Source: Campylobacteraceae bacterium (lineage in GTDB: Bacteria > Campylobacterota > Campylobacteria > Campylobacterales > Sulfurovaceae). Taken from it: a stretch of 64,000 bases of DNA. Position numbers and translations under genes: made by a program. A model generated the notes under the pieces. The model searched no databases. It saw only the letters and a program-made list of their open reading frames with translations, and was not told the DNA's origin. Within the stretch, counting starts at the first letter, position 1. Every line of letters starts with the position of its first letter. The stretch is taken from contig JALWKP010000100.1 of the NCBI GenBank assembly GCA_027081355.1, forward strand, positions 46,668 through 110,667, in the 5' to 3' direction. Positions 1-64,000 of this stretch are shown one piece after another.

Positions 1-1
1 G

Positions 2-562
2 GGGTTTGGCGCTTCGCCAAATGAAGATACGGTGCTGACAACGCACGATTATGCAGAAATTGTAAAACTTTTTTTGCAGGCGATAAATGCCGAAGTTTTG
101 GTTGCAGCAGGGCACTCTTTTGGCGGAAAGGTTGCAACGCTTTTAAACCCTAAATGTCTTGTGCTGCTCTCAAGTGCCGGTATTTTAGTGCCAAAACCTC
201 TAAAAATCAGGCTTAAAATTGCAATTTTTAAAGCTCTTAAACCGTTTGGAATAGCCAAATTGAGAAAGCTTTTTGTATCTGCAGATGCAAAAGAGATGAA
301 TCAGGCTATGTATGAGACTTTTAAAAATGTTGTAGATGAGCCGTTTGAAAAGAATTTTGCCAACTACAAAGGCAAAGCGCTGCTCTTTTGGGGCAAAGAA
401 GACACCGCCACGCCGCTTTGGACGGGTGAAAAGATAGAAAAACTGATAGATAACAGCAAACTATATCCGATAAACGGCGACCACTACTTCTTTTTGCAAA
501 ACGCTCCGTTTATTTCGCAAGAGATAGAAAAAAACTGCAAGGATGCTGATGATTTGGGTTAA
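2..562 (+). CDS. alpha/beta hydrolase, 5' end outside window
   Basis: The reading frame is open from base 2 without a convincing start, so the N-terminus lies upstream of the window. The visible 186 residues begin with the GFGxS loop typical of alpha/beta hydrolases. The nucleophile elbow GHSFGG (Ser as nucleophile) follows, then a helical cap region. The C-terminal FWGKEDTATP carries the likely catalytic Asp, and GDHYFF the likely catalytic His, so the triad looks complete. The substrate cannot be read from the sequence. The 3' end overlaps murF by 14 bp, indicating co-transcription with a cell-wall gene. Family certain, function unknown. Confidence 0.85.
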   Translation, partial: GFGASPNEDTVLTTHDYAEIVKLFLQAINAEVLVAAGHSFGGKVATLLNPKCLVLLSSAGILVPKPLKIRLKIAIFKALKPFGIAKLRKLFVSADAKEMNQAMYETFKNVVDEPFEKNFANYKGKALLFWGKEDTATPLWTGEKIEKLIDNSKLYPINGDHYFFLQNAPFISQEIEKNCKDADDLG

Positions 563-1967
563 TGCAATTACATACTTTATATTCGTAGGATTGCTTGGGT
601 ACTACTTTATAACCACCGCACAATGGTATAGCTATAAACTAAACAGGGTTATTTTTCACCACACAAAGCCTTTTTGGAATATCGCTTACTTTTTGGTTCC
701 GTTTGCAGCGTATGAATCTTTGAGTTTTGCCAAGCTGAATATCTATCAGCCTGTTTTGGTTGTGCTTTATGCAATTGCTCTTTTTTTATGGTATAAAAAG
801 CTTGATAAACCGCTGGTTTGGACAGGCAGGGTAAAAAGATTTTTTGCAATTTTGGCGATTTTGGCTATTTTTACCTTTTTTGTTACAGGGTTGCCGCTTT
901 TAATAGTGCCGCTTCTTGGAGCTTGGATAATTTCTGTTTTGATTGAAAAGCTGCTTTTTGTGGGCTACAAAAACCAGGCAAAAGACAAACTTTTAAATAG
1001 AGACGATTTAATCGTAGTAGGGGTGACTGCAAGTTACGGCAAAACAAGTATGAAAAACTTTATTGCCCATATTCTTTCTAAAAAGTATAATGTTTACGCT
1101 ACGCCGCGCTCTGTAAATACGCTTGGCGGGGTTGTAAAAGATATTAATGCCGATTTGTCTGATGATGCGCAAATTTATGTTGTGGAGATGGGTGCCAGAG
1201 AGGTTGGCGATATTTACGATATAACCTCTTTGGTTGAGCCGCACTATGCAGTTGTGGGCGTTGTGGGGCCTGCGCATATTGAGTATTTTAAAACGCTAGA
1301 GCGCATTAGAAATACAAAAATGGAGATAATCAAATCCAAGCGCCTCAAGCACGCGTGGGTGCATATTAGCGCTAAAGTTAAATCTAACAATTCAAAAATT
1401 GAGCTTTTTGGGCATGATATTAAAGATATTAAAGCCGATTTGAACGGTGTATGTTTTAGCCTGAATGAGGATTACTACTGCGCAAATATTTTGGGCGATT
1501 TTAATGCGATAAATATTGCCGCGGCAATTAAAGTTGCCAAAGAGCTGGGCGTAGAAGAGGAGAAAATCAAAGAGGCTCTGCAAGAGTTAAAGTCGGTTGA
1601 GCACAGATTGCAAAAAATCGAAGCGGGCGGAAAACTGATAATTGATGACAGCTTTAACGGAAATATCGACGGAATGCTCTCTTCTTTTGAATTGGCTTCA
1701 ACTTATGGGGGCAGAAAAGTTGTAATTACACCGGGGCTTGTAGAGGTTGATGACGAACTTAATATTAAAGTTGCAAAAAAGGCAAACGAAGTGTTCGATT
1801 TGGTTGTGGTTACAGGCGAGCTGAATTATGAAATATTTAAAAATTATGTAAATAACGATAAATTAATGCATTTAAAAGATAAAAGCCAATTCGAGAGCTT
1901 TTTAGCCCAAAACACAAAAGCCGGCGATTTAATATTGTTTGCAAATGATGCGCCGAGTTTTGTTTAA
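549..1967 (+). CDS. murF: MurF-type Mur ligase with membrane N-terminus
   Basis: Probably adds D-Ala-D-Ala to UDP-MurNAc-tripeptide, the last cytoplasmic step of peptidoglycan precursor synthesis. The first ~130 residues hold three to four hydrophobic segments. The Mur ligase ATP-binding loop TASYGKTS is at about residues 160-167, followed by the central-domain signature VVEMGAREVGDI. The C-terminal ligase domain contains SVEHRLQ and IDDSFNGN. The ATG at 549 is preferred over 543 because AAGGA lies 5 nt before 549. A membrane-anchored MurF is, as far as I recall, usual in Campylobacterota. MurF rather than another Mur ligase is inferred from this architecture and length (472 aa). Confidence 0.85.
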   Translation: MIWVNAITYFIFVGLLGYYFITTAQWYSYKLNRVIFHHTKPFWNIAYFLVPFAAYESLSFAKLNIYQPVLVVLYAIALFLWYKKLDKPLVWTGRVKRFFAILAILAIFTFFVTGLPLLIVPLLGAWIISVLIEKLLFVGYKNQAKDKLLNRDDLIVVGVTASYGKTSMKNFIAHILSKKYNVYATPRSVNTLGGVVKDINADLSDDAQIYVVEMGAREVGDIYDITSLVEPHYAVVGVVGPAHIEYFKTLERIRNTKMEIIKSKRLKHAWVHISAKVKSNNSKIELFGHDIKDIKADLNGVCFSLNEDYYCANILGDFNAINIAAAIKVAKELGVEEEKIKEALQELKSVEHRLQKIEAGGKLIIDDSFNGNIDGMLSSFELASTYGGRKVVITPGLVEVDDELNIKVAKKANEVFDLVVVTGELNYEIFKNYVNNDKLMHLKDKSQFESFLAQNTKAGDLILFANDAPSFV

Positions 1968-1985
1968 AGCGGAGCTTTAAACAAA

Positions 1986-2122
1986 AGCTTAGAGCTTAGA
2001 GCTCAGAGCGGAGAGCTGATTGTGCGGCTTTGCCGCGCTCAAAAAAATTGCGGCTTTGCCGCTTAAAAAATGGCGAAGCCACCTTGTTAGCTCTAGGCTC
2101 TAAGCTCTTAGCTCTGAGCTTC
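1986..2122. repeat. intergenic heptamer/GC-hairpin element, copy A
   Basis: Period-7 units of the type GCTTAGA/GCTCAGA occupy the left end, and the same units appear reverse-complemented at the right end (2090-2122). Between them are two copies of the palindromic core GCGGCTTTGCCGC. Related elements lie at 6074, 21306, 29488 and 63461. It sits between murF and the thioredoxin-like gene and has no coding potential I would trust. It could act as a bidirectional terminator. Confidence 0.8.
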
Positions 2123-2137
2123 CAAAAAAGGAGTTGT

Positions 2138-2455
2138 ATGAATTTAGAAGAGATAAAGAACAAAATAGCTTCAAGCGATGGAGTAATGCTCTATTTCTGG
2201 GGTGATAACTGCGCGGTTTGCGATGCGCTTAAGCCTAAAATAAAAGAGGCATTTGAAGAGAACTTTCCAAAAATTGAGCAAATTTATATAGATGCAAAAA
2301 ACAATCAAGATATTGCAGCAAATTTTAGTGTATTTTCTATTCCGACCACAATTGTATTTTTAGACGGCAAAGAGTTTGCCAGAGAGGGCAGGGCAATGAG
2401 TGTTTCTGGGCTTGTAGAAAAAATAAAAAGACCTTATGAGATTATGTTTAGTTAA
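2138..2455 (+). CDS. thioredoxin-like protein
   Basis: A 105-residue single-domain thioredoxin fold, probably cytoplasmic because no signal peptide is visible. The active-site motif is WGDNCAVC instead of the classical WCGPC, and the cis-proline loop SIPTTIVF is present. The ATG at 2138 has AAGGAG 4-5 nt upstream. An upstream in-frame extension to 2030 runs into repeat DNA and is rejected. The redox partner is unknown. The CAVC pair suggests disulfide exchange, but a reducing role is inferred only from the fold. Confidence 0.85.
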   Translation: MNLEEIKNKIASSDGVMLYFWGDNCAVCDALKPKIKEAFEENFPKIEQIYIDAKNNQDIAANFSVFSIPTTIVFLDGKEFAREGRAMSVSGLVEKIKRPYEIMFS

Positions 2456-2510
2456 TTTAAGAGAGTTTAAGCAATTTTAAATTATCGGCTGTTATTAGTG
2501 TGGTAATAAT

Positions 2511-2708
2511 TTAAAACTCAAACCCTCCGCCGCTGCCTTTGTTCATGCTTTCGTAAACGGCTTTCACATAGGCTGCTCGAAGTTCGCATCCTATGGTTTG
2601 GGGGCATTTAAAGCAGCTGCTTACGCTGTTTTTTGCTTGGCACTCTTTTAACTCTTTTAGTTTTTCATCGAGTGCTAAGTCCCATTTGTCTTTTGGTTTA
2701 TTTTCCAC
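2511..2708 (-). CDS. small Cys-containing protein of the fbp locus
   Basis: A 65-residue hydrophilic protein with four cysteines (ECQ, CFKC and GCEL) and a glycine-rich tail. GTG is the start codon and lies inside the last codons of fbp, so the two overlap by 11 bp and translation is likely coupled. From memory, a short protein occupies the same position beside fbp in Campylobacter. The cysteine spacing could bind a metal, but no family function is known to me. Confidence 0.75.
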
Positions 2709-3546
2709 TGTAAGCCTCTTTTACTTTTTTGATTTCGTAATTTGAGCCAAAAAAGCATGGAGTTGTGTCGTGCGGGTGGGTTGGGGTGAATTGTAAAAGC
2801 GATACGCCTTTATCGTCTATTGCATTTCCACCGGCTTCTGTGAAGGCTAGGGCAAACGGGATTACTTCGAATAGGGCGCGGAGTTTGCCTTTTGGTTTGT
2901 CTGTAGTGCCCGGGTAGCTAAAAAGCCCGCCGCCTTTTAGCAGTATTTGGTGCAAGTCGGGCACCATTCCGCCGCTGTATCTTAAGCGGTAGCCTTCTTG
3001 AAAGAGTGATTCTATTAACTTTTTGTGGTGCGGATACCAGTTTTTTTGTGTTGCACCCGGGGCGTTTAGTTTGCCTTTTGGCTCCATTGTTATTTCTTTT
3101 TGTTTAACAAACTCCGAGCCAATTAATCGGTAGTGAACAGGTTTGCTGCCTCTTACAGTTTTTACCATTTCTACGCGAGGACCGTAAATTACATAAACCG
3201 ATGCAACTAAATTCTGTCCGCTTAAACCGCCTTGATAAATACCGAAAATCGAGCCTACCGAGAGGTTGTAATCTACAATACTGGAGCCGTCCAGCGGGTC
3301 GTAGCATACGGTGTATTTGCCGTTTGCGTTTAACTCTAACTCGCCTTCTTTCTCTTCGCTGATAATCGATTTTATTGTATCTACGCTTTTAAATTCATTT
3401 TCTATAATTATATCGCTTTGAATATCCAGTTTTAACTGAATATCGCCTGTGGAGTTGCTGCTTTGGCTGTATCCGCCCTCTGCATTTTTGATTAAATTGT
3501 CTATTTTTACTGCTATCTCTTCGATTTTGCTAAATATTGTTTCCAT
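2698..3546 (-). CDS. fbp: fructose-1,6-bisphosphatase, class I
   Basis: Hydrolyses fructose-1,6-bisphosphate to fructose-6-phosphate in gluconeogenesis. The metal and phosphate signature [17 protein letters not shown] is present, as is the later substrate motif [19 protein letters not shown]. At 282 residues it is somewhat shorter than the enterobacterial enzyme. AAGGGG precedes the ATG. It lies one base from mobB and overlaps the small Cys protein, forming a minus-strand operon. With the carboxyltransferase at 57229 it supports growth on small organic acids or CO2. Confidence 0.95.
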
Positions 3547-3547
3547 T

Positions 3548-4045
3548 TTATCCCCTTAAAGTTGTTGCATTTTTCCATATGTATCCGATAATTTCGTCGG
3601 TATCGTTTAAATTTAAAACCGCGGCATTTAAACCCTCTAGCTGCTCTTTTGGAACAGTATTATCAACTGCTACCGCTTGCAGATAGGGCAGGTAATCGGG
3701 GTCTATTTTGCCTCTGAAAATCCCTATGCGCGGCAAATCCCAAGTTTTTAATCCCTCTACGATTAATAAATCGAATTCGCCGAAATTGCTTGCCAGCTCT
3801 TGCAGGGTTGAGCTTTTGTGTTTAAATATCGTTGTTTTAACATCCGAAATTACCGCTACATCTGCCCCGCTTTTAAAGAATCTGTCGCTGTCTTTGCCCT
3901 CTTGGTCGAAGAGCGCTTTGTTTTTGGGGTCGTGTTTAATAATTGCAATTTTATATTTTGCAGAGAGTTTTTTTGAAATTTTTTCGATTATTGTGGTTTT
4001 ACCGCTGCCCGAAGGACCGGTAAATGCAATTGCTAGCTGTTTCAT
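3548..4045 (-). CDS. mobB: molybdopterin-guanine dinucleotide biosynthesis protein B
   Basis: A GTP-binding accessory protein of molybdenum cofactor maturation, acting with MobA in attaching GMP to molybdopterin. The P-loop GPSGSGKTT is at about residues 10-18, and DLLIVEGLK is the Walker-B-like segment. Length (165 aa) is typical. First gene of the mobB-fbp-small ORF operon, starting 64 bp from the divergent lipoprotein gene. It implies that the organism makes bis-MGD enzymes such as nitrate, formate or polysulfide oxidoreductases, none of which are in the window. Confidence 0.92.
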
Positions 4046-4071
4046 TTATCTCTTCCAACTTGTTATTTGGA

Positions 4072-4077
4072 TATAAT
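4072..4077 (+). promoter_or_regulatory. -10 hexamer for the lipoprotein gene
   Basis: A perfect TATAAT lies 32 bp before the ATG at 4110, preceded by a T-rich stretch. Campylobacterota sigma-70 promoters usually have a strong -10 and no clear -35, as here. Confidence 0.5.
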
Positions 4078-4109
4078 TGTATCGAAAAAATATCTAAAAG
4101 GAAATTTAT

Positions 4110-4511
4110 ATGAAAAATATTTTATGCCTAATTGCATTGGTTTTGTTAACAGGCTGCGGCAATAATGCGATTATGAAAAATATTCACGAAAATACTAAGC
4201 TTTATGAAAATCTGGGTAATACAAAAAGAGTTTTGACAAAAGATGCAATTATTTATATACAATACACTAATAATAAAAAGATGAAAATTTTTACAATAGA
4301 TATTAATAGTAAAGAAAGAGATAAAGAAATTGAGATAACAAATTGCAAAATAAATGGAAAAACGGCAACTGTTGAGTTAAGCAATGCTAAAACCGTAAGC
4401 AATATTGACTGGACGGAAAGTTATACTGTAAGTTTGACTAAAGACAAAAATATAAAAAGCGTAATTGCATGCTCTTTAAATAATGGTGAAAAATTTAAAG
4501 AGTCATTTTAA
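4110..4511 (+). CDS. small putative lipoprotein
   Basis: A 133-residue protein with a short signal peptide and lipobox LLTGC; the predicted lipidated Cys is residue 17. The mature part is hydrophilic with beta-strand-like alternation and no domain I recognise. AAGGA precedes the start. Its 3' end overlaps the convergent slt gene by 4 bp. A lipoprotein is also found between mobB and slt in Campylobacter jejuni as I remember it, so the locus is probably ancestral. Confidence 0.75.
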   Translation: MKNILCLIALVLLTGCGNNAIMKNIHENTKLYENLGNTKRVLTKDAIIYIQYTNNKKMKIFTIDINSKERDKEIEITNCKINGKTATVELSNAKTVSNIDWTESYTVSLTKDKNIKSVIACSLNNGEKFKESF

Positions 4512-6040
4512 TTGACTCTTTTGTTTCTTTTTCTAAATTGGTCAGTTAATTCAGGATGAGGAAGTTCGTTTAATAAATCGGTAATTTTAACAGGCGAACC
4601 AAGCAGTTTTTTGTAAATTACATAATTTGCCAAAACTTTTTTACCGTAGTGGTTTGCCTGTTTGTTATCTACCATTTCTAAACTTATATACGGTTCATAA
4701 GCCCCTAACTTAAAAATGTTTTTTCTGATTAATTTTCTTGTATAACCGATACCTGCATTATATGCATAAGCTACAAAAAGAGGATGATAAAGGTATTTAT
4801 TTAGATAATTTAGATGTGTATTAGCAAATTTTAAAGATATTTCGGGGTTAAACATATCTTCTAATTTTACATTTTTACCTCTGACTTTTGCAATATGCTT
4901 AACCAAAAACGGCATAAATTGCATCATTCCCACTGCAAAAGAGCTAGAGACAGAAGCTGGGATAAAGTGGCTTTCTTGGCGTGCGAGCGCTAAAAGCATT
5001 GCCTGTCTGTCTATTGAATATTTTTTTAAAACATTTTTGTATAGTATAGGAAAATACTGTTTTGTATTTCTGCTGGCTTTATTTAAAATGTAGTAACAAT
5101 ATGCTGCCGTAATAGTCGAACAGTATGGCTGAGCCAGCTTAATAAGGTTTGTGTTTTTAGAAAAGATTTTTTTCTTTAACTTTGCCCAGGCTATCGGGTC
5201 GCTTATATTTATGGCTTTATTTTGGCTGTCTTTTATATATATGGTCGGCGGGTTGGGATAGGGGCGTTCCAGTATGTCCAATGCAATTAATTTATACATA
5301 TTAAAATCGTAGCTTTTTGCAACTTTTTCTATATATTTGCGCTGTTTTGTTGCCATATATAGCCAAAAAATAGCTCTGTCTGCATAAAATCTGCTTTTAG
5401 CTTTGCTAATTGCTAAATAAAAAAAATTTTTAGCATTTTGCGGATTTTTTCTTTTTAAATTTTTAAAACCAAGCAACATTAAATTGTTGTAGCTTATCTT
5501 ATTATAAGCATCTGGTTTAAAATTCAATAAACTGCTTTGAATTTTTGGCAATTTTTCTCTAAAAGTTCTAAAAATGAATTGATTTATTTGTTTATATTTA
5601 CTAATATTATAAATAATATTAGTATCAATATTATGGTCAAGCAGGGTGCGGTTTGCTTTGCCTGCTAAAAGAAAAACTATAAGCTTGTCTTTAGCAGAAA
5701 GTTTTGTCCAAACTTCGTAAAAACTGCCTGCGGATTTTAACTTTTTAATTAAAACATTATATCGTTTAATATCGGCATGGCTTGGTTTGTAAACTCTTTT
5801 TGGCAAATGCATACCTGTTTTGGCGCTGTAAGCTTTATCGAGTTTTCCGTTTACCCTGTAAATCATTTTCGCAGCTTGCAAAACCTCTTTTTTGTCGGTA
5901 TTTGGCGAAGAGATAAAACGCCAAATATAAAAATCTTTTTCTATAGATTTAGGCATACTCTTTAAATCGTTTAAAGAGAGTGCATTAAGAGCAGACAAAG
6001 ATATTATGGTTATAGATATTATTTTTTTTACAAATGTCAT
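4508..6040 (-). CDS. slt: soluble lytic murein transglycosylase
   Basis: Cleaves the MurNAc-GlcNAc bond of peptidoglycan to leave 1,6-anhydro ends, in the periplasm. Residues 1-22 form a signal peptide. Residues ~25-340 are a helical superhelix like the Slt70 U/L domains. The C-terminal lysozyme-like domain has the catalytic Glu in LARQESHF, followed by the typical VGMMQFMP and YAYNAGIG motifs. Length is 510 aa. The Shine-Dalgarno is poor. Gene order slt, yggT, gltX-type gene matches Campylobacter. Confidence 0.93.
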   Translation of the reverse strand: MTFVKKIISITIISLSALNALSLNDLKSMPKSIEKDFYIWRFISSPNTDKKEVLQAAKMIYRVNGKLDKAYSAKTGMHLPKRVYKPSHADIKRYNVLIKKLKSAGSFYEVWTKLSAKDKLIVFLLAGKANRTLLDHNIDTNIIYNISKYKQINQFIFRTFREKLPKIQSSLLNFKPDAYNKISYNNLMLLGFKNLKRKNPQNAKNFFYLAISKAKSRFYADRAIFWLYMATKQRKYIEKVAKSYDFNMYKLIALDILERPYPNPPTIYIKDSQNKAINISDPIAWAKLKKKIFSKNTNLIKLAQPYCSTITAAYCYYILNKASRNTKQYFPILYKNVLKKYSIDRQAMLLALARQESHFIPASVSSSFAVGMMQFMPFLVKHIAKVRGKNVKLEDMFNPEISLKFANTHLNYLNKYLYHPLFVAYAYNAGIGYTRKLIRKNIFKLGAYEPYISLEMVDNKQANHYGKKVLANYVIYKKLLGSPVKITDLLNELPHPELTDQFRKRNKRVN

Positions 6041-6073
6041 AGTCCCAATTCCAATTTTCCCAAAATTTTAAAA

Positions 6074-6178
6074 AAGCTAAGAGCTTAGAGCCAATAGGGT
6101 GGCTTTACCTTTTTTTTAAGCGGCTTAGCCGCAAATATTAAACGAGGCGAAAGCTACACCTCTGGCTCTAAGCTTTAA
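6074..6178. repeat. intergenic heptamer/GC-hairpin element, copy B
   Basis: The outer arms carry GCTAAGA/GCTTAGA heptamers and their reverse complements. The centre holds GTGGCTTT, a T-run, GCGGCTTAGCCGC, then CAAATATTAAACG. This order is shared with the copies at 29488 and 63461. It lies between slt and yggT, both on the minus strand. Confidence 0.8.
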
Positions 6179-6215
6179 ACTGCGCCAGAAATAACAGCAA
6201 CAAAATTAAAACACT

Positions 6216-6488
6216 CTAAATATACAACCCATATAAAACTGATTTTAAAATGTTTAAAACAAAAATGATAACAATCGGCGATAAATCTATTCCGCTTATA
6301 ACCACAAAAGGCATATATCGGCTCACTAATGCGTATGCCGGCTCGGTTAGTTTGCGGATTGCCTGCACAATTTGGTTATACGGGTCTGGATTTACAAAGC
6401 TTAAAAGCGCTGAAATTATTATTATCCAGATATAAATATCTATTAATGTTGCCAAAAGTCCTAAAGTCGAATTTACTATTAAATGCAT
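6216..6488 (-). CDS. YggT family membrane protein
   Basis: A 90-residue membrane protein with two hydrophobic segments (about residues 5-28 and 65-88) joined by a loop with NPYNQIVQAIRKLTEPAY-like family signature residues. GGAGG sits 7 nt before the ATG. It overlaps the 3' end of the GluRS-like gene by 10 bp. YggT proteins are associated with osmotic tolerance or cell-division loci in other bacteria; the biochemical role is unknown. Confidence 0.88.
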   Translation of the reverse strand: MHLIVNSTLGLLATLIDIYIWIIIISALLSFVNPDPYNQIVQAIRKLTEPAYALVSRYMPFVVISGIDLSPIVIIFVLNILKSVLYGLYI

Positions 6489-7606
6489 TTTGCTACCTCC
6501 AAAAGATATGGATTTATGTATTTATAAATCTCTGGCAGTTTATTTTCGTTTTCTCTGCCGGTAATTATTCTAGCTAAAATTTTTTGTAATTCATTGCCAC
6601 TTAAGTTGCTTTTATCTTCAGCATATTTAACAAATTCGTCAAACTCGCTTATCATAGGTGCGTTTTTTATAATTTCTGCTAAAAGCTTCATTTTTTTATC
6701 GCATTTTTTTGCTGTAAATATTGAAACCATAATTTCATCTAACTCTTTTATTGTGCTTGCTTTATCCAAGAATAGCTTTAACATATCTCCTAGACTGTTG
6801 TCTGCAAAACCAAAAATTGAAGAGAGCTTTTTGCTGTCCATCTTTTTTAACAAAACTTTATTAACTTTTTTTAAATCTTCGATATTAAACTCTGTATTTT
6901 TTACTTGGGATAACTTTAAATCTTTAATGATTTGAGGTAAATAAGTAACTTTATCAAGCTGTTTCGGAATAAGCAGATAACTTATTATAGCATCGGGTAA
7001 TATACCTTCTTGTAAAAGTTCTCTTATTGTATTGCTGCTTTTTAATTTTGGTATATAAAAATATTCAATATTGCTATTGTAATTTAACATTTTATGAATT
7101 TTTTCTTCCGCTTTTGCAATATTTTTTTCTTCGCTGTTAAGAATAACTTTACTTGTTGCTATGCTCATATCATCAATTGCATCAGTGAAAATCTTAGTAG
7201 GATTTCCGTCTTCTTTTATTATGGTAAAGTTATCTATTTTGATACTGCTTTTATTTCCTTCTTTTAAAAGATTTTGGATTTCGCTATCTGTTAGGGCAGG
7301 GCAGTTGCATACTGTTTTATTGCAAAAACATAAATATGCCTTTTTATCTTTTACTAAATTTGTTGCTAATTGGCGGTATATATTTAAATTTTGGCTTTTA
7401 TAGATAGTGTTGCTTGTGTCTATTGCAAATTTTTTTAATATTTCTAGGTTGTCTTGCATAACGGTTTGTGCATTGTTTGCATTTATATCATCGATTAAAA
7501 CCGAAAAACTGTTGCTGTCTTGTTGTGAAATTATAAAATTAATCAGAGCTAGTTTTAAATCGTTAATATCTAACTCTTTAAGCACAGGAAGAGTAAACCT
7601 TAGCAT
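6479..7606 (-). CDS. GluRS-like pseudoenzyme at the gltX locus
   Basis: A 375-residue protein that aligns by eye, end to end, with Campylobacter glutamyl-tRNA synthetase. It begins MLRF like those enzymes and ends in a similar anticodon-binding domain. The class I motifs are gone. HIGH is replaced by LDIND (residues 12-16), and the RIEDTD segment by LIDDIN (37-42). The SPTYNFA segment survives only as NPTKIF (135-140), and the KMSKR loop is deleted (about 187-193). A C-x-C plus C-x-C pair at 93/95 and 100/102 resembles the GluRS zinc-binding region. The ATG at 7606 is chosen because AGGA lies 6 nt upstream and the alignment begins there. The frame is intact, so this is a retained protein, not debris. 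It probably cannot aminoacylate; its role is unknown. Confidence 0.8.
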   Translation of the reverse strand: MLRFTLPVLKELDINDLKLALINFIISQQDSNSFSVLIDDINANNAQTVMQDNLEILKKFAIDTSNTIYKSQNLNIYRQLATNLVKDKKAYLCFCNKTVCNCPALTDSEIQNLLKEGNKSSIKIDNFTIIKEDGNPTKIFTDAIDDMSIATSKVILNSEEKNIAKAEEKIHKMLNYNSNIEYFYIPKLKSSNTIRELLQEGILPDAIISYLLIPKQLDKVTYLPQIIKDLKLSQVKNTEFNIEDLKKVNKVLLKKMDSKKLSSIFGFADNSLGDMLKLFLDKASTIKELDEIMVSIFTAKKCDKKMKLLAEIIKNAPMISEFDEFVKYAEDKSNLSGNELQKILARIITGRENENKLPEIYKYINPYLLEVAKCI

Positions 7607-7640
7607 GATAAATCCTGTATTTAAATTTACTATCAAAATT

Positions 7641-7646
7641 ATTATA
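7641..7646 (-). promoter_or_regulatory. -10 hexamer for the GluRS-like gene
   Basis: Read on the minus strand this is TATAAT, 34 bp before the chosen ATG at 7606, in an AT-rich leader. Confidence 0.45.
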
Positions 7647-7690
7647 TACTAATATTAATTAATAAAAAGAGTAATATGGGAGTAAAAATG

Positions 7691-7719
7691 AAAAAGGAGC
7701 GACTTTATTTATCGTCGCT
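7691..7719 (-). terminator. Rho-independent terminator of the ppa-lipoprotein transcript
   Basis: On the minus strand, AGCGAC, a 10-nt loop and GTCGCT form a 6-bp stem followed by CC and five T. The lipoprotein stop codon TAA lies inside the loop, so the ribosome would occupy the terminator while finishing translation. Confidence 0.65.
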
Positions 7720-7878
7720 ACCTCCGGTTACAGTATTTACAACTGCACCGCCTGCAGAGCCGGCAACATCTAAAGTGGTCGAAGCGGTTTGACCGACTAG
7801 TTTAATTGGAGCAGTTACAATTTGTGTGCAGCCGCTAAGCATAATTAGCGTAAATATGGCAGATATTACTATTTTCAA
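7705..7878 (-). CDS. small lipoprotein (57 aa) downstream of ppa
   Basis: A short gene below the usual size cutoff. It has a hydrophobic signal peptide and the lipobox MLSGC with the acylated Cys at residue 17. The mature part is about 40 residues, rich in Ala, Gly, Val and Thr, and ends in Ser-Asp-Asp-Lys. TTG at 7878 is preferred because AAGG lies 6 nt upstream. A GTG at 7884 overlapping the ppa stop as GTGA is the alternative. It resembles the tiny TQIV(T)AP lipoproteins I recall from Campylobacterota genomes. The clean lipobox, good ribosome site and trailing terminator make it a credible gene. Confidence 0.75.
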   Translation of the reverse strand: MKIVISAIFTLIMLSGCTQIVTAPIKLVGQTASTTLDVAGSAGGAVVNTVTGGSDDK

Positions 7879-7880
7879 AA

Positions 7881-8402
7881 TCACGCCTTATAGTTTGCTA
7901 TTGCTTTTTCTAAAATTTCTGCCGCTTCTTTTTTGCCTTTGAAACCTGTAACCTTAACCCATTTATTCGGCTCTAAAATTTTGTAAGTTTCAAAGAAATT
8001 TTTAATTTTGTTAAGCGTATGCTCTGGTAAATCGGTAATTTCTTTAATTTCTTTAAAAGTAGGATCTATTTTTTCGTGAGGAACCGCAAGAAGTTTTTCA
8101 TCTATTCCGTTTTCGTCTTCCATTAAAAGCACACCGATTAATCTGCATTTAATAAAGCTGCCTGGAACTAACGGATATTCGCCTAAAACCAAAACATCCG
8201 CAGGATCGCCATCATCAGATAGGGTATTTGCTACAAAGCCGTAATTTGCAGGGTAAAACATTGCAGAAAACATTACTCTATCCACTTCGATAGCACCGCT
8301 GTCTTTATCTAATTCGTATTTGATATTAGAACCGTAAGGAACTTCGATTATCGCTTTTACTTCATCAGGGCATTTACCCGGACCTATTTTATTAATATCC
8401 AT
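7881..8402 (-). CDS. ppa: inorganic pyrophosphatase
   Basis: Hydrolyses pyrophosphate, driving biosynthetic reactions forward in the cytoplasm. It is a family I soluble enzyme of 173 residues with the metal-binding signature DGDPADVLV and the early ExPxGSNIKYE motif. GGAG precedes the ATG. It is followed by the small lipoprotein gene and a terminator. Confidence 0.96.
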   Translation of the reverse strand: MDINKIGPGKCPDEVKAIIEVPYGSNIKYELDKDSGAIEVDRVMFSAMFYPANYGFVANTLSDDGDPADVLVLGEYPLVPGSFIKCRLIGVLLMEDENGIDEKLLAVPHEKIDPTFKEIKEITDLPEHTLNKIKNFFETYKILEPNKWVKVTGFKGKKEAAEILEKAIANYKA

Positions 8403-8431
8403 ATTGTTTCTCCATTAAAATTTTAGCCATA

Positions 8432-8437
8432 ATTATA
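8432..8437 (-). promoter_or_regulatory. -10 hexamer for ppa
   Basis: TATAAT on the minus strand, about 30 bp upstream of the ppa ATG. Confidence 0.5.
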
Positions 8438-8570
8438 CTCAGTAGAGTTTAAAGCTTGTTTATCTTTCTTTTAATACCAATAAATGGATATATTTAAATA
8501 TTAGAAAAGCTAAAGAATCTTTAAAAAAATTTTGATAAAATTCCCTTTTAAAAATGTAAAAAGGTTTATT

Positions 8571-8909
8571 ATGAGTATTAAAGCAAATGTTGAAAATATT
8601 TTAATTCAATTAAACTATCCTGTTAATGATGCTACGACAAAACAGTTAGAAAACATTGCAAACAACACTAACGGTTTTTTTGATTTTGCTAAGCATTTAT
8701 TTTCTTTAAATGATGATTTAAAAGCAGTTAATGCTGTTGTTGCAATGTCTAATTCTAAAGATTATTTAAAATTAAAAAGTAATTCTAAGTTAGATTCTGA
8801 AATTGAAAAATTTGAAGAGACAATAAATTCTTGGGCACACAAATATAAAGCCAAATTACAAAAAGTAGAAAATAAAAATACTTATTACATTATTGGCAAA
8901 AACTCTTAA
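8571..8909 (+). CDS. conserved-looking hypothetical protein upstream of uvrD/rep
   Basis: A 112-residue, mostly helical and charged protein with no signal peptide or membrane segment. The ATG at 8571 has AAGG about 7 nt upstream; an earlier in-frame ATG at 8532 is part of the promoter region (TAAAAT at 8536). Its stop codon shares one base with the helicase ATG (TAATG), so the two are translationally coupled. Function unknown; a helicase-associated role is only a guess from the coupling. Confidence 0.75.
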   Translation: MSIKANVENILIQLNYPVNDATTKQLENIANNTNGFFDFAKHLFSLNDDLKAVNAVVAMSNSKDYLKLKSNSKLDSEIEKFEETINSWAHKYKAKLQKVENKNTYYIIGKNS

Positions 8910-10951
8910 TGCCTCTTAGCCGGCTTAATAAACAGCAGCTTGAGGCTGCTACTGCAGATTTTGGTAAAAATTTAATTATTGCAAGTGCTGGAACGGGTAA
9001 GACTTCGACAATAGTCGGGAGGATTGCATATCTTTTAAAGAATGGCACAGAACCGAATAAAATTTTGCTGCTTACCTTTACAAATAAAGCTGCTGCTGAA
9101 ATGACAGCAAGGCTTAAACGTTATTTTGATTCTTCTGTTATTGATAAAATAGAAGCCGGGACTTTTCATGCTGTTTCTTACCGCTGGCTTAAAGCTCGTA
9201 ACCCAAAGCTTACTTTAAAACAGCCGGGTGAATTAAAAACACTTTTTAGAACTGTTTACGAAAAAAGGGCATTCCACCGTTTAAATTTAGGATTAAAACC
9301 TTTTTCTGCAACTTATCTTTACGAATTGTATTCACTGTATCAAAACTCTTGTCTTGATAGTTTTAGCAGCTGGATGCAGGAAAAATATGAAGAACATAAA
9401 CCATTATTAGATATTTACCAAGATATTATCGATGAGTTTGAACAGACAAAAGAAGAATACGGTTTTGCATCGTTTAACGATTTACTAATTTTGGCAATAA
9501 AAAGCATAAAAGAAAAGCCTATTATTTTTGATGAAGTTTTAGTAGATGAGTATCAGGATACAAATACGCTGCAAGAAGCTTTAATAAATACGCTTAACCC
9601 TAAGTCTCTTTTTTGTGTAGGAGATTATGACCAGAGTATATATGCATTTAACGGTGCTAATATAGAAAATATTTCAACTTTTGCAGAGAGATACAGAGGC
9701 GCAAAAGTTTACTCTTTATCTGTAAATTACCGCTCTAGCGAAGCGATTTTAAATTTGGCAAACAGGGTAATTAGCAAGAATGAAAGAATTTACCCAAAAG
9801 AGTTAAAAGTGGGCAGGGTAGGGGAGTCCATACCTCCGAAGCTTTTAATTTACGATACTCTTTTTGAACAATATCAATCGATTGCCAAACTTATAAAATC
9901 TAGCGATACATCTTATGAAGATATAGCTATTATTTTTAGAAATAATTCAAGTGCAGACGGGCTTGAAGCAAGCCTTAGAGAGTTGAATATCCCCTGCAAA
10001 AGAAAAGGGGGCACAAGCTTTTTTGATGCGAAAGAGATAAGGTTCATTTTGGACATTGTTTCTATTGTCACCAACCCAAAAGATTTAATGGCGTTTATCA
10101 GCGTTTTTGAATATGCAAGGAATGTCGGCGCTTCTTTGGCAAAAGATATATTTACATCGCTTAACCATTTTGGCGAGGGGTGTTTAATAAAAGGAATTTT
10201 AAAGCCAACAGTTATGGAATTGCCTAAATTAAAAAGAGTAAATAACAGGCAGCTTGGGCTTTTTGATGACAGTGAGGAGATTGGATTAGCTTCCAGGTTC
10301 GCATTTATGGGTTTTAGCAAAGAGATTTTAACCCATCCTATAATTAAAATTTCAAAAATCGAAAAAGAGGCGCTGCAGTTTTTTGAAAATTTTTACAAAT
10401 TAATAAAAGAGATAAATCCAAACAGCAGTTCTTATGTTATTGTAAATAAAATAATCACATCTAAACTTTATGAATATATAGTAGATTTGCTTTCTTCTCA
10501 AAGAGCTAAATTAAAAACCGGCGAAATCGATTTAAATAAAAAAGAAGAGTCGAAAAAAAGAATTATGCATAAAGCAAGACTATTGCTTGAACTTTCTAAA
10601 CCGTATAGGGAGCTTAGCAGATTTTTAAATGCTATGATTTTAGGCGGCGGAGAACTTAGTGAAGGGGAGGGGGTTAATCTGCTCACAGTGCATGCTTCTA
10701 AAGGATTGGAGTTTAAAGATGTATATATTGTTGATTTGGCCGATAATCGCTTTCCTAACCGTAAATTAATGAGTAAAAACGGCGGAATAGACGAAGAGAG
10801 AAGACTTTTCTATGTAGCCGTAACAAGAGCCCAAAGCAGACTTTATCTCTCTTTTGCTAAATATGATAAAATTAGAAAAGCAGAGTATCAACCGTCTCAA
10901 TTTTTATTTGAAGCAGGGCTGTTAAGGAAGAAAGAAGAGATTAGAGATTAG
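8909..10951 (+). CDS. UvrD/Rep-type ATP-dependent DNA helicase
   Basis: A superfamily 1A 3'-5' helicase of 680 residues for DNA repair or replication restart. Motif I ASAGTGKTS is at residues 25-33 and motif II DEYQDT at 213-218. Also visible are motif III GDYDQSIYAFNGA, motif IV-V region LLTVHASKGLEF and motif VI VAVTRAQSRLYLSFA. The size matches the Campylobacter rep-like helicase rather than the longer UvrD. The last codons and the stop codon come from the heptamer array that begins at 10937. Confidence 0.92.
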   Translation: MPLSRLNKQQLEAATADFGKNLIIASAGTGKTSTIVGRIAYLLKNGTEPNKILLLTFTNKAAAEMTARLKRYFDSSVIDKIEAGTFHAVSYRWLKARNPKLTLKQPGELKTLFRTVYEKRAFHRLNLGLKPFSATYLYELYSLYQNSCLDSFSSWMQEKYEEHKPLLDIYQDIIDEFEQTKEEYGFASFNDLLILAIKSIKEKPIIFDEVLVDEYQDTNTLQEALINTLNPKSLFCVGDYDQSIYAFNGANIENISTFAERYRGAKVYSLSVNYRSSEAILNLANRVISKNERIYPKELKVGRVGESIPPKLLIYDTLFEQYQSIAKLIKSSDTSYEDIAIIFRNNSSADGLEASLRELNIPCKRKGGTSFFDAKEIRFILDIVSIVTNPKDLMAFISVFEYARNVGASLAKDIFTSLNHFGEGCLIKGILKPTVMELPKLKRVNNRQLGLFDDSEEIGLASRFAFMGFSKEILTHPIIKISKIEKEALQFFENFYKLIKEINPNSSSYVIVNKIITSKLYEYIVDLLSSQRAKLKTGEIDLNKKEESKKRIMHKARLLLELSKPYRELSRFLNAMILGGGELSEGEGVNLLTVHASKGLEFKDVYIVDLADNRFPNRKLMSKNGGIDEERRLFYVAVTRAQSRLYLSFAKYDKIRKAEYQPSQFLFEAGLLRKKEEIRD

Positions 10952-11075
10952 AGATTAGAGATTAGAGATTAGAGATTAGAGATTAGAGATTAGAGATTAG
11001 AGATTAGAGATTAGAGATTAGAGATTAGAGATTAGAGATTAGAGATTAGAGATTAGAGATTAGAGATTAGAGATT
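10937..11075 (+). repeat. near-perfect tandem array of GAGATTA, about 20 copies
   Basis: 139 bp of an essentially perfect 7-bp unit. The first two copies encode the helicase C-terminus and its TAG stop. Because 7 is not a multiple of 3, every forward frame meets TAG and every reverse frame meets TAA within 21 nt, so the array cannot be read through on either strand. Two further copies of the unit occur at 63754-63767. Confidence 0.97.
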
Positions 11076-11080
11076 GTTGT

Positions 11081-11118
11081 GCAAATTGGCTCTAAGCCCT
11101 TGGCTTTCTGCTCTAAGC
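11081..11118. repeat. degenerate CTCTAAG-type heptamer remnant
   Basis: Several TGGCTCTAAGC/CTGCTCTAAGC units directly after the GAGATTA array. They are the reverse-complement form of the heptamers found in the larger intergenic elements. Confidence 0.55.
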
Positions 11119-11151
11119 TTTTAATATTGTTCATTTTGAACAATATTAAAA
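11119..11151. terminator. 14-bp AT-rich hairpin between uvrD/rep and tetR
   Basis: A perfect 14-bp inverted repeat with a 5-nt loop (ATTTT) flanked by T-runs on one side and A-runs on the other. It lies exactly at the convergent 3' ends and covers the tetR stop codon, so a bidirectional terminator is the likely role. The stem is AT-rich, so efficiency is uncertain. Confidence 0.6.
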
Positions 11152-11775
11152 TAAGCTATTGTTTTTCTCTTTTATTTTTATTTTGTCCCAAAAGAAGTCG
11201 GTGTGTTTTTCAAATAGTGTTGCTGCTGCTGCCGTGGATTTGTTATCTGCTTTTAGTCTCACAATTTGCAGTTGGTAAAAAAACAGCGGAGCAAAAAACT
11301 CATTAGCTAAAAGCAGAGGGTCTGTTGCTTCTATCATTTCATCCTGCATCATTAAAAAGAATACTATCGATAATTTTTTTACATTTTTTTGGTAAAACTC
11401 TTCGTTGTAAAAAACCCTTAAACGCTCATTATTAAACAGCTCTTGCATCATAAAGCGAAACAGGGTGTCTGTTTCGGTATTGTAACTAATAAGTTTAAAC
11501 ATATTAGAGATATGTTTTAAAAGGGCTTTGCCTTTTTTATAAAGCTCTTTAGGCTCTTTATTTTCAAAAAGATTAATAAGATGACTAGATGCTAAATTTT
11601 CAATAACTTCATCCAAAATAGCTTCTTTATTTTTAAAATGGTTATATATCGCACTCTGCTGAATGCCTACCTGTTTGCCTATCTCCCGCATAGTAGTCGC
11701 TTTATAACCTTTTTGAGCAAAAAGTTGTAATGCAGCAGAATAAATTTTTTCTTTGGTTCCGTTTGGTTTTTTCAA
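11146..11775 (-). CDS. TetR family transcriptional regulator
   Basis: A 209-residue TetR/AcrR-type repressor. The N-terminal HTH is at about residues 26-47 (TTMREIGKQVGIQQSAIYNHF region), followed by a helical ligand-binding domain with no recognisable specificity. The start is TTG at 11775: GAGGAG sits 6 nt upstream. A longer ORF from 11847 would run through the promoter and an operator-like palindrome. Four GAACA-type palindromes upstream suggest autoregulation. No efflux pump or other target gene is found on the divergent side. Confidence 0.88.
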   Translation of the reverse strand: MKKPNGTKEKIYSAALQLFAQKGYKATTMREIGKQVGIQQSAIYNHFKNKEAILDEVIENLASSHLINLFENKEPKELYKKGKALLKHISNMFKLISYNTETDTLFRFMMQELFNNERLRVFYNEEFYQKNVKKLSIVFFLMMQDEMIEATDPLLLANEFFAPLFFYQLQIVRLKADNKSTAAAATLFEKHTDFFWDKIKIKEKNNSLF

Positions 11776-11818
11776 AAAATACTCCTCGAATAAATATAGA
11801 GAAAGAAAATAAGACGTA

Positions 11819-11824
11819 ATTATA
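11819..11824 (-). promoter_or_regulatory. -10 hexamer for tetR
   Basis: TATAAT on the minus strand, about 44 bp before the TTG start. The first operator-like palindrome (11827-11838) begins 2 bp upstream of it, in the -10/-35 spacer, a placement that would block RNA polymerase. Confidence 0.55.
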
Positions 11825-11826
11825 CA

Positions 11827-11956
11827 GAACAATTGTTCATTTGTCAAGAGAAAATCAAGTATTCAATAAGAACAACCGTTCATACTAAGAGAGTTGATAT
11901 ATGAACAGCTGTTCTTTTAAATAAAGGGTTTATTTTTTTATTATGAACAAATGTTC
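11827..11956. promoter_or_regulatory. four operator-like palindromes GAACA-N2-TGTTC
   Basis: Sites are at 11827-11838, 11870-11881, 11903-11914 and 11945-11956. Sites 1 and 3 are perfect 12-bp palindromes. Site 4 (GAACAAATGTTC) keeps both GAACA/TGTTC arms around a non-palindromic centre. Site 2 keeps GAAC/GTTC only. Centre-to-centre distances are 43, 33 and 42 bp, close to 4, 3 and 4 helical turns, so bound dimers would lie on one face. The adjacent TetR gene makes it the natural binder. Confidence 0.65.
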
Positions 11957-12096
11957 TTATTTCTTTTTATATGAATTGTTACAGTTGTTTATTGTATAAA
12001 AATAAAAATTTTAAAGTTAAATTATTTTTTTGTTAATAATACGGGAAGAGGTTAAACATAAAGACTGCTGTCATATAATTTCCTTAAAAACTGGAC

Positions 12097-12393
12097 TGCG
12101 CAAAAACTTGGAATTTCCTGGAGGCGAGACTTTAGTCTCGCAAGAATATTACAAATAAATGGCAACAACAAGATAAGGCTAAAGTTTTAAACTTAAAACG
12201 TTGCAGGGCAGGGTAAATGCCATTAAATTAAGAATTATATATCTCTATAAAGACAACCACCTCGGTCATTCCCGCGAAAGCGAGACTGTTCAAAAACTTG
12301 TAAAACAATGAAAAAGAGACTTTCTCACAGAGAGTGCAAGAGTAATAAGCGAGACTAAAGTCTCGCCTCCAGGAAATTCCAAGTTTTTGCGCA
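12097..12393. repeat. perfect 45-bp inverted repeat with 207-bp spacer
   Basis: The arms at 12097-12141 and 12349-12393 are exact reverse complements. Each arm has an inner palindrome, GCGAGACT-N2-AGTCTCGC. The spacer has no credible ORF and holds a fragment of a TCATTCCCGCGAAAGC palindrome family that also occurs at 63710. Structure resembles a MITE, but no target duplication is obvious. Confidence 0.85.
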
Positions 12394-12440
12394 CTCTCAA
12401 GCGGTAATTAGTCAAAAAACGGTATTGCGGAGCAGCGTAA

Positions 12441-12549
12441 GAGGCTGTGAAAAAACTTAGGATTTCTTGAAAGTGAGACTTTTAAATGGCAACAAAAGGA
12501 TGAGGCTAGAGCCTCATTTTCGTTGATTTCTAGGTTTTTTCACAGTCTC
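12441..12549. repeat. imperfect inverted repeat related to the 12097 element
   Basis: Arms of about 25 bp (GAGGCTGTGAAAAAACTTAG and its imperfect complement) enclose a hairpin GAGGC-TAGA-GCCTC. The arm sequence, and the AATGGCAACAA motif inside, resemble the 12097 element, so the two share an origin. Confidence 0.7.
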
Positions 12550-12710
12550 TAAGTCCATTCTTATTATTCAATACCTGGCAGACTCCTATTAGTTTTTATT
12601 TGATTAACATAATATATATTATCTAAAATAAATTTTAGCAATTTTCCCCTATTTAATATGGTCATAAATGGACAAAGATAATTTTAATTAAAATTTAAGT
12701 TAGAATAGTT

Positions 12711-12716
12711 TATAAT
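12711..12716 (+). promoter_or_regulatory. -10 hexamer for the CI-like regulator
   Basis: TATAAT 27 bp before the ATG at 12743. Confidence 0.5.
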
Positions 12717-12742
12717 GAACCATAGTAAAAAGGAGGGTTTTT

Positions 12743-13243
12743 ATGTATAATGCTAAAGAGTTGTTGTCCAGAATGAAAGATGTTGCTTCTGTTAATTCAA
12801 ATTCGGCTTTGGCAAAACTTTTGAATGTCAGTTATAATACGTTAAATACTTGGTTAAAACGTAACAAATTGCCGCAAGAAGTTATTTTAGGTTTTTCAAA
12901 TAGATACAATTGTTCTTTAGATTACTTAATTAAAGGAGACAAAAATAATAATTCTTTTAAAAATGAAAATATAAGCGCAGAAGTTGATGAACTGCCCTAC
13001 TTTGGAACTTTTGAATCTTTAAATTTAAATTATGGTTCAAACGTAAAAATTGATACTGCTAATATCTATTCTGGCGGATTTTATCTTTTAAAAAAGAACG
13101 ATATATATTTTGTGGCTCAAGCATTAATTAATCCTTTTTCTGAAAAAGTAAAATTAACTGATGGTGCTTTAATTGATAAAATTATAACAATGCAAGAATT
13201 TTTAAATATAAAAATCGGGCTTATTTTAAAGGCTGTGCGATAA
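12743..13243 (+). CDS. CI-repressor-like HTH regulator
   Basis: A 166-residue protein with an N-terminal lambda-repressor-like HTH (residues ~20-50; ALAKLLNVSYNTLNTWLKR) and the sequence LDYLIKG typical of phage CI-type helix-turn-helix domains. The C-terminal half is short and may be a degenerate S24-like fold; no Ser-Lys catalytic dyad can be assigned. AAGGAGG is a strong ribosome site. It stands alone, with repeat DNA on both sides, and has no phage genes around it. Targets are unknown. Confidence 0.82.
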   Translation: MYNAKELLSRMKDVASVNSNSALAKLLNVSYNTLNTWLKRNKLPQEVILGFSNRYNCSLDYLIKGDKNNNSFKNENISAEVDELPYFGTFESLNLNYGSNVKIDTANIYSGGFYLLKKNDIYFVAQALINPFSEKVKLTDGALIDKIITMQEFLNIKIGLILKAVR

Positions 13244-13298
13244 ATATCTGTTTTTTGTTGGATATTGATTTTAGCTAAAAGTTTATTTTTTTATAATA

Positions 13299-13497
13299 GA
13301 ACCCTCTGAAAAACCATGAATTTCACTCAAGACAGTTATAATTTTTCGCTTCGCGAACGCAAAAAAATTTTATTAAAAAGAGCAAACGCAAGCGCCCCTT
13401 CGGGGTTAAGTGCTCTTTTTTAGCCTTATGGATAACATAAAATTTTTTGCTAAAATTATAAAGCTTTCGTTTAATTTATAGTTTTTCAGAGGGGTTC
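13299..13497 (+). repeat. 199-bp structured element with terminal inverted repeats, copy 1
   Basis: The ends are GAACCCTCTGAAAAAC and its complement with one extra C. The interior has TATAAT at 13337, a CGCTTCGCG hairpin, and a GC-rich hairpin with a CCCC-TTCG-GGGG tetraloop nested in AGAGC/GCTCT and followed by T6. A second copy of the core lies at 36901. Promoter plus terminator-like hairpin in both copies suggests a small RNA of roughly 70 nt. Confidence 0.65.
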
Positions 13498-13652
13498 AAT
13501 ATATTAATCCGATTTAAAAATCTTACCCGTTTTTTAAGTTTTTGTGAATATGTTATTCCATTGAACTTAGGTTATTATAAAAACCACCCTGCTCTTTTAC
13601 TGCTTTAATATTAAAATTATGTTATAGTTATAGAAAAATAAGTATATAAAAA

Positions 13653-16436
13653 ATGGCAAAAAAGAAAAGAAAACATTTTATTAAATTAAATAATAAAATA
13701 AGGGCACTGTTTAACGGTGAGCCTTTTGACAGTGCTATTAAAAATTTTGATGATGATATGCTTTACGGTTTAATTATGCTGTTTGATGGCTATAACGGCT
13801 CTTTGGATAGAAATAATATTATAAAATATATTAGAAGAGTTTGGAGCGAAGCTGACTTTTATACGCGAAAAGTGATAGTTGATTTTTTAGATGACAAATT
13901 TAAATTAAAAAAGAGCCAAAAAAGAGATAAAGTTGAATTGATACTTTCGTTTTTGGATGAGACAGAAACAACTCCGCAGGAAGATGAATATATTTTATCT
14001 GAATTTATAGATACAAAATTGTCTAAAATAACTAAAGATAAAGTGTTGAAAAAATTAGCATATCTACGGATGAATGATATTTTAGACAGTTTTAGCAAAG
14101 AGTTGGATATTGAATTTGCCGGCAATGATACTATCGAATTTATTATCAAGCACGAAAGCGAAATAGATGGCAAAGAGTTTAAGATAGCGCTATTGTGTTC
14201 TATTAAATTAGACATTTCTTTAAATTCACTGATTAAAAAAGAGCATAGTGAGGCAATCGGGTATTTAAAAGGCTTTAAGGAAAAAGCAAAAGAGTTAAAA
14301 TTACAGGAGTTTGAAGAGTTTAAAGAAGAAATTTTAAAATCGGAATATTTTGACAGCAGCGAGATATATGAAATTTTAAAAGCTGTTAAAGAGCCGTTGA
14401 ACAATCTATACCACTGCCCTATTCCATTCAAATCAGTAAAAAAGGTTTTAAAGTCAATTGACAAAAAGCTTGCTGTTTCAAAAAATAGATTGAATTTTTT
14501 AATTTCTAAAGAATTTACAACCCCGTTATTTGGCATTAGATTGAAATATGATGTTATTTTAGATTACGAAAAGAAAGTTTTATATGGTTCAATTTGGACA
14601 AATAATATAAAAGAAGATTTGAACAGTATAGATATAATAAATGAAAAGGCTGTTATAGAATTTAATCTTTTTGTAGAAGAGTTGCTTGAAAAACTAAAAG
14701 AGAGTGCAAAACCTTTAACTTTTAACAGTGAATATTACGAAGAGTTTATAATTAAATTTATTGCCCCTATTGTCGAGACTAATAGAGCTTTGAAGTTAAA
14801 AAGTAAAATTGCAAGAAGAGTGCTTTATCACTTTAACGAAGAGATTAAAGAGAAAAAAGAGCAGCATAAACGGCAGGAACTGCTGGCTAAAACTATTAGG
14901 GATTTTAAACTGCTCTTTCCTGCGGCAAGGTCACTAAAGCGGGAAATTATTTTTAATGTTGGTCATACAAACAGTGGTAAGACTTATGCAGCGCTAAATG
15001 AGTTAAAAAAAGCAGACAGCGGGCTTTATTTGGCGCCGCTTAGGCTTTTGGCGCTTGAAGGGTATGAAAATTTAAACGCAAACGGAGTTAAATGCTCGCT
15101 AATAACGGGAGAAGAAGAGATAATAGACGAAGACTCTATGCATGTAAGCTCTACTATTGAAATGATGAACCCCGATATTGAAGTTGAAGTGTGTGTAATA
15201 GACGAAATACAGATGATTGCAGACCGAGACCGCGGCTGGGCTTGGGCAAATGCGTTAATCGGCGCGCCTGCTAAAAAGGTTATACTAACAGGTTCAAGTG
15301 ATGCGTTAGAGGTTGTTAAAGAGATAGCAAAATATCTTAATGAGCCGTTAACCGTAGTTGGATTTGAGAGAAAAAATCCGTTAAAACTGCTTAGCAAGCC
15401 GACTTTGCTTGATAAACTGGAGCCAAACAGCGCGATTGTAACATTTTCGCGCAAAGAGGTTTTAGCTTTAAAAAACAGAATTTCGCCGTTTTTTAAAGTT
15501 TCGGTAATTTACGGCAACCTCTCACCCGAAGTCCGCCGCGAAGAGGCGCGCCGTTTTAGAGAGGGAGAGAGTGAAGTGCTGATTGCAACCGATGCAATTG
15601 CTATGGGGCTTAATTTGCCGATTAAAACTATTCTTTTTGCAAGAGATAATAAATTCGACGGTTTGCAAAGACGGGAACTGACAACATCGGAAATTTTGCA
15701 AATTTCGGGGCGCGCGGGAAGATACGGCATGCACGAAAACGGTTATGTAGGCGCAATTGACCGCCCTACTCTCTCTACTATTAAAGAAAAATTTAACAAA
15801 AATCTTAAGCCAATAGAGTTGCCTATTTCGGTAATGGCTTCGCTTGACCATATTATTTTAATAGGCGAAATTTTGCAAACTGAAAACCTGTATGAAATTT
15901 TAAGCTTTTTTGCGCAAAATATGGAATTTGAAGGACCGTTTGTGGCTGCAAATATCGATTCTATGATGGAGGTTGCGGCTATTGTGGATGAGTATAATTT
16001 GGATTTGGTTTCAAAATACCATTTGGCTTGCGCTCCTGTTTCGGTTAGCTCTCCTTATTTAGAAAAGGTATTTCACAAAATTTTAAAGTTTTTAGAAGAA
16101 GGCAAAACAGTTCCTTTTAACGAACCTAAAAATTTACCTAACAGAGCAATCAGTTATAATGCTCTGCTTAACGCAGAAGATAGGGTTAAAGAGGTTTCTT
16201 TGTATTTATGGCTTAGTTTTAAATTTAAAGATAAATTTCCCGATATAGAGATTGCAAAAAAATCAAGAGATAATTTGAACAGATATATAGAAAAATCGCT
16301 AAAAGAGGCGAATTTTTCAAAAGAGTGCAAGGTTTGCGGCAAAGAGCTGGATATTACTTACCGTTTTATGATTTGCGACAGCTGTTACAATAGGCGCAAA
16401 CGCGGTTACAAAAAAAGAAAAGAGCATAAAAAATGA
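13653..16436 (+). CDS. SUV3-like ATP-dependent RNA helicase
   Basis: A 927-residue superfamily 2 helicase of the SUV3 type, best known from mitochondrial RNA turnover. Residues 1-420 are a family-specific helical region. Walker A GHTNSGKT is at 437-444, the SUV3-type DEIQ box at 517-520, and TGSSDA follows. The motif V-like segment is ATDAIAMGLNLP and motif VI is QISGRAGRYG. The C-terminus has four cysteines (CKVCGKEL, ICDSC) that could bind zinc, then a Lys/Arg-rich tail likely to contact RNA. It overlaps truD by 4 bp (ATGA), suggesting coupled expression. The start has a weak ribosome site. Family confident; RNA substrate inferred. Confidence 0.88.
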   Translation: MAKKKRKHFIKLNNKIRALFNGEPFDSAIKNFDDDMLYGLIMLFDGYNGSLDRNNIIKYIRRVWSEADFYTRKVIVDFLDDKFKLKKSQKRDKVELILSFLDETETTPQEDEYILSEFIDTKLSKITKDKVLKKLAYLRMNDILDSFSKELDIEFAGNDTIEFIIKHESEIDGKEFKIALLCSIKLDISLNSLIKKEHSEAIGYLKGFKEKAKELKLQEFEEFKEEILKSEYFDSSEIYEILKAVKEPLNNLYHCPIPFKSVKKVLKSIDKKLAVSKNRLNFLISKEFTTPLFGIRLKYDVILDYEKKVLYGSIWTNNIKEDLNSIDIINEKAVIEFNLFVEELLEKLKESAKPLTFNSEYYEEFIIKFIAPIVETNRALKLKSKIARRVLYHFNEEIKEKKEQHKRQELLAKTIRDFKLLFPAARSLKREIIFNVGHTNSGKTYAALNELKKADSGLYLAPLRLLALEGYENLNANGVKCSLITGEEEIIDEDSMHVSSTIEMMNPDIEVEVCVIDEIQMIADRDRGWAWANALIGAPAKKVILTGSSDALEVVKEIAKYLNEPLTVVGFERKNPLKLLSKPTLLDKLEPNSAIVTFSRKEVLALKNRISPFFKVSVIYGNLSPEVRREEARRFREGESEVLIATDAIAMGLNLPIKTILFARDNKFDGLQRRELTTSEILQISGRAGRYGMHENGYVGAIDRPTLSTIKEKFNKNLKPIELPISVMASLDHIILIGEILQTENLYEILSFFAQNMEFEGPFVAANIDSMMEVAAIVDEYNLDLVSKYHLACAPVSVSSPYLEKVFHKILKFLEEGKTVPFNEPKNLPNRAISYNALLNAEDRVKEVSLYLWLSFKFKDKFPDIEIAKKSRDNLNRYIEKSLKEANFSKECKVCGKELDITYRFMICDSCYNRRKRGYKKRKEHKK

Positions 16437-17506
16437 ATAGGATTTATTTAAGCAATAATATAGCATGCGATTTTGTATTTAAACAGAGTCCGAAAACTTT
16501 TAAAGTTGTAGAAAACAGTGTTGTGAAAACGACTAAAAGGGGCGATTATAAACTTTTAGAAGTTACAAAAAAAGAGATTTCTACAATAGAACTGCTTGAA
16601 TATTTGGCAGAAGTTTTAAAAATTAAAGAGCGAGACATCGGTTATGCCGGGTTAAAAGACAAGCACGCTGTAACTACTCAGTTTATTACAGTGCCGTTTT
16701 ATGTGAATATTTCTAAGTTTAAAAATACCGAGAGGGTAAAAATTAAAGAGCTGGGGTTTTGTGCAAACAGGTTAAAAATAGGCAAATTAAGAAACAACAG
16801 TTTCGTAATTGTTTTAGAGCAGGTTTCTGAAGATGGATTTGAAAAACTAAAGCAAGCCTTTGAAAATGTAAGAATAAACGGATTTGCAAACTTTTTTGGG
16901 TATCAGAGGTTTGGGGTGCTTGATGATGCATCTGCTAAAGGTATGAAGATTAGCGAAATTGGAAAGGGAAGCAAAAACCAAAAAAGCAAAATTCTAGTTG
17001 GGGCTTATCAATCAAAACTGTTTAATGAGTGGCTAAATAAAAGATTGGAAGTTTCTAAAAATATTACAGATGGCAAAAAAGAGGGAATTTTAAAAGAACT
17101 CTCCCCTGCCCTGATTAAAATTATAAATAGCTCCAATGTGCCATATAAGCTATTGCCCGGAGATTTAGGCTTTTATTACAAAAAAGGTAAAAAAGATTTT
17201 GAAATTGTTAATAATATTAATAAATATAATAAAGATTTTGAAAAGCGTGCTTTTCACCCTAGCGGTGTTTTATTTGGCAGCAGGGTCAGGTTGGCAACAT
17301 CAGTTGCGGGCAGAATAGAAAGAGAATTTATAGATTACTCTTTTGATTCTTTAAAGGGTGCAAGAAGAGCTGCGTGGGTTTATCCACAAAAAAGCAATAT
17401 TTCTTACAATAAAAAGAACAAAACTGCAACAATTAATTTTACACTCCCCGCAGGAAGTTATGCAACTGTATTATTAGAAGAGCTTCTTAATAAAAAACTT
17501 GTTTAA
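16433..17506 (+). CDS. truD: tRNA pseudouridine synthase D, copy 1
   Basis: Would convert uridine 13 of tRNA-Glu to pseudouridine, as TruD does in E. coli. The catalytic Asp76 lies in YAGLKDKHAV. The later family blocks FFGYQRFG, GAYQSKLFNEWL, PSGVLFG and LPAGSYATVLLEE are present. Length is 357 aa. A second, well-diverged TruD is at 29667; both keep the catalytic motif. This copy is coupled to the SUV3-like helicase and is more AT-rich and Lys/Asn-rich than the other. Confidence 0.9.
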   Translation: MNRIYLSNNIACDFVFKQSPKTFKVVENSVVKTTKRGDYKLLEVTKKEISTIELLEYLAEVLKIKERDIGYAGLKDKHAVTTQFITVPFYVNISKFKNTERVKIKELGFCANRLKIGKLRNNSFVIVLEQVSEDGFEKLKQAFENVRINGFANFFGYQRFGVLDDASAKGMKISEIGKGSKNQKSKILVGAYQSKLFNEWLNKRLEVSKNITDGKKEGILKELSPALIKIINSSNVPYKLLPGDLGFYYKKGKKDFEIVNNINKYNKDFEKRAFHPSGVLFGSRVRLATSVAGRIEREFIDYSFDSLKGARRAAWVYPQKSNISYNKKNKTATINFTLPAGSYATVLLEELLNKKLV

Positions 17507-17595
17507 AATATGTAAAATATAATTCCAATTCTTAAATATCCCATTTTATGATATTCATAATTGACATATAATTCACACAATTGTTTATTTTTCGT

Positions 17596-17601
17596 TATAA
17601 T
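17596..17601 (+). promoter_or_regulatory. -10 hexamer for the subtilase operon
   Basis: TATAAT 30 bp before the ATG at 17631, following a T-rich upstream tract. Confidence 0.5.
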
Positions 17602-17630
17602 TATAGAAATTTTATCTTATGGAGGTTAAG

Positions 17631-20414
17631 ATGATAAGCAAAAAACATCTTATTCTATCTGCTTTTGCGGCTACTCTTTTATTTTCTTCGGAAGGAGATA
17701 TTGTTAATTTAAAAAACATTAATCTAATTGCAACAGATAATAATAAAACTGCCAGTAATTTATTTGCTCCTCACGAAGCTATTATTGTTTTTAAAGAAGG
17801 CACAAAAGCTTCTGAAATGATTAAGGCTTTTCAAAATATGTTTGGTTCTAAAATGAAGCATAATGAATACAATTTAATTAATGGTATGCATATTGTAGTT
17901 CCAGGTAAAAGTTTTGATGAAATTAAACGAATAATTGAAAATATGCCTATGGCAGATAAGTTTATTAAAAGTGTCGAAAAAAACAGTGCGGCTTTGCCTT
18001 TTAAAAGCAATGATACTTATTACGATAAACTCTGGGCAATTGAAAATAACGGTCAAAATGTAAACAATAAAAGCGGCACAAAAGATGCTGATATGGATAT
18101 AGATGAAGCTTGGAAAATAGAAAAAGGCGAGCACGGTGTTGTGGTGGCTGTTTTGGATACCGGCGTTGATTATACACATACTGATTTGCAAGATAATATG
18201 TGGAATGGGAATGCATATCATGGTTATGATTTTGCAGGTGATAATGACGGAAATAATGATGAAGACCCAATGCCGGATAAACCTTATGATGACAATGAGC
18301 ATTCGCATGGAACACATGTGGCAGGAATTATAGGTGCAGTTGGAGATAATGACAATGGTATTAGCGGAGTAGCACAAAATGTTCAAATTATGGCTTTAAA
18401 AGTATTTAGACCAAATGGTTATGGTTATACAAGCGATATTTTAGAAGCTTTAGATTATGTTAGTAAACAGATAGATAATGGTGTTAATATTGTTGCTATA
18501 AATGCCAGTTATGGCAGCGGAGGAGGACAACAAGGCGATAGTGTAGATGAAGCAATTGCTAAACTTGGCGATAAAGGCGTAGTTTTTTGTGCAGCAGCAG
18601 GGAATGACGGCAAAGATATAGATAAAGAGCCTGTTTATCCGGCTGCTTACAGTGCGTCTAATATTATTACCGTTGCCGCAAGCGACCAAGATGATAAACT
18701 GGCAAGTTTTTCTAACTTTGGCAAAAAAACTGTAGAAGTTGCTGCACCTGGAACTAATATATTGAGCACATACCCCGACAATCAGTATGCTTATATGCAA
18801 GGAACTTCCATGGCGACACCGTATGTTACCGGGACTGTTGCGCTTTTGGCTTCTGTAAATCCAGGCTCTAGCGTAAAAGATAGAATAAAAGCAATAACTG
18901 AACATATTGATGTTAAAAATGATTTAAATGGCAAAGTTGCTACAAACGGGCGTGTTAATGCTTTTAAGGCAGTTGAAGCTTTGGACAATGAGGATAAAAA
19001 CAGTGCTCCTATTGCAAACAATGACAATGCAGAGACAAAATATGAAACCAAAGTTGCAATTGATGTGCTTAAGAATGACAGTGATGAAGATGGCGATGCC
19101 CTTACAATTAAATCTGCTACTAATCCAAGATATGGGAGTGTAACAATAAAAGATAACAAAATAATTTATACACCTCAAAAAGGTTTTAGCGGTGATGACA
19201 GTTTTAATTATACTATTAGCGATAGCAATGGCAAGGAAGACAGTGCAGTTGTAAAAGTTAAAGTTGATAAAAAAACAGATAACGCACCAATAGCTAAAGA
19301 TGACGAAGTTTCAACCGAATATGAAACCGCTGTTATTATAGACGTGCTTAAGAATGACAGTGATGAAGATGGCGATGCTTTAACTATTAAAACTGTTTTT
19401 GCAGCTTCAAACGGAAAAACTGAAATTCAAAATGGAAAAATAAAATATACTCCAAACAGAGGTTTTAGCGGTAAAGATGAATTTGAATACAGTATAAGCG
19501 ACGGCAATGGCAGCGATGCAAAGGCAAAAGTAACAGTAACTGTAAAAAAGAGAGATTCAGATGAAAAAAATCATGCGCCTATTGCTAAAGCCGACAGTGT
19601 AAAAACTGCATATAAAACAAAAGTTTTAATTGATGCGTTAGCAAATGATACCGATGCAGATGGGGATAGCTTAAAAATTAAAAGTATTGGAACACCAAAT
19701 AGCGGCAAAGCCGAAATAAAAGATGGAAAAATATTATATACACCAAAAGAGGGCTTTAGCGGGAAAGATAAATTTGGATATACAATTATTGATGAAAAAG
19801 GCGCAGAAGACAGTTCTGTTATAGAAGTCGATGTAAAAGATAAAAAAAATACTCCTCCAAAAGCTAATGATGATAAGGTTGCAACAGATTTTGAAACTAA
19901 AATTGTTATAGATGTTCTTGCAAATGATACCGATGCAGATGGAGATTTATTAACTATTAAATCTGCAGCACAACCAGCAAATGGAACTGCAGATATAAAA
20001 AATAATAAAATTATATATTCACCAAGCAGAGGTTTTAGCGGTATAGATACTTTCAGATATACTGTTTCTGATTCTAAAGGCGGAATATCTTATGCTGATG
20101 TAACTGTTGATGTTCAAAAGAAAGAACAAGAAGATGATAAAAAGAATCACTCTTCAATAATTGGGGACAATATAGATAAAGGCGGTATAAAATTTTTAAC
20201 AGGTTACAGTAAGGAGATGGATGGTAATTATACTAGTTTTAGTCTAAACAATAATAAAGCAAAATTTAAAGTTTATAACAATGGAGAGGTAAAAATAGAG
20301 AATGCAAAAGCTCCTGTGCCTCAAAATATTTTGCCTACAGGAACTAAAGTTGAGGTTGATGGCAAAGAGATAAAGATAGAAATGACTTTAAAAACAGATT
20401 ATTTAATTTTTTAA
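17631..20414 (+). CDS. secreted subtilisin-like protease with four Ig-like repeats
   Basis: A 927-residue S8 serine protease. Residues 1-20 form a signal peptide and ~40-120 an I9-like propeptide. The catalytic triad is Asp176 (AVLDTGVD), His226 (HSHGTHVAG) and Ser393 (GTSMATP). Residues ~457-840 hold four ~93-residue cadherin/Ig-like repeats, each with the Asp-rich Ca-binding-like block NDSDEDGD or NDTDADGD and the ending GFSG.D.F.Y. The last ~90 residues are unrecognised. The ATG at 17631 has GGAGG 5 nt upstream; the ATG at 17619 overlaps that site. It is likely exported or surface-bound and forms an operon with the lipoprotein at 20428. Confidence 0.92.
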   Translation: MISKKHLILSAFAATLLFSSEGDIVNLKNINLIATDNNKTASNLFAPHEAIIVFKEGTKASEMIKAFQNMFGSKMKHNEYNLINGMHIVVPGKSFDEIKRIIENMPMADKFIKSVEKNSAALPFKSNDTYYDKLWAIENNGQNVNNKSGTKDADMDIDEAWKIEKGEHGVVVAVLDTGVDYTHTDLQDNMWNGNAYHGYDFAGDNDGNNDEDPMPDKPYDDNEHSHGTHVAGIIGAVGDNDNGISGVAQNVQIMALKVFRPNGYGYTSDILEALDYVSKQIDNGVNIVAINASYGSGGGQQGDSVDEAIAKLGDKGVVFCAAAGNDGKDIDKEPVYPAAYSASNIITVAASDQDDKLASFSNFGKKTVEVAAPGTNILSTYPDNQYAYMQGTSMATPYVTGTVALLASVNPGSSVKDRIKAITEHIDVKNDLNGKVATNGRVNAFKAVEALDNEDKNSAPIANNDNAETKYETKVAIDVLKNDSDEDGDALTIKSATNPRYGSVTIKDNKIIYTPQKGFSGDDSFNYTISDSNGKEDSAVVKVKVDKKTDNAPIAKDDEVSTEYETAVIIDVLKNDSDEDGDALTIKTVFAASNGKTEIQNGKIKYTPNRGFSGKDEFEYSISDGNGSDAKAKVTVTVKKRDSDEKNHAPIAKADSVKTAYKTKVLIDALANDTDADGDSLKIKSIGTPNSGKAEIKDGKILYTPKEGFSGKDKFGYTIIDEKGAEDSSVIEVDVKDKKNTPPKANDDKVATDFETKIVIDVLANDTDADGDLLTIKSAAQPANGTADIKNNKIIYSPSRGFSGIDTFRYTVSDSKGGISYADVTVDVQKKEQEDDKKNHSSIIGDNIDKGGIKFLTGYSKEMDGNYTSFSLNNNKAKFKVYNNGEVKIENAKAPVPQNILPTGTKVEVDGKEIKIEMTLKTDYLIF

Positions 20415-20427
20415 CTAGGAGATAAAA

Positions 20428-20694
20428 ATGAAAAAAATTATCAATATGACAATAATTACATTAATTATGCTTGCATTTTCAGGATGTAACGGGGGCGCTG
20501 ATAGCAGTGCTGCCTCTTCTGCCTCAAAATCTGCCAGTGAATTTATGCAAAAAAATAAAATTTATGAAGTAAAAAGAGGAGATAAAATAGTAAAAATATC
20601 ACAAAACCCTCAATTAAAAATATATTCCAATTTAGATACTGGAAAAACAGAGGTAGAATTAATTAGCGGAGAAGCTGAAATAGTCAGAAATTAA
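20428..20694 (+). CDS. small lipoprotein downstream of subtilase
   Basis: An 88-residue protein with signal peptide and lipobox AFSGC (Cys at about residue 21). A Ser/Ala-rich linker follows, then a short beta-rich domain. It starts 13 bp after the protease stop with AGGAG upstream, and a terminator follows at 20767. It could anchor or inhibit the protease, but that is inferred only from the operon. Confidence 0.75.
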   Translation: MKKIINMTIITLIMLAFSGCNGGADSSAASSASKSASEFMQKNKIYEVKRGDKIVKISQNPQLKIYSNLDTGKTEVELISGEAEIVRN

Positions 20695-20766
20695 AATATA
20701 CTTTTACACGATACCGCTTTAAATTATGACACTATAAAATATCATAAATCAAAAAAATTCCTTTGG

Positions 20767-20789
20767 GCTTAGCATTGGCTAGGCTTTTT
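20767..20789 (+). terminator. Rho-independent terminator of the subtilase operon
   Basis: GCTTAGC-ATTG-GCTAGGC forms a 7-bp stem with one G-U pair, followed directly by five T. Confidence 0.65.
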
Positions 20790-20810
20790 AGCAGCATACT
20801 TTGGAAGTAA

Positions 20811-21302
20811 CTATAGTGCAGTGGTCTCATTATAATTGTAAATTTTTTTATAAACAGCCCCGCTTGGGGTTAATGTTGAGGTATATAGAATTACTCTATA
20901 ATCAACTTTGGTTTCAATATTTTCAAATTTATTTAAAATCTCTCGGACTTTTTGTATGTCTTTAACCTGTTTAATTCGGCACAGTGTAATATGCGGTTTA
21001 AAGGGTTTTGATTTTATGTTTGTGAGTTTAAGCAGTTGCTTATGGATAGAATTTATATTTGGACTGTAAGCTTTTAAATAAAGGATTTTTTTATCAAAAA
21101 AGCCGAAACTTTTAATTTTGATTTGTTCATTTGGGATATTTAAATTGAATTTATAATCTTCGGGATTACCCTCGCCTATAAACAGATGAGTCAAATGCAA
21201 ATTAAAAGGTTTTGTCCAATTGCCGGTAATATATGGCGAAAGTTCAACTTGAAGTTTTTTATAAAATAGAAGTGTAACCGGGGTTGCTATGAAAAGTCTC
21301 AT
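20811..21302 (-). CDS. thpR: RNA 2',3'-cyclic phosphodiesterase (2H family)
   Basis: A 163-residue 2H phosphoesterase. The two catalytic HxTx motifs are HLTH in the N-terminal half and HITL in the C-terminal half. Family members hydrolyse 2',3'-cyclic phosphates or reversibly join tRNA halves in vitro; the physiological substrate is unclear. The ribosome site is weak. It is separated from rpmA by a repeat remnant. Confidence 0.85.
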   Translation of the reverse strand: MRLFIATPVTLLFYKKLQVELSPYITGNWTKPFNLHLTHLFIGEGNPEDYKFNLNIPNEQIKIKSFGFFDKKILYLKAYSPNINSIHKQLLKLTNIKSKPFKPHITLCRIKQVKDIQKVREILNKFENIETKVDYRVILYTSTLTPSGAVYKKIYNYNETTAL

Positions 21303-21305
21303 TAT

Positions 21306-21359
21306 TTAAAGTGCGGCGAAGCCGCCCCTATTTGCTCTAAGCTCTAGGCTCTGAGCTTT
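21306..21359. repeat. half copy of the heptamer/GC-hairpin element
   Basis: GCGGCGAAGCCGC followed by GCTCTAAGCTCTAGGCTCTGAGC heptamers. Only one arm is present, directly after the rpmA stop codon. Confidence 0.7.
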
Positions 21360-21360
21360 C

Positions 21361-21615
21361 TTATGCAGGTATTACAGAAACTCTTTTTTTGTTTCTTCTT
21401 TGGTTGTCGAATTTAACAACACCCTCGATTAAAGCATAAATTGTGTGGTCTTTACCAATTCCTACGCCTGTTCCCGGAACCACTTTTGTTCCTCTTTGGC
21501 GAATGATGATATTACCTGGAATTACTTTTTCTCCGCCGAATTTTTTAACACCAAGGCGGCGTCCTGCTGAGTCACGGTTATTCTGGGTAGAACCCTGTCC
21601 TTTCTTATGTGCCAT
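21361..21615 (-). CDS. rpmA: 50S ribosomal protein L27
   Basis: 84 residues beginning [16 protein letters not shown], a typical L27 start without an N-terminal propeptide, and containing [16 protein letters not shown]. It binds near the peptidyl transferase centre. It follows rplU by 9 bp in the usual rplU-rpmA operon. Confidence 0.97.
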
Positions 21616-21624
21616 CTCTTCTCC

Positions 21625-21930
21625 TTATGCGATTGATGTAATTCTTACTCTTGTGAAATCTCTTCTAAAGCCTCTTTTTACTTTAGAATCTTTTCTTCTT
21701 CTCTTCTTGAAAGTAATAACTTTTTTATCTCTGCCTTCGTTAATTACCTCACCTTTAACTACCGCACCTTCTACAAATGGCGTTCCAATTTTTAATTCAC
21801 CGTTATCAAGTGCTAGAACCTCTTTGAATTCAACTTCTGCTTTTGGTTCTAAACCCATTTTGTCAAAGCAGATAATATCGCCTTCTTTTACTTTAAACTG
21901 CTGTCCGCTAGCTTTAATAATTGCATACAT
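21625..21930 (-). CDS. rplU: 50S ribosomal protein L21
   Basis: 101 residues starting [18 protein letters not shown], with the [24 protein letters not shown] RNA-binding C-terminus. AAGGGTG precedes the ATG. First gene of rplU-rpmA. A small palindrome (GCACTTTTAGTGC region, near 21961-21976) lies in its leader. Confidence 0.97.
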
Positions 21931-22076
21931 TTTTCACCCTTTTAAGTCACTAATTTCAACAGTGCACTTTTAGTGCGGAAGTATAGCTCAAAAATGTTTA
22001 AAATTATTTAAAAAAATGTCGAAATGTAAAGAATTGTCAAATAATTGTAAAGATTTTTCTTAATATTAATAAATAT

Positions 22077-22802
22077 TTACATACAGAGAGCAATAATGCT
22101 GGCGGTTACAGCCACATTTAACGACTCTACTTCCCTATTCATTGCTATTTTTGCTTTAACTTCAGCTATTTGAGCTATCTCTTTACTGACTCCCCTGCTC
22201 TCGTTGCCTAAAATAAATACGTTTTTTTTAAACTTTTTTAAATTTTTTAACTCATTATTGCTATTTGAATCTAAAACTATCAATTTAGCACCGTTTATCG
22301 CCAGCTCTTTTAATGTATTGTATAAATTTTCGCTTTGAATTACAGGCATTTTAAACAGAGTGCCGGCGCTTGCTTTTATTACAAGCGGCGAAGTTACAGA
22401 AGCTGTTCCTTTTTTTGGGATTATTAAGGCATCTACATCCCCTGCGGCGGCAGAGCGGATTATCATACCTAGATTTTGAGGGTTTTCTATTCCGTCTAAA
22501 GCCAAAACTTTATAATTAGATTTGCTTTTTAATCCGTTTAAATCGGTAAAATTTTGCAAAATAATATCTAAAGCAACCCCTTGGTCTTGTTTTTTGTTTT
22601 TTGAAATTCTAGAGAGTTTTTCTTTGTCGTGATATTTAATTTCTATCCCCCTGCTTTTGGCAAGTTTTAGCATTAAATCGATTTTGTCGCTTTTTTTGTT
22701 GCTTTTAGAAAGATGCAGCGCGTAAATTTGCAGCTCTTTATTCTGCAGAGCTTCTAAAACAGGGTTTCTGCCGTAAATTGTAAGCAGGCTTTTTGGTATC
22801 AT
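22077..22802 (-). CDS. rlmB: SPOUT 23S rRNA/tRNA ribose methyltransferase, RlmB-like
   Basis: A 241-residue TrmH/SpoU protein with an N-terminal substrate-binding domain (GRNPVLEAL) and a C-terminal knot. Knot motifs are NPQNLGMIIRSA (motif 1), FILGNESRGV (motif 2) and SLNVAVTASI (motif 3). RlmB makes Gm2251 in 23S rRNA; assignment to RlmB instead of another TrmH member rests on the GRNPV start. Its ATG overlaps the stop of the upstream membrane gene (ATGA). Confidence 0.85.
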   Translation of the reverse strand: MIPKSLLTIYGRNPVLEALQNKELQIYALHLSKSNKKSDKIDLMLKLAKSRGIEIKYHDKEKLSRISKNKKQDQGVALDIILQNFTDLNGLKSKSNYKVLALDGIENPQNLGMIIRSAAAGDVDALIIPKKGTASVTSPLVIKASAGTLFKMPVIQSENLYNTLKELAINGAKLIVLDSNSNNELKNLKKFKKNVFILGNESRGVSKEIAQIAEVKAKIAMNREVESLNVAVTASIIALCM

Positions 22803-23257
22803 AATATATCTCTAAGCACAATAGCATAATGCATTACAAATAGATTTAAAAAGAAAATAAGCATCGAAGAGCCGCGCGAGAGAATATTTTGCATTTTTGT
22901 TCTCTCTTTACCGTTTGTTTTATATGCAATTATAAAATGCACAATTGTCGCCGCTGTTAAAATTGCAACAAGTATTGCTTTTTTTACAATCGCATCAGAA
23001 ATTGCCGTGCCGTTTGGATGTAAAAGAAGTTTAAAGAGGTCATAATATGCACCTAAATAAAAGCCTGAAATCAGCAGAGCAATAAGCGCTACAACTTCAA
23101 ACCAGCCAAAAATAGGTCCGACATGCGGGTAAACTTCTTGCTGGGCTCTTTTATCGCGCAGAGTAACCCCTAAAACAAACATAAAAACCGAGCCGCCTAT
23201 CCACGAGATAGCCATTATCAAGTGGATATGAAACATTATCTCTTTTAAAATTCCCAA
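22799..23257 (-). CDS. CopD-like four-helix membrane protein
   Basis: A 152-residue integral membrane protein with four hydrophobic segments and conserved-looking His residues (HIHLIMAISWIGG, HFIIAY, MHYAIV). This resembles CopD/YqiK-type or putative haem-binding membrane proteins. The start is TTG at 23257 with AAGGG upstream. It lies between lepA and the RlmB-like gene, coupled to both. Function is not established; metal or haem binding by the His residues is a guess. Confidence 0.7.
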   Translation of the reverse strand: MGILKEIMFHIHLIMAISWIGGSVFMFVLGVTLRDKRAQQEVYPHVGPIFGWFEVVALIALLISGFYLGAYYDLFKLLLHPNGTAISDAIVKKAILVAILTAATIVHFIIAYKTNGKERTKMQNILSRGSSMLIFFLNLFVMHYAIVLRDIL

Positions 23258-23266
23258 ATTTTTCCC

Positions 23267-25078
23267 TTAACTGTCTATTTTTAAAACCGCCATAAACGCC
23301 TCTTGAGGCACTTGCACTTTTCCTATGGCTTTCATTCTCTTTTTACCGGCTTTTTGTTTCTCTAAAAGCTTTCTTTTTCTTGTAATGTCACCGCCGTAAC
23401 ACTTTGCGGTAACATTTTTACCCATAGATTTAACATTGCTTCTGGCAATTATGGTATTTCCGATACTAGCTTGTATTGCAACTTCAAAAAGCTGGCGCGG
23501 GATTAAATCTTTTAACTGGTTTACAAATGCCAAACCTCTTGTTCTCGCCTTTTCGCGCGGCACTATAATGCTTAATGCATCTACAACTTCGCCTGCTACG
23601 CGGATATCAAGCTTAACCAAATCGCCCTCTCTAAAGCCGATTGGCTCGTAATCGAAACTTGCATAACCTTTTGTCATACTTTTTAATTTATCGTAAAAAT
23701 CCATAACTATTTCATTCATCGGCACATCGTATTCTAAAAGCACGCGGTTTTCGTTTAAATAATCCATTTTAACTTGAATTCCGCGTCTGTCGTTTAACAG
23801 TTTTATCAAATTGCCGACAAATTCGTTTGGCGTTAAAATCGTAGCCTTTACATACGGCTCGTAAATTGTATCTATTTTAGACGGTTCGGGCAATTCGCTA
23901 GGGTTTTGCACCGAAATTTTCTCTCCGTCGGTTTTTAACACTTCGTAAACAACCGTCGGAGCTGTTGCGATTAAGTCTAAATTAAATTCGCGCTCTAAGC
24001 GCTCTTTTACAACTTCCATATGCAGCATACCCAAAAAGCCGACTCTAAATCCGCTGCCAAGGGCTAATGAGCTTTCCGGTTCAAATGCAAGCGCAGAGTC
24101 GTTAAGTTTTAATTTATTCAAAGCATCTCTTAAATCTTCGAATTTATCGGTCTCTATCGGGTAAAGCCCTGCAAATACAAACGGTTTTGCCGGTTCAAAG
24201 CCCGGAACAGGCTCAGAGGTAGGGTTTTTGGCATCGGTAATAGTATCGCCTACGCTCAAACCCTCTACCGTTTTTAAACCCATTACAACTATTCCAATTT
24301 CACCCGTATTGATTATATCGGTTTTGATAGGAGCAATAGGGTTTGGATACATTAAATCAAGCACCTGATGTTCTTGTTTGGTGCTCATAATCTGCACCGT
24401 CTGCCCTTTTTTAATTGAACCGTCAAAAACCCTAACAAGCGCTAATGCACCTAAGTAGTTATCGAACCAGCTGTCGTAAATAATAGCTTTTGCAGGAGCG
24501 TTTTCATCCCCTTTTGGCGCAGGAATTCTCTCTACGATAGAATCGATTAACTCTTTTATTCCTACGCCTGTTTTTGCAGAAACCAGATTGTGTTCGGTGC
24601 AGTCAAGCCCTATTGCCTCTTCTACCTCGGTTAAAACTCTGTCTGGGTCGGCGCTTGGCAAATCGATTTTGTTTACAACCGGCAAAAGCTCTAAATCGTT
24701 TTCTAGTGCAATATAAACATTTGCAATTGTCTGAGCTTCTACACCCTGTGCGGCATCCACAACTAAAAGCGCCCCTTCGCTCGAAGCCAAAGAGCGGCTT
24801 ACTTCGTAAGAAAAATCGACATGACCTGGAGTGTCTATTAAATTCAGTATATATTCTTGCCCGTCTTTTGTGTAATTTAATCTAACGCTTTGCGCTTTAA
24901 TGGTAATGCCGCGCTCTTTTTCTATATCCATAGTGTCCATTACCTGTGCGCTCATTTTACGCTCGCTCACCGCGCCGCACTCTTGAATAATACGGTCGGC
25001 AAGCGTGGATTTGCCGTGGTCTATATGGGCAATAATAGAAAAGTTTCTAATATTTGACTGAGGAATTTTTTTAGCCAT
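23267..25078 (-). CDS. lepA: elongation factor 4 (back-translocating GTPase)
   Basis: A 603-residue translational GTPase. The G1 motif [17 protein letters not shown] and NKIDLP are in the N-terminal domain. EF-Tu domain 2, two EF-G-like domains and the LepA-specific C-terminus (KAGKKRMK) follow. EF4 acts on stalled or mistranslocated ribosomes and needs GTP. The ATG at 25078 is chosen; a TTG one codon upstream is also in frame. It follows prs by 8 bp. Confidence 0.96.
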
Positions 25079-25086
25079 CAACCGCC

Positions 25087-26016
25087 CTATTTAAACAGCG
25101 AATTAACGCTCTCGTTGTTATAAATTCTTCGGATAACTTCGCTAAGCAGTTTAGCGGTGCTTAATACTTTGATTTTATCCGATTTTTGTTTTAAAGGAAT
25201 GGTATCCGAAACTACAAGCTCATCTATCGCGCCGCTTTCTATGCGCTCGTAAGCAGGACCCGAAAGCACAGGGTGCGTGCAACAAGCCATTACAGAGGTG
25301 GCGCCTTTATCTTTAAGCGCTTTAGCACCTTTTACCATTGTGCCGGCAGTATCTATCATATCATCAATTAAAATAACATCTTTGCCTTCTACATCGCCGA
25401 TAATATTCATAACTTCGGCTTCGTTTGCTTTTTGGCGTCTTTTATCTACAATTACCATATCCAAGCCAAGTTTTTGGGCAAAATATCTAGCTCTTGCAAC
25501 ACCGCCTATATCGGGTGATGCAACAATAGGGTTTTTGAAATGTTTATCTTTTATATAATCTAAAAATAGATTGGCACCATAAAGGTTATCAACAGGAATA
25601 TTAAAAAATCCTTGGATTTGAGCTGCATGCAAGTCGATTGTGACAACTCTGTCTATTCCGGCTTTTTCCATCATATCTGCTACAAGTTTAGCAGTAATTG
25701 GGACTCTGGGCGCTGCTTTTCTATCTTGTCTGGCATATCCGTAATAAGGAACAACTGCATTAATAGAGCCGGCAGAAGAGCGTTTGAGTGCATCTACCAT
25801 AATTAAAAGCTCCATTAAGTTTTTGTTTGCAGGAGCGCAAGTTGGCTGAATAATGTAAACATCTTTGCCGCGGACAGATTCGGATATTTGCACACTGATT
25901 TCGCCGTCGCTAAATTTTGTAATATTTGCTTTAGAAACAGGCACATCCAAATAGTCTGAAATCTTTTGTGCAAGCTCAGGATTGGCAGTCCCGGAAAAAA
26001 TCATATAATGACTCAT
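25087..26016 (-). CDS. prs: ribose-phosphate pyrophosphokinase
   Basis: Makes PRPP from ribose-5-phosphate and ATP for nucleotide, His, Trp and NAD synthesis. 309 residues, with the divalent-ion motif [13 protein letters not shown] and the PRPP-binding loop [13 protein letters not shown]. The YGYARQDRK flexible-loop motif is also present. Ribosome site AAGG upstream. Begins a prs-lepA-copD-like-rlmB run on the minus strand. Confidence 0.96.
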
Positions 26017-26123
26017 TTTTACCTTCTTAAAATTGTTATTAGTATTTGCAATTTTACTAAAAAGTTTATATTATTTAGCTGTTTTCTTTAAATTATGTAT
26101 TTGGGTGCAGATTAGTTATTCGT

Positions 26124-26663
26124 TTATTTAACCTCTCTCGCAATCTGCAAAACCACTCTATTATACAGTTCACCCAAGTTTTTCATAATATCTTGCGGAT
26201 TTTGTGAAGACGGGGTTTGGAGGTTGAAGTTTTTTGCGCTTACTGTTGTTCCGTTGGCCAGTTTTATAAAATAGCTTCCGCTTAAGTGAACCTGTGAATC
26301 GGAGTATATAAAATCATCCAGCACAATTTTAACAATATACCCTTTTTTGCTTTTTACATCCCACGGGTATAAAAACACATTTGGATTGTTCAAAGCCTGT
26401 TTTAGTGTTGTTATTGTCTGCTGTGTAAAAAGTTTATCAGGCGCATCGGCAAAATTTGCATTTAAAGATTTAACTTCAAGCCCTTTTTTTACTAATATTT
26501 TATCGTCATTTAAGTAATCTGGCACCTTGACTTTTATAACCCCGATTTGTGTTTTTATACTTTTTACCGCTCCAAAATCAGCTTTTGGCAACAGATATTC
26601 GCTCTGTTTGCTGCTGCATCCGATAAAAAACATACTTATTAAAACTGCAATTATATATTTCAT
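26124..26663 (-). CDS. pqiC: PqiC-like outer-membrane lipoprotein
   Basis: A 179-residue lipoprotein with lipobox FIGCSS (Cys at residue 16) and the PqiC/DUF330-type core (IGVIKVKVPDYLND, TTLKQALNNPNV). PqiC is thought to link the PqiB tube to the outer membrane. It starts 3 bp after pqiB and closes the pqiA-pqiA'-pqiB-pqiC set on the minus strand. Confidence 0.82.
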   Translation of the reverse strand: MKYIIAVLISMFFIGCSSKQSEYLLPKADFGAVKSIKTQIGVIKVKVPDYLNDDKILVKKGLEVKSLNANFADAPDKLFTQQTITTLKQALNNPNVFLYPWDVKSKKGYIVKIVLDDFIYSDSQVHLSGSYFIKLANGTTVSAKNFNLQTPSSQNPQDIMKNLGELYNRVVLQIAREVK

Positions 26664-26666
26664 TTT

Positions 26667-28268
26667 CTATTCTCCAAAAATCAATGCATTGGGTTTTTTA
26701 TTTAATTTATGCAAGAGTTTATTTGTCTGTTCGCTTGTATCGTGCAACTCTTTTAAAGTGGACTCTACCTTATCGGCAAATAGTGAATTGCTTCCGTAGC
26801 CTCTTAAAACTTTTCGTGTTTCTATTATGGTTTTATTTAGGTTTTTAAGTGTGCCGTTTAGGTTTTTACTTAAATTTCTAAACTCTTTGGTTTTTATTAC
26901 TTTATTTATATTTTCCATTACTTTTTTGGAAGTTTTAATTAAATTTTTAGATGTTTTTAAAACATCGTTTAAATTATTTATACTGCTTTGTAAATTAAGA
27001 GAATTCAATTTTTCCATAACCTTTGAAAGTTCTGCCATTATACCGCTTGCTTTATACTCTTGGGTTGGAACAATAAAAGCATTTAATTTTTTATCTTTTA
27101 TAAAAGTAACTTTTGTCTTATTGTTTTCTTCTAAAATTATAACCGATTTATTAAATAAAGGATTAGTCTTTGTAAGTTTAGCAATAATACCGCTGCTTGC
27201 TAAATCTTTAAAGTTTTTAAAACCGTCTTTGCCGTTTGTGCTAAAGTTTGAGGTGTCTATAAGCCCTAGGCACTCCGCTTCAAAGCCCTTAAATACTGTA
27301 TTGTAATATATTTTAAGTTTATCTATTTTGCCGATATTAAACCCTTTGTATTTAATAGGCATCCCCTCTTCTAAAGAAGAAACATTACCTTTAAATTTAA
27401 ATGCAAAACGCTCAAAATGCGGTTTCCCTGTGCCTACTCTTCTCTGTTTTGCATCAGCCCGGCTTTTATAAAGATTAAAAATTTTATTATATCCGTTATC
27501 GTATTTCTTGCTAAAATCTGTATCTAACTCAATGCCTCCAAGCAATAAAATAGGCAGAGGCGCCATATTTACTTCCAATTTATTATCGTTTAGTTTTAAA
27601 TCGAGCAAACTTTGCACCCAAAATCTAGTGCTGCTATTTACCATATTTCCATATTCTTTATAAATTCTGGCTATTATAATTAGCTTTTTATTTATTGTAT
27701 TTAATGTAACTTTATCTATTTCTCCAATTTGAATACCTTTATAAAAAACAGGAGTAGTTTTTTTTACTTTTACCGGGAAATCGCACTGTATAACATAATA
27801 ATGGCCGCTATTAATATCCACATACTGACCATTTAGCCCCTTGAAATTATATATGCTTTCTTTACCTTTTTTAGCATACATATTTATATATGAGCCGTTT
27901 AATAAAGTATCTAAACCCTTTACGCCCGAATAATCAACTTCGGGTTTAACTATCCAAAATTTAGTAGTTTCATTTAAAAAAGGCTCTGCATCTTTATTGA
28001 TTCTTGCATAAACTATAACCCCTTTTCCATTGTTGTTAATTTCAATTTTATTTATTTTTCCAACAGGAACATCACGGAATTTAATTACACTCTGTCCTGC
28101 AACCAAGCCTCCGCTGTTTTCAAATTTAATTGTAATTTCAGGTCCTAATTTGCTAAAATGCTCATAAATTAACCAGCCTCCAATTGCAAATGCAATAAAC
28201 GGGACAATCCAGATAGAGGTAAAAAACTTAAAGGTTCTATCTGATACAACAGGTTCTTTAATCTCCAC
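26667..28268 (-). CDS. pqiB: PqiB-type MCE protein
   Basis: A 533-residue inner-membrane-anchored protein that likely forms a hydrophobic periplasmic tube for lipid traffic. One N-terminal membrane helix (~15-38) is followed by three MCE domains, recognisable from GQSVIKFRDVPVGKI, PVFYKGIQIGEI and MPIKYKGFNIGKI. A long C-terminal coiled coil (~420-520) follows. Three MCE domains and the PqiA neighbours separate it from MlaD. Overlaps the upstream pqiA-like gene by 11 bp. Confidence 0.9.
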   Translation of the reverse strand: MEIKEPVVSDRTFKFFTSIWIVPFIAFAIGGWLIYEHFSKLGPEITIKFENSGGLVAGQSVIKFRDVPVGKINKIEINNNGKGVIVYARINKDAEPFLNETTKFWIVKPEVDYSGVKGLDTLLNGSYINMYAKKGKESIYNFKGLNGQYVDINSGHYYVIQCDFPVKVKKTTPVFYKGIQIGEIDKVTLNTINKKLIIIARIYKEYGNMVNSSTRFWVQSLLDLKLNDNKLEVNMAPLPILLLGGIELDTDFSKKYDNGYNKIFNLYKSRADAKQRRVGTGKPHFERFAFKFKGNVSSLEEGMPIKYKGFNIGKIDKLKIYYNTVFKGFEAECLGLIDTSNFSTNGKDGFKNFKDLASSGIIAKLTKTNPLFNKSVIILEENNKTKVTFIKDKKLNAFIVPTQEYKASGIMAELSKVMEKLNSLNLQSSINNLNDVLKTSKNLIKTSKKVMENINKVIKTKEFRNLSKNLNGTLKNLNKTIIETRKVLRGYGSNSLFADKVESTLKELHDTSEQTNKLLHKLNKKPNALIFGE

Positions 28269-28854
28269 TTGAATCCTCTTTCATTAATCTTATATCTATC
28301 GCCATTGCCGAAAGCATTGTAAAAAATACCATCAAAACAAAGGCGGTTGCGCCGATGCCGGCAGTTATTTTAACCGTGCCAAAATGCACTACTGTTGCTA
28401 AAATAGAAACTACAAAAACATCTATCATCGACCATGGACCGATAACTTCGGTTATGTGATAGAGTTTCGCCTGGTCTATTCTTTTGCTCCCTTTTTGGGG
28501 TTTTTTGTAATTTGTTAAAATATATAATATCAAAAAAAACTTCAGTAAAGGCACAAAAACAGAAGCTAAAAAAATAATAACCGCAATTGGATACGACCCT
28601 TCATCCCAAAGAGCAATAACTCCGCCAATAATTGTGTTTTGAGAAATTGAGCCGAATTTATCAAATACTAAAATAGGATAAGTGTTGGCAATTACATAAA
28701 AAACCATTGCAGTTATCAGCATAGCCCAGGCTGTATGCAGATTTATCTCTTTTCTTCCGCTTATTCTGTTTCGGCAGTTTCGGCAATAGACTACTCCGTC
28801 TGTATTTTCATTGACACTTTCGCAATATGGACATCTAATATATTTATCTCTCAT
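28258..28854 (-). CDS. PqiA-like protein, second half-size gene
   Basis: A 198-residue membrane protein with an N-terminal zinc-ribbon-like motif (CPYCESVNENTDGVVYCRNC) and four hydrophobic segments, equal to one half of a canonical PqiA. The ATG at 28854 (MRDKYIRC) is chosen because the earlier start would lie deep inside the preceding gene. The overlap of the chosen frame is 11 bp. It is probably an inner-membrane partner of PqiB. Confidence 0.82.
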   Translation of the reverse strand: MRDKYIRCPYCESVNENTDGVVYCRNCRNRISGRKEINLHTAWAMLITAMVFYVIANTYPILVFDKFGSISQNTIIGGVIALWDEGSYPIAVIIFLASVFVPLLKFFLILYILTNYKKPQKGSKRIDQAKLYHITEVIGPWSMIDVFVVSILATVVHFGTVKITAGIGATAFVLMVFFTMLSAMAIDIRLMKEDSSGD

Positions 28855-29467
28855 AATATACCCTGCTAAAATATGTCCAAAGCTCAACCGGCTTTATAGA
28901 TTTTAAAAAGAGCAAATCCACCATAACAAAAAGCGCTAAAGCGATTGCCGAAACACCGTAATTTATCTGCGCATATCCAAAAAGCTTAACTAAAGCCACA
29001 AGAATGCTGACTGCAAAAATATCAACCATAGCCCAGCTTCTGCTTACCATTAAAAAAGAAATAATATGTTTTGCTAAAGATTTAGAGAGTTTAAAATAAG
29101 TTAAAAACCAAAGCGCCAGATAAGAAAATATTACGCTAAGAGGCGCAATAACAACCACAACTAAAACAATAGAACCTACAACATAAAACTCTTCGCTAAA
29201 AAGCGTAGAAATCATAGAAGGGATAGTCAGCTGACTATGGTTTGATTTTACGTAAACATCAATAATAGGGAATAAATTTGCAACAATAAATAGAATTAAA
29301 GAGGTAATCGAATACGAAACCGCCTTTGCAAACGCCCCCTCTACATCCGAATAGAGTTTATGCCCGCAAACAGCACACCGCGCCACTTTTTTTGCGGGTA
29401 AATCTATTTTTCTATGCAAAGTCCTGCATTTTTTGCAAATTATCAAATTGTCTAAATCTTCAGCCAA
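28844..29467 (-). CDS. PqiA-like protein, first half-size gene
   Basis: A 207-residue membrane protein with an N-terminal Cys cluster (CKKCRTLH, CAVCGHKL) and four hydrophobic segments, homologous to its downstream neighbour. The start is TTG at 29467 with AAGGA 6 nt upstream. First gene of the pqi operon. Canonical PqiA carries both such halves in one chain; here they are separate, overlapping genes. Confidence 0.82.
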   Translation of the reverse strand: MAEDLDNLIICKKCRTLHRKIDLPAKKVARCAVCGHKLYSDVEGAFAKAVSYSITSLILFIVANLFPIIDVYVKSNHSQLTIPSMISTLFSEEFYVVGSIVLVVVVIAPLSVIFSYLALWFLTYFKLSKSLAKHIISFLMVSRSWAMVDIFAVSILVALVKLFGYAQINYGVSAIALALFVMVDLLFLKSIKPVELWTYFSRVYYER

Positions 29468-29487
29468 GTTTTTCCTTTTGTGTGGAA

Positions 29488-29666
29488 GCTAAGAGCTCAG
29501 GGCTCAGAGCTAATAATGTGCGGCTGCGCCGCGTTTGAAAAAAGCTGAGAGCCAAGAGCTCAGAGCTTAGAGCTAACAAGGTGGCTTCGCTTTTTTAAGC
29601 GGCAAAGCCGCAAATATTAAACGCGGCGCAGCCGCACCACTAGCTCTAAGCTCTTAGCTCTCGGCT
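29488..29666. repeat. intergenic heptamer/GC-hairpin element, copy C (largest)
   Basis: Contains left-hand GCTCAGA-type heptamers, GCGGCTGCGCCGC, a second heptamer block at about 29549-29575, then GTGGCTTCGC, a T-run, GCGGCAAAGCCGC, CAAATATTAAACGC, GGCGCAGCCGC and inverted heptamers. The order from GTGGCTTCGC on matches copies at 6074 and 63461. It separates the pqi operon from truD copy 2. Confidence 0.85.
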
Positions 29667-30737
29667 CTAAACCGTTCCTTTCAAATAATCAGCCAAAACA
29701 GTCGCATACGACCCTTTGGGCAGATAAAAACTCAATTCATAGTGCGCATTTTGCGGTATATATTTTTTAGTATTAACTTCCGGAAAAATCCACGCATATC
29801 TTCTTGAACCGCTCTCTTTTATATCGGTATTATACCTTTTTTCTATCTCTAATGCCAAATCTTGTGCAAGTTTTGCCCTTTTTCCGGCAATCAGCCCGGT
29901 TGGGGATATATCTTTTTGCAAAAAGCGCTCGCTTGCTGTCTCTAACTCTTCGTAAAAAATTTTGCCAAACGGGTAGTGCATATAAAGGTCGCCGGGCAGC
30001 AGTTTGAAAATGTTTTTTTGCCCTTTAACCCCTTTTAGCGAATCTTTAGGCAGGTTTAAAATCTGCTCCACTTCTGCTTCTTTAAATTCGCTTAAAAGAT
30101 TAGAGAGCTTAACCCTCTCTGCCAGCCAGCTGTTAAAGAGGTAACTCTGATAAGCGCTTATTAAAAAACGGCTAATTTTTTTATCGCGCAGTTTTAGCTT
30201 CCCTTCAATAATCGCTTTGCCTTCAAGATAGTTTTCGCCGCTGCTTCCAAAGCGCTGCATGCCAAAATAGTTTGGCATTCCGTTTTGCTCTATCTGGTTT
30301 AGGACGCTCTCAATTTTCTCTTTTTGCGTGCCAAGCACCTTTTTAAAGCGCATCCAGAACCGGTTGCCCTTAAGGTGCCCTACCCTGATTTTGCTGCTGT
30401 TGTAAAAACTCTCCAAAATTTTTATAGATTTATGCTCAAATTTAGCCAGCCTCTCTTCGTATTTGCGCGGCAGCGAAATATACTGCACGGTAACTGCATT
30501 TTTATCTTTTAGCCCCGCGTAACCAAACTCCCTTTTGCCAATGCCTAGATAATTGCTTAAAATATCAAGCATCTCCCAGGTTGTCAAATTCTTTTTGCGC
30601 ACTTTCAAAACCAAATGCTCCCCGCTGCCGCTAAATTCATAAAGAGGAACCTCTTCTACGCTAAAATCGCGCGGGCTTGGTTTAAAAAGAAAATCGTTAC
30701 TGTGATTTAACGGCCAAATATACTTAAATTCGCTCAA
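29667..30737 (-). CDS. truD: tRNA pseudouridine synthase D, copy 2
   Basis: 356 residues with catalytic Asp78 in YAGLKDKNAV and the family blocks YFGMQRFG, SAYQSYLFNSWLAE, SPTGLIAG and LPKGSYATVLADYL. It begins at TTG 30737, inside the last codons of trmA (14-bp overlap), with GGGG upstream. Clearly diverged from the copy at 16433, so not a recent duplication. Its coupling to another tRNA-uridine modifying gene makes it the better candidate for the housekeeping tRNA-Glu enzyme. Confidence 0.92.
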   Translation of the reverse strand: MSEFKYIWPLNHSNDFLFKPSPRDFSVEEVPLYEFSGSGEHLVLKVRKKNLTTWEMLDILSNYLGIGKREFGYAGLKDKNAVTVQYISLPRKYEERLAKFEHKSIKILESFYNSSKIRVGHLKGNRFWMRFKKVLGTQKEKIESVLNQIEQNGMPNYFGMQRFGSSGENYLEGKAIIEGKLKLRDKKISRFLISAYQSYLFNSWLAERVKLSNLLSEFKEAEVEQILNLPKDSLKGVKGQKNIFKLLPGDLYMHYPFGKIFYEELETASERFLQKDISPTGLIAGKRAKLAQDLALEIEKRYNTDIKESGSRRYAWIFPEVNTKKYIPQNAHYELSFYLPKGSYATVLADYLKGTV

Positions 30738-31833
30738 GATAAACCCCGCTTTCTATATGGTGTGTGTAAGGAAACTGGTCAAACAGCGCCGCTTTGCTTA
30801 CCTTGTGGGTTTTAGTTAAAATCTCCAAATCGCGCGCTAGGGTTTTTGGATTGCAAGAGATATATATGATACTGTCGAACTTTTTGGCTAAATTTCTGCT
30901 TGCCTCATCCAGCCCGGCACGCGGCGGATCAACTAAAATGGTGCTAAAATTGTAGCTGTCTAAATTAATGCCCTCCAATCTTCTAAATTCTCTCTCTTTT
31001 GCTATTGCCTGGGCTGTCTCTTTGGCGTTAAGGCGGATAAATTCAATATTTTCAACCCTGTTTAATGTGCAATTTTCTTTTGCCGCTTTAATGGAGTTTT
31101 TGCTGATTTCGGTAGCCAAAACTTTGCCAAAATATCCGCTTAAAGGTATTGTAAAATTGCCAAGCCCGCAGTAAGCCTCTAACAAATCGCCGCCGTTTCC
31201 TTTTGCTCTCTCTATCGCCCAGCTTATCATTTTTTCATTTACAAACGGGTTTGGCTGGGTAAATCCCCCTTCGTAATATCGATATTTAAACCTTTTATTA
31301 CCAATTTGCAAAACTTCGGTTACATACTCTTGCGAAAGAATAAGTTTTTGCTTGCGGCTTCTGCCTATAATAAAAATTTCAAAGCGCTCTTGCAGCTCTT
31401 TTGCTTCTGCCTGCCACTGTTCATCCAATTTTCTGTGGTAAATCATAGTAACCAGCAATTCCCCGCTTTTTGTGCCCAGAAACTCAATGCTAAAAAGCTT
31501 CTCTTTCAAAATATTTGAGCTGTTGATTGCATCTAAAAGCGGATACTGCACATTAGAGATTGCCTCTATAACCTTTGGGCACTCGTTTAAAAGCTCAACA
31601 CCGTTTTTTTCTATATTTGTCATTGCATAATGGCATCTGCTGCCCTCATGCCAGATTTTAAACTCCGCCCTTGCACGGTGAGCCGATTTTGGCGAATCAA
31701 AAACCTCCAAAGCACCGCTGTAAAAGGGTTTAAGCAGATTTGCAAGCTCTTCTTCTTTAATTTTGAGCGCATTCTTGTAAGGTTTTTCATAAAATGAGCA
31801 CGAACCGCACTTTCCAAAATGAATACATTTCAC
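30724..31833 (-). CDS. trmA: tRNA (uracil-5-)-methyltransferase
   Basis: Methylates U54 to ribothymidine in the T-loop. 369 residues; the SAM site is LLEAYCGLGNFTIPLS. The catalytic Cys is in IYISCNPKTLARD and the C-terminal Glu in HHIESGVYLERI. QPNPFVNEKM also matches the family. An N-terminal CxxxxxCxxC cluster (CIHFGKCGSC) could bind a metal. The start is GTG, with AAGG 9 nt upstream. Close paralogues such as RlmD/TrmFO are less likely on length. Confidence 0.88.
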   Translation of the reverse strand: MKCIHFGKCGSCSFYEKPYKNALKIKEEELANLLKPFYSGALEVFDSPKSAHRARAEFKIWHEGSRCHYAMTNIEKNGVELLNECPKVIEAISNVQYPLLDAINSSNILKEKLFSIEFLGTKSGELLVTMIYHRKLDEQWQAEAKELQERFEIFIIGRSRKQKLILSQEYVTEVLQIGNKRFKYRYYEGGFTQPNPFVNEKMISWAIERAKGNGGDLLEAYCGLGNFTIPLSGYFGKVLATEISKNSIKAAKENCTLNRVENIEFIRLNAKETAQAIAKEREFRRLEGINLDSYNFSTILVDPPRAGLDEASRNLAKKFDSIIYISCNPKTLARDLEILTKTHKVSKAALFDQFPYTHHIESGVYLERI

Positions 31834-31853
31834 AATAATTTACCTTCTTTAGA

Positions 31854-31859
31854 TATAAT
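31854..31859 (+). promoter_or_regulatory. -10 hexamer for the glmU operon
   Basis: TATAAT 31 bp before the glmU ATG, in the short gap with divergent trmA. Confidence 0.55.
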
Positions 31860-31889
31860 ACTGACAGTATTTTACCTAAAGGAATATTA

Positions 31890-33182
31890 ATGTCTCTATC
31901 TATTGTAGTTTTAGCCGCAGGAAAAGGCACTAGAATGAAGTCTAATACCCCAAAAGTGCTGCATAAAATTTCGGGCAAACCGATGCTGTTTCATATTTTA
32001 GACCAGGCAGGCAGGTTAAGCAGCGATATTACGGTAATTTTAAGCCATAAATTCGATATGGTAAAAGAGGCAATAGAGAGCAGGTATCAGAATATAAAAA
32101 TCCATAAGCAAGATATCGCAAACTTCCCCGGAACCGGCGGAGCGCTAAAAGGTTTAGAGTTTAACTCCAGCAGGGTTCTTATTTTAAACGGCGATATGCC
32201 GCTAATTACTGCGCAATCGTTAGAGAAGCTTGCAAATTCAACTGCGCCTATTGCAATGACTATTTTAAAACTTGCCAATCCAAGCGGTTATGGCAGGGTT
32301 GTTATAGAAAACGGTTTTGCAAAAGAGATAGTAGAAGAGAAAGACTGCACCCAAGAGCAAAAAAAGATTAACACCGTAAATGCGGGCGTTTATTGCGTTG
32401 ATGCCGCCTTGTTAAACGAATTTATTCCAAAAATCGATAACAACAACGCCCAAGAAGAGTATTACCTTACCGATATAATAAAAATGGCAGTAGATAAGGG
32501 GCTTAATATCGAACCGATAGAGGTTAGCGAAGAAGAATTTATGGGGGTAAATTCAAAGCTCGATTTAGCAAATGCCGAAGAAATTATGCAAAAAAGAATA
32601 AAAGAGCAGCTAATGCTAGACGGTGTAATTATGCGCGCGCCCCACACTATATATATAGATAGCGAAGCGGTGTTTAAAGGCGAGTGTATTTTAGAAAACG
32701 GCGTAACAATAGAGGGTGCGTGCCGCTTTGAAAATGCGCACATAAAAGCCCACAGCGTGGTGGAAGATTCAACCGTAATAAACAGCGATATAGGACCTTT
32801 GGCGCACATCCGCCCAAAATCGCACATAGAAGATACCCATATAGGAAACTTTGTAGAGGTTAAAAAATCGATCCTAAAAGGGGTTAAAGCCGGACACTTA
32901 AGCTACCTGGGAGACAGTGAAATAGATGAAGGCACAAATATAGGTGCGGGGGTAATTACCTGCAATTACGACGGCAAAGCAAAATATCAGACCAAAATCG
33001 GCAAAAATGTATTTATAGGGAGCGACAGCCAGCTTGTAGCGCCCGTAACTTTAGAAGACAACACAATGGTAGCGGCAGGCACAACCGTTACAGACGATGT
33101 GCCTAGCGACGCTTTGGCAATTTCGCGCGTTAAGCAAAAAATTGTCCGCTCATTCTTTAGTAAATTTTTCAAAAAGAGTTAA
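31890..33182 (+). CDS. glmU: bifunctional GlcNAc-1-P uridylyltransferase/GlcN-1-P acetyltransferase
   Basis: Makes UDP-GlcNAc for peptidoglycan and lipid A. The N-terminal pyrophosphorylase signature is LAAGKGTRMKSNTPKVLHKI. The C-terminal half is a left-handed beta helix with hexapeptide repeats, including GAGVITCNYDGKAKY. 430 residues. AAGGA upstream. First gene of a five-gene plus-strand run (glmU, coaBC, uppS, pilD, lptF/G). Confidence 0.97.
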   Translation: MSLSIVVLAAGKGTRMKSNTPKVLHKISGKPMLFHILDQAGRLSSDITVILSHKFDMVKEAIESRYQNIKIHKQDIANFPGTGGALKGLEFNSSRVLILNGDMPLITAQSLEKLANSTAPIAMTILKLANPSGYGRVVIENGFAKEIVEEKDCTQEQKKINTVNAGVYCVDAALLNEFIPKIDNNNAQEEYYLTDIIKMAVDKGLNIEPIEVSEEEFMGVNSKLDLANAEEIMQKRIKEQLMLDGVIMRAPHTIYIDSEAVFKGECILENGVTIEGACRFENAHIKAHSVVEDSTVINSDIGPLAHIRPKSHIEDTHIGNFVEVKKSILKGVKAGHLSYLGDSEIDEGTNIGAGVITCNYDGKAKYQTKIGKNVFIGSDSQLVAPVTLEDNTMVAAGTTVTDDVPSDALAISRVKQKIVRSFFSKFFKKS

Positions 33183-33184
33183 AA

Positions 33185-34453
33185 ATGCTGGCAGATTTAA
33201 GCGGTAAAAAAATATTAGTCGGAGTTACCGGCTCTATTGCAATATATAAAGCGTGCGAATTAGTTCGACTTTTTGTAAAAAGCGGCGCAAGAGTGCAAGT
33301 GGTTATGAGCCCTTCGGCGCAAAAATTCATAACCCCTCTGACTTTTGAAGCGATTACAAGAGAAAAGGTTTTATGCGAAGGGAGCGAAGAGTGGCACAGC
33401 AGCTTAAACCATATCGATGTGCCCCAAAACGCCGATGCATTTGTAATTGCGCCCGCAACTGCAAACACAATAAACAAACTCTCTAAAGGGATAGCCGACA
33501 ATATCCTCTTAAGCTGCGCTTTGGCTTACGATAAAAATTTAATTATAGCACCTGCTGCAAACACCCAAATGTTAAACAGCCACTACACCCAAGGCTCACT
33601 GAAAATGCTTGCAGTAAACGATGTTGCAATAGTTCAGCCCCAAGAGAAACTGCTTGCGTGCGGCGTAGAGGGCAGCGGCGCGCTTGCCGAACCGCTAGAG
33701 ATTTACTACGCAACAGTTAAAGAGATTTACAAAGATAGCTTTTGGGAAGACAGAAAAGTTGTAGTAAGCGGCGGCGGAACGATAGAGCCGATTGATGAGG
33801 TTAGATTTATCAGCAATTACTCAAGCGGCAAAATGGCAAACGCCCTAGCTTTGGCTCTCTATTTTAAAGGCGCCGATGTCTGCCTGGTTACTACAAAACC
33901 TGACAGTTCGCTGCCAAGCGCTGTTTACACGCTAGAGGTTCAAAGCGCAGCAGAGATGCAAGAGTATTTAGCCGACTGCATCCGCGTTGCAAAAAAAGGC
34001 AAAGTAAAAAAAGCGAGCTTAAACAATCCGCAGGCTGTAAGCGTGGTAAATAAAAAGCCGTATCTGTTTATGGTTGCAGCGGTTGCCGACTATACGCCAA
34101 AATACCCGCAAGAGGGCAAACTTAAAAAAGATATGCTAGGCAGCGAGTGGGCGCTGGAGTTAAAGCAGACAGAGGATATTTTAAAATCTTTAAATAAAGA
34201 GGGCATTATAACAATTGGGTTTAAAGCCGAAAAAGATGAAAAAACGGCGCTGGAAAATGCGAAAAAAGCGCTAGAGAGTAAAGGAATCGATGCAATAGCG
34301 CTAAATATTTTGGGCAAAGAGAACAATTTTGGCAGCGACAAAAACGAAATAATTTTTATAACCTCAAATAGCGAGCAAAAATTGGAGTTAAACAGTAAAA
34401 TAAATATAGCTTTAAGCTTAACAAATTTGGCAAAAGAGTTAGATAGTGAATGA
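33185..34453 (+). CDS. coaBC: phosphopantothenoylcysteine decarboxylase/synthase
   Basis: Two consecutive steps of coenzyme A synthesis. The N-terminal flavoprotein decarboxylase has GVTGSIAIYKACELVR and the active-site segment ACGVEGSGALAEP. The PxMNxxM motif appears as PAANTQM, retaining the key Asn but not the first Met. The C-terminal synthase has SGGGTIEPIDEVRFISNYSS. 422 residues. It starts 2 bp after glmU. Confidence 0.95.
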   Translation: MLADLSGKKILVGVTGSIAIYKACELVRLFVKSGARVQVVMSPSAQKFITPLTFEAITREKVLCEGSEEWHSSLNHIDVPQNADAFVIAPATANTINKLSKGIADNILLSCALAYDKNLIIAPAANTQMLNSHYTQGSLKMLAVNDVAIVQPQEKLLACGVEGSGALAEPLEIYYATVKEIYKDSFWEDRKVVVSGGGTIEPIDEVRFISNYSSGKMANALALALYFKGADVCLVTTKPDSSLPSAVYTLEVQSAAEMQEYLADCIRVAKKGKVKKASLNNPQAVSVVNKKPYLFMVAAVADYTPKYPQEGKLKKDMLGSEWALELKQTEDILKSLNKEGIITIGFKAEKDEKTALENAKKALESKGIDAIALNILGKENNFGSDKNEIIFITSNSEQKLELNSKINIALSLTNLAKELDSE

Positions 34454-35123
34454 GTTAAAACATTTAGCCATAATTATGGATGGCAACGGCAGATGGGCTA
34501 AACAGCGCGGTTTAAACAGAACCAAAGGGCATGAGCGCGGCGCAGAGGTTGTTCGCGAAATTACAACTTACTGCTCAAACCACCCAGAAATTGAAACTTT
34601 AACGCTTTATGCATTCAGCACCGAAAATTGGAAGCGCCCAAAAATGGAAGTGGAATTTTTAATGAAGCTTTTAGGGCGCTATTTAAAAAATGAACTGCAA
34701 ACCTATATGAAAAACGAAGTGCGCTTTGAGACAATCGGCGATTTAGAACCCTTTAGCAAAAGTTTAAAAAATATTATTGCCCAAACGAAAGAGAAAACCA
34801 AAAACAACAAAAAATTAATCCAAATATTGGCGCTAAATTACGGTTCGCAAAATGAGATTGTGCGAGCAGTAAAAAGGCTTTTGGACAGCAATCAAGAAAT
34901 TACCGAAGAGAATTTAGGCAAAGCGCTAGACACCCCATACAGTGATGTTGATTTATTAATCCGAACAAGCGGGGAACAGCGGCTTTCAAATTTTCTACTC
35001 TGGCAGGCTGCTTATGCCGAATTTTATTTTACAAAAACACTATGGCCTGATTTTACGGTTAAAGAGTTAAATGGTATAATTGAAAACTTTAAAAACCGGG
35101 AGAGAAAATTTGGAGGCATATAA
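34446..35123 (+). CDS. uppS: undecaprenyl diphosphate synthase
   Basis: Cis-prenyltransferase making the C55 lipid carrier for wall and O-chain synthesis. Has MDGNGRWAKQRG with catalytic Asp, ALNYGSQNEIV, RTSGEQRLSNF and LWPDFT. 225 residues. The start codon is GTG, 8 bp inside coaBC. The 3' end overlaps the prepilin peptidase gene by 14 bp. Confidence 0.95.
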   Translation: MNELKHLAIIMDGNGRWAKQRGLNRTKGHERGAEVVREITTYCSNHPEIETLTLYAFSTENWKRPKMEVEFLMKLLGRYLKNELQTYMKNEVRFETIGDLEPFSKSLKNIIAQTKEKTKNNKKLIQILALNYGSQNEIVRAVKRLLDSNQEITEENLGKALDTPYSDVDLLIRTSGEQRLSNFLLWQAAYAEFYFTKTLWPDFTVKELNGIIENFKNRERKFGGI

Positions 35124-35853
35124 TATTTTAATAGCTGTTTTTGTTTTTTTGTTTGGTATATCGGTCGGCTCATTTTTGAATGTTTTAATTTATCGAATAC
35201 CAAAAGAGATGAGTATAAATTTCCCGCCCTCGCAATGCACAAGCTGCGGTCATAAATTAAAGTGGTATCACAATATCCCTTTGATTTCGTGGATAGCTCT
35301 AGGAGGCAAATGCGCATTTTGCAAAGAGAAAATATCTGCGCAATACCCGATTATAGAGCTGTTAAACGGACTTATCTGGCTTGCAATTTACTTTAAACTG
35401 GGACTCGTGTGGTATCTGCCATTTGTGATGCTAAGCTTTAGTATGCTGCTCTCTTTAACTATGATAGATTTTAAATATTACGCAGTTCCAGACAGCCTAA
35501 ACTTTGCAGCTTTAATTTTCGCACTTATACAGCCAGATTTCTTGCATGCAGGCTTAAATGCACTGTTAGCAGGCGGAGCGCTTTTTATTCTTGGCTTTAC
35601 GGTAAGCAAACTGGCAAAAAAAGATTCTCTTGGCGAAGCAGATATTATAGTTGCTGCAACAATGGCGGCGCTTCTTGGTTTTCCTGCATTTTTTGTAGCT
35701 ATGTTTATCTCTGCACTTTTGGCAATTATCCCGTCGCTGCTGGCAAAAGATACTATGGTTCCGTTTGTGCCGTTTTTAACAATGGCAACATTGATTACCT
35801 ACCTTAATAAAGAGTGGCTGCTGCAAGCCCTAGAGGCGTTTATGTATGGTTAA
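35110..35853 (+). CDS. prepilin peptidase (A24 family)
   Basis: Membrane aspartyl protease that cleaves and N-methylates type IV pilin-like leaders. It has the N-terminal motif SVGSFLNVLIYRIP and a four-Cys zinc motif (CTSCGHKL...CAFCKEK). Two candidate catalytic Asp lie in MIDFKYYAVPD and GEADI. About seven membrane segments. TTG at 35110 is preferred: GGGAG is 7 nt upstream. 247 residues. No pilin genes are in the window. Confidence 0.9.
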   Translation: MEAYNILIAVFVFLFGISVGSFLNVLIYRIPKEMSINFPPSQCTSCGHKLKWYHNIPLISWIALGGKCAFCKEKISAQYPIIELLNGLIWLAIYFKLGLVWYLPFVMLSFSMLLSLTMIDFKYYAVPDSLNFAALIFALIQPDFLHAGLNALLAGGALFILGFTVSKLAKKDSLGEADIIVAATMAALLGFPAFFVAMFISALLAIIPSLLAKDTMVPFVPFLTMATLITYLNKEWLLQALEAFMYG

Positions 35854-36850
35854 AGCAAAAGAGTTTATTTTAGAAAACTTTACCAAAAGTTTTTTGACAC
35901 TTTTTGTGCCCTTTTTTACAATTATTGCACTTATCTATTTAATAAGAGTTTCTAATATCTCTTACAAAGTGAATTTGGGATTTATTGATTTTTTAACAAT
36001 GTTTGCCTATTTTTTGCCCCATATTATCTTTGCATCTATCCCGCTAACCTTTATAGGTGCAGTTGTTAATACATTTTCTAAACTCTCTTACGACAATGAG
36101 CTGATTGCAATTTTCTCTCTTGGCTACACCCCGTGGAGACTGCTTAAATTTCTGCTGCCGACCGCATTTTTGTTTTCGCTTTTTTTAACAATTTTAACTC
36201 TGCTCATTATCCCTTACGCTGACCAGAAAGTAGATAATTTTAAAGCCGAAAAATATTACGAAGCAAAACTTAAAATTCTGCCAAAAAAATTGAGCCAAAG
36301 TTTTGGCAAACACCATATTTTTATAGAATCAAGCAGTAACAACCACTTTAAAAATGTAACAATGTTTAGCCAGGAAGGCAACGGCTATATGCAAATTTTA
36401 TTAGCAAAAAAAGGGTATTTATCCAAAGATTTAAACAGCAGCAGTTATTTAAGTTTAAGCGACGGTTCGCTTTATAAATATAAAGATAAAAACTTTAAAA
36501 TAGTCGATTTCCAAAATTTAAAGCTTTATAACAACAAACGCTTTTACGCCAAAAAAATTAAAAAACCCTCCAAATATTGGAAGAAAAATATGAAAAAATT
36601 CTACTACTACCTACTAATATCTTTAAGCCCGTTTTTAACAGTTGCAATGCTTTTTGCATTAGGAGTATTTAATCCAAGATACCAAAAACCAATAACCCCT
36701 CTTTATATACTAGCCAGCGCCCTGTTTGTTTACATCCCCGCAATGATAGCCAAAGAAAAAGCAAGCTTAGCAGTAACAGTAGGGGTAATAATTTTATGGA
36801 TTGCAGTTTCTATTATACTTTTTAAAAGGAAATTGGCAAGAAGATACTGA
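35846..36850 (+). CDS. LptF/LptG family permease (YjgP/YjgQ)
   Basis: Inner-membrane permease subunit of the lipopolysaccharide export ABC transporter. 334 residues with three N-terminal membrane segments, a periplasmic beta-jellyroll-like middle (~140-250) and three C-terminal membrane segments. Overlaps the prepilin peptidase gene by 8 bp. Whether it is LptF or LptG cannot be decided by eye. Confidence 0.85.
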   Translation: MVKAKEFILENFTKSFLTLFVPFFTIIALIYLIRVSNISYKVNLGFIDFLTMFAYFLPHIIFASIPLTFIGAVVNTFSKLSYDNELIAIFSLGYTPWRLLKFLLPTAFLFSLFLTILTLLIIPYADQKVDNFKAEKYYEAKLKILPKKLSQSFGKHHIFIESSSNNHFKNVTMFSQEGNGYMQILLAKKGYLSKDLNSSSYLSLSDGSLYKYKDKNFKIVDFQNLKLYNNKRFYAKKIKKPSKYWKKNMKKFYYYLLISLSPFLTVAMLFALGVFNPRYQKPITPLYILASALFVYIPAMIAKEKASLAVTVGVIILWIAVSIILFKRKLARRY

Positions 36851-36900
36851 TTTAATTTGACTATGCAGGTATTTATAAAATTTTGTGATATTTAAAATTT

Positions 36901-37088
36901 AACCCATTAATTTCACTCAAGCAAATTATAATTTTCGCTTCGCGAATGCAAAAAAATATCAAAAGAGCAAACACACGAGCCCCTTCGGGGTTAAGTGCAT
37001 TTTAGCCTGCGGCTAATATAAATTTTTTTTGCTGCCCGAGTGAAGCGACAAATCCTCAGAGCATAAGTCCGATGAACAAACTACGAGG
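36901..37088. repeat. structured element, copy 2
   Basis: The first ~130 bp match the core of the element at 13299: ATTTCACTCAAG, TATAAT at 36927, CGCTTCGCGAA, AAAAGAGCAAAC and GCCCCTTCGGGGTTAAGTGC. The remainder differs and contains an unrelated AATCCTC/GAGGGTT inverted repeat. It lies at the convergent 3' ends of the lpt permease gene and the TrkA-like gene. Confidence 0.75.
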
Positions 37089-37094
37089 GTTTAA

Positions 37095-38498
37095 TTAATC
37101 AATAGGCGTTAAAAGCTTAGGGTGTCTGTTGCTTCTAAGCAGCAGAACTTCTACTTTTCTTTTAATTACCGCGCTAATGTAGTTAAAATTGAATGACGGT
37201 TTAAACGGTATTACAATTAAAATATTTTTGCTGTACCTTATTGCGGCTATCGGGTTTTTCTTTTCTTGAATAATTTTTACTTTAGTGTTATGCACATGAG
37301 CCAAAGTTTCAAAAAGTTCTACCGCCATTTTGCTATTGCTAAAATCCCCTTCGGGGCTGTAATTTCTAAGAGATAAATCTATCCCTAAAGCATCGGCAAT
37401 ATAAAAGGTTACGGAGGCTATCTCTTCGGTTGATTCTTCGTCGCCATTTACAACTACCGCTTCTTTTATTTGGTTAAATTTACTATCGCCAAAAATATAA
37501 ACCAGCTTTTTGTAATCATAAAGTTTTTTGCAAAAACAGTTTTTAAACAGTGTTTTTTGCGAAACAAGAATTAAACCGATATCGTATTTTTCTAAATCGT
37601 TAGAAATTGCCGCTTCGTTAATTTTACTATAAGATACCAGCACCCTGACTCTGCCGTTTTCGAAATCCGTAATTTTATTAACAAGCTCTAAACTGTTTGG
37701 GTTTACTACTCTAATTACCAGCTTTTTATCCCCTAGTTTGTCCATTAGATAGAGGGTTTCTTTCACATAATCCAAGGCTCTTTTTTTATCGTGTGAAATA
37801 TCTAAATAGAGGTAAAAATTTTTACCGTAAGGTTCGGGGAATTTGCTGCTTTTGTTTCTGATTTTGCTGTAAACATTTAGCAAAACCCTAGGATTGCCCA
37901 CAATAAGCAGCCTGTCTCTTGGTTTAATCATAGTTGTTTTTTTAGGAAGCAAAAGTTTATTGTCTCTGTAAATAGCCGCTATTTTCCAATTTATCTGCTT
38001 AATAGAGCTTATGTGCCTAAAAGCATAAGCGCTTGCAAAAGGCACTACAACTTCCATTATTTCGCCCTCGTTTAAGCCGATATTTTGGGCAGTAGATGGG
38101 ACATTAGGCAAAAATTGGTAAAGCCTGTTTGCCAGTAATTCATTGGCATCTACTATACTTAAATAGTTGTCTTGTATCTCTTTTAAAATTCCGTTATTAT
38201 CAAGTGCAACAATTCTTATTTTTTTATTGAAATTCCTGATATTTTCGTAAATTATTTTAGCCTCTTTGGTGCTTTGTAAAATTAAAAAAACGGTTAAAAA
38301 TTTCTTTTTATAAAAGAGTTGTCGTAATCTATATAGGCTTGTTGCATCGAAATACTCATACACAATTTTGCTGTTTAGATTCTCTTTTGGATTTTTTGTA
38401 ACAATAGTGTAGTCAAGTTCCGATAGCGTATTTAAACTTATTTTTTCTATAAAATTTTCGGCTACCTTACCGTCTGCTACTATTAAAATATTACTCAT
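37095..38498 (-). CDS. TrkA-like nucleotide-binding protein (COG3400 type)
   Basis: A 467-residue soluble protein with an N-terminal Rossmann-like TrkA-N fold (starts ILIVADG) and a middle TrkA-C/RCK domain (~residues 140-215, ending KPRDRLLIVG). The C-terminal half also has alternating alpha/beta structure. It resembles regulatory subunits of potassium uptake or channel systems, but no membrane partner is adjacent. Divergent from tgt, as I recall is common in Campylobacterota. Confidence 0.75.
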   Translation of the reverse strand: MSNILIVADGKVAENFIEKISLNTLSELDYTIVTKNPKENLNSKIVYEYFDATSLYRLRQLFYKKKFLTVFLILQSTKEAKIIYENIRNFNKKIRIVALDNNGILKEIQDNYLSIVDANELLANRLYQFLPNVPSTAQNIGLNEGEIMEVVVPFASAYAFRHISSIKQINWKIAAIYRDNKLLLPKKTTMIKPRDRLLIVGNPRVLLNVYSKIRNKSSKFPEPYGKNFYLYLDISHDKKRALDYVKETLYLMDKLGDKKLVIRVVNPNSLELVNKITDFENGRVRVLVSYSKINEAAISNDLEKYDIGLILVSQKTLFKNCFCKKLYDYKKLVYIFGDSKFNQIKEAVVVNGDEESTEEIASVTFYIADALGIDLSLRNYSPEGDFSNSKMAVELFETLAHVHNTKVKIIQEKKNPIAAIRYSKNILIVIPFKPSFNFNYISAVIKRKVEVLLLRSNRHPKLLTPID

Positions 38499-38554
38499 CT
38501 TAATTCTTTTTGGATAAAATTTGACAACTTTTTTCTAAAAGGCATTATAACATA

Positions 38555-39673
38555 ATGATTTTTTCAATAGATAAAACAGACGGCAAAGCGCGCGCCTGTA
38601 CGATTAAAACTGCACATTCAACCATACAGACTCCCGTATTTATGCCTGTTGGCACGGTTGGGGCGGTGAAATCTTTGGATGCTACCGATTTAAACAATCT
38701 TTTGCAGCCCGAAATTATTTTGGGCAACACTTACCACCTATATTTGCGCCCGGGCGATGAATTGGTTAAAAAAATGGGCGGGTTGCACAATTGGACAAAG
38801 TTTAGTAAAAGCTTTTTAACCGACAGCGGCGGCTTTCAGGCATTTTCGCTTAGCGATAATGTTAAAATAGAAGAAGACGGCATAATTTTTAAAAGCCATA
38901 TAGACGGCTCTAAACACAAATTTACGCCTCAAAAAGTTTTGGATATTCAGTATAATTTAAACAGCGATATAATGATGATATTAGACGATTTAGTAGCCCT
39001 GCCCGCAACCAAAGAGCGCCTGCTAAACAGTATAAAAAGAACAACGCAGTGGGCGAAAGATTCCATTGAGTATCACCGAAGCAATCAAGATCGCGGTATC
39101 GGTTTGACAAACAGTATTTTTGCAATCATCCAAGGCGGGGTCGATAGAGAGTTTAGAAAAATTTCGGCAACGGAGCTTTGCAAATTGGATTTCGACGGCT
39201 TTGCAATCGGCGGTTTAAGCGTGGGCGAGAGCAATGAGCAAATGTATGATACCGTTGATTGGACAACTCAATTTATGCCGGCGGATAAACCGCGCTACTT
39301 AATGGGTGTAGGTACCCCCGAAGATTTAGTAGAAAATATTTATCGCGGCGTAGATATGTTCGATTGCGTAATGCCCACAAGAAATGCAAGAAACGGCACC
39401 CTGTTTACAAGTTACGGCAAAATAAACATAAAAGCTGCCAAATTCAAAGAAGACAGCACCCCAATAGACCCCGAATGCAGCTGCTTAACCTGCCAAAATT
39501 ACTCTAAATCTTATATAAATCACCTTTTTAGAGCAAAAGAGTTAACATACTACCGCTTAGCAACCATACACAACCTGCACTACTATTTAACTTTGATGAA
39601 ACAGGCAAGAGAAGCGATTTTAGAAAACAGATTCGAAGAATTCAGGAAGGAATTTTACGCCAAAAGGGCGTGA
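38555..39673 (+). CDS. tgt: tRNA-guanine transglycosylase
   Basis: Exchanges G34 for preQ1 in tRNAs with GUN anticodons, a step in queuosine synthesis. 372 residues with [10 protein letters not shown] (catalytic Asp), GGLSVGE, and [13 protein letters not shown] (nucleophile Asp). The zinc site is [16 protein letters not shown]. Works with QueC, encoded at 55004. Confidence 0.96.
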
Positions 39674-39740
39674 GATTGTTGATGTTTAATAGTTGATAGT
39701 CTATGGTTGTTGGTTTTTTGTAGGTGCGGCCGTGCCGCAC
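39673..39740. repeat. heptamer array plus GC palindrome, left of the methyltransferase
   Basis: Period-7 GTTGATG/GTTGATA/GTTGTTG units followed by TGTAGGTGCGG and a GTGCGGC/GCCGCAC palindrome. A related, inverted arrangement lies at 40388-40540. Confidence 0.65.
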
Positions 39741-39766
39741 ATTTCAACCCCACACCCACACCCAAA

Positions 39767-40363
39767 TTACCTTACAGCGCTTAGCAAAAAAACATCATAT
39801 TTTCCATACGGTTTTTTTATTGTGTAAAGGTCTTGTATTTTGCAATTTTTAAAGCCTGCATTTTGGGCTAATTTTACAAACTTTTCTCTTTCAAAACCGA
39901 AATGTTCTACTCCTGTATCGCTCTCGTGGAAGCTGCCGTCTTCTTTATCTAAGTCGGCAATTGCTAAAAAGCCGTTTGGTTTTAGCATTTTATAAAATGT
40001 TTTAAAAAGTTTTTGAATATCTTTTATGTGGTGCGTTGTCATAGAACTTATTATTCCGTCGGCTTTTATTTCTGGTTTGGTTTTAGTTATATCAATTTCT
40101 AAAATATTCAATTCGCACGGCAGGTTTTTTGATTTTAAAACCGCATTCATAGAAGGAGAAATATCTATTGCGGTAATTTTTTTAACATCATTTGCAAACT
40201 GCTCCAGCAAAAGCCCCGTGCCGGAACCGAAATCTATTAAATGCATATCTTTGTTTAAGGTAATTTGTTCTTTAATTTTACTTGCAGCCGCCCTTGCCAA
40301 AAGCACACGCCTATCCAGCTTATCGTAACTGCCGGCTTTTTTGAAAAATTTATCGTTTTTCAT
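39767..40363 (-). CDS. class I SAM-dependent methyltransferase
   Basis: A 198-residue methyltransferase with motif I LIDFGSGTG, a motif II-type AIDISPSM, and the post-motif segment ADGIISSMTTHHI. The fold and length match small UbiE/BioC-like methylases; the substrate cannot be inferred. It is the only gene in the window bracketed by inverted repeat arrays. Confidence 0.82.
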   Translation of the reverse strand: MKNDKFFKKAGSYDKLDRRVLLARAAASKIKEQITLNKDMHLIDFGSGTGLLLEQFANDVKKITAIDISPSMNAVLKSKNLPCELNILEIDITKTKPEIKADGIISSMTTHHIKDIQKLFKTFYKMLKPNGFLAIADLDKEDGSFHESDTGVEHFGFEREKFVKLAQNAGFKNCKIQDLYTIKKPYGKYDVFLLSAVR

Positions 40364-40387
40364 TATTCTAAAACCTTAAATTAGCAT

Positions 40388-40540
40388 TGTAGGGGCAGAC
40401 CTATTTGTCTGCCCTCTGATTGCAATATGGTAAAGCTTCGTTTTGCAGAGCTAGTAAACATTTATAGTTATTGCAGCAAGCGGGGCAATACACATGTCCG
40501 CCCCCTACAAATCACAACTACCAACTATAAACCATCAACC
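40388..40540. repeat. palindromic TGTAGGGGC element plus heptamers, right of the methyltransferase
   Basis: TGTAGGGGCAGAC at 40388 pairs with GTCCGCCCCCTACA near 40495-40508. Inverted CAACTAC/CAACTAT/CCATCAA heptamers follow to 40540. It is read in the opposite orientation to the copy at 39673. Confidence 0.7.
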
Positions 40541-40543
40541 AAT

Positions 40544-41857
40544 TTATGCCCCGATTCCAAGCATAATAAACTGCACATACCAGATTGCAATAGAAATTAT
40601 GTAACCTAAAAGCACTGTCCAGGCGTATTTCATATGTGAGCCAAAAGTGTATATGCCTTTCATTTTACCCATAACACCGACACCTGCGGCAGAGCCAAAG
40701 CTTATAAGGCTGCCGCCGATTCCCGCCGTCATGGTTACTAGCATCCATTGCGCTCTGGCAGCTTCTCCCATATTTGGGTTGGCTTTCAAAACAGCGCTCA
40801 TTACAGGCACATTATCGATAATTGCAGATATGAAACCAATAATAATATTTACAATAGTTGCACCCAAAACATCGTAAAGTTTTGTTAAATAATCCAAATA
40901 CCCCAAAAAGTGCAATCCTCCCACAGCCGCTAAAATACCAAAAAAGAAAAGCAGTGTATCGTTTTCTATCTTTGCTATCCAGGCAAATGGATTTACCTTA
41001 TCTTCTATTTTGCATTTTAAATTCATTTTGTAAGTATAAAGTTTTAAAAGAGCCAGACCAAACATCATTCCCCACATCGCAGGTAAATCCAATAGTTGAT
41101 GAGAAAGAACAGCAGTTGCAATAGTAAATACAAACAGTCCTATTATCTGTTTTGCACCTTTTTTCATGGTAACTTTTGATTCGGAAATATCAAAATGAGG
41201 TTTTCCCTTTGGAACAAAACGGCTGAGTAAAAATGCAGTTATAAACCACCCGATAAATGCAGCCGGGAAAAGATATAAAAATTCTTGAAATGCACCTTTT
41301 CCATCAATCCAAACCATTAAAGTTGTTATATCCCCAAAAGGACTCCAAGCACCTCCGGCATTTGCTGCAACTACAATATTTATAGCTCCTGGAACTAAAA
41401 AGTTTTTATTATCTTTATCTATTGTAATTAAAACTGTAGATAAAATAAGAGCAGTAGTTAAGTTATCTGCAACAGGCGAGATAAAGAAAGAAAGCGCACC
41501 GGTAATCCAAAAAAGTTTTTTATAGGTATAACCCCTAGATACAAGAGTATAGCGTAAAGCACTAAAAACCCTTCTGTCTATCATTGCTTCTATATAAGTC
41601 ATCGCAACCATTAAGAAGAAGAATATTTCGGCTATTTCTACAATTAATTTAGAAGTTTCTTCTTCTAGCAATTTACTATTTAAACCATTTAATGCAAAAT
41701 ATACTCCAATTAACATAAAAATTGAGGTTCCGGTAAAAAGTGCCGGTTTTGCCTTGTTTATGTGGTATCTGTCTTCTGTGGCGATAAAAAAGTAACCAAC
41801 TACAAAAATTATTAATGATACTATTCCGACCCAAGTGCTTGTTAAGTGCATTTCCAT
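40544..41857 (-). CDS. nhaD: NhaD-type sodium/proton antiporter
   Basis: A 437-residue membrane protein with about 12 hydrophobic segments and NhaD-like blocks (SPVADNLTTALI, GAWSPFGDITTLMVW, IIDNVPVMSA, GIGGSLISFGSAAG). It exports Na+ in exchange for protons and is widespread in marine and alkaline bacteria. AAGGA 7 nt before the ATG. Monocistronic, with about 30 bp to the thiE stop upstream. Confidence 0.92.
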   Translation of the reverse strand: MEMHLTSTWVGIVSLIIFVVGYFFIATEDRYHINKAKPALFTGTSIFMLIGVYFALNGLNSKLLEEETSKLIVEIAEIFFFLMVAMTYIEAMIDRRVFSALRYTLVSRGYTYKKLFWITGALSFFISPVADNLTTALILSTVLITIDKDNKNFLVPGAINIVVAANAGGAWSPFGDITTLMVWIDGKGAFQEFLYLFPAAFIGWFITAFLLSRFVPKGKPHFDISESKVTMKKGAKQIIGLFVFTIATAVLSHQLLDLPAMWGMMFGLALLKLYTYKMNLKCKIEDKVNPFAWIAKIENDTLLFFFGILAAVGGLHFLGYLDYLTKLYDVLGATIVNIIIGFISAIIDNVPVMSAVLKANPNMGEAARAQWMLVTMTAGIGGSLISFGSAAGVGVMGKMKGIYTFGSHMKYAWTVLLGYIISIAIWYVQFIMLGIGA

Positions 41858-41891
41858 ATTTAAATCCTTGAAATGAAATTTTGCAATTTTA

Positions 41892-42479
41892 TCACAAGTT
41901 AGATAAGAAATGCTCCATTAAATTTGAGCCTATTACTTTATATTCAATTTGGGGGGAATTTTTGAAATTATCTTCTAGTTTAACGCCGCCGATAATTGCA
42001 ACGGGGTGTTTTGATTTTTTTGCGATTTTTAGCAGTTTTTCGCCAGAGACGGTTACGCTCTCTTTTGTATTTGTGTTTCTGTAAGCGCCTAAACCGATAT
42101 AATCAATATCTAGCGGATTGGCTTTTTTTATCTCTTTTATATTGTGGGTAGAGAGCCCTATTATTTTTTGTCCCACTTTTTCTCTTAATAAATTTATAGC
42201 GGTTTTTTGGTTTATATTTATTGATATTAAATCTTCTTGACCTAAATGCAGCCCGTCTGTTAAATCTATAAATTCTAAATAATCGTTAATTATTAAAGTG
42301 CCGTTAAATTCTGTTTTAATAAGCTCTAAATCTGTAGAAATTTCTTTAGGGTTATAATTTTTATTGCGGTATTGGGTAATGGGAACTTGCAGGCTGTTGA
42401 GGTAGTTTAAATACGGTTTTAGTTCAATGCCGTATCTCTTTAGCGCCTGCTTATCTATTAGTGCGTAAATTTTAGCTAT
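41892..42479 (-). CDS. thiE: ThiE-like thiamine-phosphate synthase with apparent AUA start
   Basis: Would join HMP-PP and thiazole phosphate to thiamine phosphate. 195 residues, with QYRNKN (pyrophosphate site), DGLHLGQEDL, IGLSTHN, DYIGLGAYRNTNTK and IIGGV blocks in the family order. The frame has a TAA two codons upstream and no ATG, GTG or TTG until a GTG at 42176, which would delete half of the enzyme. ATA at 42479 is 6 nt after AAGGA, overlaps the accD stop as ATAG, and gives the expected N-terminus (M)AKIYALID. The alternative is -1 slippage on the A6 run at the end of accD, producing a fusion. Confidence 0.78.
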   Translation of the reverse strand: MAKIYALIDKQALKRYGIELKPYLNYLNSLQVPITQYRNKNYNPKEISTDLELIKTEFNGTLIINDYLEFIDLTDGLHLGQEDLISININQKTAINLLREKVGQKIIGLSTHNIKEIKKANPLDIDYIGLGAYRNTNTKESVTVSGEKLLKIAKKSKHPVAIIGGVKLEDNFKNSPQIEYKVIGSNLMEHFLSNL

Positions 42480-43321
42480 TTTTTATCCTTGCTAAAAAGC
42501 TTTAAAAATTTAGTGATGCTATTTTTCATATCATTTCTATTTACAACCATATCGATAAGACCGTGCTCAAGAAGGAATTCGGCTCTCTGGAAGCCCTCTG
42601 GCAAATCTGCACCGATTGTTTGCTTAATAACTCTCTGCCCCGCAAAGCCGATTAGCGAGTTTGGCTCTGCCATAATAATGTCGCCCAGCATCGCAAATGA
42701 TGCACTTACTCCGCCCATTGTAGGGTCAGTAAGAACAGAGATATACGGAAGATTGTGCTCTGAAAGCTTTTTAAGTGCAGCAGCGGTTTTGCTCATTTGC
42801 ATTAGTGAATAGGTGCTCTCTTGCATTCTTGCCCCGCCGCTTGCACTTACAATTACAAGTCCACACTTTCTTTCAATTGCTCTATTTATTGCGCGCACAA
42901 TCTTTTCGCCTTCAACAGAGCCCAAGCTTCCGCCCATAAATGCAAAATCAAATACTACAAGTTCTGCATCCATACCGCCTATTTGGCAACTGCCGCTAAT
43001 TACCGAAGATATTCTGCCTGTTTTATTTTTACCCTCTTCTACTCTCTTTTTATAACTCTTTTTATCTACAAATTTAAGTGGGTCGTTTGGAGATAAATTA
43101 GAATCTTTTTCTTCAAAAGTGCCCTCATCAGCCAAAAGTTGTATTCTTTTATCAGCGCTAATTCTAAAGTGGTGATTGCATTTTGGGCATACACTATTTA
43201 GGGTATCAACCTCTTTATAATACATCAAAGCGTTGCATTTAGGACATTTCACCCAATGGTCCGGTGCATCGTTTTTGCTTGCCTGTTTTCTAAAACTGTT
43301 AAAAATATCGCTTAAATTCAT
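42476..43321 (-). CDS. accD: acetyl-CoA carboxylase carboxyltransferase subunit beta
   Basis: With AccA transfers carboxyl from biotin to acetyl-CoA, the first step of fatty acid synthesis. 281 residues with the N-terminal zinc ribbon (CPKCNALMY...CPKCNHHF) and crotonase-like blocks SGGARMQEST and DPTMGGVSASFA. It ends in KDKK and TAG, the A-rich codons that overlap thiE. Its own start overlaps the inositol phosphatase gene by 4 bp. Confidence 0.96.
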   Translation of the reverse strand: MNLSDIFNSFRKQASKNDAPDHWVKCPKCNALMYYKEVDTLNSVCPKCNHHFRISADKRIQLLADEGTFEEKDSNLSPNDPLKFVDKKSYKKRVEEGKNKTGRISSVISGSCQIGGMDAELVVFDFAFMGGSLGSVEGEKIVRAINRAIERKCGLVIVSASGGARMQESTYSLMQMSKTAAALKKLSEHNLPYISVLTDPTMGGVSASFAMLGDIIMAEPNSLIGFAGQRVIKQTIGADLPEGFQRAEFLLEHGLIDMVVNRNDMKNSITKFLKLFSKDKK

Positions 43322-44049
43322 TTTATTTCCTCTTGCACAATCTTTTCCAAAATTTTTAAAAGCTCTTTTTCCCTTGCAACTATAACATATTTGTTGCTAA
43401 TTTTAACTTGCAAATCACTGCAAAGTGCAATTCCTGCTTTAATATCGTATTCTCTTACACTTCCGGCATAAATTACAAATTTTGCTCTGTGTGCATAAGC
43501 TAGCGAGAGTGCAACAGCACCGGGGGCTCTGTATTTTAAGTTTTTGTTAAAGAGTTTTTTTACTATGCCGTCGTATGAGTATGAGCGCTCAAAAAGCCCC
43601 ATTTTTGGAGTTGGAATTTTAATTTCTTCTTTAAAATTTAAACTGTCTAATGTTGCGGTTTTTAAAGAAGAGCCTTTGGTTTTATAAAAAATATCCCCAT
43701 TTGCCAAATTGCATACAATTGCCTCTTTGGTATTGCCGTATTTATCTGTTAAGGCAACAGAAGTTCCATAATATGGAAATTGACTTAAAATATTTGAGCT
43801 GCCGTCAAGCGGGTCGATTACAATTTTATCTTCACCCTTGCCTATAATGCCCGATTCTTCCGAAACAATCTGCCCAAACTCCTGCAAATGCTTAACAAAA
43901 ACCGATTCGGCAAAAAGGTCTATACCACTAGATACATCTCCGCCTGCGCCTACTTCGTATTCGTTAAACCACTCTTGCTTAAAACCGCTCTTGATTGCGG
44001 AGTAAATCTCTTTATTGGCATTAATTACTGTATTTAAAAAATTATTCAT
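43318..44049 (-). CDS. inositol monophosphatase family protein
   Basis: A 243-residue Mg-dependent phosphatase with DPLDGSSNILSQFPYYG (metal and phosphate site), VSEESG upstream and GSVREYDIKAG near the C-terminus. Substrate may be inositol phosphate, 3'-phosphoadenosine phosphate or another sugar phosphate; sequence alone does not decide. First gene of an IMPase-accD-thiE run with overlapping junctions. Confidence 0.88.
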   Translation of the reverse strand: MNNFLNTVINANKEIYSAIKSGFKQEWFNEYEVGAGGDVSSGIDLFAESVFVKHLQEFGQIVSEESGIIGKGEDKIVIDPLDGSSNILSQFPYYGTSVALTDKYGNTKEAIVCNLANGDIFYKTKGSSLKTATLDSLNFKEEIKIPTPKMGLFERSYSYDGIVKKLFNKNLKYRAPGAVALSLAYAHRAKFVIYAGSVREYDIKAGIALCSDLQVKISNKYVIVAREKELLKILEKIVQEEIK

Positions 44050-44139
44050 ATACTTAACCCAGTTTTTTTGATAGAATATTATATCTAAAAGTTTTAAGTT
44101 GCAAGTTAGAGAAAAGAAAAATATATTTAGCGGGGTTTA

Positions 44140-44763
44140 ATGAAGGGCTTTATTTTAAAACTTAACCGTGTCAGAGACGAAGATTTAATTGTTACGGTTT
44201 TGAGTGAAAAAAATATCGGGCGATATTACCGTTTTTACGGGGCTAGACACTCTGTTTTGCAAATGGGCTACTTGATAGATTTTGAAGTCGAGCAGGATAA
44301 AGCAAATTTTCTGCCAAGAATAAGAAGCATAACCCATCACGGTTTTAAATGGCTTTATAACCGCGAAAAACTGATGTATTGGCACAGATTTATTGCAATT
44401 TTTGACCCCCATTTCAGGGATGTAGAAGAGATAGACAGCTTTTATTTCAATTTGCTTTTGGATGCTGCTAAAAAGTGGGAAAAGCAATCTCCAAAAAGAG
44501 TAATAGTTGAAAAATTTATTGATATTTTAAAATATGAAGGACGCACGCACACCATTGAAAAGTGCGTAATATGCGGTTTGGGAATAGAAAAGAGCATAAG
44601 CTTAATAAAAGGCTTCCTCCCCACCCACCCCGATTGTGCACACGCAAGCACTTTGAATAAAAAGGAGATAGAGTATCTTTTTGAAAGTGGAGAAACACTA
44701 TATTTAAGCGACGAGAGTGTAGATGTGCTGTGCGAAATTGCTTTGAAGGGGTTGATTGGATGA
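44140..44763 (+). CDS. recO: recombination mediator RecO (short form)
   Basis: Loads RecA on SSB-coated DNA in RecF-pathway repair. 207 residues, short compared with E. coli RecO, with an N-terminal OB fold (FILKLNRVRDEDLIVTVL) and a helical C-terminal part. The C-terminal CVICG and HPDCAHAS segments resemble the RecO zinc region. GGGG precedes the ATG. Assignment rests on the overall pattern I know from epsilonproteobacterial RecO. Confidence 0.8.
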   Translation: MKGFILKLNRVRDEDLIVTVLSEKNIGRYYRFYGARHSVLQMGYLIDFEVEQDKANFLPRIRSITHHGFKWLYNREKLMYWHRFIAIFDPHFRDVEEIDSFYFNLLLDAAKKWEKQSPKRVIVEKFIDILKYEGRTHTIEKCVICGLGIEKSISLIKGFLPTHPDCAHASTLNKKEIEYLFESGETLYLSDESVDVLCEIALKGLIG

Positions 44764-44864
44764 GTGGTTAATTGGTTGACTGGTTAACTGGTTATTGGTG
44801 TATTTATTTTATAACTGACTCAAACCAATATACCAGTAACCAGTCAACCAATCAACCAATACAC
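44764..44864. repeat. hairpin of period-8 TGGTTNAC units
   Basis: Left arm: four TGGTTAAT/TGGTTGAC/TGGTTAAC/TGGTTATT units. Right arm (44820-44864): the complementary AACCAGT/AACCAATC units. The two could pair over ~35 bp. It lies between recO and cysS. Confidence 0.75.
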
Positions 44865-44882
44865 AACTTAAGCCTTTTAAGC

Positions 44883-44888
44883 TATAAT
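44883..44888 (+). promoter_or_regulatory. -10 hexamer for the cysS operon
   Basis: TATAAT 35 bp upstream of the cysS ATG. The only strong -10 seen between 44.8 and 51.3 kb, consistent with one long transcript. Confidence 0.5.
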
Positions 44889-44922
44889 TTTACGATTATT
44901 TATATTTAAGGAAACATAATAA

Positions 44923-46326
44923 ATGAACCTCTTCCTATTCGATTCCGTTAAAAAAGAGAAAATAGAATTTATTCCTATAAATGAGGGTGAAGCGACTATT
45001 TATGTCTGCGGTCCTACGGTTTATGACGATGCTCATCTGGGGCACGCAAGAAGTGCTTTGAGTTTTGATATGCTAAAGCGCACTTTAAAGGCGCTTGGTT
45101 TAAAAGTGACGCTTGCAAAAAATTTTACCGATATTGATGATAAAATTATTAACAAACTGCAAAGCAGCGGCAAAACTTTAGAAGAGCTTACGCAATATTA
45201 TATAAACAGATATCTAGAAGATATGGAAGCTCTTGGGGTTGAGCGGGCAGATATTGAACCAAAGGCTACAGAATCTATTGAAGCGATAGAGTCTATGGTG
45301 GAAAAACTTCTGCAAAGCGGATACGCTTATAAAATTGATAACGGCGATATCTATTTCGATACAAGCAAAGACAGTAAATATGGCTCTATTTCGCACATGG
45401 TTACAGATGATGAGCAAAATGTAAGCCGCGTTGAGCCAAATGAACAAAAAAGAAACCCTAAAGATTTTGCACTCTGGAAAGCGTGCAAAGAAGAGGATAT
45501 CTGTTTCGATTCAAAAGCGGGCAAAGGGCGTCCGGGCTGGCATATTGAGTGTTCGGCAATGATTGCAAAGCATTTTAAAGGAAGCAAAGATTACTGCATA
45601 GATATCCACTGCGGCGGGGCGGATTTGCTCTTTCCGCACCACGAAAACGAAGCAGCGCAAACCAGATGCGCACTTAATAAAGAGATTGCCAAATACTGGA
45701 TGCATAACGGCTTTGTCCAAATAGACGGCGAAAAGATGAGCAAAAGCCTTGGCAACAGCTTTTTCTTAAAAGATGCGCTTAAAGTTTACGACGGCGAACT
45801 TTTAAGATATTACCTGATTTCGGTGCATTACAGAAACGATTTTAACTTTAACGAAGAGGATTTGCAAAGTGCTAAAAAGCGGCTCGATAAACTTTACCGC
45901 CTTAAAAAAAGGTTATACGGCGGCAAAACAGGTGCAGCCAATAAAGAGTTTAAAGAAGCCCTGCTAAAAGCGATGGCGGATGATTTAAACAGTTCCAAAG
46001 CTATGGCAATTGTGGATGAAATGATAACAAGCGCCAATGAAAAACTGGATAAAGAGCCAAAAAACAAAGCCCTAAAACAGGAGATTTTGGGCAATATTGC
46101 ATTTGTAAACGAACTTTTGGGTATCGGCAAAAAAGATGCGATAGAGTGGTTCCAGCAAGGAGTCAGCGAAGAAGAGAAAACAAAAATAGAAGAGCTTATT
46201 GTTAAGCGAAGCGAAGCCAAAAAACTTAAAGATTTCGCAACAGCCGACGCAATCCGCGACGAATTAAAGCAGATGGGCATTGCAATTATGGATATGCCTG
46301 ATGGCACAAAATGGGAAAAACTCTAA
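44923..46326 (+). CDS. cysS: cysteinyl-tRNA synthetase
   Basis: Charges tRNA-Cys. 467 residues with the N-terminal zinc Cys in YVCGPTVYDD and the HIGH motif as HLGH. Further zinc ligands are WHIECSAM and HCGGADLLFPHHENE, and KMSKS is at residues 271-275. The C-terminal helical domain is complete. AAGGA upstream. It is followed after 14 bp by a HipA-like kinase gene; E. coli HipA and HipT are known to phosphorylate class I synthetases in the KMSKS loop. Confidence 0.97.
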   Translation: MNLFLFDSVKKEKIEFIPINEGEATIYVCGPTVYDDAHLGHARSALSFDMLKRTLKALGLKVTLAKNFTDIDDKIINKLQSSGKTLEELTQYYINRYLEDMEALGVERADIEPKATESIEAIESMVEKLLQSGYAYKIDNGDIYFDTSKDSKYGSISHMVTDDEQNVSRVEPNEQKRNPKDFALWKACKEEDICFDSKAGKGRPGWHIECSAMIAKHFKGSKDYCIDIHCGGADLLFPHHENEAAQTRCALNKEIAKYWMHNGFVQIDGEKMSKSLGNSFFLKDALKVYDGELLRYYLISVHYRNDFNFNEEDLQSAKKRLDKLYRLKKRLYGGKTGAANKEFKEALLKAMADDLNSSKAMAIVDEMITSANEKLDKEPKNKALKQEILGNIAFVNELLGIGKKDAIEWFQQGVSEEEKTKIEELIVKRSEAKKLKDFATADAIRDELKQMGIAIMDMPDGTKWEKL

Positions 46327-46339
46327 AGGTTTGCCTTTA
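46324..46339 (+). promoter_or_regulatory. hairpin over the ribosome-binding site of the HipA-like gene
   Basis: TAAAGG-TTTG-CCTTTA is a perfect 6-bp stem containing the only Shine-Dalgarno (AAAGG) of the kinase gene. It begins in the cysS stop codon. The stem is weak but could make translation depend on upstream ribosomes. Confidence 0.45.
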
Positions 46340-46340
46340 A

Positions 46341-47213
46341 ATGCATTATAAAATTTTTGAAGTTCAAAACCAATATGAAATAGAGCAGTTAGGAACCAAA
46401 GAGAAGTTTTGGGTTTACAAAGAGGGGAAAAAACTGCTTTTTAAAATAGGCAGAGAAAATACACGCGAAAATTTAGCCGAAAAAGATATATATGAAATAG
46501 GAAAACTTTTGGGAATAAATGCAGCGAAATATGAATTTGCCCAATATATGGGCAGATATGGGGTTTTAAGTCCGATTTTTTTAAAAGACGGCGAGCGTTT
46601 GATTCATGGAAACGAACTTCTTTTAAAATTTGACAGCAGTTACCCAAAAGAAAACTTTTATAAAGTAAAAGAGTATAAAATATCCACAGTTTTAGATGTT
46701 ATAAACTCTTTAAAAGTTTTTGATGATTCTGCTTTGTTCAATTTTATTGGCTATCTGATTTTTGATGCTTTTACGGCAAATCAAGACAGGCATCACGAAA
46801 ATTGGGGAATAGTGCTGCCTGCCCAAGAGGGTAAAATTTCTTTAGCACCCACATTCGACCATGCAGCAGGTTTGGGCTGCAGGGAAAATATTGGAACTAT
46901 TAAAAAGCGTTTTAAAACCAAAGACTCAAGATTTACTATAGAAGCTTTTTGCAACAGAGCCAAAACCCCTTTTTATGAAAACAATAAAAAGCTATCTACA
47001 CTTGAGACTATTCAAGTTTGTCAAAAATTTGATAATGCTGCTGTTAAATTTTGGATAGAAAAGATACTATCAGTAGATTTTATTAAAATTGATGATATTT
47101 TCAGTAAAATACCAAAAGAGTTTTATAATGAAAATATAGAGTTGGAATTTTCAAAAAAAATTTTAGAAATTAACCGTAAAAGATTAGGCAATTTATTAAG
47201 GGAAAAAGTATGA
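46341..47213 (+). CDS. short HipA-like (HipT-type) protein kinase
   Basis: A 290-residue HipA-fold Ser/Thr kinase lacking the N-terminal subdomain of full-length HipA. Likely ATP-site Lys35 (LLFKIGR) and Glu47 are followed by the catalytic loop NQDRHHENWG (147-156; Asp149) and the metal-site Asp173 (LAPTFDHA). No HipB-type HTH gene is adjacent. The next gene overlaps by 4 bp and appears to carry the missing subdomain. The substrate is unknown. Class I aminoacyl-tRNA synthetases are known targets of HipA and HipT, and cysS lies directly upstream. Function as toxin is inferred. Confidence 0.8.
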   Translation: MHYKIFEVQNQYEIEQLGTKEKFWVYKEGKKLLFKIGRENTRENLAEKDIYEIGKLLGINAAKYEFAQYMGRYGVLSPIFLKDGERLIHGNELLLKFDSSYPKENFYKVKEYKISTVLDVINSLKVFDDSALFNFIGYLIFDAFTANQDRHHENWGIVLPAQEGKISLAPTFDHAAGLGCRENIGTIKKRFKTKDSRFTIEAFCNRAKTPFYENNKKLSTLETIQVCQKFDNAAVKFWIEKILSVDFIKIDDIFSKIPKEFYNENIELEFSKKILEINRKRLGNLLREKV

Positions 47214-47944
47214 AGCTTTATCTGGCTTGGCGTGAACCGAAAAACAGAGAATGGATTACAGTCGGCGCACTTTGGGAAAAAAACAGCGAATATCATTTTG
47301 CATATACCAAAGGGGTGCGAAAAGCTTTAGAAAGCAGTAATTTTACCCCAATTAACGGAATGGAAGATATAGAAAAACTGTATAAATCAAAAGAGCTTTT
47401 TCCATTTTTTAAAAATAGAATTTTAAACAAATCAAGACCTGAATACGGCAATTATTTAAGCTGGCTGGGGTTTAAGAGCCCCCCTTCTGCATTAGAAGAG
47501 CTGGTAAGAACAAACGGTTTAAGGGCTACCGACAGTTTACAGCTCTTTGCATTGCCTAAATCTATTGAAAATAAATATATCATCTATTTTTTTAACCATG
47601 GTATAAATTTTTTAAACGAGGGGTATAAAAAGCGTTTAAAAGATTTAAAAGAGGGTGAAGAAATTTATATTCTTAAAGATATTCAAAACAGATTTGATAA
47701 ATTGGCACTCGCTTTAAGAACGGGCGACCCGATAGAAATTTTGGGATACATTCCGAGATTTTATACAAAAGATGTAAATAAATTGCTGGAATTAAACGGA
47801 AGCAGCGGGGTTAAAACAGTTATAGAAAAAGTAAATTTAAACGCGCCTGCGCAATTTCAGCTTTTATGCAAATTAGAAAGCCATTGGCATAAAGAGTTTA
47901 AACCGTTTAAAGATGAAACTTTTGAATTGATTACAAAGGATTAA
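47210..47944 (+). CDS. HipS-like subdomain fused to a HIRAN-like domain
   Basis: A 244-residue protein. Residues ~1-115 resemble the HipA N-terminal subdomain 1: a small beta-barrel (ITVGALWEKNSEYHFAY), then ELFPFFKNRIL, and LRATDSLQLFALP. Residues ~120-190 resemble HIRAN (GINFLNEGY...LKEGEEIYILKD...NRFDKLALALRTGDPIEILGYIPRF), a domain that binds DNA ends in eukaryotic HLTF. It is coupled to the kinase by ATGA, and pyrD starts 1 bp after its stop. Likely an antitoxin or targeting partner of the kinase; this is inference from HipBST, where HipS is a separate subdomain 1. Confidence 0.65.
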   Translation: MKLYLAWREPKNREWITVGALWEKNSEYHFAYTKGVRKALESSNFTPINGMEDIEKLYKSKELFPFFKNRILNKSRPEYGNYLSWLGFKSPPSALEELVRTNGLRATDSLQLFALPKSIENKYIIYFFNHGINFLNEGYKKRLKDLKEGEEIYILKDIQNRFDKLALALRTGDPIEILGYIPRFYTKDVNKLLELNGSSGVKTVIEKVNLNAPAQFQLLCKLESHWHKEFKPFKDETFELITKD

Positions 47945-47945
47945 T

Positions 47946-49016
47946 ATGGGTATATGCAATTATGAAAATCTAAAAAAGGTTCTGTTTAATTTTGACCCCG
48001 AAACGGCGCATAAATTGGCGGGGTTTGGGCTTAAAATTATTGGGAATTGTCCGCCTTTGTTTAAGTTTATGACAAAGCGCAATTTCGTAGATAACAAAAT
48101 GCTAAAGCAAAGAATATTCGGCACAACTTTTTATAATCCCGTGGGGCTTGCGGCAGGTTTTGACAAAGACGGCGAATATATAAAAGCAATGCCGGCTTTG
48201 GGTTTTGGCTTTACCGAAATAGGCACCGTTACGCCAAAACCGCAGCCGGGCAACCCTAAACCGAGGCTTTTTAGGCTTATAGAAGAGAACTCTATTCAAA
48301 ACGCTATGGGGTTTAACAATAAAGGAAGCTACCATATGCTTGGGCAGCTTAAAAAGGTTAAGTTTTTCAATTTTCCAATAGGCATAAATATAGGCAAAAA
48401 CAAAGTAACACCAGAAATCGAGGCGCTGAAAGATTACGAAGTTCTGTTTAAAGCGTTTAAAGATTACGGAACATATATCGTTATTAATATCTCTTCGCCA
48501 AATACGCCGGGGCTTCGCGATTTACAAAATGAACGCTTCATTAAAGAGGTGTTTAAAATCGGCAAAAGCATTACAAAGCGCCCTATTTTGCTAAAAATTG
48601 CACCCGATATGAGCAAAGAGGACGCTATAAACCTTTGCAAAACTGCGGTAGAGAGCGGAGCTGGCGGGATAATTGCAACAAATACCACAATCGATTATTC
48701 GCTTACCCCTAATGCAAAAGATTTTGGCGGAATTAGCGGGGAGCTTTTAAAAGAGAAATCGTTTGAGCTTTTCGATGCAATTGCAGATGAACTTTTTGGT
48801 AAAACCGTTTTAATAAGCGCAGGCGGAATAGACAGCGCCAAAGAGGCTTACCGCCGTATTAAGGCCGGCGCTTCGCTGGTTCAGATTTACACAGCGCTAA
48901 TTTATAAAGGTCCTTCGCTTGTTGGAGAGATTAACAAAGAGTTGATTAAATTAATGAAAAAAGACGGATTTAACTCAATTTACGAGGCTATAGGGGCGGA
49001 TAGGAAAAAGAGTTAA
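47946..49016 (+). CDS. pyrD: dihydroorotate dehydrogenase (quinone), class 2
   Basis: Oxidises dihydroorotate to orotate with electrons to menaquinone, in pyrimidine synthesis at the inner membrane. 356 residues with a class-2 N-terminal helical extension, GLAAGFDKDGEY, NAMGFNNKG, NISSPNTPGLRDLQ (catalytic Ser) and ISAGGI near the FMN phosphate site. AAAGGA upstream. Tightly packed behind the HIRAN gene. Confidence 0.95.
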   Translation: MGICNYENLKKVLFNFDPETAHKLAGFGLKIIGNCPPLFKFMTKRNFVDNKMLKQRIFGTTFYNPVGLAAGFDKDGEYIKAMPALGFGFTEIGTVTPKPQPGNPKPRLFRLIEENSIQNAMGFNNKGSYHMLGQLKKVKFFNFPIGINIGKNKVTPEIEALKDYEVLFKAFKDYGTYIVINISSPNTPGLRDLQNERFIKEVFKIGKSITKRPILLKIAPDMSKEDAINLCKTAVESGAGGIIATNTTIDYSLTPNAKDFGGISGELLKEKSFELFDAIADELFGKTVLISAGGIDSAKEAYRRIKAGASLVQIYTALIYKGPSLVGEINKELIKLMKKDGFNSIYEAIGADRKKS

Positions 49017-49043
49017 ATAAGTAAAAAATATAAAGGAATAGAT

Positions 49044-50096
49044 ATGGAAAGCAACGGAGGATGTTTTGGTAAATTTTTTTTGATTGTATTGTTGCCGTTA
49101 TTATTTGTATTTTTTTTAGGGGCAAATTTTTTTGGATTTATTGATTTTTTAAGCGTAAGTTCTCATACTTTTTATATAACAGTGGCGATTTTTTTGATAT
49201 TTTTGCTTTTTATTCCGCATAATGCTTTTATTTCTTTTTGTAAAATTAAAAATCAGCTTAAAATTACTCAAAATGAGTTGGAAAAAAATTTGGAAAAAAC
49301 AGCTCTTGCAATTGAGGGCAGAACAAAGTCGGTTTTAAGTGTCCGTGATTTTTTAGAAGATTATTTTAAAAATATTAGAAATGATAATTTTGCAAAAATA
49401 GCTTCTAGCACTTTTCCAATGCTTGGTATTTTAGGCACTTTTATAGCCATTGCAATATCTATGCCTGATTTTACAGTAAATAGCACAAAAGAGTTAGACA
49501 AAGAAATTTCTACTCTTCTTGCAGGCATTGGAACAGCGTTTTATGCTTCGATTTTTGGTATATTTTTATCTCTTTTGTGGAGTTTTTTTGAAAGGATAGG
49601 ACTTTCTCAGATAGAGAATTTAACTATTTCTTTGGAAGAAATTTACTCAAAATATATATGGAGTAAAAAGGAGCTTTTAAAATTTAAATATGATCAAAAG
49701 ACTATATTGGATAGTGAATTTATAAAAGCTCTTAAAGATGTATTTAATTTAGATTTTATTAAAGATTTAAACAAAGAGCATCTGCAAAGTTATGAAAAAA
49801 TTATAAATATGACAAAAGATTCACTTGTGAATTTAGAGCAAAGCTTGCAAAAAGCCAGTGAAAAATTAAATAAAAATATTCAAGAGCTTCATATGGCATC
49901 TAATACTATAGAGGCAAAAGAGACTTTAGAACAGAATTTAGAACAGTTTAATAAAAGTGCAAAAGAGTTAAAAGATTTATTAATAAGTTTTGATTATGGC
50001 TTGGATGGAGCACTTGAAAAAATTGATTCTGAAGTAGCAAAGAGTATCTCTATGGTTGAACAGCTGGCTTTAAATGTCAAAAAGTTAAAAGAGTAA
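49044..50096 (+). CDS. MotA/TolQ/ExbB-like proton channel subunit
   Basis: A 350-residue membrane protein with four predicted helices (~10-35, 43-62, 125-148, 165-190). The last two match the ExbB/MotA core (FPMLGILGTFIAIAI and LLAGIGTAFYASIFGIFLSL). Residues ~210-345 form a long cytoplasmic coiled-coil tail. AAGGA upstream. Paired with the MotB/OmpA-like gene 3 bp downstream, it forms a putative proton-driven stator. The tail resembles that of ZorA in Zorya defence, but no ZorC, ZorD or ZorE gene is near. Confidence 0.85.
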   Translation: MESNGGCFGKFFLIVLLPLLFVFFLGANFFGFIDFLSVSSHTFYITVAIFLIFLLFIPHNAFISFCKIKNQLKITQNELEKNLEKTALAIEGRTKSVLSVRDFLEDYFKNIRNDNFAKIASSTFPMLGILGTFIAIAISMPDFTVNSTKELDKEISTLLAGIGTAFYASIFGIFLSLLWSFFERIGLSQIENLTISLEEIYSKYIWSKKELLKFKYDQKTILDSEFIKALKDVFNLDFIKDLNKEHLQSYEKIINMTKDSLVNLEQSLQKASEKLNKNIQELHMASNTIEAKETLEQNLEQFNKSAKELKDLLISFDYGLDGALEKIDSEVAKSISMVEQLALNVKKLKE

Positions 50097-50099
50097 ACT

Positions 50100-51260
50100 A
50101 TGTTTAAAAACAGACCTTATGGTGAGAATAGTAACTTTTGGATATCTTATGCTGATTTAATGGCAGGACTTCTTTTTGTTTTTATACTTTTAATTGGCGC
50201 AATTGTTTCAAAATCTATATTGTTGCGTCAAAATTTAAATAAAAAAGAGCTTGCGTTAAAAGAAAAACAAGAAACAGTAAAAAATTTGAATAATCAAGTT
50301 AAAGAGCAGATTAAAAAAATCAAACTTCAAGAGGATGAAATTTATAAATTAAAAACTTTATTGCAAGATAGAGCAATTGAATTTAATAAAACCAAAAAAG
50401 TTTTGGCTTTGACAAAAAAAGAGCTTGAGTTAAAAGATGATGAGTTAAAAAGGTTAAATCAGATTTTACTTGTTAAAAATACAAAATTAGATAAGCTTAA
50501 TGGCAAGATTATTTTGCTTCAAAATATTTTAAAAGATACAAATACAACTTTACAGGATAAAAAACAAAAACTTCAAGAGTATAAAGATAAAGTTTTGGTG
50601 CTTTCAAATTCTCTTACAAAAAAAGAAGACGAATTGGATTTAAAAAACAAAAAACTGCTTGAACTTTTGGATGCACTTAATGAGAAGAAGAGCGCTTATG
50701 AAGATTTGATTAAGAAACTGCAAGAACAAAGAGCTAAAATTAAATATTTGACCGGTATTAAATTGAGGGTTATTGATGAACTTAAAAAGAGTCTTGGAAA
50801 CAAGGTTCAAATTGACAAAGACGGTGCACTTAAACTGAGTTCTAAAATACTTTTTGATAAAGACAGCGCCAAACTTAAAGAGAGTGCAAAAGAGCAGTTG
50901 AAAAGCACATTTACAAAATACATAAACGCTCTTTTGGGCGATGAAGCAATAGCTCCAAATATTGAAACTATTGTGATAGAGGGGCATACCGACAGCGACG
51001 GCGGGTATCTTTACAATTTAAAACTCTCTCAAGATAGAGCTTTGGCAGTTATGAATTATCTGCTTACCTTGCCGGTTGCAAAAAAATACAATCTGCAAAA
51101 AATTCTAACTGCCAGCGGCCGTTCTTTTATCGATAGAATCATGGTAAATGGCAAAGAGGATAAAGAAGCATCAAGAAGAATCGAAATAAAATTTCGTTTA
51201 AAAAATCAAAATGCATTTTATGAAATTCAAAAGGTTTTGGATGAAAACGGAACATTTTGA
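50100..51260 (+). CDS. MotB/OmpA-like stator partner with coiled coil
   Basis: 386 residues. One membrane helix near the N-terminus (SYADLMAGLLFVFILL) carries Asp19, matching the proton-relay Asp of MotB. A ~200-residue heptad-rich coiled coil follows, then a C-terminal OmpA peptidoglycan-binding domain (EGHTDSDGGYLYNLKLSQDRA). Longer than flagellar MotB because of the coiled coil. It probably transmits channel movement across the periplasm to the wall. Role unknown; not a flagellar context. Confidence 0.87.
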   Translation: MFKNRPYGENSNFWISYADLMAGLLFVFILLIGAIVSKSILLRQNLNKKELALKEKQETVKNLNNQVKEQIKKIKLQEDEIYKLKTLLQDRAIEFNKTKKVLALTKKELELKDDELKRLNQILLVKNTKLDKLNGKIILLQNILKDTNTTLQDKKQKLQEYKDKVLVLSNSLTKKEDELDLKNKKLLELLDALNEKKSAYEDLIKKLQEQRAKIKYLTGIKLRVIDELKKSLGNKVQIDKDGALKLSSKILFDKDSAKLKESAKEQLKSTFTKYINALLGDEAIAPNIETIVIEGHTDSDGGYLYNLKLSQDRALAVMNYLLTLPVAKKYNLQKILTASGRSFIDRIMVNGKEDKEASRRIEIKFRLKNQNAFYEIQKVLDENGTF

Positions 51261-51369
51261 GCCAAAACATTTAAAAAAATTAAACCGTCATTTAGAAAAT
51301 AACTTAAAAAAATATAAGTTATCTTGGTGGAAAAAGCTTAAAATATTTTTTATTAATAAAAAACTTTAG
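51241..51369 (+). CDS. possible 42-residue basic protein
   Basis: A short ORF in a different frame, starting inside the last codons of the MotB-like gene. AAGG lies 6-7 nt before its ATG at 51241. The product is Lys-rich with a Ser-Trp-Trp-Lys-Lys segment and a hydrophobic/basic C-terminus, like a membrane-surface peptide. It ends overlapping the 3' end of convergent truA by 17 bp. No homology is recognised; it could be a chance ORF. Confidence 0.4.
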   Translation: MKTEHFEPKHLKKLNRHLENNLKKYKLSWWKKLKIFFINKKL

Positions 51370-52081
51370 TTAAATAAAGTCCATTTGGCTGGGCTAGAGT
51401 AGTAAAATATTTTTTTGAAGTTTTTAACTGCTCTTTTAATTGTGCTAAAGATAGTGTGCCGTTTTGAACTTTTAAAGCGCCTTCTATCATTATTCTAATT
51501 TGTGAGCGCAGATAACCGTTGGCAAAGAAGTAAACGGCGTAAAAATTTTTTATTTTTATCAATTTTATTTTGCTTATTGTTCTAATATCGCTGCTTGTGG
51601 GGCTGCCTTGTTTTTTAAAGTTTTGAAAATTGTGCGTGCCTATATAAAGTTTTAGGGCTTTTTTAAATAGTGCCGGATTGGTTATTTTATAATAAGATAC
51701 AAATTCTTTTTCAAATACATTTGGCTGTGCAGTTTTAATTAGATAACGGTAAACTCTTGTTTTTGCATCATATTGAGCGTGAAAATTTGATTTAATTTTT
51801 TTTATATGTTTTATTTGAATAAATTGCAGTTTTTGATTTAATCTTTTTTTTAATTCTTTTAAGCTTTTTTGCCGCCAAAAATAGGGTAAATCAAAATGCA
51901 CTACTTGACCTGTTGCATGCACTCCTTTGTCTGTTCTGCCGCTGCCTGTTATTTTGTTTTCTATTCCTAAAGATTTAAGCGCAGTTTCCAAGGTTTGCGA
52001 AACTGTATTGCCAGTTTTCTTTTGGCGCTGAAAACCTTGAAATTTAGAACCGTTATATGCTATTGTTACTTTTACTCTCAT
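51353..52081 (-). CDS. truA: tRNA pseudouridine synthase A
   Basis: Modifies U38-U40 in the anticodon stem. 242 residues with catalytic Asp in TGSGRTDKGVHATGQ and family blocks YDAKTRVYRYLI and GTHNFQNF. Basic and Lys-rich. Convergent with the stator operon; its 3' end overlaps the 42-residue ORF. Confidence 0.94.
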   Translation of the reverse strand: MRVKVTIAYNGSKFQGFQRQKKTGNTVSQTLETALKSLGIENKITGSGRTDKGVHATGQVVHFDLPYFWRQKSLKELKKRLNQKLQFIQIKHIKKIKSNFHAQYDAKTRVYRYLIKTAQPNVFEKEFVSYYKITNPALFKKALKLYIGTHNFQNFKKQGSPTSSDIRTISKIKLIKIKNFYAVYFFANGYLRSQIRIMIEGALKVQNGTLSLAQLKEQLKTSKKYFTTLAQPNGLYLTKVFY

Positions 52082-52391
52082 TGCTTTTATCCTTGTTTTA
52101 GAGTTTTATTAAAAAAATATGTGCAAATTGATTGCTCTGTTGATATAATATAAATAATATTTGATTTTTTAGTGCAACTATAGTGCGGTTAAAAGTTTAT
52201 AAAAATTTGTCTTGTCTTTGCTTATACGGTGTGCTAAAAAATTAAAAGATTTTAGCTAAATCTTAATAAAAATAATTTTTAAATTTTACAAATTTGACTT
52301 GATAAATTGCAAAAATAGATTATTGCACTTTTATATTTTAATCTTCACTTAAAGCAGTTTTTGAGTAAAATACATTTAAAAAAGAGAAGAG
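52082..52391. other. 310-bp AT-rich gap between truA and aroB
   Basis: No ORF or repeat of the kinds seen elsewhere. A TATAAT occurs at 52144 on the plus strand and a TAAAAT at about 52365, the latter well placed for aroB. Both gene starts face away, so this is a divergent promoter region. Confidence 0.5.
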
Positions 52392-53444
52392 ATGATTATT
52401 CCTATTAAAATAGAAAACAATGGAAATATTGAGTATGATATTATTATAGATAATTTAAAAGAGATAGAGTTTGATAACAAAGTTGCAATTGTTACAAATC
52501 CTACTGTTGCCAATTTTCATTTAGAAAAAATTTTAAAATTTATTAAAGCTCCATATGTAGAAGTTATAAAGGTTCCTGACGGTGAAGAATATAAAAATAT
52601 TGATACTGTCTTGTTTATTTTAGATAGATTATTTCAAGCAAAATTTGACAGAAAATCTACTTTGATAGCTCTTGGCGGCGGGGTTATTGGCGATATGACG
52701 GGCTTTACTGCTTCTATGTATCAAAGAGGTATAGATTTTATTCAGATGCCAACAACGCTTTTAAGCCAGGTAGATGCAAGCGTGGGAGGCAAAACAGGTG
52801 TAAATAATAAATATGGTAAAAACTTAATAGGTGCATTTTATCAGCCAAAAGCCGTTTATATTGATCCTGTGTTTTTAGATACTCTTCCTTCTCGAGAATT
52901 TGCAGCAGGAGTTGCAGAAGCTATAAAGATGGCAATTATGTTTGATAAAGATTTCTATGAATTTATTAAATCGAACAAATTAGATAAGAAAGAAGCAGTT
53001 ATTGAACTTATTGCCCGTTCCGTTAAATTAAAAGCAGATGTAGTAAACCAGGATGAAAAAGAGAGCGGCATAAGAGCAGTTTTAAACTATGGGCATACTT
53101 TTGGGCATGTTGTAGAAAATTTAACCAATTATACCGAGTATCTGCATGGTGAAGCTGTAGCTATCGGTATGGTTATGGCAAATGAGTTAGCGGTTCAGCT
53201 GGGGCTTTTAAGTAAAGAGGAAGCGTATGATATTAAAGAAACACTAAGAAAAAACAGTTTGCCTACAAATTTTAAAATTGAAAATGCAAAAGAGTTTTAT
53301 GAGCATTTCTTTTTAGACAAAAAGAGTTCAAAAGGTAAAATTTCGTTTATTTTACCAAACGGAAAAATAGGAACAAATATTATTAAAAAAGATATTCCCA
53401 AAGAGATTGTGATATCTGTATTAAAAAAGTTTGAAAGGGTTTAA
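52392..53444 (+). CDS. aroB: 3-dehydroquinate synthase
   Basis: Second step of the shikimate pathway, NAD- and metal-dependent. 350 residues with ALGGGVIGDMTGF, PTTLLSQVDASVGGKTGVN and the metal ligands in NYGHTFGHVVE and HGEAVAIGM. GAAGAG upstream. Overlaps no gene; the mechanosensitive channel gene starts 1 bp after its stop, an association also seen in Campylobacter. Confidence 0.95.
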   Translation: MIIPIKIENNGNIEYDIIIDNLKEIEFDNKVAIVTNPTVANFHLEKILKFIKAPYVEVIKVPDGEEYKNIDTVLFILDRLFQAKFDRKSTLIALGGGVIGDMTGFTASMYQRGIDFIQMPTTLLSQVDASVGGKTGVNNKYGKNLIGAFYQPKAVYIDPVFLDTLPSREFAAGVAEAIKMAIMFDKDFYEFIKSNKLDKKEAVIELIARSVKLKADVVNQDEKESGIRAVLNYGHTFGHVVENLTNYTEYLHGEAVAIGMVMANELAVQLGLLSKEEAYDIKETLRKNSLPTNFKIENAKEFYEHFFLDKKSSKGKISFILPNGKIGTNIIKKDIPKEIVISVLKKFERV

Positions 53445-53445
53445 A

Positions 53446-55017
53446 TTGAAAAAAATGCTATTGCTATTAATTTTAATTACATCTTTTGTTTTTGGCGATA
53501 GCAATGTAACTTTAGAAAACAATAAAACCTTTGACAGTGCAAAATTACAAAAGTTACGTATGAAACTTTTAAATTTAAAAATAAAAGATAATGAATGGAC
53601 AAAAACTTATGCTGCTTATATTACTCACAAAGAACTTTTAGATCAGCAAAAAAAAATACAAAATCAAATAAAAGAGTTAAAGCATTTAAAAAGCCTGACA
53701 AAAATTCAAAAGAAGAAATTAAAAAAATTACAAAACTTATATCAGGTTTTGCAAGATAAAATAAGTTTAGTAAAAGATTTTGAAAAAAATCCTTTTAAGC
53801 GCCTTATTACTCCTTATGATTTTAAAAATATTCCTAAAATAGATAATCCTTTTGCAATAATTAATGGAATTTCTTACTTAAAAGAGTTAGCCGGAAAAAG
53901 AAATAAATATATAGAGAAATATAAAACATTAAATAATACAATCAACCAGCTTCAAAAAGAAAGAATGCTTCTTGAAGAGATAGTAAAACTTAGCAAGAAT
54001 CGCCTTGATGTTCAACATTTAAATTCTCTAAATTCAGAAATCAAGGAATTTTTAACACTAAAAGATATTTTTAAAACCACAAAAGATATATATTTAAAAA
54101 AAACAGATGAGCTTAAAATTGCAATAGAGGGCGATATTAAAAAAGAGTTAAAAAAAGTTGTTTATATTGCTGTAACATTGTTTTTACTGCTTTTTATTTT
54201 TTTTATTTTAAAATTTTTAACCCGTAAATATTTTGCTGCAAAAGAGAGTTTTTATACAATAAACAAAATTATCAATATTGGTTTTATATCACTTCTTATT
54301 TTAATTCTTCTTTTTGCCTATATAGAAAATGTAAATTATATTATAACAATTTTAGGTTTTGCATCTGCTGGTATTGCAATTGCAATGAAAGATTGGTTTA
54401 TGTCGCTTATGGGATGGTTTGTAATTGTGTTAGGAGGAGCTATTCATGTGGGTGATAGAATAAAAGTGATTAAAGACGGTTTGGAGTATGTGGGGGATGT
54501 TGTTGATATTTCAATGTTAAGGATTACTTTATATGAAGATGTAACCCTTACAACTTTTACACAGAACCGGCGTGCAGGCAGAATGATTTTTGTGCCAAAT
54601 AACTATATTTTTACTGATTTAATTGCTAATTATTCTCACGGCGGACTTAAAACTGTTTGGGATGGAATAGATTTTGTTGTAACTTTTGATTCAAATATAA
54701 ACAGAGCTGCAAATATAGCAAAGAATATTGCCAAGCAATACTCTAAAGGTTATACTGATATGACTCGCAAACAGTTGAGCAGCCTTAGAAGCAAGTATCA
54801 ATTAAAAAGCACAAATGTAGAGCCTAGAGTTTTTACTTTTATTGAACAATATGGTGTAAAAATAAGTATTTGGTATTTAACTAATTCTTATGCTACATTA
54901 ACATTAAGAAGCAGTATTTCAAATAAAATAATTAAAGAAATTTTAAAATACGATGATATTAAACTGGCCTATCCTGCACAAACTTTATATTTAAATTCTA
55001 ATTCTAATATTCTTTAA
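53446..55017 (+). CDS. MscS family mechanosensitive channel
   Basis: A 523-residue channel. A signal peptide (~1-17) and a long periplasmic coiled coil (~18-205) precede three membrane helices (~210-330). The third pore-lining helix is followed by the MscS beta-domain (GDRIKVIKDGLEYVGDVVDI) and a C-terminal cytoplasmic part. TTG at 53446 is preferred: AAGGG lies 6 nt upstream, within the aroB 3' end. It probably opens on osmotic downshock. Confidence 0.9.
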   Translation: MKKMLLLLILITSFVFGDSNVTLENNKTFDSAKLQKLRMKLLNLKIKDNEWTKTYAAYITHKELLDQQKKIQNQIKELKHLKSLTKIQKKKLKKLQNLYQVLQDKISLVKDFEKNPFKRLITPYDFKNIPKIDNPFAIINGISYLKELAGKRNKYIEKYKTLNNTINQLQKERMLLEEIVKLSKNRLDVQHLNSLNSEIKEFLTLKDIFKTTKDIYLKKTDELKIAIEGDIKKELKKVVYIAVTLFLLLFIFFILKFLTRKYFAAKESFYTINKIINIGFISLLILILLFAYIENVNYIITILGFASAGIAIAMKDWFMSLMGWFVIVLGGAIHVGDRIKVIKDGLEYVGDVVDISMLRITLYEDVTLTTFTQNRRAGRMIFVPNNYIFTDLIANYSHGGLKTVWDGIDFVVTFDSNINRAANIAKNIAKQYSKGYTDMTRKQLSSLRSKYQLKSTNVEPRVFTFIEQYGVKISIWYLTNSYATLTLRSSISNKIIKEILKYDDIKLAYPAQTLYLNSNSNIL

Positions 55018-55696
55018 TATTGTAATATTTTTTATCGTAATCAATCGGGTCTTCTATGCCTGCTTCTTTAAAGCCTTTTAATCTTAGTCTGCAGCTGTCG
55101 CATAAACCGCACGCTTTGCCGCTGTTTTTGTAGCAGCTCCATGTGTGTTCAAGTTTTACTCCTAATTCCAGGGCTTTTTTAACTATATCTGCTTTGCTTA
55201 AATGTATTAGAGGGGTTTGTATTTTAATATTGCTTTCATCTCTTAAGCCTAAGTTTATTGAATTTTCAATTGATTTTATAAAACTTTCTCTGCAATCAGG
55301 ATAACCGCTGCTGTCTTCTTCTACTACTCCTATAAAGATAGCTTTGGCTTCGTGCTTTTGCGCAATTGCGGCAGCTATTGAGAGAAATATTCCGTTTCTA
55401 TAAGGAACATAAGTTATTGGGATTCCTGGTTTTATACCGTCTGTAGGCACTTCAAATTCATTGCCAATAAGCGCAGTTGAGCCGATTTGCTTGAAAAAGT
55501 CCAAATTTATAATATATTTTTTGCTTGCCTTTAAATCCTGTGATATCTTTTCAAAGCACTCCAGCTCTTTTTCTTGTGTTCTTTGATTGTAATTAAAATG
55601 CAATGCTATTATTTCATAGCCTTCATTTTTAGCAATAGCAGAAGCCAAGGCGCTATCCATTCCGCCGGAGATTATACAAACAGCTTTTTTATTCAT
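55004..55696 (-). CDS. queC: 7-cyano-7-deazaguanine synthase
   Basis: ATP-dependent conversion of 7-carboxy-7-deazaguanine to preQ0 for queuosine. 230 residues with the PP-loop SGGMDSALA at residues 10-18 and the C-terminal zinc motif CYKNSGKACGLCDSC. Its 3' end overlaps the MscS gene by 14 bp (convergent). Functionally linked to tgt at 38555. Confidence 0.96.
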   Translation of the reverse strand: MNKKAVCIISGGMDSALASAIAKNEGYEIIALHFNYNQRTQEKELECFEKISQDLKASKKYIINLDFFKQIGSTALIGNEFEVPTDGIKPGIPITYVPYRNGIFLSIAAAIAQKHEAKAIFIGVVEEDSSGYPDCRESFIKSIENSINLGLRDESNIKIQTPLIHLSKADIVKKALELGVKLEHTWSCYKNSGKACGLCDSCRLRLKGFKEAGIEDPIDYDKKYYNIKEY

Positions 55697-55747
55697 TCTT
55701 GACCTTTTTTTTGTGTTATTTTACAAGAATTTAGATAAAATACCCGT

Positions 55748-56167
55748 ATGATTTTATTAGAGAATAAAAGCGATTTAGAAACGGATTTAAGCTTCTTAGA
55801 AAAAATTGCCCGTTTTCTTGGGGCTAATAAAGATATAGAGCTTATAATTACGGGTAATAAAGAGATAGCTAAACTTAATAAAGAATACAGAAAATCGGAT
55901 AAACCGACCGATGTTTTAAGCTTTCCTCTTGAGGACATACCTTTTATGCCGCTTGGTTCTATTGTTGTTTCTGACCAAAAAGTCAAAGAGGCGGCAAAGG
56001 AGTTGGGACATAGTGAAAAAGAGGAACTTGCCCTGCTTTTTATCCACGGGCTTTTGCATCTTATGGGGTTTGACCACGAAACAGACAGCGGAGAAATGCG
56101 TGCAAAAGAGCAAGAGACAATAGATTATTTTAATTTACCGAAAAGTTTGATAATCAGAGGAGAGTAG
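55748..56167 (+). CDS. ybeY: endoribonuclease YbeY
   Basis: Single-strand RNase for 16S rRNA 3' maturation and ribosome quality control. 139 residues with the zinc motif HGLLHLMGFDHE and the upstream PTDVLSFPLED. A TAAAAT -10 element at about 55736 is close to the ATG, so the leader is very short. The exchanger gene starts directly after its stop. Confidence 0.93.
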   Translation: MILLENKSDLETDLSFLEKIARFLGANKDIELIITGNKEIAKLNKEYRKSDKPTDVLSFPLEDIPFMPLGSIVVSDQKVKEAAKELGHSEKEELALLFIHGLLHLMGFDHETDSGEMRAKEQETIDYFNLPKSLIIRGE

Positions 56168-57109
56168 ATGAATTATTTAATTTTTATTATTTCGCTTGCT
56201 GTGCTTATTTACGGGGCGGATATTGTTATTAAACAAAGCGAAAAAATTGCATTAAGGTTTGGGATTTCAGATTATATAATTAGCGCTACGCTTATAGCTT
56301 TGGGAACTTCTTTGCCTGAAATGGCTGCATCTATTGGAGCAAGTTTACATAATAAGCCTGAACTTTCAGTATCTAATGTTATTGGAAGCAATATTTTAAA
56401 TATTACTTTAGTAATAGGTTCGGTTTTATTAATTACAAAAAAAGTTGTTCCAGATAGAGACTTTTTTGCAAAAGACAGTTCTTGGGCTCTTTTTCCGGTT
56501 TTAATTTTTATTGTTTTGGCTTTCGACGGGGAAATAAGCCGTTTAAGCGGATTGGCTCTTATGGCTTTAATGGGGGGTTATGTTCTTTTTTTAATAAAAA
56601 ACAATACTGATGCTATGGAGTTAGACGAGGAAGAAAAGGCTGAAGCTAAAAGAAATTTCAAACCTTTAAATATTGCTGTTTTATTGGTTGCAGGATTTGT
56701 ATTTGTAATTTACGGAGCAGATTATGCTATTAAAAGCGCTTCTGAAATTGCACGTTCTTTGGGAGTCAGCGAGTGGTTTGTAGGTGTTATTCTGGTGGCA
56801 TTTGGAACCTCTTTGCCGGAATTTATCGTTTCTGTAATGGCAGCGTTGAAAGGCAAGGCAGATATGGCAATAGGAAATATTATAGGCTCAAATATGGCAA
56901 ATATTTCTGTTGCATTGGGAGCAGCAGCTTTTGCAAACCCTATACACCTTAATTTTTCACATTATGTATTTGATATAACAACTATGGCTGTGGCTACTTT
57001 TATGCTTGTTTTTATTACTGCAAACAAAATGTATTCTAAACCTGCCGGTATCTCTTTGCTTGTTTTATTGACTATTTTTCTTGAACACTCATTAAGAATG
57101 GCTTCTTAA
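56168..57109 (+). CDS. calcium/sodium antiporter (CaxA/YrbG type)
   Basis: A 313-residue membrane protein with ten or so helices and two inverted alpha repeats: IALGTSLPEMAAS with GSNILNI, and VAFGTSLPEFIVS with GSNMANI. An acidic loop (MELDEEEKAEAK) joins the halves. Exchanges Ca2+ for Na+ or H+. AGAGGAG overlaps the ybeY stop, so expression is coupled. Confidence 0.92.
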   Translation: MNYLIFIISLAVLIYGADIVIKQSEKIALRFGISDYIISATLIALGTSLPEMAASIGASLHNKPELSVSNVIGSNILNITLVIGSVLLITKKVVPDRDFFAKDSSWALFPVLIFIVLAFDGEISRLSGLALMALMGGYVLFLIKNNTDAMELDEEEKAEAKRNFKPLNIAVLLVAGFVFVIYGADYAIKSASEIARSLGVSEWFVGVILVAFGTSLPEFIVSVMAALKGKADMAIGNIIGSNMANISVALGAAAFANPIHLNFSHYVFDITTMAVATFMLVFITANKMYSKPAGISLLVLLTIFLEHSLRMAS

Positions 57110-57198
57110 AATAAAGAAGCCTTTGCCATTTTGTAATCTATTTTTCAAATTTTAAACAATATCTATAAAAATCATTTAATTTATAAAAATTATTGAGT

Positions 57199-57204
57199 TA
57201 TAAT
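57199..57204 (+). promoter_or_regulatory. -10 hexamer for pycB
   Basis: TATAAT 25 bp upstream of the chosen ATG at 57229. Confidence 0.5.
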
Positions 57205-57228
57205 AATGCATTATATTCAGGAGAAATT

Positions 57229-59019
57229 ATGGCAAAAAAATTAATAGATATAATGGATACGACTTTTAGAGACGGATTTCAATCGGTTTTTGGCGGCAGG
57301 GTTTTGATGGAAGATTTTTTGCCTGCAGTAGAAGCTGCAAAAGAAGCAGGTATCAGCCATTTTGAATTTGGCGGCGGTGCGAGGTTTCAAAGCCTTTTTT
57401 TCTATTTAAATGAAAATGCTTTTGATATGATGGACAGATTTAGGGAAATTATAGGTCCAGCTGCCAATTTGCAGACATTGGCACGCGGAGTTAATACAGT
57501 AATGCTAGATACCGCAAGCAGCGATTTGATAAATTTACACGCAAAACTTTTTAAAAAGCACGGTGCTACAACTATTAGAAATTTTGATGCATTAAATGAT
57601 ATTGATAACTTAAAATATAGCGGTCAATGTATAGTAGAAAACGGTTTAAAACATGAAATTGCCATTACGATTATGGATTTGCCGCCAGGATGTAAAGGAG
57701 CGCATGACAAAGAGTATTATTTAAAAGTTTTAAAAGATATTTTAGAAGCGGAAATTGAGTTTCACAGCTTATGTTTTAAAGATGCAAGCGGAACGGCTAA
57801 TCCAAATAAAATTTACGAAACAATCAAAGCTGCAAGAGAATATTTGCCCGAAGATATACACATAAGACTGCATACTCATGAAAGTGCAGGATGCAGTGTA
57901 AGCAGTTATCTAGCTGCGCTTGCAGGAGGTGCTGTTGGAATTGATTTGGCTTGCTCTCCTGTGAGCGGAGGAACAAGTCAGCCCGATATTTTAACAATGC
58001 TGCATGCAACTAAAGGCTCTCAATTTGATTTGGGCGGTTTGGATGAAAAGAAAATTTTAGAATATCAAAAGGTTTTAAAAGAGTGTTTAAAAGATTATTT
58101 TATTCCGCCCGAAGCTCAAAAGGTTTCTACGATTATTCCATTCTCACCGATGCCAGGCGGTGCTTTAACAGCAAATACACAAATGATGCGAGATGATGGA
58201 ACTTTTGATAAATTTGAAGATGTGATTAATGCAATGGGTGAAGTTGTGCAAAAAGGAGGTTTTGGAACCTCTGTTACACCTGTCAGCCAATTTTACTGGC
58301 AGCAAGCTTATGCAAATGTTATGTTTGGCAAATGGAAAAAAATCACTCCAGGCTTTGGCAAAATGGTGCTTGGATACTTTGGCAAAACTCCAGTAGAGCC
58401 AGATATAGAAATTGTTAAACTTGCAAAAGAGCAATTAAAACTTGAACCAACAAAAAAAACCGCTTTAGAAATTGCCGATGCTGACCCTTTAAAATCTATA
58501 ATACACTTTAAAAAACTGCTAGAAAACGAAGGTTTAGAAACAAGAGAAGAGAATATTTTTATTGCGGCAGCTTGCGGGGATAAAGGTGTAAAATTCTTAA
58601 AAGGCGAAGGCAAAATTAATGTTAGAAAAATATCTGACCAGCCGTCTAATGAGCCAGGCTCAACTGTATCCTCCTCTATTGAAGGTGAATATACGATTAT
58701 ACTTGACGGGCAAGAGCATAGTTTAAATATTCTTAAAAAAGGTTCGCCTAGACTTGTTAAAAAAACTGCAAAAGCACTTGTGCCAAAAGCAAAACCTGCC
58801 GCAGGAGGCACTCAAGTGCTTTCTCAAATGAATGGTTCGGTATTTAAAATTGTTGCAAATGTTGGCGACAAAGTTAAAGAAGGCGATTTAATTTTGGTTT
58901 TAGAAGCAATGAAAATGGAAATAGAGGTAGCGGCAAACAAAAGCGGTATTTTAAGTTCTATAGAAGTCAGTGTAGGCGACAGTGTAAATGAAGGGGATGT
59001 TTTAGCTGTAATCAGTTAG
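57229..59019 (+). CDS. pycB: pyruvate carboxylase/oxaloacetate decarboxylase subunit B with biotin domain
   Basis: Carboxyltransferase moving CO2 between biotin and pyruvate, giving oxaloacetate. 596 residues. The TIM-barrel domain begins MDTTFRDGFQSV and has FKDASGTANP and RLHTHESAG metal/substrate motifs. A conserved PycB C-terminal domain follows. The last ~75 residues are a biotinyl domain with EAMKMEIE (Lys biotinylated). AGGAG precedes ATG 57229; the start at 57193 is upstream of the -10 and rejected. The biotin carboxylase subunit PycA is not in the window. Confidence 0.93.
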   Translation: MAKKLIDIMDTTFRDGFQSVFGGRVLMEDFLPAVEAAKEAGISHFEFGGGARFQSLFFYLNENAFDMMDRFREIIGPAANLQTLARGVNTVMLDTASSDLINLHAKLFKKHGATTIRNFDALNDIDNLKYSGQCIVENGLKHEIAITIMDLPPGCKGAHDKEYYLKVLKDILEAEIEFHSLCFKDASGTANPNKIYETIKAAREYLPEDIHIRLHTHESAGCSVSSYLAALAGGAVGIDLACSPVSGGTSQPDILTMLHATKGSQFDLGGLDEKKILEYQKVLKECLKDYFIPPEAQKVSTIIPFSPMPGGALTANTQMMRDDGTFDKFEDVINAMGEVVQKGGFGTSVTPVSQFYWQQAYANVMFGKWKKITPGFGKMVLGYFGKTPVEPDIEIVKLAKEQLKLEPTKKTALEIADADPLKSIIHFKKLLENEGLETREENIFIAAACGDKGVKFLKGEGKINVRKISDQPSNEPGSTVSSSIEGEYTIILDGQEHSLNILKKGSPRLVKKTAKALVPKAKPAAGGTQVLSQMNGSVFKIVANVGDKVKEGDLILVLEAMKMEIEVAANKSGILSSIEVSVGDSVNEGDVLAVIS

Positions 59020-59043
59020 AAGCTTGGAGCCTAGAGTGCAGAG

Positions 59044-59463
59044 CTAATTGTTCTGCTTGCAATTTTTGCATAAACCGTAAATATTCAACTCTGTTTCTTC
59101 TGCTGCAAACTCTTTTGCGCTTGCCAATTTGCTTGCATTTTGCTCTATCTGCTCGCTTAAATTAATGTCTTCGATGCTTCCGCATTTTTTGCATATTAAA
59201 TGCGAGTGCGGTTCTTTTATTATTTCGTATTTAGATTTTGCCTCGTTAAGTGCAAGTTCTTTTATTAGTTTAACTTGAAGTAAAGAGGTAATGTTTTTAT
59301 AAACAGTTGCTAAAGAAATGGATAAATGGACTTTTTTAACTTCTTTATAAATTTCATCGATACTTGCGTGTCCGTATCTGTTTAGAGTATCAAGAATAGT
59401 TAAACGCTGCGGGGTTACTTTTAAATCGTGCTCTTTAAGTTTTTGAATAATATCTAATTTCAT
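59044..59463 (-). CDS. Fur family regulator, probably PerR-like
   Basis: A 139-residue metalloregulator with a winged helix (VTPQRLTILDTLNRYGHAS), the HSHLICKKCGSIEDI block and a second Cys pair CGLCKNC for structural zinc. ATG 59463 has GGAG 5 nt upstream; the longer ORF includes the ribosome site. It is 30 bp downstream of a peroxiredoxin gene on the same strand, favouring a peroxide-sensing PerR over iron-sensing Fur, but this is not decided by sequence. Confidence 0.85.
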   Translation of the reverse strand: MKLDIIQKLKEHDLKVTPQRLTILDTLNRYGHASIDEIYKEVKKVHLSISLATVYKNITSLLQVKLIKELALNEAKSKYEIIKEPHSHLICKKCGSIEDINLSEQIEQNASKLASAKEFAAEETELNIYGLCKNCKQNN

Positions 59464-59493
59464 AAATCTCCTATACCGTTTAGGCAAAGAAGC

Positions 59494-60090
59494 TTACAGC
59501 TCCTCTGCGTGTTTTGCCAAATATTCGGCTACACCTTCGGAATCTGGCTTCATAGCCTCTTCGCCTTCTTTCCAGTTAGCAGGACAAACTTCACCGTGCT
59601 CATTTGTAAATAGCATAGCATCTACCATTCTTAACATTTCGTCAATGTTTCTTCCAAGCGGCAAGTCGTTAATTACTGCGTGGCGGATTGTTCCGTCTTT
59701 GTCGATTAAGAAAGAACCTCTAAGTGCAACACCGCCGTCTAAAAGAACATCGTAATCTGCTGCAATTTGCTTAGTTAAATCAGCAACTAGCGGATACCCT
59801 ACTCTGCCGATACCGCCTTTATCTACCGGAGTTTCCCTCCAAGCAAAGTGGCTGTATTGTGAATCTACAGAACATCCGATTACATTAATGCCTCTGTCTG
59901 TAAACTCTTTTAATCTATGGTCGAATGCGATAATTTCAGACGGGCAGACAAATGTAAAATCTAACGGATAGAAAAATAGAACTGTTCCTTTTTCTCCCAT
60001 ATTTTCGTATAGATTAAAGTCATCTACAATCTCTCCGTTTGGCATAACCGCTGCTGCCGTAAAGTCAGGTGCTTTTTTTGTAACTAGCAT
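59494..60090 (-). CDS. 2-Cys peroxiredoxin (AhpC/Tsa type)
   Basis: A 198-residue peroxidase reducing H2O2 and organic peroxides. The peroxidatic Cys is in PLDFTFVCPSE, the resolving Cys in GEVCPANW, so it is a typical 2-Cys enzyme. AGGAG precedes the ATG. The Fur/PerR-type gene follows in the same direction. The thioredoxin-like protein at 2138 could be a reductant, but that is speculative. Confidence 0.95.
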   Translation of the reverse strand: MLVTKKAPDFTAAAVMPNGEIVDDFNLYENMGEKGTVLFFYPLDFTFVCPSEIIAFDHRLKEFTDRGINVIGCSVDSQYSHFAWRETPVDKGGIGRVGYPLVADLTKQIAADYDVLLDGGVALRGSFLIDKDGTIRHAVINDLPLGRNIDEMLRMVDAMLFTNEHGEVCPANWKEGEEAMKPDSEGVAEYLAKHAEEL

Positions 60091-60103
60091 AATTTCTCCT
60101 AAA

Positions 60104-60118
60104 TAATAATTTTTATTA
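60104..60118. promoter_or_regulatory. candidate PerR-type operator before the peroxiredoxin gene
   Basis: TAATAA-TTT-TTATTA, a perfect 6-3-6 palindrome 13 bp upstream of the start codon. Similar in AT-rich composition to known PerR boxes but only loosely matching the consensus. In such AT-rich DNA it may be chance. Confidence 0.3.
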
Positions 60119-60222
60119 GTGACGAAATAATATCGTTTTAAACTTAAAATAAAATAAAATTCTAATTTTTATTGATATTAAGTCTTTTAGAAGTAGGAAA
60201 ACGGTTTAATTTCTTAATTATT

Positions 60223-60237
60223 TGATAACTATTATCA
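60223..60237. promoter_or_regulatory. Fur box upstream of the porin gene
   Basis: TGATAAC-T-ATTATCA differs from the classical 7-1-7 Fur box (TGATAAT-N-ATTATCA) at one position. The 17-bp core TTGATAA-CTA-TTATCAA is a perfect palindrome. It lies just before the ribosome site of the porin. Confidence 0.55.
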
Positions 60238-60260
60238 ACATGCTCAAGGAGACTGTTTTG

Positions 60261-61361
60261 TTGAAATCAAAATTACTAATATTAAGCGCAGCAATTTCTA
60301 TATCGGCACTTTATGGTGCTGATTTTAACGGTTATTTACAATTGGGTTATCAGCACGATGATAAAGGTAATACCGATATTGCATTAGGCAGTAAATTGGG
60401 TTATTTATCAAGCGATTTTAGCGGTTTAAAATTTGCTTTTACTATTTATGCAAGCACTGCTTTAAACAGTCATGACGGTGCAGGCATTCCTTTTTTTAAC
60501 AGCAACAACAATAGTTATGCAATTTTGAATGAAGCTTATATAAAAGGCAGTTGGAGCAATACAGAAATAAAAGCCGGACGCCAAATATTAGATACCCCTT
60601 TTGCAGACAGCGACGATTTAGGTATGGTTCCTAACAGTTTTGAAGCTGTTAAAATAGAAAACAAAACTATACCCAATACTACACTGACAGCACTGTTTTT
60701 AAATAAAATGTCGGGTGTAGATGCCAAAATTCCGGAAAAATTTAACAAAATTAACGGTAATAGGGGTGTTTGGGTTTTGGGTGCGGCTTATAGCGGAATA
60801 GAAAATTTAGAACTATCAGGATGGTATTACCGTATTAACAAAGCCGATATAGATAAAATTTACTATTTAGAGGCAAATTACAAAAATAAAATTGCAGATT
60901 TTGATTATACGCTAGCAGCGCAGTATGCTCTGCAACACTATAAAAACGCCGCTTCGGCAAAAGTTTTCGGCATTAGCACATCTTTAGGATACAACGGCAT
61001 AAATATTTTTGCATCTTACAATAAAAGCAATGATAATAAAGCAAGCAACGGCTTTGGCGGCGGACCGTTTTTTACCTCTGCTGAGCACTTAACTATTGCA
61101 GAGGGCGGAAAAAATGCAAAAGCTTATATGTTTGGTGCAGAATTTGACGCTTCGGCAATCGGTTTAGGGGGTTTGAGTTTTTCTGTTGGAAAACTTACTT
61201 TAAAATCGGAAAACGGAATAAAATCAACTGAACTTGACATCAGCGCAAATTACTCATTTAACGACAATTTGGAATTAAGTGCAGTTTATAGCAAAGTTAA
61301 AGAGAGAATAAATGAAGATAAATTTGATAATACTAGAGTATTTTTGACTTATAAGTTTTAG
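60261..61361 (+). CDS. OprD-like outer-membrane porin
   Basis: A 366-residue beta-barrel protein. The signal peptide ends near ALYGA, and the mature part begins DFNGYLQLGYQ. Alternating amphipathic strands follow, and the C-terminus ends in Phe (FLTYKF), the usual outer-membrane assembly signal. Start: AAGGAG at 60246 serves TTG 60258 or TTG 60261; the latter gives the common Met-Lys start. It would admit small nutrients. The Fur box upstream suggests iron-responsive control. Confidence 0.82.
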   Translation: MKSKLLILSAAISISALYGADFNGYLQLGYQHDDKGNTDIALGSKLGYLSSDFSGLKFAFTIYASTALNSHDGAGIPFFNSNNNSYAILNEAYIKGSWSNTEIKAGRQILDTPFADSDDLGMVPNSFEAVKIENKTIPNTTLTALFLNKMSGVDAKIPEKFNKINGNRGVWVLGAAYSGIENLELSGWYYRINKADIDKIYYLEANYKNKIADFDYTLAAQYALQHYKNAASAKVFGISTSLGYNGINIFASYNKSNDNKASNGFGGGPFFTSAEHLTIAEGGKNAKAYMFGAEFDASAIGLGGLSFSVGKLTLKSENGIKSTELDISANYSFNDNLELSAVYSKVKERINEDKFDNTRVFLTYKF

Positions 61362-61410
61362 TGTATTGGTTATTTGTATATTTGTTTGGAAATTATTTCG
61401 TAGAAGCAAC

Positions 61411-61550
61411 CTTAAAAAGCTTAAAGCTTAAAGCAGAAAGGTTATCTGTCTCCGTTCGGAATACAGATTACGGATTACAGAATGCAGATATTCTAATTTC
61501 TAATCTCTCTTCTCTATTCTGCTTTGAGCTTTTTGCTTTAAGCTTTATGC
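61411..61550. repeat. 140 bp of degenerate period-7 DNA
   Basis: Reads as consecutive 7-bp units: TAAAGCT, CAGATTA/CGGATTA/CAGAATG, then their complementary type CTAATTT/CTAATCT, CTCTTCT and GCTTTGA/GCTTTAA. The strand sense flips near the middle, so the ends can pair. Lies between convergent porin and decarboxylase genes. Confidence 0.7.
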
Positions 61551-61615
61551 ATTTTATGGATATAAAATCTTTAACTTAATACTAATGGAGTTGCCCCTGC
61601 ATAGATATCTGCAAA

Positions 61616-63442
61616 TTAATACAATTTGTAATCTAGCAAACCAAAATCTCTAATAAACTGCTCGTCTATATCTATCAAACCTTTCTCTTGCAGCCTGTCT
61701 AAAACCTCTTTTGTGCAGTGGGCATCTTTTGGCCACTCTCTGTTAAAGCCGTCTAACTCATTTTTATTTGTGCCGTCAATTGCAATAAACGGCTCTAGCA
61801 CCACATCGCGGTTTGCATCGATATTGTTTACAACGCGCCAAATCAGCATATACGGATTTTCTAAATCGTTATTAAAAGTATCTACAATTACCAAAATTGC
61901 AATATTGTTTGCCAGCGGAGCCAGGTTTTTAATAAGCTCTTGCATAGATTTTCTCTTTTCTGCCGCAATAACGGTTATAGGGTTTGCAGTGTCGGTATAA
62001 TAACTTTTAAGCGCTTTAACGGCAGGGTCAAGCTCTTGTATTTTAGCCAAAAGCGTTTTATCATCTAAAGGTTCAATTTTTTTCTCCACCTCTTTGCCTG
62101 TGGCGTCGATACCCAGTTTCCCGCCCACAAACTGTTTTGGGCTGGAGTGGTCTAAGTGGTCAACCACCCCTTCGCTAATAAATATATTCTCTTTGCTCAC
62201 CCTGTTTAAAATATGTTTTGTTAGCGCATCAAAATCTTCCAAATGCGGGGCGTCTTCTTTTACAAAAATTGCATGTTTTACAAAACTCATCTGCCCCACT
62301 CCCCAGAATGCATGCATAAACTGTTTTGCGTGACCCGGGTATTTATGGTGCATTTTTGCCAAAATCAGGTTATGAAATACACCGTTTTCGGGCATATTAT
62401 AATCTATTAAATCGGGTGCAAGCGGTTTTAAAAGCGGCAGGAAAATACGCTCTGTCGCCCAGCCGAAATATTTATCTTCCAAAGGCGGTTTGCCGACAAC
62501 CGTTGCGGCAAATACCGGGTTTTTCTTATGAGTAATTGCGGTTACCTCCATTACAGGGAACTCTTCTACAAGTGTATAGTAACCGGTATGGTCGCCAAAA
62601 GGTCCTTCGGGTGCAAAATTAGTTGGATTAACAAACCCCTCGATTACAAAATCTACATCTTCGGGTACATAAATATCGTTTGTAATAGATTTAACCAGCT
62701 TAGCATTTTTATTGCGTATAAACCCGTAAAGCAGCAATTCAAACATACCGTGCGGCATTGGCGCTTGAGCGCACCAAATATAGAGAGGGTCGCCCCCTAT
62801 TCCAATGCTTACAGGCATCTTTTTGCCCGCTTTAGCGTATTGGTCAAAAAAGTTGCTCGCATCTTTATGGATTTGCCAGTGCATTGCCAGTTTGTTTTTA
62901 TCCAGCTGCTGCAAGCGATACATCCCGACATTTTGCATATTGCCATCCAAACTCTGCGTGTAAACCTGCCCCATTGTAATAAAGCGCCCGCCGTCTTCTT
63001 CCCATGTTTTAAGAATTGGCAGTTTGTCTAAATCTATTTCGTCGCCTTGCCAAACAACCTCTTGGCAAACTCCCCGTTTTTTGGAGCGTTTTGGAAAAAC
63101 ATTTTTAAGGCTTATAAGTGTCGGCAGCATTTTGATTTTTTCCATCAACCCTTTTGGCGGCTTAAACTTCATAAGAGTCTCGATAGAGTTGCCTATGTCG
63201 TCCGGCTCTTTACCAAAAATCTCTCTGGTAATCTGTTTATTTGCAAAAATATTCATTAAAACCGGAATATCATACTCAATATTTTTAGCCCTATAAACAG
63301 GCTTAGTAAAAAGAATCGGGCGTGAATCCTCTTTTTTTACCTCAATATACGCAATATGCGGAATTTCTAACTCCACATCAAGCGGCTCATCTATAATTTT
63401 TAAATTGCCTTTTTCTTTTAAGAATTCAATAACATCTTTCAT
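61616..63442 (-). CDS. ubiD: UbiD-family menaquinone biosynthesis decarboxylase
   Basis: A 608-residue prenylated-FMN decarboxylase. Contains family blocks GQVYTQSLDGNMQNVGMYR, the metal/substrate segment APEGPFGDHTGYY, EVTAITHKKNPVF and ATERIFLPLL. In Campylobacterota, which use the futalosine route, the ~600-residue UbiD protein is thought to act in menaquinone synthesis. ATG 63442 has AAGGTG 5 nt upstream; the longer ORF extends into repeat DNA. UbiX and other pathway genes are not in the window. Confidence 0.9.
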   Translation of the reverse strand: MKDVIEFLKEKGNLKIIDEPLDVELEIPHIAYIEVKKEDSRPILFTKPVYRAKNIEYDIPVLMNIFANKQITREIFGKEPDDIGNSIETLMKFKPPKGLMEKIKMLPTLISLKNVFPKRSKKRGVCQEVVWQGDEIDLDKLPILKTWEEDGGRFITMGQVYTQSLDGNMQNVGMYRLQQLDKNKLAMHWQIHKDASNFFDQYAKAGKKMPVSIGIGGDPLYIWCAQAPMPHGMFELLLYGFIRNKNAKLVKSITNDIYVPEDVDFVIEGFVNPTNFAPEGPFGDHTGYYTLVEEFPVMEVTAITHKKNPVFAATVVGKPPLEDKYFGWATERIFLPLLKPLAPDLIDYNMPENGVFHNLILAKMHHKYPGHAKQFMHAFWGVGQMSFVKHAIFVKEDAPHLEDFDALTKHILNRVSKENIFISEGVVDHLDHSSPKQFVGGKLGIDATGKEVEKKIEPLDDKTLLAKIQELDPAVKALKSYYTDTANPITVIAAEKRKSMQELIKNLAPLANNIAILVIVDTFNNDLENPYMLIWRVVNNIDANRDVVLEPFIAIDGTNKNELDGFNREWPKDAHCTKEVLDRLQEKGLIDIDEQFIRDFGLLDYKLY

Positions 63443-63460
63443 GAAAACACCTTGTGTTTG

Positions 63461-63579
63461 GAAGCTAAGAGCTGAGAGCCAAGAGCAGAGAGCTAAAAAG
63501 GTAGCTTCGCTTTTTTTAAGCGGCAAAGCCGCAAATATTAAAACGCGGCGTAAGCCGCCCCTTGTTAGCTCTTAGCTTA
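63461..63579. repeat. intergenic heptamer/GC-hairpin element, copy D
   Basis: GCTAAGA/GCTGAGA/GCCAAGA heptamers, then GTAGCTTCGC, a T-run, GCGGCAAAGCCGC, CAAATATTAAAACGC and inverted heptamers TTAGCTCTTAGC. Nearly the same order as the 29488 copy. Lies upstream of the UbiD-type gene. Confidence 0.85.
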
Positions 63580-63665
63580 TAATATTTAGGTATAATTATA
63601 CACAAAGAAATTTAGGGGTAGGTGCAATAAAGTTTAGATTCCTTGCTTTTTTGGTCATCTAAACC

Positions 63666-63830
63666 GTGGATTCCCGGTCAAGCCGGGAATGACTGGATGT
63701 TGGCTCATCGTCATTCCCGCGAAAGCGGGAATCCAGGGCTCTTTTAGAGAAGAGAGATTAGAGATTAGAAAAAGGATGCTAAACTTATTGGTTTTATAAG
63801 CTGTGGATTCCCAATTAAGTTGGGAATGAC
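63666..63830. repeat. three GGATTCCC..GGGAATGAC palindromes
   Basis: Units at 63666-63693, 63710-63736 (opposite orientation) and 63803-63830, each a 7-9 bp stem with a short loop. Two GAGATTA heptamers lie between units 2 and 3. This palindrome family (TCATTCCCGCGAAAGC core) is dispersed in many bacterial genomes; a fragment is also at 12266. Confidence 0.8.
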
Positions 63831-63900
63831 GGGATTTTTTTCTTTGTCGGCTTTTAGCTTTTAGCTTTAAGCTTTTCGCATTTAACAGTAAGGGGCAGGT

Positions 63901-64000
63901 ATGAAAATTTTGGTTAGTGCGCTGGAGCACTCGGCAAATGTTCATTTAAAGTCGGTTTTAGAACACTTAAATTGCGATTATGAACTGCTTGGAATCTTCA
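63901..64000 (+). CDS. lpxB: lipid-A-disaccharide synthase, 3' end outside window
   Basis: Only the first 33 residues are present, beginning MKILVSALEHSANVHLKSVL and continuing LNCDYELLGIF. This matches the N-terminus of Campylobacter-type LpxB, which has the SALExSANxH pattern. AGGGGCAGGT precedes the ATG. LpxB condenses UDP-diacylglucosamine with lipid X. Identification rests on the short N-terminus only. Confidence 0.75.
   Translation, partial: MKILVSALEHSANVHLKSVLEHLNCDYELLGIF

Follow-up and report, generated by a model that had tools for sequence, protein, structure and literature searches.

The gene gltX2 (6479..7606, minus strand) lies in a window of 64,000 nucleotides, by which we mean the whole stretch of DNA analysed. 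Its product resembles a glutamyl-tRNA synthetase (GluRS) and lacks the motifs by which the family performs catalysis. Is it a pseudogene, an altered enzyme, or a protein kept for another task?

A GluRS-like protein at the gltX2-yggT-slt locus

As the initial annotation had proposed, the frame is open, with 375 codons plus a stop, and its product is GluRS-like. The profile for bacterial GluRS (TIGR00464) matches the protein with an E-value of 2.6e-17 at 62.9 bits, below the curated cut-off of 289.95, and PF00749 scores 40.9 bits against a cut-off of 23.4, in a match that covers residues 14–97 only. Since 14 orthologues align over the length of the protein at 31–46% identity, a chance origin of this likeness is of no concern, and on the strength of these alignments we regard the product as a true relative of GluRS. 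It is 45% identical to the intact second GluRS (GluRS2) of a relative (G002) and 25–28% identical, in partial stretches, to the first GluRS (GluRS1) of its own genome. Together with the gltX2-yggT-slt gene order, this places gltX2 in the GluRS2 orthologue group of Campylobacterota. The predicted structure (pLDDT 93.7) has the GluRS fold over the whole chain and aligns to GluRS at residues 1–374, in agreement with the earlier claim that the anticodon-binding half is still encoded. An identity as GluQRS (YadB) was ruled out: the anticodon-binding half is present, GluQRS profiles score weaker (27.3 bits at best), and alignment of the model to YadB reaches only about residue 242.

Orthologue alignments likewise bear out the reported loss of the catalytic motifs. 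HIGH, which reads HIGN in intact orthologues, has become D-I-N-D (residues 13–16, 7559..7570), and RIEDTD has become L-I-D-D-I-N (residues 37–42, 7481..7498). The RGEDH position reads L-N-S-E-E (residues 156–160, 7127..7141), the same stretch that had been given as NSEEK, shifted by one residue. A gap near residue 189 (7036..7042) marks the deleted KMSKR loop. One of the 11 catalytic positions that we scored is left. The zinc-binding insert (residues 93–102, 7301..7330) is shortened, with C93, C95 and C102 remaining and a C95–C102 spacing of six residues instead of 24. In the segment that we take to be the anticodon loop (about residues 336–356, 6539..6601), which conservation and charge comparisons show to be relaxed, the Lys-Gly-Lys and PLR conserved in intact copies are altered; the presumed helical body of the anticodon-binding region (about residues 238–302, 6701..6895) is comparatively conserved in degraded copies. 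These and the other region names follow GluRS structures, and all of these features lie on the minus strand. Compared with a working GluRS, the protein retains the fold with its catalytic and anticodon-binding parts, as predicted, and lacks HIGH, RGEDH, KMSKR and a TIGR00464 score above cut-off. The annotation 'glutamate--tRNA ligase' at a gltX2-yggT-slt locus cannot be trusted to denote an enzyme.

gltX2 is first in the direction of transcription and is followed on the same minus strand by frames of 90 aa (6216..6488) and 510 aa (4508..6040), which we take to be yggT and slt, the names given by the initial annotation. The conserved slt-yggT-gltX order described there is found in the window and recurs elsewhere: yggT lies no more than 600 bases downstream of gltX2 in 125 of 130 orthologue rows, and slt is near yggT in other genomes too. 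The yggT ATG is embedded in the 3' end of gltX2 together with a Shine-Dalgarno-like site (6486..6500, minus strand), whose GGAGG at 6496–6500 falls within the LLEVA codons of gltX2. An overlap of the yggT start with gltX2 is seen in at least 110 of the orthologue rows, and in 77 of 108 the final 33 bases of gltX2 contain a Shine-Dalgarno-like site. The embedded start and its GGAGG may account for the C-terminal Glu-Val-Ala and Cys conserved in the genus. The 'normal promoter' ascribed to the gene did not hold up in a consensus scan of 7400–7900, which gave no match upstream of the gene and two promoter-like matches within gltX2, where 2.1 are expected by shuffling; a TATAAT-like box and an AGGA are visible upstream. 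A tRNA search of the 64,000-nucleotide window found none.

GlnRS and the loss of GluRS2 motifs

A PF00749 search of the assembly that contains gltX2 found four places: gltX2, GlnRS, GluRS1 and a contig-edge scrap. GlnRS, encoded by a 761-aa frame, ends in a GatB/YqeY-like tail, contains both HIGH and MSKR and scores 738 bits with TIGR00440. Judged by its sequence it can make Gln-tRNA directly, without the GatCAB route, and it was likely acquired from elsewhere. Its presence contradicts the suggestion that loss of activity in gltX2 would force a second GluRS to charge both tRNAs. The proposed check for other gltX genes returned one further GluRS, the 481-aa frame of GluRS1, in which HIGG and KLSKR are present. 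Near the 3' end of this frame (contig C125) is a run of unread residues, an assembly gap or a break. An apparent extra gltX copy on contig C44 was rejected as a contig-edge repeat of the GluRS1 start. The genome has GatB and no AsnRS over the profile cut-off, which presumably leaves the formation of Asn-tRNA-Asn to GatCAB.

We scored the 11 catalytic positions in each orthologue and classed copies with eight or fewer kept as degraded. The first set consisted of the same genome and 59 relatives. GlnRS was over the cut-off in 29 of these 60 genomes, with further traces as a partial match in G001 and contig-edge fragments in G007 and G010; GatB was found in 55 of the 60 and AsnRS over cut-off in none. 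Among the 51 genomes with a classed GluRS2, the copy was degraded in 27 of 29 with GlnRS and in one of 22 without (Fisher, 4.6e-11). The two exceptions with GlnRS keep nine (G035) and 11 (G023) positions. Outside these counts stand G015, with a C-terminal piece at a contig edge, and G042, with motifs that read by eye as HIGN, RIDDTD, RGDDH and KKMSKR.

Another 58 named genomes, fetched by GluRS2 likeness with an alignment as query (a single-protein query of contigs gave none), made up the second set. It came from the best 80 of 149 matches, 22 of the 80 loci being left out as having the same GluRS2 protein as a genome of the first set. The record titles were Sulfurovum, Nitratifractor, Campylobacteraceae or Epsilonproteobacteria. 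In this set, in which degraded copies are over-represented because the query alignment consisted mostly of them, GluRS2 was degraded in 35 of 40 genomes with GlnRS, judged by matches of at least 50% identity (10 of the 40 having GlnRS fragments alone), and in two of 18 without (p 3e-8). With the cut at nine or fewer positions, the counts become 28/29 versus 1/22 in the first set and 36/40 versus 3/18 in the second. Across relatives, motif loss in GluRS2 is tied to the presence of GlnRS.

Stages of decay are visible across these relatives, from 11 down to 0 of 11 positions kept. Five genomes combine GlnRS with a GluRS2 that keeps all 11 (G023, L099, L105, L128 and L129), the expected starting state of decay, and in nine more genomes with GlnRS the GluRS2 keeps 7–9. 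Against a GlnRS-first order stand three metagenome assemblies, G036, L068 and L119, with degraded GluRS2 and no GlnRS found, a combination that, if real, would be expected to be lethal. G036 is 72% complete and shows no GlnRS ends at contig edges, unlike G007 and G010; L068 and L119, of unknown completeness, are closely related to L096 and G028, which carry GlnRS. L135 and L136 have GluRS2 copies with 10 and nine positions kept and no GlnRS found, which would fit missing contigs or tolerated changes. Three genomes of the first set have GlnRS and no GluRS2 match: G041 and G044, where yggT-slt is present and GatB is kept, and G011, where a contig ends within the slt locus. In G037, G049, G052 and G056, GatB is present and neither GlnRS nor GluRS2 was found; both tRNAs may be charged there by one non-discriminating GluRS.

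On a GatB tree of 55 rows (five genomes without a GatB match over cut-off were left out), the fewest changes were 11 for GlnRS and nine for GluRS2 degradation. In eight independent pairs, a mean of 6.8 changed together, 0 changed in opposite directions and 1.2 did not (median p 0.016), with 23 of the 52 branches starred, a caveat to this tree. In a GlnRS tree of 27 of the 30 frames (three partial ones were left out), G029 and G039 (L211 and L214) are sisters with support 100/100; since the two genomes come from separate families and lie apart on the GatB tree, a sideways transfer of GlnRS within Campylobacterota is likely. GlnRS adjoins GluRS2 in G023, G032, G051 and G055.

Purifying selection on degraded GluRS2 copies

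Twelve pairs of degraded copies from relatives (both with at most four positions kept and identity of at least 0.76, among the rows listed, more distant pairs of higher dS being excluded) gave dN/dS of 0.139–0.263 at whole-gene dS of 0.18–0.71. Both copies of each pair lack KMSKR; the window gene, at most 46% identical to its nearest relatives among the orthologues compared, is in none of the pairs. Public data include a protein 98% identical to that of the window. The N half, the dead catalytic half, gave 0.147–0.297 with a highest upper 95% limit of 0.44. The two halves are constrained to much the same degree, which does not single out the helical body. A selection of five intact pairs gave 0.045–0.133; compared with the four closest intact pairs, selection on the degraded pairs is relaxed about three- to fivefold and constraint is clear. 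Neutrality would predict 9–46 stop codons per degraded pair, a count biased by the frames having been picked as open. A six-frame search of GluRS2 matches found internal stops only in G014 (one TGA) and in G040 (one TAA, in an intact copy). The degraded GluRS2 copies are thus under purifying selection. A simple pseudogene is ruled out by the open frame and by these ratios in relatives. The retained pseudoenzyme proposed by the initial annotation is the reading best supported, given the motif loss, the predicted fold and the selection on degraded copies, and we consider it very probable that degraded GluRS2 is a functional protein rather than a pseudogene.

To compare what degraded copies keep and lose, 108 distinct rows were divided by motif into 56 degraded (five or fewer positions kept), 39 intact and 13 in between; the comparison of conservation and charge used 54 of the 56 and 27 of the 39, other families being left out. 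The ratio of identity in degraded to that in intact rows was lowest in the anticodon loop (0.50), the zinc insert (0.51) and the catalytic blocks (0.54–0.62), and was higher in the stem-contact region (0.71), the next part of the anticodon domain (0.75) and the helical body (0.80, from pairwise identities of 0.57 and 0.72). The last helix reaches 0.95; ahead of the embedded yggT start its identities are 0.56 and 0.65, and the C-terminal conservation may partly reflect that start.

Possible roles of the retained protein

From these patterns we propose that gltX2 is a GluRS2 without the catalytic motifs of its family that has, somewhat more probably than otherwise, been kept as a folded, non-catalytic, partner-binding protein. 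GlnRS would have been acquired first, making Glu-tRNA-Gln synthesis by GluRS2 unneeded; catalysis and tRNA reading would then have decayed, repeatedly and by different changes, and GatCAB would have stayed, presumably for Asn-tRNA-Asn. We are highly confident of both steps, GlnRS first and then catalytic decay with GatCAB kept. A second role that GluRS2 already carried would preserve the protein and its fold. We favour a protein contact made through the helical body of the anticodon domain, a step drawn solely from the conservation of that body, with the GlnRS-YqeY fusion, GluRS1, GatCAB and YggT as candidate partners. That the role is binding of protein rather than of tRNA is a tentative reading of the sequences, to which we give slightly less than an even chance. 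Against any retained role, G041 and G044 lack gltX2, so the role is dispensable there.

The protein might instead be kept to bind tRNA, as a holder, chaperone or decoy of tRNA-Gln or tRNA-Glu, a reading close to the initial suggestion that it may bind tRNA-Glu/Gln. The GluRS fold predicted across the whole chain would suit such a role, as would the basic residues of the helical body (reference numbering), retained at 335 and 358 in all 54 degraded rows and at 308 in 85%, and T411 and G412 of the anticodon loop, kept in 47 and 43 of the 54. The surfaces that would meet the tRNA nevertheless look eroded. The zinc insert, which in E. coli GluRS positions the acceptor arm according to the available text of PMC4381286, is shortened in 46 of the 54 rows, with 42% of its cells deleted, the full 24 residues left in eight rows and 0–1 residues in four; in the window protein the KMSKR loop is absent as well. 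H. pylori GluRS2 is described as reading tRNA-Gln mainly at the acceptor stem (PMC9976931, in the part available), and it is the insert on that side that is most often cut. Relaxation of the anticodon loop matches that of the active site, and the loop's conserved lysines 398 and 400 (reference numbering) are basic in 15% and acidic in 50–57% of the 54 rows. The mean net charge is also lower, -14.3 in degraded against -6.4 in intact copies (p 2e-5), a shift absent from the GatB control (-14.8 in genomes with degraded GluRS2 against -16.8, p 0.39). The window protein itself does not share this acidity (net charge +2, pI 7.99), a point against the protein-contact reading. Overall the suggestion of tRNA binding is weakened, and we consider a tRNA-binding role unlikely.

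Less probable still, gltX2 could be a leftover whose frame alone is selected, the translation of yggT being coupled to it, or whose decay is too recent to show. The overlapping yggT starts and Shine-Dalgarno-like sites, and the absence of GluRS2 from G041 and G044, are in line with this. Coupling, however, requires no folded 375-residue protein such as the model predicts, and it is the amino acids that are constrained, with dN/dS of 0.15–0.30 in the catalytically dead N half, which lies far from yggT.

A structural role for the gltX2 protein within a GatCAB complex, as a transamidosome scaffold for Asn-tRNA-Asn, is very unlikely. The prevalence of GatB and the failure to find AsnRS among the 60 genomes suggest a continuing need for GatCAB. 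GluRS of the T. maritima transamidosome, however, touches GatCAB through its zinc-binding insert (PMC4381286, available text), and since this is the most-deleted block in degraded copies, and six residues between C95 and C102 in gltX2, such a scaffold becomes less likely; G041 and G044, moreover, keep GatB with no GluRS2 found. Residual synthetase chemistry through an altered active site is scarcely credible: D188, D189, F183 and the RIED aspartate are kept in more than 90% of the 56 degraded rows and some copies keep 7–9 of 11 positions, but the window protein has a single scored position left and no KMSKR loop, and the motif changes differ among lineages with no new shared motif seen in place.

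If GluRS2 has indeed been kept for a second role, GlnRS acquisition would be a natural experiment that removed the first job of GluRS2 and exposed the second. That GluRS2, an essential tRNA synthetase, repeatedly became one kind of non-enzymatic protein in one family after a foreign GlnRS had assumed its chemistry, and had always carried a hidden second job, is a broader possibility that we hold with some reserve. These bacteria have likely changed the way they make Gln-tRNA.

Among known systems, the closest is GluRS2 of H. pylori, which would belong to the same orthologous group as gltX2 and is likened here through the description of the enzyme in the available text of PMC9976931. The intact GluRS2 copies of relatives keep HIGN, RIEDTD, RGEDH and KMSKR, with yggT downstream. 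Unlike the H. pylori enzyme as described there, gltX2 lacks the motifs, the greater part of the zinc insert and some of the loop that reads the anticodon, and stands in a genome with GlnRS. A 2014 study listed six epsilonproteobacteria with both GluRS2 and GlnRS, including Sulfurovum and Nitratifractor, proposed horizontal transfer of their GlnRS from Deinococcus-Thermus, and gave the GluRS2 motif as H-phi-G-N; the available text shares with our results the co-occurrence of the two enzymes and makes no mention of degradation, of its tie to GlnRS or of retention (PMC3927822). A search of open-licence papers by title returned none on degraded GluRS2 in Campylobacterota.

The second GluRS of T. 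maritima, as told in the available part of PMC3927822, is reported to charge neither tRNA. It is said there to have arisen by duplication, whereas gltX2 is the orthologue of a presumably working enzyme, and motif loss of the gltX2 type occurred in many lineages; the T. maritima case is compared here by its description. By its predicted fold, its lost residues and the selection on its orthologues, the gltX2 protein fits among the aminoacyl-tRNA-synthetase-like pseudoenzymes. HisZ and other such proteins, in the text available from PMC9437257, have a synthetase fold, no aminoacylation and another role, HisZ being a regulator of HisG. Whereas HisZ is a paralogue whose partner is known, the change in GluRS2 recurred across lineages. 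Synthetase-like proteins are usually traced to duplications, which makes old and new roles hard to separate. Here a single orthologue has decayed in many lineages and yet been kept, so that a moonlighting role becomes directly testable and can be ordered against the arrival of GlnRS.
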